Source of the DNA: Eutypella sp. D-1
Lineage: Eukaryota; Ascomycota; Sordariomycetes; Xylariales; Diatrypaceae
DNA length: 64,000 bases
NCBI GenBank assembly: GCA_023313575.1
Contig: JAJTTP010000028.1
Span: 62,001-126,000, forward strand
Reading direction: 5' to 3'
Shown: piece by piece, positions 1 through 64,000 of the stretch
How the letters are laid out: every line of letters begins with the position of its first letter
Position numbering within the stretch: the stretch's first letter is position 1
Made by a program: the position numbers and the translations under genes
The notes under the pieces: generated by a model
Database searches by the model: none
Seen by the model: the letters and a program-made list of their open reading frames with translations, nothing else
What the model was told of the DNA's origin: nothing

Positions 1-1790
1 GCTATTAAAATATTATGCCACGGCTAATATAACTACATATTATAAAAAATTTTATACAATTTTATTAACTGTTTAATATTAAATTTTACGATTTTTTTTT
101 AATATTTTAACTATATATTTATTTATTTAAAATTACTTTTTAAATTCTTTTCCTTTTTTTTTACATTTTCTTACGCCGCCGCCGCCTTTACCGCCGCCGC
201 CTTAACCCGGGTTACCTTCCCGTTAACTATCGATTTAACAGTTTTTTTTATTTTTTTTTTACCGCTATTTATTTATTTTTTTTAAAATCTTTTTCGGCTT
301 TATAATATATATTTTTTAATTATTTATCGTTAAATAGCTCCCGCGTAAAGTTTAACGGCTAAATATTTTTTTATATTTATTATAACTTTTTAAATATATT
401 ATTTACGCTATACTCCTTTAAAAACAATTAATAAAACGTTAATATCGTTATTATAATAAACTTTTAAAGCTATTTATTTACCGTTTTACTAACTTAACCT
501 TTTTATTATTAATTTTTATTTTATTAAATTCTTTTTTAAAAAACGTTTTAAAAAGGCTTAATAAAATTAAAATTTAACAAATTAATTAATTAAAATAAAC
601 GTTTAATTTTAACCTTTTTTTTAAACTTATCGAATTTATTAAATACAATATAATAAAGCGTTATCGTTTTAAATAATAAATCGTATTTTAAAATAATCTT
701 TTTTATTTAATTAATAAATAAAATAAATAAAAGCTTTATAATTTTTTTACGATATCGAATTTAATCGATCCCGGTTTTTTTTTTCCTTTTACCGTAATTA
801 TTTACCGGTATTTTTATTAAATCGTTATTAAAGCTTTTTTTTAACTTTTTTTATTTAAATTTAGTTTTTTAAAATACCGTTTTAAATTTTTATTATTATT
901 TAAATATATAACGCCGTTATTTTTTTAGTTTTTAAAAGCTATATATATAAAAAGCTAACGCGATAATAAAAAAAAACTTTTTTAAAATATAATTTTTTAA
1001 CGGCCTTTTTATTTTAAACGGGTATAACAATAATAATAACGTTTACTTTTTATCGATTTAAATTATATTAACGTTTTATTACTTTAAATAATTAAAAAAA
1101 AATATATAACTATTTTTTAACATTTAAATATTATCGCTATCGCCTTTTTTAAAAAAAATTATTTAATCCCGGTTTTGTTAATTATTTAATAAACTGTAAT
1201 CTTTTATTTATAAAAATTTTTAAAACGGATCTCCGGAAAATCGTATCGGCCGAAGCTTTATTTTTATTATATTTATTAACGATTTTTTCCGTTAATTACT
1301 TTTTTAATAAATTATTTTAAATAATAATAATTAAAACCTTTTTTTTATCGACGCCGTGATTTTAAGCAGCCGCTTTAATCGTGGTTTAAATTTAACGTAT
1401 TAATTTTAAATTAATTAACTATTAACGTAATTACGTTTTTTAATTATATGCCGTAATTAAGTAAAACCCGATTTATTATAACCGGTAAATGTTTAAATTT
1501 TTTTATATAAGTACTTTACGGTAAAAAAAGTTAAAGCTTAAACCCGGCGGGCGTTATTTTTTAATTTAAAAGTTATAACTTATAAAATCGCTTTATTATC
1601 GTAAATATAAAATAATAACTAATTAAATTATAATAAAATCTTTTTATAAATATTAAAATATACTTAAATCAATAAGTTATAAAATATTAAAATACTTTAA
1701 TATTAAAATACGGTTTATAATATTAATAACGTTAAAAAAACCGATCCTTACTAGCCTTTTATTAAAAAGAGGCCATTAACTTTTAGCCGT
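1..1790. repeat. AT-rich RIP-degraded repeat, type not identified
   Basis: This stretch is extremely rich in TTTA/TATT/TTAA words. Scattered G+C remains mainly at CpG-like GCC, CCG and CGG islands (for example the run of GCC triplets near 175-205). Stops occur in every frame and no open frame of useful length exists. The composition matches the transposon tract at 33-64 kb, so I infer a RIP-mutated repeat, but I could not read a domain that names its type. Confidence 0.6.
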
Positions 1791-2462
1791 TACCTTCGTA
1801 AGTATATAATAATCGTTACAAATCTCAAGGGTATTTTCAGTTAGCGCACTCCACCAGCCCACTACCTAGGTACCTAGGATGGCAAAAGGATTTAATATAT
1901 ATTCCCATATGAATTATATAAAAAGTGACACGTCGGGTATTTCTGTACACCACTACCTAGGTGTAGGTACCTAGGTACGCAGCCATATTAAGGGTCATGT
2001 ATAAGCCAATACAAATTGTATAAGAGTGTACATACGTTAGGTTCTAACCAGTGTCGGGAATTAGTGGGTGGGTGGTGTGCGCTAACTTTAGATACCCCTG
2101 AGATTTGTACCCCTGAGACGAGACATCTTGGACTTATAGCGACCTAAAGCAGAAAGTCAGTCAATCAGTCAACCAGTCAGCCAAGCCAGCCTTTCTTCCT
2201 TTCTTTTATGCCGCCACCATATGCATCCTCGAGGTTACAGCTTGCAAGGGATGTGATAAATATACGTCGCAGGCGCCATGTTACACGCGCTATGTTACAA
2301 ACAACTTCACATCCTGACCAATCCCTTGATTGCTGCCTAACAAGCATGTCCCGACATTCTGGCCCATGGCCCATGGCCCATGACCCCATTAACCCCTCCC
2401 TCCCTCTCTGCCTTCGCTCTTGCCTTCACTCTTGTCTTAAAGACATAGATAGCTAGCCAGTC
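1790..2462. promoter_or_regulatory. Edge of AT-rich tract and 5' region of the DUF7924-type gene
   Basis: Composition changes from RIP-like to normal near 1790. Palindromic CCTAGGTACCTAGG-like words occur at about 1865-1880 and again at about 1953-1976. A CAGTCA-rich stretch lies at 2155-2190 and a tandem GGCCCAT repeat at 2361-2383. A strongly pyrimidine-rich run (CCCCTCCCTCCCTCTCTGCC-like, about 2388-2437) sits just before the ATG at 2463, as is common in filamentous-fungal promoters. No TATA element or transcription-factor site can be assigned with confidence. Confidence 0.4.
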
Positions 2463-4067
2463 ATGGTGATGCCGCAGAATCAGAAAAGACGGCACGCGGA
2501 CGACTCCTCGCAAGCCAATCACCCGAGCAAAAAGGGCGAGGAGGGCGAAAACTGCAAGTCGAGAGGTCATCATCAGTATTCTTCGAATTTCTCACCAAAC
2601 TTTTGGGATAACCTATCCAAGGTTTGGCTCACGTCTCCCGCCCTGCGAGAACTCGATCGGCGAAACGGCATTCAACCGCCCATAGAGCCCCCAGCATCGG
2701 ATCAAGTATATTCGAAGGACCTTATTCGGTTTGCCAGACACGGTGGTCCTGATCTCCGGCATCTTCGAGGGGTAAAACTTGAACTTGAAACTTGAAACTT
2801 TACCTGCCATCAACTAACATGGTCTACCTAGTGTCCAGAGCCAGAGCCAGAGCCAAGACTTAACACAACAGCTTCTAACCGATCTTCGAAACACTCTAGA
2901 TCCAGCGGAAATACGCAGAAGACCGACGCAACGAGCTTCCCTCCAAGCAGAGGAAAGTCATCTACATCCTCTCGCGGCCTCGAATTCGGACAACATTTAC
3001 ACGATCATGGCATTTACCTTAATGGTCGCAGGTCTAAAAAACCTCAGAACATACAGGAAATTCATAACGAATTGTCAAAGCCTCGCCCATCGTTGTCGCC
3101 CTCTCGTTTCTCTGAAGAGGCTTTCGAAGAGTTCAAAGTGAAGAATGAAGATGCGGTCTTGAAGAATGATCTAATGAGTGTGATTGTGCCGGAGCTGTGC
3201 GGCAATGCCGTCATTCCATCCAAGAAAAATATCTTGTACGCCGAGCTCAAACCCATCACGAACGAAAATTCAACTAAGCCTAAGCCTGATCTCTTTGATG
3301 GGTCTCATTTACAGGACATCAACCAGTTGGTTCGAGACGACATATATCCGTTGATTATCCCAACAAAACACCCAACCGTACCAGTGGCACCCAACATGTT
3401 CCTGGAAGCTAAGAGTGAGAGTGGGAATGCAGCTGTTATGAGACGACAGGCCTGCTACGACGGAGCCTACGGGGCTCGCGCCATGCATACCCTACAGAAT
3501 TACGGCGAGGAGCCGGTTTACGACAACAATGCCTACACGTTCAGTTCGACTTACCACAATGGTCAACTCACGCTATACTCCCACCATCCCACCGCACCAG
3601 CCACTCCTGGGGGGCGGCCGGAGTACCACATGACTCAGCTCCGAGTACTCACTATCACTCGCTCACCTAAGGCTTTTGTCGAAGGGGTTACTGCATTCAG
3701 AAATGCGAGAGACCTAGCGGGACGGTACCGAGACAACTTTATCACGGCCGCCAACACTCGCGCAATGCAATCCAATATCCCCACCAGTCACGCGAACCCC
3801 CATGATCTTCATTTAGAGGAGGATCCAGGTCAAGCCTCTGTAGCGCTGGATTACGGCGCCACGTCGACGAGTTTCGCGACAACTAGCCACAGCACAGACC
3901 CGACCAGCTCTAAACGTTCCAGGCAGTCACATAGCCCGCCGTCGAAGTCTGCAGACAGTCATTTGGATAAGAGCCGGACGCGTCCCAGCATAAGCCGGCG
4001 TGGCCAAGAGGCAATGGTTGACACGGGATCGGGGGAAGGGGAAGGGGAAGTAAGTAAGTCGCACTAG
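2463..4067 (+). CDS. Uncharacterised fungal protein, DUF7924-type, two exons
   Basis: Exons 2463-2771 and 2832-4067 join in frame around a 60-bp intron (2772-2831; GTAAAA donor, ACTAAC branch site, CTAG acceptor), giving 514 residues. The N-terminus is basic and low-complexity. The conserved core starts near residue 180 (ELSKPRPSLSPSRF). It includes PDLFDG (Asp about 256) and NMFLEAKS (Glu-x-Lys about 295-297), then RRQACYDGAYGARAMHTLQ and EPVYDNNAYTFSSTYH. This layout matches the fungal family I know as DUF7924, and the D...ExK spacing suggests a PD-(D/E)XK-like fold; that last point is inference. The C-terminus is Ser-rich and disordered. A second ATG two codons in could also be the start. 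The function is unknown. The gene appears intact although it lies between RIP-mutated and decayed repeats. Confidence 0.82.
2772..2831 (+). other. Intron in the DUF7924-type gene
   Basis: The donor is GTAAAACTTG, the branch-like site CAACTAAC lies near 2811-2818 and the acceptor is TACCTAG. Removing these 60 bases joins two phase-0 exons into one open frame with conserved family motifs downstream, so the intron is well supported. Confidence 0.8.
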
Positions 4068-5733
4068 GTAACCACATATCGGCGGAAAGGAAGACTTTGC
4101 TTCCAGCATCCAGAAGGTTAAGAGGTTCAGACTGAAAAAAAAAAAAGATTGGGTCGGACAAGTCATAAGTGGAAGTCCATGCTTTTATTACCAGAGTCCT
4201 AGATGCCAACAGGTTTGCTGGACAACCAACTTGGCGTAAGGGACGAATGGCAGTTCGCACTGGTATTGTTCTTTTAGTATTACTGTCATAAGCCTGTACC
4301 ACTTTTAACCCCTTTGGTACATATTTGGGAATTGATTGCAAGCCAACTGATTCAACCAACCGGCGCTCAGGATTACCTGGCGATGGTTGGGCATTTATGC
4401 CTATTTGACCTGAATGTCTAATGGTCGCTGAACTCTGTTATCCAAAATCCGCGCTGTCCGACCGGGACGTCGACAGTCGCAAGCAGCTGCGGATACAGTG
4501 GACGTCTTAGGACATTCGCTGAAAACTTTACAAAGAGCAACGATCTGCCTTATTCCTCCATCTGCATAATATGCAAACCTCCCTTGGTCATGCCCAGGTA
4601 GTCTCGATAGTTGTATCGGCGCGACGACTGGGCTAATGGGACCATCTGGGATCACCAGCTGTCTGAGTCGAACCTGGTAAAGTGCTTCCAGGACTGGTAC
4701 AAGGCCAGCATGTCTCTGACCTAGTACAGTTGCGAGGGACCTCGGAGGACGACCTTCCCACGCCTGAAGATGGCCCTCCTGGCGTTGATTCATGGTAAAT
4801 AGTGGAGTGGTTCGTGGTCGGTCCGGGATATAAGTACAGAGATAAGGGTAATGCTGCTGCCGCGTTTAATCACGAGCCCGTACGACGGAGAGGCTCCGGT
4901 GCGGGCGGAATCCAGCACGTAGTGGGCCTGGACTTGAAAAGCTACGTCTACAGGTAGCTAGCTATATTCTTCTCCGGACATCCAGGCCTCTTAGCTACCA
5001 CTGATCCCCATCCAGTCTAACCCTGGCATACAATCGTAGGCATTCCCTTGCAACCCCTACAGGTTCAATCTAAAGGTGAAAACTGTAATCTGATCCAACC
5101 TTTCACTAGTGATATCGTGTTTTCATAAGTAGGATTACATGGCCGCTTTTATGGCGACTTCCGCCTTACCAGCCGAGTCGACGAGCAGGTTCAGCAGCGA
5201 AGGAGTACGGTTGATCTGCTCCGTAAGCGCACACGCCTTTTAATAAGCGACAGAAACTTGCTCTCAGGCGCTTACAGATACAAACTTGCGGGAGATATCA
5301 TGGCCGCCAAATTGCTTCGTTAGCTAGCATGGCATAAGGACGATATTTTTAAGACTGGTGTTTGCCAGACCTAGCCCTTCTGACATCCCGAGACGGCTCG
5401 TGTGGGATAGTGTAAGATAGAAGGGGCCCTATAACAGCTCGACTCTCATACATCCTCGACACCGGTCCAGTGTAGGTATAAGGTGTGGTTTTCCCTCCCG
5501 ATCAGTCTCGCTGGGGTATAGTATGAACGAGAATGTGCAGATATGGAAGGAAATAGCATCGGTATCGGATAGTATGGCTTAATAGACTAGAGATTGAAGC
5601 CAGAGAATGTGTTTATAAGATACGGCGGTCGATGTGGATGGCTTGGTTGACTTGAGAATTTGGGGTGGTGGGACGAGCGTATGTGATATCTGTTAGCAAC
5701 GACGGTGGTGCCGACGCGGGAGACGGGGCTCTG
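4068..5733. other. No supported gene; decayed sequence
   Basis: Only short frames occur. Minus-strand stretches at about 4140-4359 and 4401-4793 are open (the first contains VGCPANLLASRTLVIKAW), but I recognise neither and both lack a supported gene model. The stretch leads into retroelement remnants. I see no RIP-like AT bias here. Confidence 0.4.
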
Positions 5734-5979
5734 TTAGAGGACGCGACTGATTTGGACGTAGACGTCTTGGTAAGGGACGGCGGCGCCGGCGTGGGCGATT
5801 TCCTGTGATGAGATTGCTGCGGTGGCAGGGCTGCCGTGGAAAATGAGATGCGCTATGGTGAATTCCAGAGATGCAATACGGTTGTTAAGGTCTTCGATGG
5901 TAAGGACTGCCGACTCAAGATCAGCATCGACTTCGCTGCCGCCGACGCTAAAATAAGGTACGTCGCTAAACACGTACAC
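5734..5979 (-). pseudogene. Possible retroelement Gag fragment
   Basis: An 81-codon open stretch contains a helical segment (VLTIEDLNNRIASLEFTIAH). It lies a few hundred bases from clear Ty3/gypsy reverse-transcriptase pieces. The assignment to a Gag-type coiled coil is inference from context; the fragment has no diagnostic motif. Confidence 0.25.
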
Positions 5980-6086
5980 GCCTTATATTCGACGTTGGGA
6001 ATGAGGCCTATCTTAAGTTGCACTACGGAATAATCTCCCAGGGAAGCCTCCGAGGGAGTAGTTGCAGCAACGTCTTGGCCTTACCG

Positions 6087-6368
6087 TCATCCGTCGCGTC
6101 GGTCACCAAGGAACCATGGGACGTATCGTCGTAGCCAGGTGGTCATACCAAGATAGGTTTCGAGGTTGCCTAAGTTGTCCGGCATCTGTAACCTTCTCAA
6201 GGCTTCGATCTTGTCGTCGTCTGTAATGGCTTTGGGTAACGCCACCGCTATCCTTGAGGCCTTCATGACTGAAGAAATCCCATTAACTGACAACATCCTC
6301 GCTGCCCTCGTCGACGAGAACGCCACGATCGGGGACGTTTGGACCGCCATACTATAAGACCAACACAT
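6087..6368 (-). pseudogene. Ty3/gypsy reverse transcriptase fragment, C-terminal part
   Basis: The minus-strand frame contains KIEALRRLQMPDNLGNLETY followed by LGMTTWLRRYVPWF. This is the segment just after the RT palm of Ty3/gypsy elements (consensus-like K-a-I-x-x-l-x-x-P...L-x-x-yLGl-x-x-yLRryI). The N-terminal part of the domain is absent upstream on the same strand, and no complete polyprotein surrounds it, so it is a relic. Confidence 0.65.
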
Positions 6369-6573
6369 TTAAGATACAGACGCCTCACCACCAAAATCCC
6401 TACATAAAGCCAAACGAGGACCAACTAAGCCAAAGGACCCCAGATCAAGTCGCGACACGGAGTCACAATCTCATACAAGGACTCCATCTTGGCTGACGCC
6501 ATCAACCACCTTATGAAATATAAGATATGAGAAGACAAAAGCATTATAAGATGCGAGTAGACCTTATCGAGGG

Positions 6574-6834
6574 ATGGCAACACCAGCAGGTCCGCACACG
6601 CCCATATCGTCTTGGGATAGAAGATCGCGAATTCCTCGACAAGACCTTCGGTGCCTGCACGATAAAGGTCGCCTGGAGTGGTTGACTGAATCCGCTCCCT
6701 TTAGTTGCCCCGTCTTTGTCGTCTGCAGGACAGCAGATGGCATCCGTAAAGGCCGCGTGGTTATCGGCCTTCGAGCACTAAACGACATCACCGTCCCTGA
6801 TATTTACCCAATGCCATCGCAGGGGATGTACACA
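6574..6834 (+). pseudogene. Ty3/gypsy reverse transcriptase fragment, N-terminal part
   Basis: The plus-strand frame contains DKGRLEWLTESAPFSCPVFV, then GRVVIGLRALNDITVPDIYP and MPSQ. This matches the first RT blocks of Ty3/gypsy polyproteins (I-x-x-S-x-sPf-s-pvffV...R-x-v-D-x-R-x-LN-x-x-T-x-x-d-x-YPmP). The catalytic YxDD block does not follow; the frame ends soon after. It lies divergently beside the minus-strand C-terminal RT fragment at 6087-6368, so the element has been rearranged or two relics abut. Confidence 0.65.
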
Positions 6835-9804
6835 TGGTGTGTTTCTCCCCCGGTAGTCACTATTTACCATCTATATCAGTAGATCACACTTTAACCACTT
6901 AGCGTAACGTGTTGATGTCGACCTTGGTTTCCTGGCAGGGAAGATATAAAAGCCAAGGCGCATGCTTAGGCCGAGTGTAAGTTATTAGGCCGATCCTTGG
7001 CTATGTGGGAATAAGGAAGTGAGATGATAGAGTACCGGACTTTGAAGGCAGTGCCCGAGTCCTCTCGGGACCGGACACTGTGTTCTATATATTGTTCTTC
7101 CTCCGGTCCGGATGGTCGGTGCCTGTCTATCGGCGGAGACGCATTCCAAATACTAGTTCAAGGCTCCCGGCCCTCGCCCCTCTCTCCTCATTCTCATTCA
7201 TCAAGCCAGCGGTCCCCACAGACGAAACCGACCATTCGTTACGACTTAGAGCAGCAATAGATAAGAAGATGGAAGCTTGCAGGGAGAAGAAGAACGAGAC
7301 CCGGATGCGGAGTCAGTATGGGTAGCTATAGTCTTAATTGAAGAATACAAAGGATCGAAACGTCGGGAAAAGCCTGCGACGTTCGGCCACCATCCAGGAC
7401 GCCCGCGTATATAACAACGGCGCCTGGGATAAATTTAAGTCAGACGGTGGGCGGCGACCCAACCAGAGGATGTTACCAGATTATTGTGGCAAATGGTCTT
7501 AATTACTATGGTCTCGAAAAAAGAGAAAGGTGTCCGGAGGGCTACACTAGGAGACGTTTATGTATGGATGTCTGAGTGGTGGACCCCACCATCTCTAACG
7601 TTGACGTCCTCGTACACCTTCACGAGGACCGGCTGCATGAGCGTCTCGATACCGCCGACCTGCTGCGACATATTGACATGCCCCGATGAAACTCGGTCAT
7701 TTAATTAATGTGGCCCGAGGCTTTAAGTCCGATAGGATGCAGGGTGGCGCTGGAAAAGGAGAGGCGGGATTAAGTCCCGACTGGTAAGCACGGATACCGG
7801 ATAAGGATTTTTAATGTATTTTACAACGTCTTGGTTGGGTGGGCTTCAATGCTTAGCTATAGCCGTTTAATAGGGGCCAGGTTGTGAAGATGCCAGATAT
7901 CTACTATAAATTATAGATAACGTCATTACCAAGGCGGTTATTGCACCAGTTTTCGGCGTCTCCCTTCAAGCTTTTACAGAAGATCAAAACCTGTATCTTC
8001 CTCTTCTTTTCCTCATTCTTATTGTTAATTCTCGCCTTGATGTAAATCTCCATATAGTTAAGATATTCCGTAGGGTCTTTGCTTCGCTTTTCTTCAAACT
8101 ACGGATGGTCCAGCATAGCTTTGACAATCCGGGATAGTCTGGGATCACTCCGTACTGGGGATGACTTGACGAATCCCTTATTATCCTCTCGAGTCGTGAC
8201 TGTGTACAGGTTTTAGATCGTCTATGACTAGGGCTACACGGCTCACTCTCGGGCTCACTTAATGAAGCCCCGTTACTTGATATCAGGTATACACTCAGCC
8301 TCGGCAGCTGCTTAATCACCTTGTTTATTATATGATCTGACGGCACGGGGAATTCATTTAAGCTGCCGTGGCAATGGCGAACACAAGTAACATCACTTAC
8401 TAAATCGTAATAAGAAGAGGAAACCCCGACCGTGGTCAGGTAAGTCAACAGGTAGGTAGACATCGTAACAGACAGACAGACAGACAGACATACTTCAGGG
8501 CTCGGTTGAACTTAAGTATAGATGAGCTCGTCTCGGCTTGCCCCCGGTAAGGTGAGAGCCCGGGTGGTAAGGTGTGGTAAACAGGATCTCCGGCCTGTTC
8601 TTTAGTACAAGACAACATTTTGCCATTATTCCAGCTTTTGCTAAATCTCTTTGGTTTTGATTTCGACCATCGTCTTCTCGCTTGATTTGCCGGTCTCAAA
8701 TTCCTTATCGTCCCAGCGTCCGACAGAGTTACCCCGGCATGCTATCGAGCCTAGGCTGACGTCAACAACTTCACGTACAAGACGGCCGTATCCTTACCAC
8801 GGCGCGTCCTTACCGCGACGCCGACTAAGATACCGAAGACGATCCGCTTTCAGCAAACTTCGCCTTGATAAGAAGGCGAAGAGCTATCGCATCGCCGTCT
8901 TGCAACCACCCAAACCCATACCAGACCTGGAGAACGAGCTACAGACATCTATCAACAATCGCATCTTGAACCGTCGCCTGCACGCCCCTCCTCTGCGACC
9001 TTTGCCGCCCAATCCACGGGGTCATCCGCTCCGTCTACTGTCCTTAAGGTCTCTTAACCCGTCGCCCCCACGAAATCAGTTGCTGCCAGCCTTGTCCCCA
9101 CCACCAACGTCTAAGATAAGACTTCTGCCCCCGTCCCGAGAGATGCCATTACGTCCTCGCAATGATGAATGCCGTCCTTTTCAAAGATAACCCAGCGTGC
9201 TGCGTGAACAAAAGAAAGAGTAAATTAGTGTCGATGTCGTTTGTCAGTAGGTGTCTTAGTCGTCGGGGCGGTCTTTCGAACGACGGATGTCAACGGACCC
9301 GGTGGCGAAGATGCCAGGCTACGAAGGTCGTGTCTGGGAGCCCACGGTGGTAGTTTGCCATGAGTCTGAACGTGGTTGACAAAGTCGTTAAAGGCTTTTA
9401 TAAGACGGTCGTCGCGTGCCTCGATACGGACTGTTAGAAGTTGGTGTTTTGGAGATCGTTGGCTTTCTTTGTAAGGACACCGAAGATAGTGCGGGTCTGG
9501 CGGTTTACTTGTCGTAGTCGTTCTTTAATATCCCTCGCGTCCATTCGACCATAAAGACGATTTCACAAGCGCAAAGCGGCCAACTAACGACAGCTAAAAA
9601 GCCCGGAGAATAACATGTGAAAAGCTAGGCGTCGAGAAAATCTCAGATTATATACGCTGTCTCTCCGAGCCACCCTATAGGACGACACTGCAGTCCGACG
9701 TCATTAACGGAGCTGTCTACACGTGGAAGGCTGACGGCATCCCTGTAGGCCTCCTTGCAGTGGTAAGATTGACTGCACATACTGTATTAAAATGAATTAG
9801 CTAA
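6835..9804. other. Decayed retroelement-like sequence with no intact gene
   Basis: The stretch holds many short frames on both strands and no convincing gene. A minus-strand piece near 7900-7985 reads like a Gag segment (ENWCNNRL), and 7984-8463 is open on the minus strand without known motifs. A plus-strand Pro/Arg-rich frame lies at 8651-9190. A CAGA microsatellite is at about 8467-8490. The mixed strands and broken frames suggest several overlapping old insertions that were not RIP-mutated. Confidence 0.35.
8467..8490. repeat. (CAGA)n microsatellite
   Basis: About five to six perfect tandem CAGA/GACA units are directly visible, starting just after the CATCGTAA word at 8461-8468. Confidence 0.85.
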
Positions 9805-10281
9805 GTGGCCGCTAGTTATTTCGGTACTTACTGTGGGCGAGTTCACGACGAGCAGGATGATGACGACGCAGGCGATGACGATGATTCAGATGGTGACGAA
9901 GACGAAGTCATCCCCCCGCGTCTTCCTAACGAAGACAGTAGCAGAGACAGCACTCGAGCCCGGTTTAAGGCTGGGCCAACTTTTCTTCCCAAGACACGTG
10001 GCCAACGACGGGCCAGGCGGAACGACGACGTCATCCTCGTCCGCCGAAAACACAAGAAGAAGAACACTGTCACCAGATATCAGGAAGCTGCCCTCGATAA
10101 CGACGACGGCCTTCGTCGAGGTAGCAGGATAAAGTCGGTACCTGCCGACCTAGACTATAAACCACCAGTTTCTCAACCAGCAGATCACGACCTGGGCTCC
10201 TTTATCGATATCCCGCTTGACCAGAACCACTGGGTTCGCCGTCACTTTATTGATAACCATGACAAGGACGTTATGCAGTAA
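9805..10281 (+). pseudogene. Open frame for an acidic then basic protein segment, unrecognised
   Basis: A 158-codon frame without an ATG (first codon taken as GTG). It begins with an Asp-rich run (DEQDDDDAGDDDDSDGDEDE), then a basic segment (RRKHKKKN) and a more globular-looking end (LGSFIDIPLDQNHWVRRHF). I do not recognise it. It lies among retroelement relics and may be a Gag or linker part of one, or an exon piece of a lost gene. Confidence 0.25.
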
Positions 10282-13177
10282 CGCGGAGAGCCTAGGTCAT
10301 CAACTTGACAGCCGAGACTCCACCCCTTACTTACTTACGTATCTAACAGTGCTGTCTGGAGTAAGGTCACCACTAACCTCGAAAACGTTATCAAGGAAGG
10401 TTTCACCAACAAGGGGAAAGATAAATCTATCCCAGAACGTCCACTCCCAAACAGCGAACGAAGTCGTCGAATTCTTCCGTAGTTATGGAGAGAGGGGCCA
10501 ATCTATCGGCCCCTAGCCTGCCAGATTACGCCAGAGATGCCCGGTGCTAAATAGTAACTAGTATTAAAGGATAGGCGCATCATCCCTGTATCGAATATAG
10601 CAAGTGTGTCTACTGACAGCCCCGCCTTGCCCCGGGTGCCAGTGCTCCCGTACCGGTCCACCAAGACCCGTCCATAAATGATAGCCTGCAAAGGGACACC
10701 TGGGTGAGCATTTAAAAGCTCCTTCGTTTTGATAAACATCACTGACGACAAGGCTACGATGTTATATAAATAAAGGGCTCTGCTGCTCCGATTCTCCTTG
10801 TCCGACGCATCAGATTTGATAACAGCTCCAGGATGGGTGCCAATACCTCGGTATGCGTAGGGAGGCGAGAGGAGCGGGATCCCGGAGATGGGTTGGTTAT
10901 ATGGGACAATGGGAATTTCATACTCTTGCCAGGTTTGCAGCTGCTACCTGTCCGGCGACGCCGATCAAAGAGGCAGAGTATAAGAAGCACCGAAAGGAAC
11001 TACGGTATATTGAACATGTTACCAAGAAGGGCAATCAAAATCGCATCACGTAATGCGAGCAGAGGCAACCTGCAAAACTTGTTTATATCAGGTATATTCG
11101 AAGTTATCTGCGGCGCAGTGGTAATAGTAGTAGTAGTAGTACCTGATCGCGGAAGCCGCCGCAGGAAGGCTGTTGGCGGTGCTTCTGTCTTGGTACGAAT
11201 TACAGGCTGCCGCGATAGTTATCATTGCGGTAGCCATTATTACGAGGTGGACTATTTTAAGGCCTGCGGCTTGGTATGTATAGTTACTACGTATGCTTTA
11301 TGTAAAGACGGCGCGGATGCATTTTTAAAATATGCGAAGCTGCCGGGGCGGGCAGCAAAAGGCATAATACAGGTCCCTTAAGACGCTTATGCAGGTCCTG
11401 CAACTTGTCTTGCCAGTCTGGCGCGGGGGTATTGGGGTCTCCAGGACCGCTTTACGGTGTGAGCATAACTTCTCATGAAAAAAAAGGAAGTCGCCAGAGC
11501 GTATGCCTTTCTTGGGCTCGGAGAGTAAAGCAGGTCGCAAACCAGGGGCGGATGCCAGCCTTTCGACATAACAAAATCTGATAGCTTTTCCCCTAGCTGT
11601 TGCTCGAAGTTATTAACCCTTAATGCAAAACCTGCATCATTCTTCCTGATTGTTATAGCTGGGGATAAATGGAGTTAAAGATGTAAAGTATCTGCCGCAG
11701 GGATCTGCAAATCAATTAGTTGCTATATAATAGCGCATATGCACCCTTTTTATCGCCATTTACCATGCTGGACAGACAGCCACTTCTAGCAGCCGGTGGT
11801 ACGCTTGGTGGTAATTGAGGACCATTTATTTTCGGTTATCTGAACCAGATAGCCCGCCTAAGTGGTTGATAATGAAAATAAGTCAGTGCCTACCGGGTGC
11901 CTTAGGTGCTGTCCCATCCTTGTTCTCATCCGCCTGCCGCTTTGGCATGAACTATTGCTACATAGTGGAATAATTAATCAGGAGTACCTCGCAATCGATA
12001 TACCATCTAATACATATACTATGCAGACTTTCATTACCCAGCAAATCTATAGCGGGGCCAACAGTTTTTACACTGGGTTTCGCGATCCGAGATAAAAAGA
12101 ACAAGACCTGGCTTGGCCAGCTTATCGGGGATTATGCCTTGATCTCCTTCGCTGCATTTGCCCGAGCGACCTTACAGTTTAGGATCGGTGTCCTTTTGTG
12201 GTGATAATGTCAAAGACTGTTGGGCTTACTTGTGATCAAGGCTGATATAAGCGAATACAAGTTCATACGTGCTTAGACTTGAGTTAGGTAAGGAGGAAGC
12301 ACGAAATGGCGTAAATACTTGCCTTATTATTTTTACGGTAATAAGGACAATCCCTTATATGGTTTATAAAAGGAGCCCGATAATAATTAAATAAACCTGT
12401 TACGGATATGCCACTATTTCCCGATATCCAGTCACCTTTATCCTTATCTTTCTTAGCTTGCGCCTTACGTACCCTGGTTTATATAAGTCATTTATTCATT
12501 TTCTGCGCCAGACATCCCTTATGGCTGTGATCGCGACAGCAATTCTGAGCGAAGTGGCTACGTGATAACATTTCAACTGAAATGCTTTACGTAGACTTTA
12601 AAGACAAAGAGAACGAGCAGAATTACAATATAGACCAAGTACAAACTATGCTGTAATTCATGGATTCTGCGATTTTGCGATTAGTTTTTAAAAATTGTGG
12701 ACTGCGTTGTACCTGCCTTAATATGCGTATTCCGCAACTGCCCCGCGTTTTTGTCGCGTTTTTGTCGCGTTTTTACCGCGTCCGCCCCGCACGGCCCGTG
12801 CCTTTACCCCGCATCTATCTTATGTCCACCCCATCAGCCCACGTAAAGAAGTTTTTAACCACTAAAGTGGTTGTATACGAACTGTTTTTTGCGCTATATT
12901 TTGCGCTATAAATCAGCTCTAGCGCTTAATTTTAAGCTTTTAAGGCTTGCTTTACTGAACTAATAGCGCATATTAAAGACCAAAGTGTATACTGTTTTAG
13001 CCCTGCTTTGCTCCGACTTAATCCTAACCTTTGCATTTTCCATGCCTTTATTATAAAAATTCAACACCCCTTATTAAACTTACTTTGCCCCGTACTTACG
13101 TCTGGGCAGCACACCATCTGAACCAAGCACATTATTATCTTTTTACTACACTTGATTTTGCTTAAATCATAGGTATT
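10282..13177. other. No supported gene; decayed repeats
   Basis: Short open stretches occur on the minus strand at 10503-10751 (KTKELLNAHPGVPLQAIIYG) and 10754-10990, and on the plus strand at 10833-11381. None has a motif I can name. From about 11.6 kb onward the AT content rises moderately. A short GCGTTTTTGTC-type tandem repeat lies near 12743-12780. Confidence 0.35.
12743..12780 (+). repeat. Short tandem repeat of a CGCGTTTTTGT-like unit
   Basis: Three consecutive near-identical units (CGCGTTTTTGT, CGCGTTTTTGT, CGCGTTTTTAC) are visible. A related ACGCGTTTTTGACGCGTTT word occurs at about 23766-23785. No function can be assigned. Confidence 0.7.
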
Positions 13178-14400
13178 ATGTGCTCATTAAATCGCATAAT
13201 TTATATAATCCGCATCCTGCAGCTAACATATAGGCATTATAAAATTGTCCCGCTCCTCTCTCGGTCGGGTAAGATCGACGCCTATGCCCTCGGCCTTACA
13301 ACAGCTTGGTTTAATTTAATAATGGCTACATCTCGCTCCGCAATTCCAGTACGGGCGTGGCTATTCTTGGTCGCAATTAACCCCTACAGGTCTTTGACCG
13401 TGATGTCATTTTAGTGGTGCATGTTATTAATGGCAGTCTGATAATGCTGTCGTGGGTTTAAAACTGTATTGCTGTGCTAAGTTTAAAGATTATCAACGAC
13501 AGCCTTATATCGTTCTTAGTCGCTATAAAGTATTCGCCTCTTTTCCGCCCGTCTCGGCGCGCCAGTTCGTCAATAGCCGTACCGCAGTAAAGAAGGTAGA
13601 CCTGGTAGGCTGCATAGCAGGCCTAGCCCAGCGGACTTGTTATAAAGTTTAGCTGGATAAAGGAGTCGATGCCTACATTGCTCTTCACGACAGTAAAAAG
13701 GATAAGCAACTCGATCCAGCGCAGGTGTTATACGTAAGGCGGCTCTTAATTATAAAGGGATGGTTTTATATTTATGAATTTGTCTTTGCTTACACATCTA
13801 TTAATTCCGTCTCCAAGTAAGCCTGTTAACTTAGACGTCCCTTTAACCCCGAAATTCCAGTTCTTATTAGCAAGACCTCGGTAGAGGCTGATAAAAGAGC
13901 TTTGTCTTTTCACCAGATGGCGGCAAGCTAAGCAAGTATGGCATGTTCTTATCGATTCCCCTTGCGGCTCTTATACGGAGACTACTCGACTATAGGTAGC
14001 TTGTAATAAGTGAAGGCCTGGAATTATTAATGGCAGCCTCTTTTAATCGGTCATCGTTTTCCTGTTTCCCCTTGCATCGGTCAGGTGGTACTTTTAAAGA
14101 GCATAAAGACAGCCCCAGCTAAGACCTGAGTTAATTCCTAGGTGGGCAGCCGACTTTTAGCTAGGCCTGCCCCTGCTGTAAGCCTGACTAGCAAAGCGCG
14201 ACAACCCAGTTTCGGTATTAATGAGTATTACGAAGATAAAAAATGCCGGTTTATTAATATCATTTTTAGTCGGTCAGATTAATGTGAATTAGTGAGCACT
14301 GGATTATATACTGGTGGTAATAGCAGCTGATTGATTACTAGATAATCGGTTATTATCACAGCTAATTAATCCAGGACGCGCTAAGGAGAACGACTTGGAG
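13178..14400 (+). pseudogene. Degenerate plus-strand coding relic, probably mobile element
   Basis: Broken open pieces occur at 13178-13414 and 13452-13652. The second contains VGCIAGLAQRTCYKV and is followed in the same direction by further coding-like sequence (KKDKQLDPAQVLYVRRLL, about 13695-13745) beyond a stop. The pieces look like one old transposase- or polymerase-type protein interrupted by stops. I cannot name the family. Confidence 0.3.
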
Positions 14401-15260
14401 ATAGATGCTCAAGGACAGACAACAGCGTGATCCGTATTCTTCATTGCATTATCTTCCCGTATATTGTTGGTAGGATCCTCTCGATTATAAGGCCTGCGTC
14501 GTAAACATAAACGAGCTCGTATGATATGCTGCCGAGCAAGGACTGGTTGTAACGAATTGCAGCAACAACTGATTTTAAACCCCGACCATGTTGCACTGGC
14601 AGGCGCTGATGAATATCTACGCATCCTGCTAATGAAAAAGGCACCACCTAACCTTGGGATTGATTGCTATTAAGAAGAAAGAAAAGATCACTGTTCAAGG
14701 ATGAGGTTTCAGCTTATAACTTTCGCCAAAAGCCTTAATGGCTTGCCAAGCTACAGGAGTAGGCTGCAGTTAAGGAGCTGTCTCTTTGTGACTCCGGGGA
14801 AGAATGCAGTTCAATACGTTCATCGACTTTCAGCTTTTCTTCTTAATCTGGCTCTTGTCCGGTGGATTTTTATTAATAGGATTCCATTCTTTGCCTCGAG
14901 GCTTGATATACGGGTTCGCGTATCGAATGCTAGCGGGTTCGGCGCTTTACTTATTCTAGGGTATCTTATCGTAACCAAAAAAGGCGTATATTTTAGGGCC
15001 TAAAAGGGGCCTTGCTACGGCTTTTGGGAAGGAAGGAAAAAGAAGAAGAATCTCCTAAACCTATCCCCGGGTGCTCCTTTGATAGGTGGCCAGGGTGGGC
15101 CCAAAAGGGCCCACACTGGTTGCGACATATCTGGTAGCTTTGTTACTGAATAAACCCCCAGAAGGATGGCATGCTCACCTAGAATGGATACGGAAGGACA
15201 TAGCAGCATAAGCAAGTACCGGACCTAGGAGTGCGACAGACAGGAACATCATTGCCAGGG
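14401..15260. other. No supported gene
   Basis: A plus-strand open stretch (14701-15003) and short minus-strand frames show no recognisable motif. A perfect TGGGCCC-AAAA-GGGCCCA hairpin lies at 15096-15113. Confidence 0.35.
15096..15113. repeat. Perfect 7-bp inverted repeat with AAAA loop
   Basis: TGGGCCC, AAAA, GGGCCCA are read directly from the sequence. It may be part of a long terminal repeat or simply chance; nothing around it identifies a terminator. Confidence 0.5.
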
Positions 15261-18200
15261 TTTAGTATGGCACAAACAAGAGCCTATGGCACCAAGCGTC
15301 TAGTCGAGAAATTGACGATCCTTTATGCCCGGGCGATATAGGGGCGTACTCATTCATTAGGCGTCTTTCGACATTGACGTCCCCGCCAAAATTGCAGACG
15401 AGGAAATCTTCCTCCGACTCCCAGTCACAGCCCCATGTCGGGTCATCTGGAGCCAAAGCTGCTACTGGGCACTTCTAAGCTTGGCGAAAACGGCGCTGTC
15501 ATCGACTATCCACGGAATGCGATGAAGATCACTTCGTCGCAAGGCGCTGTTCTTCCTGTTAATGTCCCGCGATGGACGTCCAAGGTTAAGAGGAGAGTAC
15601 GCGCCGTCTTTACCAACAGGTCCCGTAAACTGCTGCTGTTTAAAATCATTTTTTAAATTGTAACCAGCCTTCCTTTCCTTATTAATAATTTTCGGGGTGC
15701 CGCTTATCATCCTTAGCTCCCTATCGTCTTCATTTAACCTTATACCGTAATAGATATCGGACCTATAGTTATAAATGACATCTAGGTCGTCATGTTCCTC
15801 AGCAAGGTCCCGGCCCGCCCCAAAGCCCCATATCACCCACACCAGCGTCGAGATCACCTCCCCAGACGTCGCCATCCAAGTTAACGACGTCGTCTCCGAA
15901 GGAGACTTCCCAGATGCCCAGCTCGGTGCCCTAAATACCTAAAACTCATTCACCGAAGCCCGCCAAACTCGCTCCCATAGCGAACATTTCTAGGCCTTCG
16001 CCGATGATGGCTCTCAGACCACTTTGTCGACTCTTCAAGCCACGTCGATTCCTCCGACCACGGCGGTCCCTCAGACCACCACGACCCCTCAGGCCGCTGC
16101 AGCCGCTTATATCACTATAATCACTGCGGCCCTTTAAACATAATCGAAACCAACGGCGATGGTGGCTTTATGTAAGACAAGCCGCCGTCTTGTCTAACTT
16201 GAACCAGACGGTAATATGCTCGGTGCTATACCCCTATTATACGTGATTATACTCCCTCTTAGTAAACTGCGTTAGGTACATCGTAAAACAGTGGCATCAG
16301 GTGCAGTTCCTCCGCTATGCTTTAACTCGGGTTGTGTTAAGCTGGACGCATACGCGCGGAGTGAATAAAGGTTATAAAACCGGCGGCAGCGACAAGCCGA
16401 GCAACCTACGACGTTGTCAGTAGGTGTAAATACCTTCGAGCCAGGATTCAGGGGTGTATCATACAGTCGCACTATGGAGTACGTTCGTAAGAGATATAGA
16501 GAAGTTGCCAGGGAGGGGAGCTGTGAGATGAGGTCTAGCTATAGAGATAGATTCGGGCGATCGCCCTTAATGTCAGTTCAACCGAGCCCATTCTGGGCGA
16601 CCTGTGGGAGCCCTCTGGGAGAGGGAGAATAGAAGAATAACTACCCTCCTGGATGGCTGGGAGCCCTATTTATAGGGCGGCTCAGAGCGCCATATACAGG
16701 GCCCGGTGGAGCGCCCAGTGGTGCGCCACTGGGCCAAGCCCCAGCGGGGGGTATCTGGTCCTTTTCCTAACCGTGACAGAAGGGTTTTGCTGAAGCCTGT
16801 TAATAGAGTGCTGGCAAGGTGGGTTCAAGTATGGAGAACAGCGTGGCGACGACTTTTGTTTTCTCTGGATACGTTAGCAGTTGATTGCGCCCATTCCTCG
16901 ATAAGTAAAGGTTAGAGCTGTGGACGAGTGGAATACTAGACGTGCTTTACGTGTTGTAGCGGTATGCTCAGATCCGCTGCCCTGCAATATCCGACATGTT
17001 CCGTCGCCCAGCTGCAGATAGGGGCTCCCGCGTGAGTGTGTATGTTCGTTAAGCTAGAAAAAAGCCAATCCCATCATCTTAAATCGGACCGCCACCCAAA
17101 ACCAGTCCCGGAGGCTATCACCTCCGAGCCCATTCCTTAAGACCCCAGATCTCCAGAGCACTTTTAGACCTTCACCAGGCCATTCTGGCTATGAATAATC
17201 CTTATTTAACACCGATTTATTCGCGGCCATTAATATGAAAGATCACGACTGGGTTGACTGTTAAATTATCCACAGTGTCGACGTCGTCCTTAACACGATA
17301 AACAGATAAAACAGGATCTATTACTGACAGGACTCTCGCTTTTCTCTACTTGGCGATACCAAGACATCTTCACTACACGATCTGCTCCAAGGAAGTCTGT
17401 CGCCGCGTTGTTTACGCAGCCCTGATTCACCTTCACATATAACGGCGTTAAACGACTTGCCACTTATCGCTTTAAATCATTTTCAACTGTCCACACTTTA
17501 TAGACGTTATCCTGGGGGTCCTCCTTCTCGGACACGATCAACTTCATCACTGCCAGAGCAGCTGCTACATCACTTGTTATAATAGGCTCCGAGTTATTAC
17601 TAATTGCTGCTTTAAATCGGCAACTGCCTTTTTGCGGTCGGCAACAGCCGTGGCGTAACCCGCGGTTGCTTCTTCCAACTACAATCGAAGGTCCTTAATA
17701 GCACTTTCATACTGACTGTGGAGGTTGGTGATGGTCACTTCATGCTAGGGGCGTAGGTCATGGACGGTGGCCTCATATTATTAGTTAAGGGTGTTGACTA
17801 GAGTGTCACGCTGTGTCTGAAGGTCTGACACGAGGGCATCGTGTTTAATTTTCGTACCTGCCACAGCTATGCTATAACAAGTGTTAATATCTGTGATGGC
17901 TCTCTCGTAGGCACTCTGCAAATCGCTAACAGTTTTTCAAACTCTCTATCTCAGGTTAGAAAAGACAGCGCTAACTTGTAAAGCCAATACGTCTCGAGAG
18001 CTTATAAAGGTAACCTACGTGTTTACATGCTTTCTTAACGAATACGATTGGGAAAGGAACCTTCTACAGATACTGAGACCCGAGCAGAGACGAGGCACTA
18101 TAATGCTATGTTCAGGAAGCAGTTGAAACACCTTCAAATTTACCAAGCCTCGCCTTGCGTCGTAAACAGATAGGATGGCTTATGTCCTTCGGGAATACTA

Positions 18201-18290
18201 TGGCTTTAGACATTCATGCTAAAGTGATGGCGTCTATAAATGCGCGATTCTCCACCCTGTCGCCGGCGTATCCCTCCGAGTGCTGAGAAC
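15261..18290. other. Retroelement relics, probable LTR/Gag pieces
   Basis: Minus-strand open stretches lie at 15262-15456 and 15462-15875. A Thr/Pro/Ala-rich segment on the plus strand (about 16020-16110) resembles a Gag linker. A promoter-like CTATTTATAGGGCGG word lies at about 16667-16681 in an LTR-like setting with GC-rich inverted repeats. On the minus strand about 17.6-18.0 kb contains coiled-coil-like but broken sequence. No intact gene is visible. Confidence 0.35.
16713..16734. repeat. Perfect 9-bp hairpin, possible LTR element
   Basis: GCCCAGTGG, loop TGCG, CCACTGGGC. It sits about 40 bp downstream of a TATTTATAGGGCGG promoter-like word, so it could be the leader of an LTR transcript. 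This is inference. Confidence 0.5.
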
Positions 18291-19426
18291 CTCTACTTAG
18301 AGTCGTGCGTGGCCTGGCACTTCCCTCCAACTGGCCGCGAGGGAGACGCAGATAGAACTGTCCACTGGACAACGCGCCTTCGGGCTTGAGTCTGCTGGAT
18401 GGGTTGTGGAATTTCTGTATCTGGCGTCAATAGTCCTAGCCCAGCACGGCCATATGTCCCATGGGAGCTCTGGTTGAGGGCTGCGTAGCAGCCCTCCCCC
18501 GCCGTCAATCAATACAACAACAACAAATCCTTCCGGGTACATCTAGGTTGATTTAGAACGGTTATGGTGGAACAAGAAGGTACGACGGTATTGCAAGCGG
18601 CCGAGACTCGGTGTCGAATTGGGTTGGCCTTTCTTGTCAACTCTACAGGCACTGTCATACGCTGGCAGGACTTGGAGGTGATATGTGGTGAATGACAGTG
18701 ATAATTGATAGCCCACCGGTTCCTTTCTGGGCCATTGCCTAGGACTTCATCGTCGCCATTCCAAAGATCCTTCATCACAATGATTTGGCATGTTCCAGGA
18801 TACAACTTAATAATTAGTCCACAAATTCTCCAAACGGGGCCTTTTTGTTCCCAGTCACATCACACTCCTCACGAGGGACTTACGCAGTGATCGTGCTCAA
18901 GATCCCGACTATAGATTAAGGACTCCCGGCCAGTCATACATGGTGGAGACCTTAAGTTCATGTCCGATTTCTACTCTTCATGATCTTCAAGACTTCCCAT
19001 CCGCCCCTATAGAGGATACCGTATTTCTCAGCAAAGCCTAGGGCGAGCATTTCCAGCATAATGACAAGATACTGTAACTTTTTGATGACATCAGCATCAC
19101 TTTGAACGTATCGAAGTTCTTCGTCGGGTACATCCCCGTTCGGTGTTAAGGTAGGTTGTCTCGGTCTTTTGCCGGGTTATGTATCGAGTAGACTGTTAGC
19201 GATTCGACAAAACGAATGACATGCCGTTATTAAGCTTAAATAGTTTTTCAGCCCTACCGAAGCAAGGGCGGCAGACCCTAGGACCACCGGCAGTGTGCGC
19301 ACCACCAGGGCGCGCACCATGACGCCCGTCGCGCGATGCATCGGGTGCTGTGTCATGGAGACGACGACTCAGAGGTAAAAAACAGGCGATGTCGAAATGA
19401 TTTGGATAGGATGGCATGGAGAGGAT
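18291..19426. other. No intact gene; minus-strand coding-like remnant near 19.0-19.15 kb
   Basis: On the minus strand about 19000-19150 a short stretch reads like protein (DEELRYVQSDADVIKKLQYL followed by VIMLEMLALGFAEKYG). It is not part of a long frame. Frames at 18293-18805 have no recognisable motif. Confidence 0.3.
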
Positions 19427-19780
19427 CTAAGAGATAGCTTGTCGGATTATGACATCCATGACATTTCTGTCTTTACTACAGGTAAACAAAAATGGAGTGA
19501 TAAAAATGCCTTTTTTACCGTCTTCGATAACAGGGCCAAGATAGAACTGGGTTCCCTGAACGGCCTGGTCCAGAAAGTGATATTTGACTGGGTCTCCGAT
19601 CGTATATGTACCAACTCCTACTCCCTTGATACACTGGGTCATTTTGATGCCGTCCAGAACCCTGCTGGATCGAGCTCCGTATATATGCGTGTAGTTTTCT
19701 GTTAGAGAAGACCAACTAATTCCTAAGGGCATACGAGCGTTTATGTCGACGTGGACTGGTGCCGCCGAGAATAGGGGTGT
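19427..19780 (-). pseudogene. Possible exon of an unrecognised protein
   Basis: The minus-strand frame is open from about 19785 and includes an ATG at 19732, ending at 19427. It reads like a folded domain: PVHVDINARMPLGISWSSLT, IGDPVKYHFLDQAVQGTQFY and GPVIEDGKKGIFITPFLF. I do not recognise the family. A stop lies upstream in frame, and the sequence downstream is broken, so this may be one exon or a relic of a gene running toward 19.0 kb. Confidence 0.35.
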
Positions 19781-21556
19781 GGGTTGAGATTACTAGATTG
19801 TTGAATTGAAGTTAAGACTGGGACATCGAGACCGTCCTGTATATAAAAGATGTCTTCTTACCCTATAGAAGTAGCTGAGTCTCAAGTCAACCAATTCATA
19901 TACTCCATTGCAACATAGATCACCGTGACACATCTTTCCGCTCAGCTATTACTAGATACTGTGTGATAGAGTTTTATTACGACAAGAAGGGGCGAGTTCA
20001 TGATCATAGGAGCAGAGGACGTATGTCCTAGCACAGGAAGGTAGTGCCAAGCCAATGAACTTATGGGTTTTATATTCGCTATACGTTGGCCACTAACCCA
20101 TTTCTTATCCAGGAATTCCCTGTCTTCGACATCAAGACGATATGGCCTGATACGGACCTATTAGTTTTGCCGCAAGATTAGATTGTAAGGAGAGAAGTGC
20201 TGACGCGCGCAGAATTTAGATACCAGTCCACTGAGTTGGAAGCCACGGCCTCGTGTGGACATGTGGCCAGCTGCGTCCGTAGATCTAGGCGTGTAGGATG
20301 GACGTCGACGTACCTACGGGTCATCGAGGTATAGGTAAAAGGTGTTGTAAACCGGAAAAATCTCCGTTGTCAACGGTATCAACAGCTCCCCTCGTTTCAT
20401 AGCTTCTTCTGCTTACCTGAAATAATTTTGCCTTCACATCCGCCACATAGCCGGAAGGACGAATCTCGTACCCCATGCGCTGCCTAGACTTCTCACTGCC
20501 CCGACATGGACGACATCGAAGCCAACAACGACAGAAACACCTTTAATAACTTCGCTCCAATTTGGTAGCATCTTCCGGTGAAAGGGAGATGGAGTGAAAT
20601 AGCAAGAAGGAAGACAATGATGACTGTATTATGACAACGTAAGTGTGTCTAAGTACTTGGCACACCTGTGCCACCGAGAAGTTCAGTCAGGCGTGTCACG
20701 GGTGAAAGCAAGGGATATCAGAGTGGCGATACATAAGGTTCTTACAGTAGTCAAATTCCCCTAAGGGTATCGAAGGAACGCAAGCCGGAGGAACAGCGTA
20801 GCCTATTTCCTTTATACTCCAAGTGCTTATATACCTTAGATCTCTCGTATCTTATACCACTGTCGGTGTCTATATTGTGAACTGGGTATATTACAGCTAG
20901 GATACATCGCCTAAGACTCGAACGGATATCAACTACCCTTACTACCTACCATCTCCCGTTCATACGCGACGACACCAGATTAGCAACCATTTGGCTTGAT
21001 ACTGGCTGCTCAACCTTCTTTTTAACAGAAAGGGCATTATGTAGTTCATATCTTCAGCTGCGATTCTGTCTGAGCGAACGACGATTGTTAACGGAATTAA
21101 GGCGTTTTCATATTCGTGTAGCTGCTCCTGTGCCGATGTTGGTCACCGCTGTTCCTGACGCATACCAAGTGCCAGCCCGAGTGCATAATGACACATATAA
21201 TGCAAGGCTTTGTCGGTAACGATGATTGCATATACCTAGGTCTCCTATGAAATCGAAAGCCGTACCCAATGTCGAGTCAGGCACTCGGGCAGTCGACCGA
21301 TGCGTGGAGACTCCACTGGGGAAATGTTTTAACGCCTTATACCTTACAGCAGCATCCCAATACTCCTGCAAGCTTCAGTCATCTACTTCCGTCTGCAAGG
21401 GCTGGAGGTCACGATAGCTGCAAGCTTAAATATAAAGCCGTTCTCGTTTGTTTGTGCTTCGACAATAAATCAATCAGTACCTATCTGGGGCTGTGTCCGA
21501 TATCGCCCGCTTCCAGGGCTTGCTTCTAAGCAACAGAGCCTGGGCTGAAGAGATCC
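19781..21556. other. No supported gene
   Basis: Only short frames occur. The longest is on the minus strand at 21108-21371, with no recognised motif. This is the downstream side of the tyrosinase gene; no clear polyadenylation signal stands out. Confidence 0.4.
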
Positions 21557-22880
21557 TCATATATACTCTGCGCAGACGAAGCTGCCCCCTATATCCATCA
21601 CATCGGCAATTGTTATGTTCGGCATGATGTTTGCGGACCATAGGGTATGGTTTAAAGTCGTGGCATTGCCACCATCGTTAAAGTAGTCGGTAAAAGCAGG
21701 GTTCGGGGTTATGTCGAACCCACCGCCGGGCCCGCCTGGACCAGATCCATTGCCCGGGGGGAAGAACGGGTTGTCTCCCGGTGGGAACGTGAAGTTGAAG
21801 CCTGGCGGCAAGGTAAAGTTGAACCCGGGAGGGAAGCCGCCAAATGGCTGTCGCGTGTTATTGCCCCCTATCTCAGTCAGACGGTGCGGGAGATCTTTCG
21901 ACTGCCAGTCCCACCAGAGCTTGTCCAGGTAAGTGTGGTGCAGGAAAAAGATGGGATCTCCGGGCGACAGCAACGGATTGATCATCTATTTCCAGCAAGT
22001 ATTAGCAAGCGGTGGTCCCATCACCTGGTCCGGTTTTCGAAATTTACCGTGCCCGAGACACCGCCGTGTCCTGCGCCATGAGGACGGCCCTCGAGGCAGT
22101 TCCACGCCGCGGTGAACTCCTTCTCCACCATACAAGCGTCAATGTACTCCTGGGCCGCCGCCGAGAACGCTCGCTCGTTGAGATTCCGTGAGATGCAGTA
22201 CTCTTCGAGCGACAGATCCTCATTGTAGCGCAGGGTTAAGTTCGCAAAAGGGCCGTCCGTGATGCATCGGTCGACTCCTTTCCCGTTCCCGCCGAAGCCC
22301 AACTCAGTGTCGAAGACGTCAGACGAAGTCAGTTGACCAACATCGGAGACCTCGTCCCAGTAGCTAAAAAGTGTTCAGCGGTGCGCACTCGCGCAAGTTT
22401 CGAGTACACCTCCAGGGTACGTACGGAATAGGGCCTACGTAATCGCACTCGGCTCGCAGCAGATGTTCGTGAACTGTCATGAAATACCGGTGGAACGGTA
22501 GGAAGGCCCCCTGACTACGTAAGCAATCTTGCCCAGGCCCACGGGAAGGGCCGAGAATACCACTCCGTGAACGTAGCTTGCTTGCGCAATATGAGCATAC
22601 TGCAGTTCATCCCATCGGGTAACTGCTCCTGGAATGCCGGCTTTAGCGGGCTCCGACATGAGGCAGAGCTCCCCTTGAATATACTCCGACTTCTCAGCCG
22701 TCGTGAGTGCACTCCTATTCGGATGTTAGTAGCGGCATGACCGAGGGGAATGCAAGCTGACCATGATTTACGCTGGTGCCGGGTAGTGCACTTAGCGATC
22801 TGGGAGTCGGGGATGGCCAAGGACAGCACCCTCGAGACTCCTAGAAACAGGCCGATGAGCCGGGCGGTATGCACCAACAT
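21557..22880 (-). CDS. Secreted tyrosinase, five exons, intact
   Basis: A type-3 copper monooxygenase that oxidises phenols to o-quinones, as in melanin or secondary metabolism. Exons on the minus strand are 22880-22762, 22714-22561, 22510-22425, 22363-22048 and 21985-21557; all phases agree and give 367 residues. A hydrophobic N-terminus (LIGLFLGVSRVLSLA) looks like a signal peptide. The CuA ligands are His81 (YAH), His89 (VHG) and His98 in GAFLPFHRYF, where the usual PWHRY has Phe. CuB has His215 and His219 in PHGAGHGG and the HH at 241-242 in DPIFFLHHTYLDKLWWDWQ. Between CuB and the end is a Pro/Gly/Phe/Asn insertion with PPGFNFT repeats. The length fits short fungal tyrosinases without a large C-terminal shielding domain. 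The neighbours are decayed, so no cluster partner is visible. Confidence 0.92.
21986..22047 (-). other. Tyrosinase intron 4
   Basis: A 62-bp intron with donor GTAAAT, branch site GCTAATAC and acceptor AAATAG. Removal gives the conserved HGGVSGTMINPLLSPGDP. Confidence 0.85.
22364..22424 (-). other. Tyrosinase intron 3
   Basis: A 61-bp intron with donor GTACGT and acceptor TTTTAG. Removal restores the conserved GPIPYWDE motif. Confidence 0.85.
22511..22560 (-). other. Tyrosinase intron 2
   Basis: A 50-bp intron with donor GTATTC and acceptor AGTCAG. Removal restores the CuA motif HGVGAFLPFHRYF, which is strong support. Confidence 0.85.
22715..22761 (-). other. Tyrosinase intron 1
   Basis: A 47-bp intron with donor GTCAGC, a textbook CTACTAAC branch site and acceptor GAATAG. 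It splits the Trp40 codon in RKSW/SALTTAEK. Confidence 0.85.
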
Positions 22881-25653
22881 CTTGTACTGACCGGACAGAG
22901 ACGAGAGCTTGGCTGGGGACTTATAGACTGGGTCGCCATCCTCGAGACGGACGAGTTGTCTTTATATCTATCCTGCATTTTACGTGGACAGGAGAACGAT
23001 ACTTATAGCGGACAGGAGGTGACTGATACTTTATTCTCGGGTTGTGGGGTGCATATGGTACCTTGCCTCGCTATCAGGCCGATGAGTTTACTTAATCATT
23101 GGACTGCTCGCTGCGAAAATACGACCGTATGGCACGCCTACGATCTCGGGACTTGCACTGTCCAATGGCATCTGGCCGGTAGATTGCTGCGGCTAAGTAC
23201 TTCCAGCGCCGAGAGATGATGATAAATGAACGGACCACTGCCCCTCCGAACGACCACCCCTGGAATATAAATTGCGAGGCTAGCTACGTGAAGACGTCCC
23301 TTGCTTTATACCCGGGATCAAGTGTACCAAGTACATGGGTTTTGGCGTGGTAAGGCCAGACTTCAGCGGATAATTTCGTTCCTACGTATAAGACTTTGCC
23401 GTGCTATCTTGGCATCGGCCTGTTACGGTCTTTACGGACTTCTAAACTGTATAAGAAGCTATATCTAGATGGGTAGGTCTTAATTTAGCAATGCTAACCG
23501 ATATAAGTCCTTCATCTGGAGGTATATAAAAGAGGGCCATTGCGAAGCTGTTAGGTCCTGCATCGAGTCCGATCTTAATGGCTAGGAACTTAAGAAGAAA
23601 AAGTATGCTGTTATATCTTAAAGCAGTACATATTGCCAGATGCACATGAACGCAAAATACATTATGGCAATCTGAATCCCTTTCCTTCTTTATTCGCTAA
23701 ATAATGCTTTGGTAAAGCCGATCGCGTTAGTACTGGGATGTCCAGGTATCCATAGCAGGTCTACGACGCGTTTTTGACGCGTTTAAGATAGCCCCTATCT
23801 CCACCTTTATTAGTGCTAGGACGTAGACATCCTACGCAATGATATTCACACCCCTCCTAAGCACCCCTCCTAACCTCTTAAAATTTAAACCTCTGCATAA
23901 TTGTTCAAGTACTGTAGCTAGGAATCCCTCCCAGCTTGCATCGGACTGCATGTACCTCATTGAGACGCGCTTATCCGATTATTTCGATGGTACATCAAAT
24001 ATTAGCTGTAAGCGCTATGCAATGCATTTGATATGCATCCACTGCCATGCATTATTTAGTACAAATTTTATCATATATATTTTATGCTGTGAATTTAAGC
24101 GCAACACCTGGCCATGTACTTATCTGGCATAAGCAACGCGCTTTGCTTTTTTTTTCTCGATGTATCTCTGCTATATGGCTACCGGCAATAAGCTTACTTA
24201 GGTATTCCACAGGTTGCCCTTGCAAGGCTGCTATTTAGCTAATATTAAGCCGGCTTATTATTGTAAAACACTGGACACTAACTGATTCTCTCTTACACCT
24301 ACAGCCTCGGTCCCTTTTATTAATAAGGTGTAGGCAATCCTGAAGAAACACGTTGAAATAATAAAGTTAAATAAATAAACCGATATAATGGGTGTTTTAA
24401 TCAGAATAATCCCTAAGAGTGGATTAATCATAATAAACATCATAGTCTCGGCCACCTCCTTATGTGTAAACAGCCATGTTTGAATCCAGCAGCATAGCGA
24501 ACAGGTATGCAGATCTCCGAGGCAGCAGTTATGGAGCAAGATACTGGTAGATATATCCTTGCTGCAGCATAACATAACAGATCTAAATATGCCACATCAC
24601 AGTCGTTATTGCAGTCATGGGCTGCAGTAGGTATAGGTGGTCCTTCTCGAGGACTATACACTCTAACCTTTAATGGGGCCGTGGCCACATAATCAACGTT
24701 AATGCTAAATGTTATGGATAAATTAGGGTATGTGGATGCGGGAAGACGAATCCCGAATTAATACGACTGGGAGTTTCCCTCGGGATAGGGAGAGTAGATC
24801 ATAGACATAAACCCGGGAAGGTCGGTTGCATCCCACTTACATTATATTTCGGGGCTTTAAGCAAACACAAGGTAGTCAAGAAAGGCCAGAATGAACAGAC
24901 CACACTGGAGTGAGAACGCAGGCCTTGCCTTGCTTATAAGAGCATCCTTGATACGGAGCGCGTCGTAACAAGCCGCTCCCGGTCGGGCTACAAGGTAAGC
25001 AAAGGCCACCTTTATACGACCAGGGTATCTGGTGCCCAGATTTGGTCCGATTTGTTACAGCGTTCTTATCTATACAGCTGTGCGGGAAGATGTATATGCG
25101 GTTATGTGAGAAGCGGTGCTGGATTTATTAACTGCTGTTATAACTCACAACTTAAACACCGCGGGCGCAAGGGAACCGGCAGTGCAAGGTGTAAAGAGAA
25201 GGCAATATCATTCCCACCTCTTAAGCGTGCATAGGATAAACAAAAGACGGATAGACGGCGGATAAGATACATAACAACGCAGCAGAGAAACTAGGAAGGC
25301 CAGGTTATATAACTCGCCTAGTAAGACTGGTGGACTGCTACATCTTATATAAGGGTAACGGTGTCTTCAGGATATTCACGGCCACGGGGATGAAAGCTAC
25401 TTACAGTGAGTTAGCTTATGAACAGATAAAGGTGGAACATGTTGTATAAGATCATATGTATAAGAGCTGTCAGTGTGCCCGCTATATAAAATGGCTTAGC
25501 AGGCTATGTTCAATAGATAAAAAGCGAGATTTGACAAGCAGGAATTAGGCAGCTTCGATAATGCACCTGGAATATCCTCTACCTTATAAAGAACACGATG
25601 AATAAAGGTGACTTCTAATAGTATCTACGGGCAGCCCTTTCCGTATATTAACA
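22881..25653. other. No supported gene; upstream of tyrosinase and left flank of the viral insert
   Basis: A plus-strand frame at 22869-23219 overlaps the tyrosinase start and has no motif. The rest holds short frames only and becomes somewhat AT-rich near 23.8-24.5 kb. Sequence up to about 25650 looks like old host or repeat DNA with ordinary third-base composition, in clear contrast to what follows. Confidence 0.4.
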
Positions 25654-25932
25654 TGGACGGGGGCGGACGAGAAGGTCTGCATGAGGATGAAGAAGAAGAA
25701 GAGGCCCGACCTGAGCAGCAAGAGCGGGATCTCCATCATGGTCTCCTTCATGAAGAGGATGGGCAAGATGGGGTACCAGAAGGGGGAGTACAGGGAGATC
25801 GTAACCAGGGTGTTCGACGTGATGGACATGGAGGACGAGGGCCAGATCGAGGGGATGCTGAGGGTCGTCCAGGCGCTGGAGACCGTGAAGGACGTCCAGA
25901 GCCTCCTGTACAAGATCGAGGAGAACAACTAA
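25654..25932 (+). CDS. C-terminal part of an unrecognised viral-type protein (5' truncated)
   Basis: The reading frame is open and codon-biased from the left edge of the insert (about 25654, starting TGG ACG GGG GCG GAC) to a TAA at 25930, about 92 residues. An internal ATG at 25681 opens with a MRMKKKK basic run, but the biased codons before it show that the true start was lost at the junction. The rest is predicted helical and Met/Glu/Lys-rich (EGMLRVVQALETVKDVQSLL). Its stop overlaps that of the minus-strand small gene next to it. I do not recognise the family. Confidence 0.6.
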   Translation, partial: WTGADEKVCMRMKKKKRPDLSSKSGISIMVSFMKRMGKMGYQKGEYREIVTRVFDVMDMEDEGQIEGMLRVVQALETVKDVQSLLYKIEENN

Positions 25933-26042
25933 AGCGTGATCGGGTTTTTGTTCGGCTTGTAGATCTTCATCCTGGTCCAGACCGCCGCGTGTACTGCTTC
26001 TGGATCCTGTACAAAAACCTGTTCTGGGTCCAGCCCGAACAT
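25929..26042 (-). CDS. Small 37-residue protein, unrecognised
   Basis: Starts at ATG 26042, 5 bases after the exonuclease stop (26048), and ends at a TAG (25929-25931) that overlaps the TAA of the convergent gene. It fills the only gap between two genes. The translation looks natural (MFGLDPEQVFVQDPEAVHAA, then MKIYKPNKNPITL). The second half follows the G/C-ending codon bias of the block; the first half does so less. It is too short for family assignment. Confidence 0.45.
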   Translation of the reverse strand: MFGLDPEQVFVQDPEAVHAAVWTRMKIYKPNKNPITL

Positions 26043-26047
26043 CAGGG

Positions 26048-26950
26048 TCAACTCGAAGTCGCGTCCCTGATCCTCTGCTCCATGGTCTTCGTCCTCTCGT
26101 ATAGGTTCAAGCCGACCAGGTCCATGTACTTCCTGGACGTGACCGACGCGCGGGCGTAGATCAGGGTGGGGACCTCGAAGACGACGTTCATCAGCGCCAT
26201 GAGAACTCCTGCGTCGCTGTCTGCATCATGTGCAACGTGATCGACCCAGGGAACGTACTTGTCCCTCAAGACGCCAAGCTTGGCGGTCTCGTTCTTCCCC
26301 ATCATCATCTTGAATATAACCACGGAGTCCGACAAGAGCACGTCAGGGGGCTCGATCCCGTGCTTGAGCATGGTCCTGATGACGTGCAAGTGGTCGAACG
26401 ACACGCCGTAGTGCGCGATCAACACGATCTTGACGTTCTTGCTCGACCCCTTCTCGGAGTTGATGGTCAGCGTCTCCAGCCAGTCCACAAAGGACTCCAT
26501 CACGGACTTGGCGTCCTGGACGAGGATGTTCCAGATGTCGGCCCTGAATACCCTGAGGATGGGGCTCTTGTTCGTCCTGACGCTGGTCCTGATGAGGCCG
26601 CTGAACGTGTAGCCCTCGTCCGTGCGAGCCCCGATCTGCTCGATGTCCCCGTCGTCGCTGAGCTCGATGTCCCCGTCGTCGCTGAGCTCGATGTCGTAGT
26701 ACACCGGGATGATGTTCTTGTGGTTCTTGACCTGAAGGGGAGCCCTCTCGACGTCCTCCTTGTCCAGGTGCGTCAAGCACTTGCCGAGGCCCAACCTTAA
26801 GGTGCAGGCGTCGAACTCCCCGACCTTCGAGGTGGAGTTGCACCCGATCTCGCTGCACTCGACGAACCGCATCATGTTGCTGGACATATTGGGGGTCATA
26901 CATAGGGAGATCCTCTTGCTCGTGATGAAGTCCTTGGACCACATCTTCAT
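26048..26950 (-). CDS. DEDDh-type 3'-5' exonuclease, viral type
   Basis: 300 residues from ATG 26950. The DnaQ-like exonuclease motifs are in order. ExoI is YYDIE...DIEQIGA (Asp86, Glu88). ExoII is AHYGVSFDHLHV (Asp186, with Tyr where Asn is common). ExoIII is HDADSDAGVL (His241, Asp246), preceded by a typical KLGVLRDKYVPW segment. It should remove nucleotides from 3' ends; proofreading or nucleic-acid processing in viral replication is inference. An N-terminal Cys-containing region (VECSEIGCNST) precedes the domain. A 24-bp tandem duplication inside ExoI (26641-26688) repeats ELSDDGDI. In-frame coding-like sequence continues upstream to about 27034 without an ATG, so the original N-terminus was probably longer and is now frameshifted (27027-27095). 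Confidence 0.78.
   Translation of the reverse strand: MKMWSKDFITSKRISLCMTPNMSSNMMRFVECSEIGCNSTSKVGEFDACTLRLGLGKCLTHLDKEDVERAPLQVKNHKNIIPVYYDIELSDDGDIELSDDGDIEQIGARTDEGYTFSGLIRTSVRTNKSPILRVFRADIWNILVQDAKSVMESFVDWLETLTINSEKGSSKNVKIVLIAHYGVSFDHLHVIRTMLKHGIEPPDVLLSDSVVIFKMMMGKNETAKLGVLRDKYVPWVDHVAHDADSDAGVLMALMNVVFEVPTLIYARASVTSRKYMDLVGLNLYERTKTMEQRIRDATSS
26641..26688 (-). repeat. 24-bp perfect tandem duplication within exonuclease motif I
   Basis: Two identical 24-base units lie side by side (26641-26664 and 26665-26688). They add eight residues, in frame, directly after the catalytic DIE, so the gene stays open. Confidence 0.9.
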
Positions 26951-27123
26951 CGGGATGGTCTTCCCGTCGACGGACGGGGTCTGCGTGTCGTACGTGTTTA
27001 TGATGCTTACGGTGTTGTGGATGTTCTTATTCGTTCAACCAGTAGCGGTGCAGCGACTGCAGACAGAAGACGAAGACTTTGCCGAGCATCAGCATCGTGA
27101 TCACATTCCTGACGAACTAGATC
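26951..27123 (-). pseudogene. Frameshifted upstream extension of the exonuclease gene, or its leader
   Basis: In the exonuclease frame 27034-26951 is open and protein-like (NTVSIINTYDTQTPSVDGKT). In the neighbouring frame a 22-codon ATG frame runs from 27095 to a TAA at 27027 (MLMLGKVFVFCLQSLHRYWL). A one-base change near 27028 separates them. Either the N-terminus is broken here, or the short frame is a leader peptide. The remaining bases up to 27123 form the divergent spacer to the plus-strand gene. Confidence 0.4.
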
Positions 27124-28242
27124 ATGGACTACTCGGAGTTGGACCACGCCATCGGCAACATGGAGAAGACCAAGTCGAGGGACTCGTCCCAGAACGGGAA
27201 CACCATCGGGATCATGGGGCCCGACCCGATCGAGGTCCTGACGAGCAGGCTCTCGATGGTCATGGCAGAGAACAACGAGTTGCAGAGCAGGGTCAAGGAC
27301 CTGGAGGAGAAGATGCAATCCTTCCTCTACTCGCTCAACGTCGAGAGGAACAAGGAGAACATCAAGCCGCCCTTCGCGGGGTATTTCGACTCGACCCCCA
27401 CCCCGAGCCAGAGGAGGCTACTCTCGAACGAGGACTCGATGGTCGAGCTGGACGACGTTAAGTCCATCGTCAGCTGCGACACCGACAACACCATTCCGAT
27501 CAGGCCCTTCAGCAGCGGGTCGAACTCCATCCCCTCGATGTCCAGCACGATGAGGCTGACGACGGCTACCTCGGCGATGAGGTACACCAACAAGAAGTCG
27601 GTCTGGGGCACGGCGTTGGCCTCCATGCCGGTCGCCATGGTCAGGTACTACATCACCAAGACGGGGCGCGGCAACATCATGTTGGACGAGACCCAGATCA
27701 TGAAGACGTGCATCTACTTGGCCCCGGTGCTCTACGAGATGTCGAACAAGGAACTCCCCGGCGTCAAGTCGGCGACCACCATGTACATGTCCACGGCAAT
27801 CTCGAGGGTCAACTCCACCGACGTCCCCCAGTCGACGGTCGAGGCCTGGCACGAGATGACCAAGACGCAGGACGGGATGGACATTATCACGGTCATCCAG
27901 ACGATGATCAAGCATGTCAAGAAGATGCCGGAGATCCTGGGCCACCCGTTGTCGAACATCTTGCCGTACATCCAGATCCCGGTCATCAGGAAGACTGACG
28001 ACGACAAGGTGATTTTCGCCATCACCAAGAACGTCAAGTTCCGCGAGAACCCGAGCCAGTGGGACACGTGGAGCTCCCTCTTGAAGAGCACTGCGCTGAT
28101 CAAGTACGCCAAGTGGAGGAGCGACGGGACCTCGGCCCCGGTGTGCGCCTCGAACATGATGGAGGACATGAAGGTCGAGGAGCTGGTCGACAAGAAGAAC
28201 ATCGGAAGGTTCGCCAAGCTCATGAAGTTGACCGACGACTAG
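27124..28242 (+). CDS. 372-residue viral-type protein with N-terminal coiled coil, unrecognised
   Basis: Starts at ATG 27124 and ends at TAG 28240. Residues about 38-72 form a likely coiled coil (VMAENNELQSRVKDLEEKMQ), followed by a Ser/Thr/Pro-rich linker (about 85-150) and a mostly helical C-terminal half (about 160-372). Codons follow the block's G/C-ending bias throughout, and no lesion is visible. The stop lies one base from the stop of the convergent gene. The architecture (coiled coil, disordered linker, helical domain) suggests a structural or oligomeric protein, but that is inference and no family is recognised. Confidence 0.65.
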   Translation: MDYSELDHAIGNMEKTKSRDSSQNGNTIGIMGPDPIEVLTSRLSMVMAENNELQSRVKDLEEKMQSFLYSLNVERNKENIKPPFAGYFDSTPTPSQRRLLSNEDSMVELDDVKSIVSCDTDNTIPIRPFSSGSNSIPSMSSTMRLTTATSAMRYTNKKSVWGTALASMPVAMVRYYITKTGRGNIMLDETQIMKTCIYLAPVLYEMSNKELPGVKSATTMYMSTAISRVNSTDVPQSTVEAWHEMTKTQDGMDIITVIQTMIKHVKKMPEILGHPLSNILPYIQIPVIRKTDDDKVIFAITKNVKFRENPSQWDTWSSLLKSTALIKYAKWRSDGTSAPVCASNMMEDMKVEELVDKKNIGRFAKLMKLTDD

Positions 28243-28243
28243 A

Positions 28244-28894
28244 TCAAGAGGATGATCTGGTCGCCTCGATCTTCTTCAACTGCATCGCGATGTACATCTC
28301 GTCCAACTTGCAGTCCTCGAAGTCCATGTCCTTCTTGACCGTGGTGCAGAAGTCCAAGAACGAGCAAAACTCCTCGGGCTCCTCCGTGAAGGTGGGCCTG
28401 AAGAGGTCGTCGTCCATGTCGTCGATGTAGGGCAGGGACTCGACCTCCGGGATGTACATCTTCTCGTCCATGGGCCCGGTCAGCCCGGTCTGCGTGTAGT
28501 AGCCCGTGCAGCTCCTCTCGCCCACGATCCAGTACAGCCCCGTCTCCTCGAGCACGTGCCTGATCCGATCCATGATCGACCACAGGTGCACGAAGGTGTT
28601 GGCGGTCGAGCCCTCCCAGGTGATGGTGTTGTGGTTGACGTCGTAGTTGTCGCTGATCATCATCCAGATGAAGACGTACGTCACCTCGGAGCAGGGCGGG
28701 GGCGGGAGGTTGGACCAGCACTTGTTCGTCAACTCGTACATCTTCATGTAGTTCTTGACCACCTCGGACAGCTTGGTCCTGCTCACGGAGATGAAGTTGC
28801 TGGTCCCCTCCACGACCTCGTCTAGGACCACCTTCGTCCTGCACGCCCTGGTCAACTGCTTCAAGACGTCCTTGCTCAGGCTGATCTCGTCCAT
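28244..28894 (-). CDS. 216-residue viral-type protein, unrecognised
   Basis: ATG at 28894, TGA at 28244-28246. It starts 10 bases after the stop of the upstream minus-strand gene and ends 1 base from the convergent gene, so it is likely co-expressed with its upstream neighbour. Visible features are a helical N-terminus, a short NLPPPPC turn, the aromatic/hydrophobic stretch VTYVFIWMMISDNYDV, and an acidic C-terminal part (LPYIDDMDDDLF). No transmembrane segment or known motif is clear. The frame is intact. Confidence 0.6.
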   Translation of the reverse strand: MDEISLSKDVLKQLTRACRTKVVLDEVVEGTSNFISVSRTKLSEVVKNYMKMYELTNKCWSNLPPPPCSEVTYVFIWMMISDNYDVNHNTITWEGSTANTFVHLWSIMDRIRHVLEETGLYWIVGERSCTGYYTQTGLTGPMDEKMYIPEVESLPYIDDMDDDLFRPTFTEEPEEFCSFLDFCTTVKKDMDFEDCKLDEMYIAMQLKKIEATRSSS

Positions 28895-28904
28895 GATGAT
28901 GATC

Positions 28905-30048
28905 TCACTGTTCCACCTCCGGATCGGACTCCTCGATCAGGACCTTCAACTCGAACTTCTCCATGTCACCGCACGCCTGCTCGTGGTTCTTCGTGATGTT
29001 CTCCTGGGTCTCCTCGTTGTCGCTCGCCAGGACCGGGATCATCGCCTTGGAGATCTTGGAGCAGATCCAGCAGTCGTAGCACATCCCCTCGATGTTCATG
29101 TGCCTGATCATCGTGTCGTAGTACCTGTAGTGGCCCATGACGTTCTTCATGTTGGAGGTGCACAACGGCATCGAGAGGCCGAACATGCTCTCGGTGAGCG
29201 TCGTGGAGACCAGGTACCTCGTGATGGAGGCGTCGGTCATGGGGACCGGGTGTAAGACGTACTTGCACGACTTGGCCTTCTCGAAGCACCAGCTCACGTC
29301 CCCGAAGTTCGTGATGTCCATCATCATGTGCACGCTCAGGTTGTTCTCCACCAACCCCTCGCACAGCCGGAAGATCTTCGTGTTCATGGTCAGGACGGTC
29401 ATCTCCGACATCTCATCCATCGTGGACCAGACCTGATTGATCAGGGTCTCGCAGTCGAGCGTGTTGCAGATCCTGACACACTTCATCTCGCGGGTGAACC
29501 TCTCGACGGACTCGGCCTTCTTCTCGTCCACGAGCATGTAGAGGGCCGTGTCCTTGTTCCACCGATAGTACTCGACGAACAACTTGAAGATGATCCCCAT
29601 CATGGTGACCTGGGTCGTGCTCATGATCTCCGTGACGATGAAGACCCCGCTCCCCGTGTTCTGCGAGTACATCCTCGAGGAGAAGCTGGACATGGCCATG
29701 ACGAAGCAGATCAACATGCCCGTGACCTCGTTGTGCCTCACGGGGGCGTTCCTCTTGATCTCGCTGTTGCACGCGGTGTCCAGGCCCCCGAGTGCGGTCC
29801 GAATCAGGGAGACGTCGGTCGGGCTCCTCTCGAAGGAGATGGAGAAGTTGGTTGTGCCTGCTGGAGGTGTGGTTGCAGTTGATCGAGATCTCCATCATCC
29901 TGATCAGCTCCTCGAGGACCAACCTGTCCATAAGGGGGTTCCAGTGCATGTTCTGCTGGCTGAAGAGGCCGATCTGCATCTCCATCAGCTCGAGGACGGA
30001 CTCCAGCGGCCCGCTGTTCGCGACTATGTTGGTCTTGATGAAATCCAT
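28905..30048 (-). pseudogene. About 380-residue viral-type protein split by a one-base frameshift
   Basis: The 5' part runs from ATG 30048 in one frame (66 codons, to 29851). The rest is in the next frame from 29849 to TGA 28905. The frames meet at a GTTGGTT word where one extra base (29850) breaks the codon pattern. On both sides codons end in G/C, and the protein reads smoothly across, so I infer a single gene with a 1-bp insertion. The C-terminal part carries a CxxCxxC motif (CYDCWICSK, at about 29081-29055) and is very Met-rich. The family is unrecognised. The gene diverges from the plus-strand gene at 30118 with a 69-bp spacer that could hold both promoters. Confidence 0.6.
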
Positions 30049-30117
30049 GTGGTACAGAGAACACGTAGATCACACTCTAGAGGTACTTCGAGACCGTGGT
30101 ACCGGAACTGGAACAAG

Positions 30118-31050
30118 ATGAGCAACACGTTGATCTTCAACAAGGATTACAAGGAGAAGTCCCAGAGGAAGTACCTCCACGACTCGGGGGACAAGGAGAG
30201 GACCAGGCGTGAGGACGCGATCAGGTGCGTGGACTTCTGGCGGGACAGGTTGCTCAAGATGTACACGCCCCTGGTGGCTAACGAGATGCTCTCGGCGTTG
30301 TTCCGGCAGAGGGGGGTCCCGAGCGTGGACTGCTTCACGGAGCGGATCATCCCCTCGTTCAGGGTCGCGATGGGGTTCCCGCCGGGAGTCGAGGACACGC
30401 TCCGGAGGATCCTGAAGATCGGGAAGTGGGCCACGGGCGAGTACTCGATGACGATGTGGACCATGGAGCCCGTCGTCGCCAGCGTCCAGATCAGGGGGAA
30501 CGACGTCGACCTGCAGACGGCCAAGGACAAGTACTTCGACGACATCGAGGTGATCGACATGCTCACGACGAAGACCCACCGGTGCAACGTCATCGGCAAC
30601 GACATCAGGGGGAGGTGGGCCGGGTGGATCGCCTGGAAGGGGCACATCGACCAGGGCGGGTCGGAGCCCTACTGCGTGAGCTGCAACGTCTGCGGCCCCT
30701 CGATGATGTTCGCGTTCTGCACCAGGGAGTCGAAGGTGATGCAGCTGATGATGACGCCCAAGACCATCATGATCTTGTCCTCGTACTGCAGGAAGGCCAA
30801 CATGGAGCACGGGATCACCGCGCATCAGATCACGTCGTCGTCGACGAAGCTGAAGATCCAGAACGGGCTGGACAGGGCGAGGTCCACGCACCTGACCTTG
30901 TACGGGAACGGGCCCATGCAGTTCAACGGGTCCCCGGACGAGATCGAGAAGTTGTACTACGTGGCCTTGCAGATGGTCAAGATGGCGATGGACTCCGAGA
31001 TGGGGAACTTCGTCTCGTCGCTCAGGAGGGCCGACAGGGGTTTTGGCTAG
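30118..31050 (+). CDS. 310-residue viral-type protein with a weak TBP-like C-terminal segment
   Basis: ATG 30118, TAG 31048-31050; the stop overlaps the TAG of the convergent gene in a CTAG palindrome. The frame stays open upstream of 30118, but the codon bias begins at this ATG. A Cys cluster (YCVSCNVCG, residues 185-193) could bind zinc. Residues about 258-290 (LTLYGNGPMQFNGSPDEIEK) resemble the strand-turn-strand plus helix repeat of TATA-binding proteins, which several large DNA viruses encode. The resemblance is short and I rate it weak. No lesions are seen. A role in viral transcription is a hypothesis only. Confidence 0.6.
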   Translation: MSNTLIFNKDYKEKSQRKYLHDSGDKERTRREDAIRCVDFWRDRLLKMYTPLVANEMLSALFRQRGVPSVDCFTERIIPSFRVAMGFPPGVEDTLRRILKIGKWATGEYSMTMWTMEPVVASVQIRGNDVDLQTAKDKYFDDIEVIDMLTTKTHRCNVIGNDIRGRWAGWIAWKGHIDQGGSEPYCVSCNVCGPSMMFAFCTRESKVMQLMMTPKTIMILSSYCRKANMEHGITAHQITSSSTKLKIQNGLDRARSTHLTLYGNGPMQFNGSPDEIEKLYYVALQMVKMAMDSEMGNFVSSLRRADRGFG

Positions 31051-32819
31051 ATCCGGTACTTCAACACGTGCTTGACCACGAACTGGGTCAAGACATCGGA
31101 GACGACGTTCGAGTAGATCTCCTGCTCGGACCTCTGGATCTCCACCAACGTCTTGTTCAGCATGTACGCGCTGCACAAAATCTGCTCCGCGAGGCAGTTC
31201 CTGTAGTCCTCCGTCTCCTTCTCGGGGTTGATCTCCATCTCGGTCCAGGACATCGTGATCTTGTCCCTGTAGCCGTCCACCAGGATGTAGTTGGCCTTGT
31301 AGGCCCTCACCTCGTCGTAGACCGCCTTGTAGAAGTCCAGCGACATCCTCCTCTCCTTCAGCTTGATGCACCTCTCGCACTTGTTAATCAGGACCATGAC
31401 GAGACACACACCCTCGTACAGCGACGTCATGATGTTGATGCACTCCAGCGCCTGGTAGTTCGTGTTCTGGTCCAGGACGACAGTGGTGTACCCGAGGCAC
31501 TCGTTCCACTCGATCATCGCGTGGGTCTTCTTCAAGCAGCAGTCGCAGTACCCGACCTCGAGGAACGACATGTAGCGGCTCCACAGCACCGTGGGGTCGA
31601 GCTCCATGTCGATGGCCGTCTCCGAGTAGGAGATCCTGTGCTTGAACATCGTGCGGTAGATCCTGTGGATGATCTTGGAGTTCTGCTCTGCACATCTGCA
31701 ACCTGACTGCCTTGGGAGACCTGAGCGACTGCTCCTCAGGAACAGGATCTACGACAGGTTCAGGTCCCCCAGGAAGATGGTGCCCAGGATCGTGCTGGTG
31801 TCCGTGTACGTGATGAGCCCTGACCTCTCCGACTCGTTCCTCAAGATGTTCTTCAACCACCTGATGTCCGAGCAGGTCACCGACGTGTACCAGTCGAGCC
31901 CCAAGCTCTTGAGGGAGTACACGTTGACCGAGAAGCCGTACATCAGGCTCCTCACGTTCTCCGACAAGTAGACGAAGAAGTAGGACACGGCCAACCTCTC
32001 GCTCGGCGTCAGCATGACGGAGTCGATCTCCTCGATCATGGACGTGATCTGGTACGCCCTCCTGAGCTTCTCGATGTAGCTGTCCTGGTCCCTGATGCAC
32101 TCCAGCCTGGTGTACAGCGAGGACCTCTCCCTGATCTCGTCGATCCCGTCGAGGACCAACTCCGTCCCGGCCTTCGACTTCACGAGGCCGTACGCGACCT
32201 TGAACTCGCCCAGGAGCGTGCAGATGGCGGGGGTCCTCTCGTTCTGGGCGCCGTGCTTCTGCCTGTCGATCCCCATCTAGTATACGGCCCTCGTCATCTT
32301 CGTCAACGCGAGACAGCACGTGGTCCTCTTCATGTTCAGGTTCCCCCTCTTCAGAGCCGGGATCTCGGGGACGTACCTGGACATGATGGTTACGTCGCTG
32401 TTGTGCATGTCCACGGTCGTGCCCATCATCATGCCCGCCCTCATGTACCCGTACGGGACGGAGAGCCCGTGCCTCCCCATGGCCGTGTTGAACATCCCCT
32501 GCTCGGACCTGGGGATCGTCGACTTCCAGTAGTTGTCCGACCTCATGACGTTGTACATCGTGTTCCACGACTTCGGCTTCAAGAGCATGTCGTCGTACAT
32601 CGGGCCGCCCTTGTGCTCGGACATCTCGTCGAACGTCATCGTGGTCAGGATCGCGGGGTCCACCCAGGATGGGATCTCGTTCTCGACCGCAACCTTGTAC
32701 GCCTCCTCGAAGATGGGCTTGGGCGGGTCCAGGGTCCAGATCTCGTTCCACCGCCTCTCGGCCTCCTCGGAGCCCTGCCTGGTCATCGGGACGAGCGCCC
32801 AGACCTCGTCCCCGTCGAA
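31047..32819 (-). pseudogene. 5'-truncated, RNA polymerase largest-subunit-like protein with two in-frame TAGs
   Basis: One minus-strand frame runs 591 codons from the right edge of the insert to TAG 31047, interrupted only by TAG at 32277-32279 and 31749-31751. The surviving sequence begins with FDGDEVWALVP and then an SEEAERR segment. This recalls the Mg-binding NADFDGD loop and following VPQS...EA region of cellular and viral RNA polymerase largest subunits. The downstream part is too divergent for me to align. The first TAG is followed at once by ATG. The third section has two Cys pairs (CDCC at 35-38 and CERC at 91-94, counted from ATG 31649). Alternatives are three adjacent genes (169+, 175 and 200 codons) that share a frame by chance, or a 57-bp intron around the second TAG. 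Confidence 0.5.
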
Positions 32820-33507
32820 AATGGGGCTTTTCTCCTACATGCTTGCGCTTATTATCTGATAAGTCTGATCGCACTTAAGTTAATCGTTATAATCCATAGC
32901 CCCACCTATCTCCAATAGGGCATCTAACATGTAACAGGCCACCAAGAGCGGCACAGGACGCAGTTATAAGGCCATTTAAACAGCAACGCTTGGATGGAAT
33001 GGGATATCAGGTAACGTAATAAACTTAAAAGCCTGGGTATTTTTATTTAATCTATCCATAAGCATTTATAACCCTCTTAGCTAAAAAGAAGTACTGCATA
33101 TTATTTTTAAACTGTTTAAAAAAGCTTTTAAGTTAAAAAAAACCTACATATAATACTTTATTATTACGTATTACTTTAAAAATCTTATAACGTAAAGGTA
33201 AGGCAGTAAAAGAATTTTATTATAACTTAAATATTATAATAATACACATATGCTTAAAATAATAACTTTTATAAATAATATAACCGGAGATATTATATTA
33301 ATTAATAATTACTTTTATAATAAGTATTTATTATAAATTATAAAAAGTTAAATAGTTATAAGCGTTATAACGTAATAACTTAATAATAATAAATGATTTT
33401 AAAAAATAAATATAATTAAATATTTTTATTTAATAAGATTAAATACGGTTAAAACCGGTAAGTTTTATATATTAATTAATAATAACTAATTACCGGTTAA
33501 AAACCGG
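32820..33507. other. Right flank of the viral insert, grading into AT-rich DNA
   Basis: The G/C-ending codon pattern stops abruptly at about 32819. The next 180 bp have ordinary composition and no frame. From about 33 kb the sequence becomes RIP-like AT-rich up to the LTR of element A. No gene, terminal repeat or tRNA is visible. Confidence 0.5.
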
Positions 33508-33915
33508 TGTTATAACCGGTCGGGCCATTAGGCCGAATGGGGCTAACATAATAAAAAAAGATCCCTAACTCCAGTTCTGAAGAAAGAGACAGCCATATGC
33601 GCCACATAAGGATCGGTTAAATCGATAATAATCTTAACAATATTAGATCGTTATACTCGGATACGATCCTAACGATTTAATAATAATTATATATTCCAGT
33701 ATTAGGAATAAAGGATATAAATAATATATAATTACGTTTATTACCTTTTTTTTAAATAGTTTTTAAACTTATTAACTTATAATATAATTTAATTACTTAA
33801 AACATTTTTTTTTATTATCATTAAACGTGATTATTTATTACTTAAAACTTTTAATACTTTTATTAATATAAACCCCTCGATTAGATTAATAATTAAGAAT
33901 AAACCGGCCGTTATA
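33508..33915 (+). repeat. 5' LTR of element A
   Basis: Begins TGTTATAACCGG and ends in GTTATA, a RIP-altered form of the GTCACA terminus of the better-preserved LTR at 42115. It is similar along its length to the LTRs at 35243, 41685 and 46725, including the shared TCGGGCCATTAGGCC and CCCCTCGATTAG-type words. Confidence 0.85.
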
Positions 33916-35242
33916 CGTTATAAGCTTTTATTTAATAATATTATTAATTTTAAGCAATATCCGATATTATGTTTTTTTTAAACCAAAACTTTTAACAAAT
34001 TATTAAGTTTTTATTTAAACGAATCGAATAAATCGAATAAACGGTAATTATAATTATAACGTAAAAGATTACGCCCGTTAAATTTAAGCCTAAAAAACCT
34101 GAACTTTATAATAATATTACCTCCGTATAACCTTTTTTTATTATAGCTGTAATTTATTTATATTAATAACGTTATATGCTAATTACGGAAGTTAATAAAA
34201 TTTTTAACATTATTTTATATTTTACCGAAAGGATAATTTAATGGTTTAAACTTATTTTAAATCTTTTCGTAAAAGTAAAAAAAAAAGAAAATTACAGAAA
34301 TTAAACGTTTTTTCGAGAAATATAAAAGCTTTATAAAAAAGGTGAAAGCTAATTACGGAAACCCGGATAAAGCTTAAGCCGTTACGTAATAACTTTTAAG
34401 TTTTAAATAAAAAAAGGCAACTTATACGTACGCCGCATAATTTAAATAGTTTACCGTTAAAATAAAATAAATTAACAATAAATCCTTTATCGATACGTTT
34501 TATTAAAAACTTAAAAACTTAATTAAGGATAAAATCAGTACGTAAAATAAACTAAATGCTTTTAATAAATTTATTACTTTAATAATTAAAATCGATAATA
34601 AATAATTTAAACGACGATAAAAGAAAAAAGGATATTATATACTTAAAGGATTTAAAAGATATTAAAATAATAAGAATTAAAATTAAAAACCTATCGATAT
34701 ATCTTACGGAACGGCATTAAAACTTATATCGCTCGATATAACACGAAAAAGTAAACGATATGTTAAATGTTATAACTATAATAAAATAGGGCATTTTAAA
34801 AAGGAATATAAAAGATTTAAATAAAACGGAAATTAAAAACTTATATTAAAAAAAAGATAACCTTTAACCGAAGGAAGGATATTTAAAATAATTTAACGAA
34901 TAAATTTTAATAACGAAACTTACCGATAAGGATTATAAAAAGTTAAATAATTAATTTAAGCCGTAATAAAATAATAACGGCAATAATAAACGGACGAAAA
35001 TGTTAACAGCGATAAAAAAAAAAGCTTTTACGGAAACTTATTTTAAAAAGAAAACCATAAAGCAATTAAATAATTAGCTTAAAAAACGACGCGATTATAA
35101 ATTATAAAAAATATACGGCATATATATTAAACGATTTTTATAACGTTTTAAAAAGTAACGATTTAAAATCTATTTATAATAACTTTATATCTGGGATAAA
35201 TTTATTAGCTAAAAAATTTAAACAAAAACGCTATATGTTTTA

Positions 35243-35673
35243 TGTTATGACCGGTCGGGCCATTAGGCCTAATGGGGCTAACACAGCAAGAAAAGATCCC
35301 TAACTTAAGTTCTAAAGAAAAAAATAGCCACATTAAAGTAAGCCACATGCGCCATATAACCAGGAAAGATCGGTTAGATCGGTAATGATCCTAACGATAT
35401 TAGATCGTTATATTCGGATGCGATCCTAACGATTTAATAGCAGCCATATATTCTAATGTCAGGAACAAAAAATATAAATAATATATAATTACGTTTATTA
35501 CCTTTTTTTTAAATAATTTTTAAGCTTATTAGCTTATAATATAACTTAGTTATTTAAAGCACTCTTTTTTTTATTATTACCAAACGTAACTATTTATTAC
35601 TTAAAACCTTAGCACTTTTACTAATATAAACCCCTCGACTGGATTAATAATTAAGAATAAACCAGCCGTTATA
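35243..35673 (+). repeat. 5' LTR of element B
   Basis: 431 bp, starts TGTTATGACC and ends CCAGCCGTTATA. It keeps the TG start, but its end has been mutated from CACA to TATA. Confidence 0.9.
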
Positions 35674-38600
35674 TATTATAAGCTTTTATTTAATAATATT
35701 ATTAATTTTAAGCAATATCTGATAAAATGTTTTTTTAAGCTAAAAACTTTAATAAATCATTAAATTATTATTTAAACGAATCGAATAAATCGAGTAAACG
35801 GCAATTATAGCCGTAACTTAAAGGATTATACCTGTTAAATTTAAGCTTAAAAAACCTGGACCTTATAATGGCATTACCCCCGTATAACCCTTTTTTATTA
35901 TAGCCGTAACTTACTTATATTAATAACGCTATATATTAACCGAAAAAACCGATAAAATTTTTAATATTACCTTATACTTTATTAAAAAGATAATTTAATA
36001 GTTTAAACCCATTTTAAATGCTTTCGTAAAAGTGGAAAAAAAAGAAAGAATTACGGAAATTAAACGTTTTTTCGAAAAATATAAAAACTTTGTGGAAAAA
36101 ATAAAAGCTAATTACGGAAACCCGGATAAAGCCCGAGCCGTTACATAATAACTTTTAAACTTTAAATAAAAAAAAGCAGCTTATATTTACGCCGTATAAT
36201 TTAAACAGTTTATAATAAAAACTAATTAAAAGGACGATAAATTTTTTATCGACACGTTTTACCGAGGATTTAAAAATACGGTTAAAAATAAGATTATCTT
36301 ATACGATAAACCAGGTATTATTAACGAATTTGCTGCTTTAATAATTAAAATCGATAATAAACAATTTAAACAACGCCAGGAGAAAAAAAGATATTATGTA
36401 CCTAAAGGATTTAAAGGATATTAAAATAATAAAAATCAGGACTAAAAGCTTACCGATATATTTTACGGGACGGCATTAGGATTTATATTACTCGATATAA
36501 TACGAAAAAATAAATAACATATTAAATGTTATAATTATAACAAAATGGGATATTTTAAAAAAAAATGCAAAGGATTTAAGCGAAATAAAAATTAAAAACT
36601 TATACCCGAAAAAAAATAACCTTTTACCGGTAAAAAAACGTTCGGAATAATTTACTGCGTATATTCGGATAATAACATTTATTAATAAAAATTATAAAAA
36701 GTTAAACGATTAACTTAAACCGTAATAAAACGATAACGTTAATAATAATAAAATAAATACTTCGATAACGATAAAAAAAAAGCTTTCGTAAAAACCTATT
36801 TCGCGGAAAAGGAAAAAATAAAACGATTAATTAACTGGTTTAAAAAACGATAAAACTATAAATTATAAAAAATATACGGCATTTACGTTAAACGATTTTA
36901 ATAACGCCTTAAAAAATAACGATTTAAAATTTACTTATAATAACTTCGTAATTAAAATAAGTTTATTAATTAAAAAATTTAAACTCGGACGTTATACTTT
37001 TTAAAACACCCCGTTAATTACCGAAAATATAAATATTACTGGTATAAGGAACGAAAAATCGGTATTATTAACCAAATTAAATAAATAATTAAAAAAAGAT
37101 TCGATTTTTTATAATAAAAAAAAGATAAAACCGATCGACGATGGTATAAAGAAATCACACGTTATATTAACCGCATACCGTATGGTTAAAAATAATTAAA
37201 AAAAATATTTTACCCCGGAAGATATTAAGTATGTTATTATAATAAATATACATATTAAACGATAAAAGCTATAAAGATCCGGAACGAGATTAAATAATAA
37301 AAACACGAAATCCGATATTAAAAAAATAAGTTATTAAGCGTTAACTTATACATTTATAAGGACTTATTAAAAAGGATAACCTTTAATAAAATTAGCTTTA
37401 AACATTTTTACGAAAATTTAATAATAAAGGAATAACCGTACGTATAAAAAGAATTTAATAAAGAAAAACTTTATAACAACCCGTATAACGTTATATAAGT
37501 TTACGGCGAAGATTTAAAAAGTTAAGGCCGTTTATATTAAAGCTATAAAGCGGTATCATAAGGCTTAAAAACGTAATATAATACTTATAAGCTATTTTAA
37601 AAGCTTAAAAATAATACGGATATATTATAATACGAATAAAAGTTAAAAATAACTGGTATACCGTTATAATAAATAACGAAACCGACGGTAATTATATAAT
37701 TTTAAAACTATGTAATAAGTTATAATTATTATAAAAAAAGAAATAACATTTTTATAACATAATAGGAACTAAAGGTTATGTTTTTAAATACGATAAAAAA
37801 AAAGTATTATAAAAGACCGATTAATTTAACGTATATATCGAAAGATAGAAATAAAACGTTATTTTCGACATTATGCTTTTAAAAGGATACGATATAATTT
37901 TTAAGTAATTATGGCTATATTAATATAATTTATCGATTAACTGAAAAACTGGCTAAATAACATTTCCTTATTTTTTAAAAACCGATAATAACTTAGAAAA
38001 AAGATCTTAATATTTAACGGATAGTAAGTACGGATATAAAGATATAACAGAAACCTTATTAAAAGGAATATAACGAATTAAAAAAAAAGGATATAAAAAA
38101 AGGATTAAACGAATTATTACATTTATCCGATAACGATTCCGTTTTTTTAATAATATTTTAAAAAAGGAAAATATAACGATATTATAAATGCGTAACGTAT
38201 TATTATAATATTATTAATACGATAAAATGTTTCGCGAAAAATTTAAAAAAAGATTATTAAACCGTAATAAATAAGACCACGAAATTGCTTTTATAAAAAG
38301 AAAAACGTTACGATTTTATAAAATCTATAACCTTAATAAAATCGAACTTAAGGAATTACGAAAATACCTTAAAAATAAATTAATAAAAGGATATATTTAA
38401 CGATTAAAATTATTAACAAAATACCTTATTATATTTATATTTAAAAAAAACGGCAAATTACGATTAATAATCGATTATCGATAATTAAATAAAATCACCG
38501 TTAAAAACCGAATATTATTATTATTTATTATTAAAATAAAGGACCGTTTATACGGAGCTAAATAATTTATTACCTTAGATTTTAAAGACGGATATTACCA

Positions 38601-38895
38601 TATCAGAATTAAACCCGAAAACGAATAAAAAACAGCTTTTAAAATAAAATACGGCTTATTTAAATATTTAATTATGCTTTTCGGATTAATTAACGTATTA
38701 ACATCGTTTTAATACATAATTAATTACGTATTATAAAAATATCTTAATATTTTCGTTATTTATTATTTTAACGATATCCTTATTTACTTAAAATTAAAGG
38801 AATAATATAAAAAGCATGTATATAAAGTATTACAGATATTATAAAACGTTAACTTATTAATAAAACCCGAAAAAAGTATATTTTATATATAAAAA

Positions 38896-39108
38896 GTGGA
38901 ATTCTTCGGATATATTATTACCCCCGAATATATTAAAATAAACTTTAAAAAAATCGTAACCATTAAAAACTGGAAGATATTTATTAATATAAAAAAAATA
39001 CAGGCTTTTCTCGGTTTAACAAATTATTATCGGAAGTTTATACGACGATTTAAACATATTATAACACCTTTTACGGAATTAATAAAAAAGGATAAACGGT
39101 TTATATAA
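38896..39108 (+). pseudogene. Longest open piece of the element B RT/RNase H junction
   Basis: 71 codons are free of stops and read GYIITPEYIKINFKKIVTIK then AFLGLTNYYRKFIRRFKHII. This is the segment after the RT palm of Ty3/gypsy elements. The corresponding part of element A (about 44007-44220) has stops. Confidence 0.8.
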
Positions 39109-41684
39109 ACTAATAAAATAAACGAATTTTTTAAAAAATTAAAAAATATTATTATTAACGAACTAGTATTTATTATATACGATTTTAAAAAACCCGTTAA
39201 GTTAAAGACTAACGCCTCGGATTACGCCTTCGGAGCATAAATTAAATAACGAGATAAAAAAAAAATTACACCTTATCGCATTTTATTTTTATAAATTTAT
39301 TAAAACCGAATTTAATTATCCGATTTACGATAAGGAATTTCTTACTATCATTAACGTATTTAAGAAATTTAAATATTACCTTATAAAAAATATGCATTAA
39401 GTTAAAGTTTATACCGATTATAAAAATATTACATATTTTTTTACCACTTAAACTTTTAACGGAAAATAATTACGATATGCCAAATATTTTACGGAATTCG
39501 ATTATATTATTATTTATAAAAAAAGATTAAAGAACAGATAAGCAGATATTATTAACAGGTAACCTGCTATGGAAAAAAAATACATACTAATTAAATATAC
39601 GGTATTCCGATAAACGCTAAAAGGATATCTGGAATAACGATAAATTGCTGTTATTAAAATTATTTAAAATAATTTATATAAATAAATCGAATAATATAAT
39701 AACAAATTATTAATAAAAAAATAAATAAAAAAGCTATAAATACCACGAGAACTGTAAGAATAATTAATATAAAAGATTTATAAACATCTTTTATACGGAC
39801 ACTTAAAAGATTATAAAATTTTTAAACGATTATAACGAACCTATATATTCGATAAAATGAAATTAATAATATAATAAATATAACGACGATATAATATATG
39901 CGGAAAAATTAAAACAAAACGATATAAACTTTACGGAGAATTATAACCATTACTAATTAATAAATAACCATAAGAATTTATTATATTCGACTTTATTATT
40001 AAATTATTAATATCAAAAGATCCAATAATACGTAACGGTTATAATAATATATTCGTAATCGTTAACCGATTTATAAAATTTTTTTATTTTATTTTATATA
40101 ACGAAAACACCGACGTAAAATAAATGGTATACATTTTCTTATAACATATTATAATAATATACGGCTTTATATTCGAAATTATCTCCGATAAAAAAATAAC
40201 ATTTATATCGAAATTTTGGCAAAGTTTTATAATAAGATTAAGATTAAACCTTAAACTTATAACAGCTTTTAAACCTTAAATAAACGGATAAACGGAATAA
40301 ATTAATTAAATATTAAAAACTTATTTTTAATAATATATTAACTATAAGCAAAATAATTAGGTTAAGTAGTTATTTATTACATAATTAGCTTATAACATAA
40401 CTTATTATAAAAATATACGAACGATATTTATTAACGCTAATTTCGGATTTATTTTAAACGTTTATTAAAACGTTTATAAAAAAGGACCGGATAATATTAA
40501 AGTTATGTTAATATTAGAACGATTTAAATAATTATATAAAAAAATAAAGGAAAAACTTAAACTTATACGTTAATAAATAAGCCGATATTATAACTAAAAA
40601 AGGTTAAAAGGATTAACCTTTTCGGAAAAAGATATAATTTATTTAGTTATAAAAAATATCACGATAAAACGATTTAGTAAAAAATTTAATTATAAATATA
40701 TCGGACCGTACTTAATTATTAAAAAAATATCAGAAAATAATTACGAATTAAACCTATTATTAAAAGTTAAAATCTATTTAATCTTTTACATTTCCTTATT
40801 TAAAAACGTAACGAATATAAACGTTATAAAAACAGGATAAAATAACGTTAAAATAAAAACAAATAAATACGAAGTAAAGAAAATCTTAAACGTATAAATA
40901 AAAAATGGACGAATAAAATATAAGGTTAAATAAAAAAGATATAATAATTCCGAAAACATATAAAAACCCGTTAATTACTTAATAAACGCTTAACGCTTTT
41001 TAAAAAATTTTCACTAACGCCGACGGAAGCGTTAATAAAAATAACATCCTAATTAAAATTACCCGATATATTTATTTTAAATTAATTAAAATCCGGAATA
41101 ACTTTAAAATGTACCGACGTTTCAGTAAACCCCGTAAAACGCGTATTTTCCGCCCGACGCTTTTTTTCCTTTAATTTTTCTAACTTTTTTAAATTATCGA
41201 TATTATAAGATACTGCCTTTATCATTTTCTTATACCATATCTTTTTTTATTTCTAAATACGTCGAGTACGCGTTTTTACACGTTTTTCAACCTTTATAAC
41301 CTTTTTAAGTTCCGCTTCCAGTTTACGATGTTAAAAAAACACCTTAAAAAGCTGTTTAGTAATAAGGCTAAAAACGTTATACCGAGGCTGGTTTTTTTAA
41401 ATATAAAAAAAATAACGAGAAAAGTCCGATTCCGAAACCTTATATTTAAAATGGTAACGTTTATAATAAAAATAAAAAGCTATATCGGAAAAATTAACGG
41501 ATAATACGGCAGCTAAAAAAGAATCGCGTTACGTTATTTTTATAAAAAGTTTAATACGTTTAAATATACGATTAAATATAATAAAAAAAGGAAATAAAAA
41601 GAAAAGAAAAAAGAAAAACTTATTAAAAGACGTAAAAAAAACGGAATAAGTTTTAAAGATAAAACTTTAAAAAAGGAAAAATCA

Positions 41685-42115
41685 TATTATAACCGGTCGG
41701 GCTATTAGGTTTAATAAGGTTAACATAATAAGAAAAAATCCCTAACTTAAGTTTTAAAAAAAAAGATAACCATATTAAAGTAAGCTATATGCGCCATATA
41801 ATTAGAAAAAATCGGTTAGATCAGTAATGATCTTAATAACGTTAGATCGTTATATTCGGATACGATCTTAACGATCTAATAACAGCCATATATTCCAGTG
41901 TTAAGAATAAAAGATATAAATAGTATATAGTTACGTTTATTACCTTTTTTTTAAATAAATTTTAAGCTTATTAGCTTATAATATAACTTAATTACTTAAA
42001 GCACCTTTTTTTTTGCTATCATTAAACGTAACTACTTATTATTTAAAACCCTAGTATTCCTGTTAATATAGACCCCTCGATTGGACTAATAGTTAGGAAT
42101 AAACCAGCCGTCACA
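41685..42115 (+). repeat. 3' LTR of element B
   Basis: 431 bp, starts TATTATAACC (TG mutated to TA) and ends CCAGCCGTCACA, which keeps CA. It is preceded by a polypurine tract (AAAAAAGGAAAAA). The two LTRs of B therefore carry complementary RIP damage at their ends. Confidence 0.9.
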
Positions 42116-45100
42116 TTTTAAAACACCCCGTTAATTACCGGAAATACGAATGCTATTAATATAAGAAACGGAAAATCGGTATCGTTAACCGAATAAAATA
42201 AATAGTTAAAAAAGGATTCGAATTTTTATAATAAAAAGGAAACGAGACCGACCGACGATAATATAAAAAAATCGCGCGTTACGCTAACCGCATACCGTAT
42301 AAATAGGAATGGCCGGAAAGGAGATCTTATCCAGAAAGATATAAGGTATGCCATTATAATAAATATATATATTAGTTACGAAAAGTTATAAAAATCCGGA
42401 ACGAGATTAAATAATAAAAGTATAAAATTCGGTATTAAAAAAATAAATTATTAAATATTAACTTATAAACCTTTGAAGATTTGTTAAAAAGAATAACGTT
42501 TAACGAAATTAATTTATAAAATCTTTACGGCGAATTAATAATAAAAAAATAACCGTACGAAAAATTTAATAATAAAAATTTTTACGATAATTTATATAAT
42601 ACCGTACGAATTTACGATAAGAATTTAAAATGGTAAAACCGCTTGTATTAAAGTTATAAAACGGTATCATACGGTTTAAAAATACGATATAATATTTATA
42701 AGCCATTTTAAAAGCTTAAAAACGATATAAATATACCATAATATAAATAAAACTTAAAAATAATTAATATACCGTTATAATAAATAACGGAGCCGAAAAT
42801 AATTATATAACCTTAAAATTATATAATAAATTATAACTATTATTTAAAAAGAATAATACCTTTATAAGACATTAAAAGCCGAAAGTTATACTTTTTAATA
42901 CGACGAAAAAAAGTATTACAAAAAACCGATTAATTTAACATATATATCGAAAGAATAAAATAAAATGTTATTTTCGACATTATACCTTTAAAAGGATATA
43001 ACATAATATTTAAGCAATTATAGCTATATTAATATAATTTATCGATTAACTGGAAAACTGGCTAAATAATATTCCTTTATCCTTTAAAAACCGACGATAA
43101 CTTAAAAAAAATACTTTTAATACTTAAGGGATAATAAATACGGGCATAAAAATACGATAAAAACCTTATTAAAAAAAACATAACAAATTAAAAAAAAAGA
43201 TATAAAAAAAGGACTAAATAAATTATCGCGTTTATTCGATAACGATTCCGCTTTTTTAATAATATTTTAAAAAAATAAAATAAAATAACATTATAAATAT
43301 ATAACGTATTACCATAATATTATTAATACGATAAAGTATTTTATAAAAAGTTTAAAAAAAGATTATTAAACCGTAACAAATAAAACCACGAGATTATTTT
43401 TATAAAAGGAAAATCGTTACGATTTTATAAAATTTATAACCTTAATAAAATCGAACGTAAAAAATTATAAAAATATTTCGAAAATAAGTTAACAAAAAGA
43501 TATATTTAACGATTAAAATTATCGGTAAAATACTTTATTATATTTATACTTAAAAAAATGGCAAACTATAACTAATAATCGATTATTAATAATTAAACGA
43601 AATTACTATAAAAAACCGGATACCGTTATTATTTATTATTAAAATAAAAAACCGTTTATATAAAGTTAAATAATTTACTACTTTAAACCTTAAAAACAGG
43701 TATTACCATATTAAAGTTAAACTTAAAAACGAGTAAAAAATAGTTTTTAAAATAAAATACGGCTTATTTAAATATTTAATTATGTTTTTTAAATTAATTA
43801 ATGTATTAATATCGTTTTAACGTATAATTAATTACGTTTTACGAAAATATTTTAATATTTTCGTTATTTATTACTTTAACAATATTTTTATTTATTTAAA
43901 TTCGGAAAAATAGTACGAAAAATATGTATATAAGGTATTATAAACATTATAAAACGTTAACCTATTAATGGAACCAGAAAAAAATATTTTTTATATATAA
44001 AAAATGGAATTCCTCGGATATATTATTACCCCCGAACATATTAAAATAAACCTTAAAAAAATCGCGATTATTAAAGATTAGAAAATGCTTATTAATATAA
44101 AAACAATATAGGCCTTTTTCGGCTTAATAAATTATTATCGGAAGTTTATATAACGATTTAGATATATTATAACACTTTTTATAGAATTAATAAAAAAGGA
44201 TAAACGATTTATATAAATTAATAAAGTAAAGGAAGCTTTTAAAAAGTTAAAAAATGTTATTATTAACGAATTAATATTTATTATATACGATTTTAAAAAA
44301 CCCGTTAAGTTAAAGACTAACGTTTTAAATTACGCCCTCGGAATATAAATTAAATAACGAGATAAAGAAAAAGAATTACATTTTATTTTTATAAATTTAT
44401 TAAAACCGAATTTAATTACTTTATTTACGATAAGGAATTTTTTATTATCGTTAACGTATTTAAAAAAAATATATATTAAATTAAAGTTTATACCGATTAT
44501 AAAAATATTATACATTTTTTTATTACTTAAATCCGTAACGGAAAATAATTACGATACGCCGAATACTTTACGGAATTCGATTATATTATTATTTATAAAA
44601 AAGGATTAGAAAACGGATAAGTAAACGTTATTAGCAGGTAGCTTGTTATGGAAGATAAATATATATTAATAAAATATGCAATATTTCGATAAATATTAAA
44701 AGGATACCTGGAATAACGATAAATTGCTGCTATTAAAATTATTCGAAATAATTTATATAAATAAATCGAACGATATAATAACGATTTATTAAAGGAAAAA
44801 TAAATAAAGAAATTATAAATATTATTAAAACTGTAAGAATAGTTAGTACGGGAAATTTATAAATATTTTTTATACGGATATTTAAGAGATTATAAAATCT
44901 TTAAACGATTATAACGGATTTATGTATTTAATAAAATAAAATCGGTAATATAATAAATACGACGACGGTGCGACATATGCGGAAAAATTAAAATAAAACG
45001 ATATAAACTTTACGAAAAACTGTAACTATTATTAATAAATGAATAACTATAAAAATCCATTATATTCGATTTTATTACTAAATTATTAATATCCGAAAAT

Positions 45101-46724
45101 CCGGTAACATATAACGGTTATAATAGCATTTTCGTAATTATTAACCGATTTATAAAGTTTTTTTATTTTATTTTATATAATAAAAATACCGACGTAAAAT
45201 AAATAGTATATATTTTTTTACGATATATTATAATAACGTACGGCTTTATATTCGAAATTATTTCCGATAAAGGAACGATATTTATATTAAAGTTTTAATA
45301 AAGCTTTATAATAAAGTTAAGGTTAAACCTTAAATTTATAACCGTTTTTAAACTTTAAGTAAACGGATAAATAAAACGAATTAATTAAATATTAAAAACG
45401 TATTTTCGGTAATATATTAATTATAAATAAAATAATTAGCTTATAATATAGCTTATTATAAAAATATATAAATAATACTTATTAACGTTAATTTCGGATT
45501 TATTTTAAACGTTTATCGAAACGTTTATAAAAAAGGACCGGATAATACTAAAATAATTTAAATAATTATATAAAGAAATAAAAATAAAACTCGAACTTAT
45601 ATAATAACGAATAAATAAATATTATAACCAGAAAAGGTTAAAAAATTAACCTTTTTAAAAGGAAATATAATTTATATAGTTATAACGAATATTATAACGA
45701 AATAATTTAATAAAAAACTTAATTATAAGTATATCGGACCATACTTAGTTATTAAAGAAATATTAAAAAATAATGACGAATTAGATTTATTATTAAAAGT
45801 TAGGATTTATTTAATTTTTTACGTTTTTTTATTTAAAAATATAACAGATATCGACGTTACGAAAATAAAACGAAATAACGTCGAAATAAAAAATAACGAA
45901 TACGAAGCAGAAAGTTTTTTAAAAATACGGATAAAAAACGGATAAATCGAATATAAAGTTAAATAAAAAAGATATAATAACTTCGAAAATATATAAAAAC
46001 CCGGTTATTATTTAATAAACGTTTAACGTTTTTAAAAAAAAATTTTATTAATGCCGACGGCAACGTTAATAAAAATAATATCTTAATTAAAATTACCTGA
46101 TATATTTATTTTAAATTAATTAAAATCCGAAATAACTTTAAGATTTATAAACATTTTAACGGACCCCGTAAAACGTGCATTTTCCGCTTAACGCTTTTCT
46201 TTTTTTAATTTTTTTAACTTTTTTAAGGATTAAAAATTACGACGAACTATTTCTTTTTTACGATATCGAAAAAACTTTTATAATTTTCGAAAACGTTAAA
46301 AATACGTAATAACCTTATTTATTTTTTTAAAAAAATAAAAAAGTTGCTTTTTAATTAACGCTTCTTTACGTTTTAAACGATTTTATTTATAAATAATGTT
46401 TTAAAACAATTAATTAAAATTCTTAAGCTATCGTATTAACGTTTATATAAAACGTAATTTTAATAAGTAAAACTTTCGGATATTACGTATTACTTTTTAC
46501 GACGAAAATAAAAAGAATAAAACATAACTTCGAAATTAAAAAATAAAATATAAAAAGTAAAAACTTTACGATCTTCTTGTTAATTAAAACTGTAACAAAA
46601 CTTAAAAACATAATTAATTATAATGAAAAAATAAAAACATAAAAACGGGAAAAACTTAATAAAAATTAAATAAAAGCGCGGAAATTAGGTTTTAAAAATA
46701 AAAACCTTAAAAAAGAAAAGATCG

Positions 46725-47135
46725 TATTATAACTTAATTAAGCCGAGTAAGGTTCGGAACTTTCTTCGTTAACGGTATTACCGGAAGAATAAAAATATAA
46801 GTTAGCCACATTTAATAAGCTATAAAAAAAGCTATATATAAATCCGTTATAATTTATAAATTTAAAGGTATTAATTAAATCCGTAACGATTTAAGGATTT
46901 AATAAAAACATATATTTTAATGTTAGGAATAAAAGATATAAAATAATATGTAGCTATATTTATTCTTTTTTCTTTAAATAATTTTTAAGCTTACCAGTTT
47001 ATAATATAACTTAATTACTTAAAATATTTTTTTTATTATTACTAAACGTAATTACTTATTATTTAAATCCTTTAACACTTTTGTTAATATAGACCCTCGC
47101 CTGGATTATACGGTAGGAATAAACCGGCCGTTACA
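46725..47135 (+). repeat. 3' LTR of element A, most diverged copy
   Basis: Preceded by a purine-rich tract (AAAAAAGAAAAGA), starts TATTATAACTTAA and ends CCGGCCGTTACA. The 5' half differs clearly from the other three LTRs; the 3' half (TAGACCCTCGCCTGGATTA) is easily aligned. Confidence 0.75.
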
Positions 47136-50100
47136 TAAAATAATAATGTTATTTACGTATTTAAATTTAATATTAAATATCGGGTTTTTTTATAACATTA
47201 GCTTAATATATAATAAAAAGAAATAAAAAATATAAAAGTTTTTTATAACATATTATAAAATAAAAGAATCGGGTTAATAATAATATCTTTATACGGATAA
47301 TAACCCGCCGATCCGTTATAAAAACGTTTACTTATTATATAAATTTTATATCTTATTTTTATTATTTTAATCGGAAAATAAAACGGTTACGTAAAACAGT
47401 ATTAAAACTTTTAATACGTTTATAATTAATAACGACGTAATGCTTTTACGGGTAAATACCTGTTTAACGTTATAAATAATATAAATAATTAAATTAACTG
47501 TTAATTTTTTAAAACAAAGTACCGAATTATTATAAGTAAAATATTTTATAACGTAAACCTTATACCGTTATACGTTTAATTATTAACTTTTTAAACTTTT
47601 TATTTAAATATAAAAATATAAATATAAATTCTTAAGATTTAAATTTGATAAAGTTAAATTTATTTATTTTCGGAAATATAATAATTTCCGCTATTTTAAA
47701 AATTTATAAATAATAATTATAACGTAAATACGCTTTATATAATATACGTACCGTTTTACCGATTATTGATTAAATTAATTATAATAATATAATTATCAGC
47801 CCGTTTTTACTAAATGTTATAAATTGGGTACGGACGTACGCGTTTTCCGTTTTTGTTATTAATACCCGGAGGTTTTATAAAACATTAAAATAAATTTATT
47901 ACGCGTTTTCGTAATTAAGTTTATTTTAATTTTATAGCTATAATAATTATTAAAAGTTTATAATATCCTTATTAATAGCTTATAAAATTAATATTTTATA
48001 ACGTAATAAATTAAGTTTTTTTATATCGGTAATTACTTTATTTCCGTTTTTTATTAATAATAAACGGAAGTTATTTTTAAATTTATATTAACCGATAATT
48101 TTAAATATAATTTTATCGTTATTAATTTCGGCGATAAGCTTATTTTAATATTATTTTTTAACCCGGCGTATTATGTTTTTTTAAATTTTAATAAGTTTTT
48201 AAGTTTCTTTTATATCGCCCGCCCGGTAAACGCGGCGTAAATAAGTAATAACTTCCTTATAATATTTATTTTATTATATAACGTTTAACTGCGGTTATAT
48301 CTTAATTTACCCGTAATTTTTGTAACGTATTTTAATGTTTTTAATAAAACGTTAATAAATATCTCCGTTTTTACTTTAAACGTTAAATATATTAAAAACA
48401 GTTTATTTACATCTTATTCTTAATATAAATATATTAATTAAAAAACCTTTAACTTAACCTTTTCGGGGAAATTAAGCAGGATATATAAAAGTTTTTCGGG
48501 TACATTTACCGGTATTTCGGTTATTATAATATAATAATCGGAACCTGTATATAAAGTATTATTAACCGTTATTAATATTTTTAAAACGTTTAATAAAATA
48601 AGATTTAATATATTATTTATTACGTAAATAAAAGTTTTTAAATTAAAAACGTTAAATAATTATACTTTTATCTATTTTACTATTTTAATACTTAATCTTT
48701 TATAACGGCAGTAACTTAATTATTACGTTTAATATACCGCGTTAAAATCCATTTTTATATATTACTTATTAAATAATTCTTAATTTTTAAAAAGCGTAAA
48801 AAACGGGAAAAGGTTTATTTAATGGAGATAAATATTAACCGATTTAATATTATTAATTTTTATTACGTAAACGTTTAAAAATATAAAAAGTTATAATTAT
48901 ATAATTTATAAATTAAGGTTTTACTATATATACGTAAATACTTACGGTATTTAAAAAACTTAACTTTTTATTAAAAAAAACGTTATATTTTAAATAAGTT
49001 TTAATTAATTTTTTATTATTTATTATTTTAATTTGCGTTTATAGCTTTTAAATTAATATAATATCGGCTTTAATTTTAATTACCGTATTTAAAATAATAT
49101 TATATATTACCGGTTTTTTATAAACGTTAATTTAAATAATACGTAAGCATTTTTTTTATCCGCGTATATTACGCCGTTAGCAACGGTTTATAAAAAAAAG
49201 TTTTAATTAACGCCGGCTTATATTATTTCTATTTCCGTTTCGTTTTCGGAAAATCGGGAAGGGCATAAATAATAAAAAGCTTTACTAATATTAATAACTA
49301 GCTTATCGTATTTATTATTATCGGCTTTAAATTTTATCAGGTATTATTATTTTTTAAAATCTTAAAAAAAAAAATCTTTTTATTTATTACGTACTTATTA
49401 ACTTAATAAAAAACCTTTAACTTAGTATTAATATTTCTAAGCTTTTTAATTTTTAAAACGTTAAAAATTAGCGATATCGTTTATATAAATTTAATTAATA
49501 TTTACTAATTTTATAAAAACATTTATAATAAAAGTTTCCTTTTTTATTTTTTAAACCTCTGTTTTATTTACGTTTTTTATTTCTTTATCTTAAAGTAAGT
49601 AAAACGTTATTAATATTTAAGTTTAAAATTAAGGTTAAAAAGCTTATAAACCCGGCGTTAAAATGGTAATTATTACTTTTAATCTTTTAAGTATTTTTAT
49701 TAATACCTTAAGGAAATTTTAAACGTACCGGGCTGTTAAGTTTCGATCTTTTATTAAAGTATTAATATTAATAGCCGTACCGTTTTTCTTTTTTAATAAA
49801 ACGGATAAAACACGATAGACTATCGAAAATATAAAAGCTTTTATAATTAAAATATTTAAAATAAATTTAATATATTTTTAAATCGTTATAAACTTTCCGG
49901 CTATACCGTTTACACTTTTTTAACCTGTTATAATTACGTTTATTATAAAAATTTAAACATTAATTATATTATATAATGTTCGGGTTTTTTTTATAATTTA
50001 ATTAATTTAAAATCGAAAACTTTAAAACTTTTAACTTTATAAAAAAAAAGTTATTATTTATTTTTAAAATAAAGACTTTAATATATAACAGTTAATTTTA

Positions 50101-51540
50101 TAAAAATTAATAAATTTAAAACCGATTTAAGTAATAATTTTATACCCGATAACTTTATTTACCGGTTTTAATTTATTATTAGTATAAAATATCTTTAATA
50201 CTTTTTATATAATGTACGAAAATTATTATTTAAATTCTTTAAAACGTATACCTATTTTACTGGAAGCGGTAAAAAAGGTTTATATATATTAATAAGTTAT
50301 TTCGTTTTTAACGGTAAATATTTATTTAATCTTTATTTTTTACGCTTTAATAATTTTTATTAAGTTAAGGTTTAAAAGTTGTACCATAGTTATCCGGGTG
50401 TTTACGGGTTTAAATGTTACTTATTTATAATTATTTTTTAGCTTAAAAAAAGCGGCGGTTTAAATACTGGTTTAAGCTTTTTTTTATTTAAATTTTTTAT
50501 TTAAAAAGGGGTAAAGCCGTTTTTATTTTTATTTATATTAATTATTAACGTTACTTTTATTTTTATCGCGTTTTATGCGATTAAATTAAGGTATAAAATT
50601 TTTTTATTAATTTTACCGTTACCGTTACGTTTATATATAACTTTTATAAGGTTAATTAAACCGGTTAAATAGGTTATAAGTTAATTAAAGCTTTAATAAA
50701 TAACTTTTATTAAAGGGTGTTAATAAAAGGGGTAAAAGGTAAGGCATATTAAAATTAAATAAAGCCGTTAAGCTTTTACGTTTTTATTTTTTTAATATTA
50801 ACGGTAATAATACTAATATTAATAGTGGTATTAATAATAACGTAATTTACGGTTTTAGGGTTTAAACTATTTACGATTTTAATTATTACGTTTTTTATTA
50901 ATTATCGTAATACGTTTATTTATAAAGCGTATGCCCCGGTTATATAACTTTATAAAACGGTATCCAGGTACGAAAATAAATTAAGTAATATTTTAAATTT
51001 AGGTTTTATTATTGTTTCTTTTCCCCGTAAAATACGGATTAAAAAAATATAAAATTATTCGGCGTATTTTTTAAGGTTATTAATATAAAAAAAACCGGTT
51101 ATAAAAGCTTATTAATTATATATTTTTTAAATAAAGTTTTAAGTTCGTATATGCCCGTGTTAACTTATTTTTTTAAGCTAAAAATAGGTACGGGTTATAA
51201 AAGTGGTGTTATCGCGGCGATAATATCGTAAGTACGGATAGTTATTACGGGTATTTTAAAAGCAAAATGTTTAATACTTTATTTAAAGGGGGTTTAAGGT
51301 TAAAGGGGCGGCGGTTTTACCATTTTTAATATTTACGGATAAGCCTGATTTAAAGGCACGGGGTAAGTAAGGCTTACGATATAAATAGGTTATATATATA
51401 TATAAGTTTTAATAATGGTTAAAATAAAAAAAGAAAAAAAAGAAAAATAAAAATAAAAAAAGTAAAAGGAAAAAGGATTTTTAAATTTTTAATAAGCATT
51501 ATACGGGCTATTAATTAAGCTGTTAATATTACGGCGGTTT
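47136..51540 (-). mobile_element. Tad1-like LINE copy 1, RIP-mutated, 3'-truncated
   Basis: The minus-strand order, read from the right, is a 5' region (about 51475-50685), an ORF1-like region, an endonuclease with a remnant of the GSD(H) motif (about 48524-48550) and RT (about 47.2-47.5 kb). The sequence stops inside the RT exactly at the outer end of element A's LTR, so the 3' part is missing. It aligns by eye with copies 2 and 3. Stops are everywhere. The right boundary is approximate. Confidence 0.7.
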
Positions 51541-51639
51541 TATTTTAATTTTATATATATACCGATATATAAAACCTTTTTATAAAAACCGGGCTTTATA
51601 TTAATTTGTTTTATGATAATGATGATGATAATGATGTAT

Positions 51640-54600
51640 TTTACGTCCGGGTGGACCATATTATCTAGGGCTATTTATATATAAGCCTATAGGCAGGGTT
51701 ATACCTAAGTATTAGCTGGGTGCCGATATTATATAATGTATAAGACGGCTGGAGTAGGTTTATTTAAGGACAGGCCGTATTAACGTGTTACGGTTAACAT
51801 AAAAGATCCTCCACTAACTATTTACTTACGGTTATCCCTCTTTAAGGCCTTACCGTTTATTTCCGAATCCTCCTTTAAATCATACCTCGGCTATTTTACC
51901 CGTTACTTAATAAATAGTTCTAAGATTTGCCGTATTTTGTTACGTACCTGGTTTTCAGTCCGCCGTCGAATAAAGCTTAGCCTTATCCAAAAAGGCTAAA
52001 AAAGCGATATAACCTTTATAATTAAAAAATTAAATCGCCTCGTAACCGGGTTAGGCTAAAAAGCGAAAAATACCTTTCGTAACGTCGTAATCGAAAACGT
52101 AACCGGCGGTTCTTTTTTTTCTATACCGGTAAAAATAAAACGCGTTATATTTAAAACGTTAATAATACTCGGTAAAATCGTTATAACCCGATCGTTTTAT
52201 AAAAAGGTAATATAATATTAAACGTAAAAAAAAAAGCTTAAAAGGAAATCTTTTATACGGGAGGTTTTATCGTATATACGATAAAAAAATATTTCGAAAC
52301 CATTATTCGGCGAAAAAAAGTTTACGCTTCCTTTTTATAATACGTTTAAAATAGGTTAAAGTTATAATATTACCGGAGTCGGAATCGGGGTATTAAATAG
52401 TTTTAAATTTAGTTTAAACATTTATAACTTTATTACTGTTAATATTTTTATACCCCGGTATTTATTAAATAAAAAAGGTAAATAAATATATACGGGAAAC
52501 CGTTTCGTAAAAAGTTAAAAAATTAATTTATAAGTTATCGGATAAATAGCCGAATAAGTTTCGAATAACTGTTATGTTATCGATATAAAAATATAAGCCG
52601 GTTACCGGGGGGTCGAAATCGTACCAGTTTTTTTTTACCTATTATACCGCTTTACGCGCAGTTATTACTTCCTTATTAAAAACTTTTATTTAAGCCAAAA
52701 GTTTATAAACGGCGTAAAAAAGTTTATATCTATTATTTTAATAAGATATAAATCCTTAACTTATACGGTCGACCTTAAAGTTATTAAAATAAATAACTAA
52801 ATCCGTTAATAAGAAAAAAAATAGTTACTTTTTATATATTTTAATGTTTTCGTTTTTATTAAAAAAAAAGGCATAAATAATAACGGTTAACGTTTTATAA
52901 AAAAGAATAAGCACGGGCAAGCCGGGGCTATATCGGTAAATTATAAACGCGTTAATTCCTTTTTTTTAAAATAAAATAAGCGGGTAATTACGGGATAATT
53001 TTTATTTAACGTCCGAAAGCGTACCGAATATCTTAATTTAATTTACGTAAAGAGTATTTTTATTAATAATATCCTTAATTTTTTATAAAAAATAATAATA
53101 TAAATAATACGTTAAATAAGTAACGCGGTTTTAACGGCGGCTTTAAATGGTTTATCTAATTTATTTATAAATAGGCTTATTTTAATATCGGCTAATTTAA
53201 ACGCGTTTTTAATTAAAAAGCATTAAAATCCTGGCCATTAGGTTTTTATGGCATATATTACGATCGGCATTACGTAAGTTTTAATAATTTTAACGGTTTT
53301 ATTTAAAAAGGACCTATATATAATTTTATTAAAATGTCGTATATAATTAATTACCCGTAACGTTGTATTACTTTATTTAGCAACGTGTTTTTTAAAATTA
53401 AGCTATAAGTTAAAAAAAATACCAAACCACCGGATTGCTTCCGTTAAAACCTTAACTTTAAAGGCGCTACCGGTAATAATAATTGCGTTAATTTTAAAGG
53501 TTTTATTTTTATAAAAATATTTAAACTTATATTTTACTAAATTAAAAAATAAGGTATTATCTTTTCCTTATTTAAATACGTCCTTTATATCGGTAATTAA
53601 AACGGCGGTTATATAAAAGGTTATCAGGCCGGTATGTAAAATAACGATATCGTTTATATATTTAAATTTAATATTAAGTATTAATTTTTTTCGTAACACT
53701 GGCTCGATATAAAGCATAAAAAGAATAAGTAATATTAAAAATCCTTAAAGCAGGTTATAAAATAAAGGAATGGGGTTAATAATAACATTTTCTATATATA
53801 TAACCGCCCGTCGATCCGTTATAAAAAAATCCACCTATCGTATAAGTTTTATATCTTATTTTTATTATTTTAAACGGAAAATAAAACGTTTATATAAAAC
53901 GGCGTTAAAAACGCCCGATATATCCATTATTAATAATAAGGCCATATTTCCGTAAATAAACGTTTATTCGACGTTATAAATAATATAAATAACTAGGTCG
54001 ATTATTAATCTTTTAAAAAAAACGCTAAATTATTACGGGTAAAATATTTTATAACGTAATGCTTATATTATTATACGCCTGGCTATTAACTTTTTTAATC
54101 CTTTATTTAAGTAAGAAAGTAATAATATAAATTTTTATAATTTAAATTTAATAAAATCGGATTTACCCGTTTTCGGGAACATAATAATTTTTATTATTTT
54201 AAAAACTTAAAAGTAATAACTATAATAAAAGCACATTTCGTATAATATACGTATTACCTTATTTATTATTAATTAAATAAATTATAATAATATGGTTATT
54301 AATCCGTTTTTATTAAATGCCGTAAATGGTATCCGTATATACGCGTTTTCCGCTTCCGTTATTAATACCCGGGGGTTTTATAAAAGGTTAAAATAAATTT
54401 ATTACGCGCTTTCGTAATTAAGTTTATCTTAATCTTATAATTATAATAATTATTAAAGGTTTATAATATCTTTACCGGCGGCTTAAAAAACCAGTACTTT
54501 ATAACGTAATAGGTTAATTTTTCTTTCCGTATCGGTAATTACCTTATTTTTATCCTTTATTAATAATAAGTAAAAATTATTTTTAAGCTTATGTTAATTA

Positions 54601-57600
54601 ACGATTTTAAAAATGTTTTTATCGTTTTTGGTTTCGGTAATAAGTTTATCCTAATGCTATCTTTTAACTCGGCGTACCGTTTTTTTTTAGGTTTTAATTA
54701 ATTTCTAAGTTTTTTTAATATCGTTTATTCGGTAAACGCGGCGCATTTAAGCAATAACCTTTTTATAATTTTCGTTTTATTAAATAACATCCCGACCGCG
54801 GTTATATTTTAATTTACCCGTAACTTTTATAACCCGTTTTAATATTTTTAATAAAGCGTTAATAAATACTTTTATTTTTATTTTAAATATCGGGTTCGTT
54901 TAGGAAAAAAAGTTATTAAGGTTTTATTTTTAATATAAATATATTAGCTAAAAAAAACGTAACTAAACCTTTTTAAAAAAATTTAATTTAACGCGTAATA
55001 ATTTTTTAAAAAGGCTTACCGGTATTTCGGTTATTATAATATAATAATCGGAGCCGGTATATAAAATATTATTAACCGCCGCTGTTACCCGTAAAATATT
55101 TAATAATATTAAATTTAACGTATTATTTACCGTATAAATAAAAGCTTTTAAATTAAAAACGTTAAATAATTATACCTTTATCCATTTTACCACTTTAATA
55201 CCTGGTCCTTTATAGCGGCGATAACCTAGTTATTACGTTTAATATACCGTATTAAAATTTTCTCCGATATATCGTTTATTAAATAACTTTTAATTTTCGA
55301 AAAACGTAAAAAGTAAATAAAAGTTTATTTAATCGATATAAATATTAATTACCTTAACGTTATTAATTTTTATTACGTATACATTTAAAAAAACGAAAAA
55401 GCAAAATTACGTAATTTATATATTAAAATCCCGTCGTATATACGTAAGGATTTATAATATTTAAAAAACTTAATTTTCCGTAAAAAAGAAAATATTATAT
55501 TTTAAATAAATTTTAATTAATTTTTTATTATCGGCTATTTTAATTTACGCTTATAGTTTTTATATTAAAATAACGTCGGCTTTAATTTTAATTACTGTAT
55601 TTAAAATAATATTATATATTACCGGTTTTTTACGGACGTTAATTTAAATAATACGAAAACACTTTTTTTATCCGTAAATATTATGCCGTAAATAATAACT
55701 TATAATTTTTATTAATCCCCGGTTTCCTTTTATTTTATAAGCCGTAATAAAAGCGGGTATCGAAAGGTATTACTAATTCGGATTATAAGTTTATCGTATT
55801 TATTTTCTTTAATATTTATTTAATAAAAGTTATCCTCCGTGTCCCGGAAATAAATACGGCCGTATTAAGCTATTAATTCTTATCTTAACGGAAAGCCGTT
55901 TTTACGCTACGCCGTAAGTTTTTTTTTTATCCGTATAAAAGCCTCCGGGTTATGGCTAAATTTTAAGCCTTTTATTTTATCCGGGAAAGCTTTATTTTTA
56001 TCCCCGAAATCCGGCTTAAATTTATAATCGGATTGGCCGATATTTAAATAATATTCTTTTTAATCGGTGTTTATCAGGTTATCGTTTTTAAAATAAATTA
56101 AAAAATAAGATTTTAACTGTTATAAAAAAAGTTAAAGTTAAGGTTAAAACGTTCGGGGTTTTAAGGTTAAAGTAATAATAATTACTTTAAATCCTTTAAA
56201 TATTTATATAAATGCTTTAAAAATTTTTTATACCCGTTAAATTATTAGGTTTCGGTTTTTTATTAAAATGTTAATAATTACGGCTAAGGTTTTTTTTACC
56301 GTTATTACCTGGATAACTTTTAAATATTATCGTTAACCTAATTACTTAATAAATATAAAATAAATACGGGTAAATTTAATAATTTGCCCGTTTTTTTTTA
56401 ATAAAATAGGTAAAGTAAAAAAGGTTATCGTAAATATAAAGGCCATTATAATTAAAATATTTAAAATAGGTTTAGCATATTTTTAAATCGTTATAAGTTT
56501 CCCGGTTATACCGTTTACATTTTTCGAGCTTATTATAATTACGTCCATTATAAAAATTTAAATAATAGCCGCATTATATAATTTTCGGGGTCCTTTTTTA
56601 AAATTTAACCGGTTTAAAATCGAAAACTTTAAAGCTTTTAATTTTATAAAAAAAAGCTATTACCTATTTTTAAAACGGGGACTTTAATACGATATAATTA
56701 ATCTTATAAAAGTTAATAAGTTTTAGGTTAAATTATATAATAATCTTATATTAAATAACTTTATCGACTGGTTTCGACTTATTACCAGTATAAAAAGTTT
56801 CGGGTACTTTTTATAAAATATATAAAAATTATTACTTAAATTTTTTAAAACGTATACCTATTTTACTTACGGTAATAAAACGGTTTTATACGTATTAACG
56901 GGTTATTTCGTTTTTAACGGTAAACGTTTAATTTATTTTAATCTTTTATATTTTTATAATTTCTGTTAAATCGACGTTTAAAAGTTTTATTATAATTATT
57001 TTAACGTTTATTAGCTTAAATGGTATTTATTTATGGTTATTTTTTAATTTAAAAAAAAAGCGGCGGTTTAAATGCTGGTTAAGGTTTTCCCCTGTTTGGA
57101 TTTTTTAGCCAGGGGGGGGTGGGGCCATTTTCGTTTTTATTTAATACGTTAATTATTATCGCTATTTTTAACGTTATCGTGCTTTCCGTAACTGGATTAA
57201 TATATAATTTTCCCTTATTAACCCCGTCGCTGCCGTTACGTTTACGTACGATATGCGTAATATTAATTAAATTAATTAAACCAGGCGTATTAACCTATTA
57301 TTAATGTTATTATTAGCTAAAGCCCCGGTAAATAACCTTTATCGGGGGGTATTAATAAAAAAGGTAAAAAATAAAACGTATTAAAATTAAGCAAAGCCGT
57401 TAAATTTTTACATTCCATATTTTTTAATATTAACGATATTAATATTAATAATATTAATAATTACGTAACCGGTAAACTCGGGGTTTAAGTTATTTATAAT
57501 CTTAGTTACTATTTTTTTTACTAATTTACGGGATATTTTTATTTACGTTACGTATACTTTTATATCGTAATTTTTAAAACTAATATTTAAATAAACGGAT

Positions 57601-58077
57601 AAAATAAGTAATACGTCGAATTTTACCTTTATCGCTGTTTTTTTTTTTCCCGTAATGCACGGATTAAAAAAAGTATAAAGTCGTTTAACGCGTTTTTTAA
57701 AGTTTTTAAAATAAAAAGAACCGGCTTTAAAGGCTTATTAATTTTATACCGTTTAAATAAGGTTTTAAATTCGTATATACCCGTGCTTACCTTTTTATTA
57801 AAAGTAAGTACAAGCGCGGTTTTTAACAATGTTATTACCGTAAAAACGGCATCGTAAATATAAATAGTTATCGCGGGTGTTTTAAAAGCAAAGCGCTTAA
57901 TGCTTTATTATAAAAAAGTTTAAGGTTAAAAAAGCAGCGGTTTTGCCATTTTTAATATTTACGGGTATGCTTAATTTAAAAGCACGAAATAAATAAAGCT
58001 TACGATATAAAGGTTTTATATATAAGTAAAAGTTTTAATAATGGTTAAGGTAAGAAAAGTGAAAAGGAGAAGGATAT
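51640..58077 (-). mobile_element. Tad1-like LINE copy 2, RIP-mutated, nearly full length
   Basis: Minus strand. 5' region about 58077-57310. Endonuclease GSD remnant near 55033-55060. RT about 53.6-54.0 kb, with MDISGVFNAVL and the segment TDRRAVIYIENVIINPIPLF. C-terminal RNase H about 52.3-52.7 kb, with GLYFYIDNITVIRNLFGYLS and a PGYKNINSNK (PGH-like) motif. These domains in this order identify a Tad1-clade non-LTR retrotransposon of filamentous fungi. An ATC/ATT-rich tail near 51608-51640 could be its 3' end. RIP stops disrupt all frames. Confidence 0.75.
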
Positions 58078-58079
58078 TA

Positions 58080-58855
58080 AAGCCTTAACAGGTAACCTTT
58101 GTCGGGGGGTGTTAATAAAAGGGGTAAAAGGTAGGGCATATTAAGATTAAGTAAGGCCATTAGGTTTTTATATTCCGTATCCCCTAATATTAATAATGTT
58201 AATAATATTAATTATGTTAATAATGGTGGTAATAACATAACCGGTAAACTTAGGGTTTAGGCTGTTTATAATTTTAGCCATTACTTTTTTTATTAATTTA
58301 CGGGATATTACGGCTTATGTTACGTATGTTTTTATATCGTATTCTTTAAGGCTAATATTTAAATAAGCGGATAAAATAAATAAAACGTCGAACTTTACCT
58401 TTATTATTACCTTTTTTTTTTTTCCCGTAACGCGCGAATTAAAAAAAGTATAAAGTTATTTAACGCGTTTTTTAAGGTTTTTAAAATAAAAAAAACCGGC
58501 TTTAAAAGCTTATTAATTTTATGCCTTTTAAGCTAAACTTTAAGTTCGTATATACCCGTGCCTATTTCCTCGTTAAAAGCAGGCGCGGGCGCGGGTTTTA
58601 ACGGTATTACTGCCGTAAAAACGGCATCGCGAATACGGATAATTATCGTAAATGTTTTAAAAGCAAAGCGTTTTATGCTTTGCCGTAAAAAGGTTTAAAG
58701 TTAAAAGGGCGGCGGTTTAGCCATTTTTAATATTTGTAAATGTATCTGATTTAAAGGCACGGGGTAAATAAGGCTTACGATGTAAAAGTTTTATATATAA
58801 GTCAAAATCTTAATAATAGTTAAAATAAAAGAAATAAAAGGGAGAAGGATGTAAT
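58080..58855 (-). repeat. Extra tandem copy of the LINE 5' region
   Basis: This stretch repeats 57310-58077 directly (shared GGTAACCTTTGTCGGGGGGT-type word at 58091 versus 57330, and the same ending near 58850). It also matches 50685-51475 of copy 1. It is either tandem 5' monomers of one LINE or the remnant of another 5'-end insertion. Confidence 0.7.
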
Positions 58856-58859
58856 TTAT

Positions 58860-61800
58860 TTTATGCCGTAATAAAACCGCATTTTTTTATTAATTATAAA
58901 CAGCCGGCCCGATATTCTTTTTATAATATTTATATCCTTTTCCTTTTTACTTTTTTTTACCCTAACCATTGCTAAAACTTTTATTTATATATAAAACCTT
59001 TATATCGTAAGCTTTATTTATTTTATACCTTTAAATCAGGTATACCCGTAAATATTAAAAATGGTAAAACTGCCGCCTTTTTAACTTTAAACTCCCCCGC
59101 GGTAAAGCATTAAATGCTTAGCCTTTAAAACACCCGTAATAATTATTTGCATTTACGATACCGTTCCCGCGGTAATAATACCGTTAAAAACCGCGCCCGT
59201 ACCTGCCCTTAATAAAAAAGTAAACACAGGTATATACGAACTTAAAACTTTATTTAAACGGTATAAAATCAATAAGCTTTTAAAACCGGTTTTTTTTATT
59301 TTAAAAACCCCGAAAAATGCGTTAAATAATTTCATACTTTTTTTAATCCGCATATTATAGGAAAAGAAAAAGTAATAATAAAAGCAAAATTCGACGTATT
59401 ATTTACTTTATCCGCTTATTTAAATATTGGTTTTAAAAATTATAATATAAAAGCATACGTAATATAAATAAAAATATCCCGTAAATTAGTAAAAAAAGTA
59501 ATAACCAGGATTACGAATTGTTTAAACCCCGAATTTACCGGCCACGTAACCATCAATACTATTAATATTAATACCGTTAATATTAAAAGGTATAAAATAT
59601 AAAAGCTTAACGGCTTTATTTAATTTTAACACGTTTTACCTTTTACCCCTTTTATTAATACCTTCCGATAAAGGTTATTTATTAAGGCCTTAATTAATAA
59701 TAATATTAATAACAGGTTAATACGTTTAACCTAATTAACTTAATTAATATTACGTATATCGTATATAAACGTAACGGCAACGGCGGGGTTAATAAAAAAA
59801 GATTATATATTAATTTAATCGCGGAAAATATAATAACGTTAAAAGTAATAATAATAATTAACGTATTAAATAAAGGCAAAAATAGCCTTACCCCCTTTTG
59901 GTTAAAAAATCCAAACGGGGGAAAACCTTGGTTAATACTTAAACCGCCGCCTATTTTTTAAGTTAAAAAACGACTATAAGTAAGTAATATTTAGGCTAAT
60001 AAACGTTAAAATGGCCATAATAAAACTTTTAAGCATCGATTTAATAAAAATTATAAAGGCGTAAAAAATTAAAATAAGTTAAACGTTTATTGCTAAAAAC
60101 GAAATAATATATTAACACGTATAAAAATATTTTACCGCTTTAAACGAAATAGGTATATACCTTAAAGAATTTAAATAATAATTTTTATACATTTTATAAA
60201 AAGTTTTTAAAACTTTTTATACCGGTAACGGATCGAAACCGGTTAATAAAGTTATTTAATATAAAATTATTACGTAATCTGGTTTAAAATTTATTAATTT
60301 TTATAAAATTAACCGTTTTATGTTAAGGTTTACGTTTTAAAAATAGGTGGTAACTTTTTTTCGTAAAGTTAAAAGCTTTAAAACTTTTAACTTTAAACCG
60401 GTTAAACTTTAAAAAAAAAACCCGAAAATTATATAATATAACCGTTATTTAAACTTTTATAACGGACGTAATTACGATAAGCTTAAAAGGTATAAACGGT
60501 ATAACCGGGAAGTTTATAACGATTTAAAAATATGTTAAACCTATTTTAAATACCTTAATTATAACAGCTTTTATACTTACGATAACTTTTTTTATTTTAC
60601 CCGCTTTATTAAAAAAAACGGATAAATTATTAAATTTACCCGCGTTTATTTTATATTTATTAAATAATTAAATTAATGATAATATTTAAAAGTTATTTAA
60701 ACGGTAACGGTAAAAAAAACCTTAACCGCGGCTATTATTATTTTAATAAAAGACCGAAATTTAATAGCCCGCCGGGTATAAAGTTTTTTTAAAGCATTTA
60801 TATAAATACTTAAAAGATTTAAAATAATTATTATTACTTTAACCCTAAAACTCCGAACGTTTTAAACCTAACTTTAACTCCTTTTATAACGGTTAAAATC
60901 TTATTTTTTAACATATTTTATAAACGATAACCCGATAAATTCCGATTAGGAAAAACATTATTTAAATATCGGCCAAAAACCGGATAAATTTAAATCCGAG
61001 TTTAATAATAAGGATAAAGATAAAGACGGGATAAAAGGATTAAAATCTAGCCATAACCCGGAAACGTTTATACGGGCGGCGGAAAAATTTATAACATAAC
61101 GTAAAAATAGCCCCCCGCCGGGATAAAAGCTAATAGCCCGTTACGGCCGTATTTATTTCCGGGATACGGAAAATAACCTTTATAAAATAAATATTAAAAA
61201 AAATAAATATAATAAGCTTACGGTCCGAATTAATAACACCCCCCGATACCCGCGCTTACCCCGGCCCATAAAATAAAAAAAACCCGGGAATTAATAAAAA
61301 TTATAAATCGAAATTTACGGCGTAACATATGCGGATAAAAAAAATATTTACGCATTATTTAAAAATATATCCGTAAAAAACCGGTAATATATAACATTAC
61401 CTTAAATACGGTAATTAAAACTAAAACCGACATTATATTAATATAAAAACTATAAACATAAATTAAAATAATAAATAATAAATAATTAATTAAAACCTAT
61501 TTAAAATATAACGTTTTCTTTTTTATAAAGGATTAAGTTTTTTAAATACCGTAAATACTTACGTATATATAATAAAATCTTAACTAATAAACCACGTAAT
61601 TACGTTTTTTCGTTTCTTTAAACGTATACGTGGTAAAAATTAATAATATTAAATTAACTAATATTTATATCGATTAAATAAACCCTTATCCATTTTTTAC
61701 GTTTTTTAAAAACTAAAAATTAATTAATAAACGGTACGTCGGAAAAAATTTTAACGCGGTATATTAAACGTAATAACCAGGTTACCGACGCCATAAAAAA

Positions 61801-64000
61801 CCAGGCATTAAAGTAATAAAATAAATAAAAACGTAATTATTAAATATCTTTAATTTAAAAGCTTTTATTTATATAATAAATAACATATTAAACTTAACTT
61901 TATTAAACATTTTAAAAGTAACGGCGGTAATTAATAAGATTTTATACACCGGCTCCGATTATTATATTATAATAACCGAGATACCGGTAAACCTTTCGAA
62001 AAAACCTTTATACGTTAAATTAGGCTTCCCCGAAAAAACCCGTTTACGTTTTTTTTAACTGGTGCATATATATTAAAAATAAAACCCGAATAACCTTTTT
62101 TTTTTAATAAATCCGATATTAAAAATAAAAATAAAAGCATTCGTTAACGCTTTATTAAAAATATTAAAATAAGTTATAAAAGTTATAAATAAATTAAAAC
62201 ATAACCGCGGTCGGGATGTTACCTGGTAAAATAATAACTGTAAAAAAGCCACGACGCGCTTAAAACGGGCACACCGGGAAAGTAATATAAAAAAGCAAAC
62301 GTTAATTAAAGTATAAAAGAAAATAATACGGAAAGCTAAAAAATAGCATTAAAATAAATTTATCGCCGAAACTAATAATAATAAAAATATTTTTAAAATT
62401 ATCGGTTAATATAAGCTTAAAAATAATTTCTGCTTATTATTAATAAAAAACGGGGATAAAATAATTACCGATACGGAAAAAAAAAATTAACTTATTACGT
62501 TATAAAATATTAATCTTATAAACGGCCGGCGGGGATATTATAAACTTTTAACAGCTATTATAATTATAAAACTAAAATAAACTTAATTATAAAAGCGTTT
62601 AATAAATTTATTTTAACCTTTTATAAAACCTTTAAGTATTAATAACGGAGGCGGAAAACGTATATATCCGTACCCCGTTTACGGCATTTAGTAAAAACGG
62701 GTTAATAATTATATTATTATAATTAATTTAGTTAATAATCGGCGAAACAGTACGTATATTATATAAAATATACTTACGTTATAATTATTATTTATAAGTT
62801 TTTAAAATAACGGAAATAATTATGTTTCTGAAAATAAATAAATTTAATTTTATTAAATTTAAATTTTAAAAATTTATATTTTTATTTTTATGCTTAAATA
62901 AAAGGTTAAAAAAGTTAATAACCAGGCATATAATAATATAAACCTTACGCCATAAAATATTTTACCCGTAATAATTTAACGTGTTTTTTAAAAAATTAGT
63001 AATTAATCTAGTTATTTACGTAATTTATAACGTTAAATAAACGTTTATTTACGAAAATATCGCGTCGTTATTAATTATAAACATATTAAAAGCTTTTAAT
63101 ATTATTTTACGTAATCGCTTTATTTTCCGGTTAAAATAATAAAGATAAGATATAAAATTTATACGATAAGTGGATTTTTTTATAACGGATTAACAGGTTA
63201 TTATCTGTATAAAAAACGTTATTATCGACCCGATCCCTTTATTTTACGGTATATTATAAAGTTCCCCCATATTTTTTATCTTTTTTATACTATATATCGA
63301 GCCGGTATTACGAAAAAAATCGATATTTAACATTAGGTTCGGATATATAAACGATTTCGTTATTTTACGTATTAACCTTATAACTTATTATATAACCGCG
63401 GCATTAATTACGGACGTAAATAATGTATTTAATTAAGGAAAAAATAATGTTTTATCCTTCGATTTAATTAAATATAAACTTAAACATTTTTATAAAAATA
63501 AAACATTTAAAACCGAAACGGTTATTAATAAAACTTTTAAAGTTAAAACTTTAAAAAACTTAATCCGATAATTTAACGTTTTTTTTAATTTATAATTTAA
63601 TTTTAAGGAATACGTTATTAAATAAAGTAATAAAGCGTTATATATAATTAACCATATATAACATTTTAATAAAATCGTATACGGGTCCTTTTTAAATAAA
63701 ACCGTTAAAACTGTTAAAGTTTACGTAATACCGATCGTAATATATGCCGTAAAAACTTAATAGTTAAACTTTTAACGCCTTTTAGTTAAAAACGCGTTTA
63801 AACCGGCCGATATTAAAATAAGCCCATTTATAAACAAATTAAATAAGCTATTTAAAATCGCCGTTAAAACCGCGTTACCCGTTTAGCGTATTATTTATAC
63901 CATTATCCTTTATAAAAAATCGGGGATACCATTAATAAAAATATTTTTTAAATAAATTAAAATAAAATATTCGGTACGTTTCCGGACGTTAAATAAAAAC
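58860..64000 (+). mobile_element. Tad1-like LINE copy 3, plus strand, runs off the window
   Basis: The 5' region (about 58900-59695) is the inverted counterpart of 58080-58855. Next come ORF1-like sequence and an endonuclease remnant TGSDYYIIITE (about 61949-61981). The linker is Lys-rich (KATTRLKRAHRESNIKKQT, about 62246). The RT is at about 63.05-63.4 kb. Copy 3 is oriented opposite to copies 1 and 2. Its RNase H would lie beyond 64000. All frames are broken by RIP stops. Confidence 0.75.

What the first reader, a model, noticed from the sequence alone, without database searches (positions are those of the whole stretch)
25654..32819. A dense multi-gene viral-type fragment inserted in a RIP-active fungal genome
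Eight or more foreign genes sit on both strands with overlapping stops and 1-170-bp spacers, no introns, strong G/C-ending codon bias and Met-rich proteins, all cut off at both edges. Nothing in the flanks resembles it. Such packing is typical of large dsDNA viruses, and integrated pieces of these are poorly known in filamentous ascomycetes. It may represent an undescribed viral lineage infecting the fungus or a close ancestor.
Basis: partly seen in the sequence, partly recalled or inferred. Interest (0 to 1): 0.95.

Follow-up and report, generated by a model that had tools for sequence, protein, structure and literature searches.

The report
Fossil of unknown fungal DNA virus
A 7-kilobase single-copy block in a mould's chromosome looks like a decayed piece of an undescribed, compact DNA virus or virus-like element; relatives of its genes turn up in other fungi and environmental sequence, which matters because DNA viruses of moulds are almost unknown.

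Summary
Window 25,654-32,822 is a single-copy, intron-free block coding on both strands: eight or nine genes, one cut at each edge, with 96% G/C at third codon positions, between an ordinary left flank and RIP-degraded AT-rich repeats. It is a fragment of a real, uncurated element family. The three proteins I could search have 16, 13 and 34 relatives, with gene linkage on four contigs (shared contigs inferred from equal lengths). For one gene, 16 of 34 relatives have a longest contig of 19-33 kb. Other relatives lie on long contigs of Claviceps and Schizothecium.

Best reading: an endogenised, decayed piece of an undescribed compact DNA virus or virus-like element of fungi that brings part of its own transcription machinery. 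No capsid or replicative polymerase gene was seen; only a quarter to a third of a presumed genome is present.

The parts
25654..32822 (.). whole inserted block (boundaries good to a few bases)
   Evidence: codon-bias and coding-frame limits; one copy found in the assembly
25654..25932 (+). 3' end of a gene cut by the left junction (about 92 codons), function unknown
   Evidence: frame open from the junction, GC3 0.99
26048..26950 (-). DEDDh 3'-5' exonuclease, TREX/Exuperantia-like fold, with N-terminal C-x4-C...C-x2-H motif; the frame is open upstream to 27034 but has no start codon where relative P0001 starts
26638..26695 (-). 24-bp tandem duplication inside the exonuclease gene (8 residues repeated)
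   Evidence: absent from all 16 relatives aligned
27124..28242 (+). 372-aa protein: N-terminal coiled-coil-like part plus conserved C-terminal domain, function unknown
   Evidence: 13 relatives incl. Claviceps; weak coiled-coil family matches only
28244..28894 (-). 216-aa protein, function unknown
   Evidence: ORF with GC3 0.97; no significant family match
28905..30048 (-). gene of about 380 codons interrupted by a frame change near 29870-29890; function unknown; a 34-residue stretch matches the C-terminal part of P0007
   Evidence: two abutting frames with the same codon bias; BLASTP E 2e-8 for that stretch
30118..31050 (+). 310-aa TBP-like (TATA-binding-protein saddle) protein
31047..31649 (-). 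200-aa ORF, function unknown; its stop overlaps the TBP-like gene's stop
31749..32276 (-). 175-codon ORF in the same frame as, and directly after, the next part; possibly one interrupted gene with it
   Evidence: GC3 0.99
32277..32822 (-). gene cut by the right junction; begins FDGDEVWALVP (RNA polymerase largest-subunit-like motif, suggestive) and ends at a TAG at 32277-32279

Best explanation
The block is a decayed, single-copy chromosomal fragment (about 7.2 kb) of an undescribed compact DNA virus or virus-like element of fungi, whose genome I infer to be roughly 20-32 kb with genes packed on both strands. SHOWN: a family of linked genes in several fungi and environmental data, the insertion as assembled, a TREX-like exonuclease fold (predicted) with its catalytic residues, and lesions in the copy. 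SUPPORTED BY PREDICTED FOLD ONLY, weakly: a TBP-like protein. SUGGESTED BY A SHORT MOTIF: an RNA polymerase largest-subunit-like gene at the right edge. INFERRED: the free element replicates as DNA, transcribes its genes from its own A/T-rich promoters with its TBP-like factor and possibly its own polymerase, and uses the exonuclease for 3'-end processing in replication or repair, or to remove host or competitor nucleic acid. A piece was captured, probably by end joining, in a gene-poor site next to RIP-degraded repeats; being single copy it escaped RIP and decays slowly.
Confidence: 0.7

Rival explanations
1. A fungal nuclear mobile element or its cargo (transposon, Starship-type element), not a virus.
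For: Relatives lie on long contigs of Claviceps (45-214 kb, 7 of 13 for the 372-aa gene) and Schizothecium (7.08 Mb); the block lies near a repeat with many copies.
Against: One copy only; no significant Pfam match, so no recognised transposase or integrase, among ten ORFs; no introns; codon use unlike the left flank; 16 of 34 relatives of the TBP-like gene have a longest contig of 19-33 kb.
Confidence: 0.12
2. A cytoplasmic linear plasmid (yeast-type virus-like element) lineage of filamentous fungi, with protein-primed replication and own RNA polymerase, no capsid.
For: Compact two-strand gene packing, DNA element with hints of its own transcription. Known VLEs rely on their own RNA polymerase, capping enzyme and helicase (PMC8472843, passages).
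Against: The VLEs described there are 73-76% A+T (PMC8472843, passages); this block is 58% GC with GC3 96%. The part of the VLE gene table that I saw (ORFs 1-9) lists no TBP-like or exonuclease gene. No significant Pfam match among ten ORFs.
Confidence: 0.2
3. A fragment of a nucleocytovirus (giant virus) endogenised in the fungus.
For: Seven of the 50 viral models listed as fold matches of the 310-aa protein are named TBP, TFIID or B263R homologues of such viruses (E 0.027-0.12). PMC10640383 (passage) cites single-virion nucleocytovirus genomes thought to infect Ascomycota.
Against: No significant Pfam match among ten ORFs; 16 of 34 longest contigs are 19-33 kb. The capsid search of the genome gave none, but its control was silent, so it does not count.
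Confidence: 0.1
4. An RNA-virus genome copied into DNA.
For: [quoted passage not shown]
Against: Genes alternate between strands in one piece; a fold like a DNA-binding transcription factor (weak); relatives in genome assemblies. The molecule type of the relatives' sources was not shown.
Confidence: 0.04
5. A contaminant or chimeric assembly joint.
For: Sharp composition change at both edges; no reads available.
Against: It lies inside a 355,692-bp contig, carries lesions typical of an old insertion, and has relatives on long contigs of other fungi.
Confidence: 0.06

Closest known systems
Yeast cytoplasmic linear plasmids / virus-like elements (pGKL2 type)
   Same: Small DNA element, compact genes, possibly own transcription machinery
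   Different: Those described are 73-76% A+T and carry DNA polymerase, capping enzyme and helicase (PMC8472843, passages); here 58% GC, GC3 96%, a TREX-like exonuclease and a TBP-like gene, and no VLE gene recognised in the fragment
Nucleocytoviricota and their endogenous regions (e.g. the 1.5-Mb region of Rhizophagus irregularis, PMC10640383)
   Same: DNA virus remnant in a fungus; TBP-like factors occur among their proteins
   Different: Genomes of 70 kb to 2.5 Mb (PMC10640383, passage); here longest contigs often 19-33 kb, no hallmark gene seen, no sequence similarity found
TREX/DnaQ DEDDh 3' exonucleases (and Exuperantia)
   Different: 11-17% identity in the listed rows; extra N-terminal C-x4-C...C-x2-H motif; only weak RNase_T matches by sequence (3 of 17 rows)
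TATA-binding protein (TBP), cellular and NCLDV
   Same: Predicted saddle-like topology; a local motif NG-x-(M/V/L)-Q near where the TBP repeat has its own (recalled, and seen by eye in the host frame)
   Different: Middling fold score, extra N-terminal helices, no detectable sequence homology

Membership tests
DEDDh 3'-5' exonuclease | RNase H-like exonuclease fold | tested here: met
DEDDh 3'-5' exonuclease | catalytic D-x-E, D, H-x4-D | tested here: met
   present in the window copy and in 14 of 17 rows overall; altered or missing in P0004, P0013, P0016
DEDDh 3'-5' exonuclease | sequence-profile match (PF00929 RNase_T) | tested here: inconclusive
   3 of 17 rows match weakly, best E 0.0025, the window copy not; hhalign with four of five host RNase_T frames no better than shuffles
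TATA-binding protein | two-repeat saddle fold | tested here: inconclusive
TATA-binding protein | detectable sequence homology to TBP (PF00352) | tested here: not met
   no such match in 34 members scanned; hhalign with two host TBP-family frames below shuffles
RNA polymerase largest subunit | (NAD)FDGD(E) double-psi-barrel motif and following conserved regions | tested here: inconclusive
   FDGDE at the junction; hhalign score 25.36 against best of 100 shuffles 24.89, other seven window pieces 10.7-22.3; no Pfam or PDB match
Nucleocytoviricota | double jelly-roll major capsid protein (PF04451) | tested here: inconclusive
   none in the own genome, but the control was silent; fragment only
Nucleocytoviricota | large genome, 70 kb or more | tested here: inconclusive
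   longest contig 19-33 kb for 16 of 34 relatives, completeness unknown
Yeast cytoplasmic VLE | very A+T-rich genome (73-76%) | tested here: not met
   block is 58% GC
Yeast cytoplasmic VLE | terminal inverted repeats with protein-primed B-family DNA polymerase | not testable with these tools
   fragment has no ends; PF03175 search of the own genome silent, control silent too

The most novel reading that the evidence does not exclude
A new high-rank lineage of compact (about 20-32 kb) DNA viruses infecting ascomycete fungi, unrelated in sequence to any described virus, that carries its own TBP-like initiation factor, an RNA polymerase subunit and a TREX-like exonuclease, that is widespread in environmental data, and that repeatedly endogenises in moulds.
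Probability: 0.4. Interest if true: 0.95.

Novelty: new variant of a known kind. Interest (0 to 1): 0.85.

Why it matters
PMC10640383 (2023, abstract) states that no double-stranded DNA virus infecting fungi was known, though it cites hints, including single-virion genomes thought to infect Ascomycota (passage). A lineage with traces in Claviceps, Schizothecium, Hortaea and this fungus, and with 19-33 kb contigs already in public data, would give concrete hosts and sequences in which to look for a free DNA virus of ascomycetes, and a test case for how a small DNA element comes by its own transcription machinery.

Tried and rejected
Family scans of ten ORFs against Pfam and PHROGs gave no significant match, nor did five proteins at a looser limit. 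Member scans gave, for the 372-aa alignment, weak matches only, many of them coiled-coil models, and for the TBP-like one single chance-level matches. Three of 17 exonuclease rows hit RNase_T weakly (best E 0.0025). NCBIfam and PADLOC were not searched. PDB sequence searches were empty or chance-level. IMG/VR scans with two single proteins (which reach close relatives only) and three alignments found nothing; nor did one scan of GTDB contigs with the exonuclease alignment or one of phage records with the 372-aa protein. Rfam found nothing in the window. Own-genome searches for DNA_pol_B_2 and the NCLDV capsid were silent with silent controls, so they say nothing. A helicase guess by eye for the 28905-30048 gene found no support and was dropped. 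Profile comparison of the exonuclease alignment with four of five host RNase_T frames scored 12.7-17.8 against a best of 19.0 in 40 shuffles of one of them; the TBP-like alignment with two host TBP-family frames scored 14.4 and 15.5 against a best of 20.8 in 60 shuffles of one of them: no better than chance, so predicted folds alone carry these two assignments. A terminal inverted repeat was suspected from similar edge letters but not tested statistically and is not claimed. Searches for a published description of such a family: nine, none found (open-licence PMC only, no bioRxiv; most results judged from listings). Papers: PMC10640383, start of abstract and passages; PMC8472843, start of abstract and passages; all others, search listing only. 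Motif names (DEDDh, FDGD, TBP repeat motif) and the Starship/Polinton comparisons are recalled. P0049 (171 aa) was left out of alignment A3; P0017-P0020 were left out of A4, which was made but not used further.

Full report
WHAT IS THERE. The window lies at C21:62001-126000 of a 48.5-Mb assembly in 72 contigs. Between 25,654 and 32,822 the sequence changes from host-like (2001-25650: GC 48%, RIP composite -0.06) to a block of 58% GC (composite -0.65), and then, after about 180 bp, to RIP-degraded AT-rich DNA (33508-64000: GC 22.5%, composite +1.00). The right flank from about 33.5 kb on belongs to a repeat with many copies (120 matches, of 644 candidates 40 scored). The 1.45 kb left of the block (24200-25653) found only itself, and so did the block. 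Nine open segments of 150 codons or more with GC3 of at least 0.9 occur in the block, two of them antisense mirrors; 200 dinucleotide shuffles and the left flank have none, although shuffles do hold open segments of up to 343 codons. Third positions are 96% G or C.

GENES. From left to right: a gene cut at the left edge (+); a 300-aa exonuclease (-); a 372-aa protein with a coiled-coil-like start (+); a 216-aa protein (-); a gene of about 380 codons whose frame changes once (-); a 310-aa TBP-like protein (+); a 200-aa protein (-); and a gene cut at the right edge (-) that carries an in-frame TAG, directly followed in the same frame by a 175-codon ORF. Lesions: the TAG at 32277-32279, the frame change near 29,870-29,890, an 8-residue tandem duplication in the exonuclease that none of its 16 aligned relatives has, and no start codon at the place where relative P0001 starts. 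The TAG could also be a true stop between two abutting genes. A second TAG in that frame, at 31749-31751, looks like a true stop, because the codons after it look less coding (by eye). So this is most likely a decayed copy.

RELATIVES. The closest is P0001, 96% identical to the exonuclease, longest contig 20,630 bp; no equally close relative of the 372-aa protein was returned, and for the TBP-like one only a 171-aa protein, P0049, 99% identical over 36% of the query. Linkage is conserved: relatives of all three genes have a longest contig of 20,959 bp and of 16,107 bp, and relatives of the exonuclease and the 372-aa gene 4,578 bp and 5,342 bp. That these are the same contigs is inferred from equal lengths; for Claviceps citrina the locus tags are consecutive. 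Longest contigs for the TBP-like family: 19-33 kb in 16 of 34 cases, 283,578 bp in one, at most 16.1 kb in 17; one of the 16 is from Hortaea werneckii (26,847 bp). For the exonuclease: 19-33 kb in 5 of 16, 7.08 Mb in one, at most 16.1 kb in 10. For the 372-aa protein: 45-214 kb in 7 of 13, all Claviceps, and at most 27.2 kb in 6. Long contigs are taken as chromosomal: Schizothecium vesticola (the protein lacks several stretches, 97 gap columns of 300) and Claviceps (four proteins, P0017-P0020, carry the conserved domain twice). The TBP-like family is deep: the window groups with P0030 and P0031 (SH-aLRT 100) inside a 16-row clade (99) in a quick tree of 34 rows. Nothing was found in IMG/VR with five queries, in GTDB contigs with one, or in phage records with one.

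MECHANISM. The most likely story is a small DNA virus or virus-like element that replicates outside the chromosome, brings a TBP-like factor (and perhaps a polymerase) to transcribe its genes, and uses a 3' exonuclease in its DNA metabolism. The near-absence of A and T at third positions could keep A/T-rich promoter elements confined to the short spacers; this is speculation. A piece of it joined the chromosome and decays there. Shown: block, lesions, relatives, linkage (with the inference named above), predicted exonuclease fold with catalytic residues. Inferred: free DNA form, own transcription, mode of capture.

COMPARISON AND VERDICT. It is not filed in a known virus family. The A+T richness that marks the yeast virus-like elements is not met; NCLDV hallmarks could not be tested in a fragment. 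No published description was found in nine searches of the open PMC library, which holds no preprints and few subscription journals.

Noticed in passing
window 25654-32822: Third codon positions hold only 1.4% A and 2.4% T, an extreme bias for a block of 58% GC; cause unknown.
   Followed up: partly
P0017-P0020 (Claviceps purpurea relatives of the 372-aa protein): Four relatives carry the conserved domain twice in tandem, as if an endogenous copy had been internally duplicated.
   Followed up: no
window 32819: The right junction falls directly before the FDGDE codons; probably chance.
   Followed up: no
window 33508-34300 and many places in the genome: A RIP-mutated repeat with many copies (best rows 80-90% identical) lies right of the block; CpG observed/expected is above 3 in the AT-rich tract.
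   Followed up: partly
window 3072-4067 (+): A 331-aa ORF, one of only two ORFs of at least 180 aa in 2000-25600; not searched.
   Followed up: no
P0007 residues 419-452: A longer exonuclease relative (485 aa) carries a 34-residue stretch matching the window's 28905-30048 gene, hinting at gene fusion or a different gene order.
   Followed up: partly
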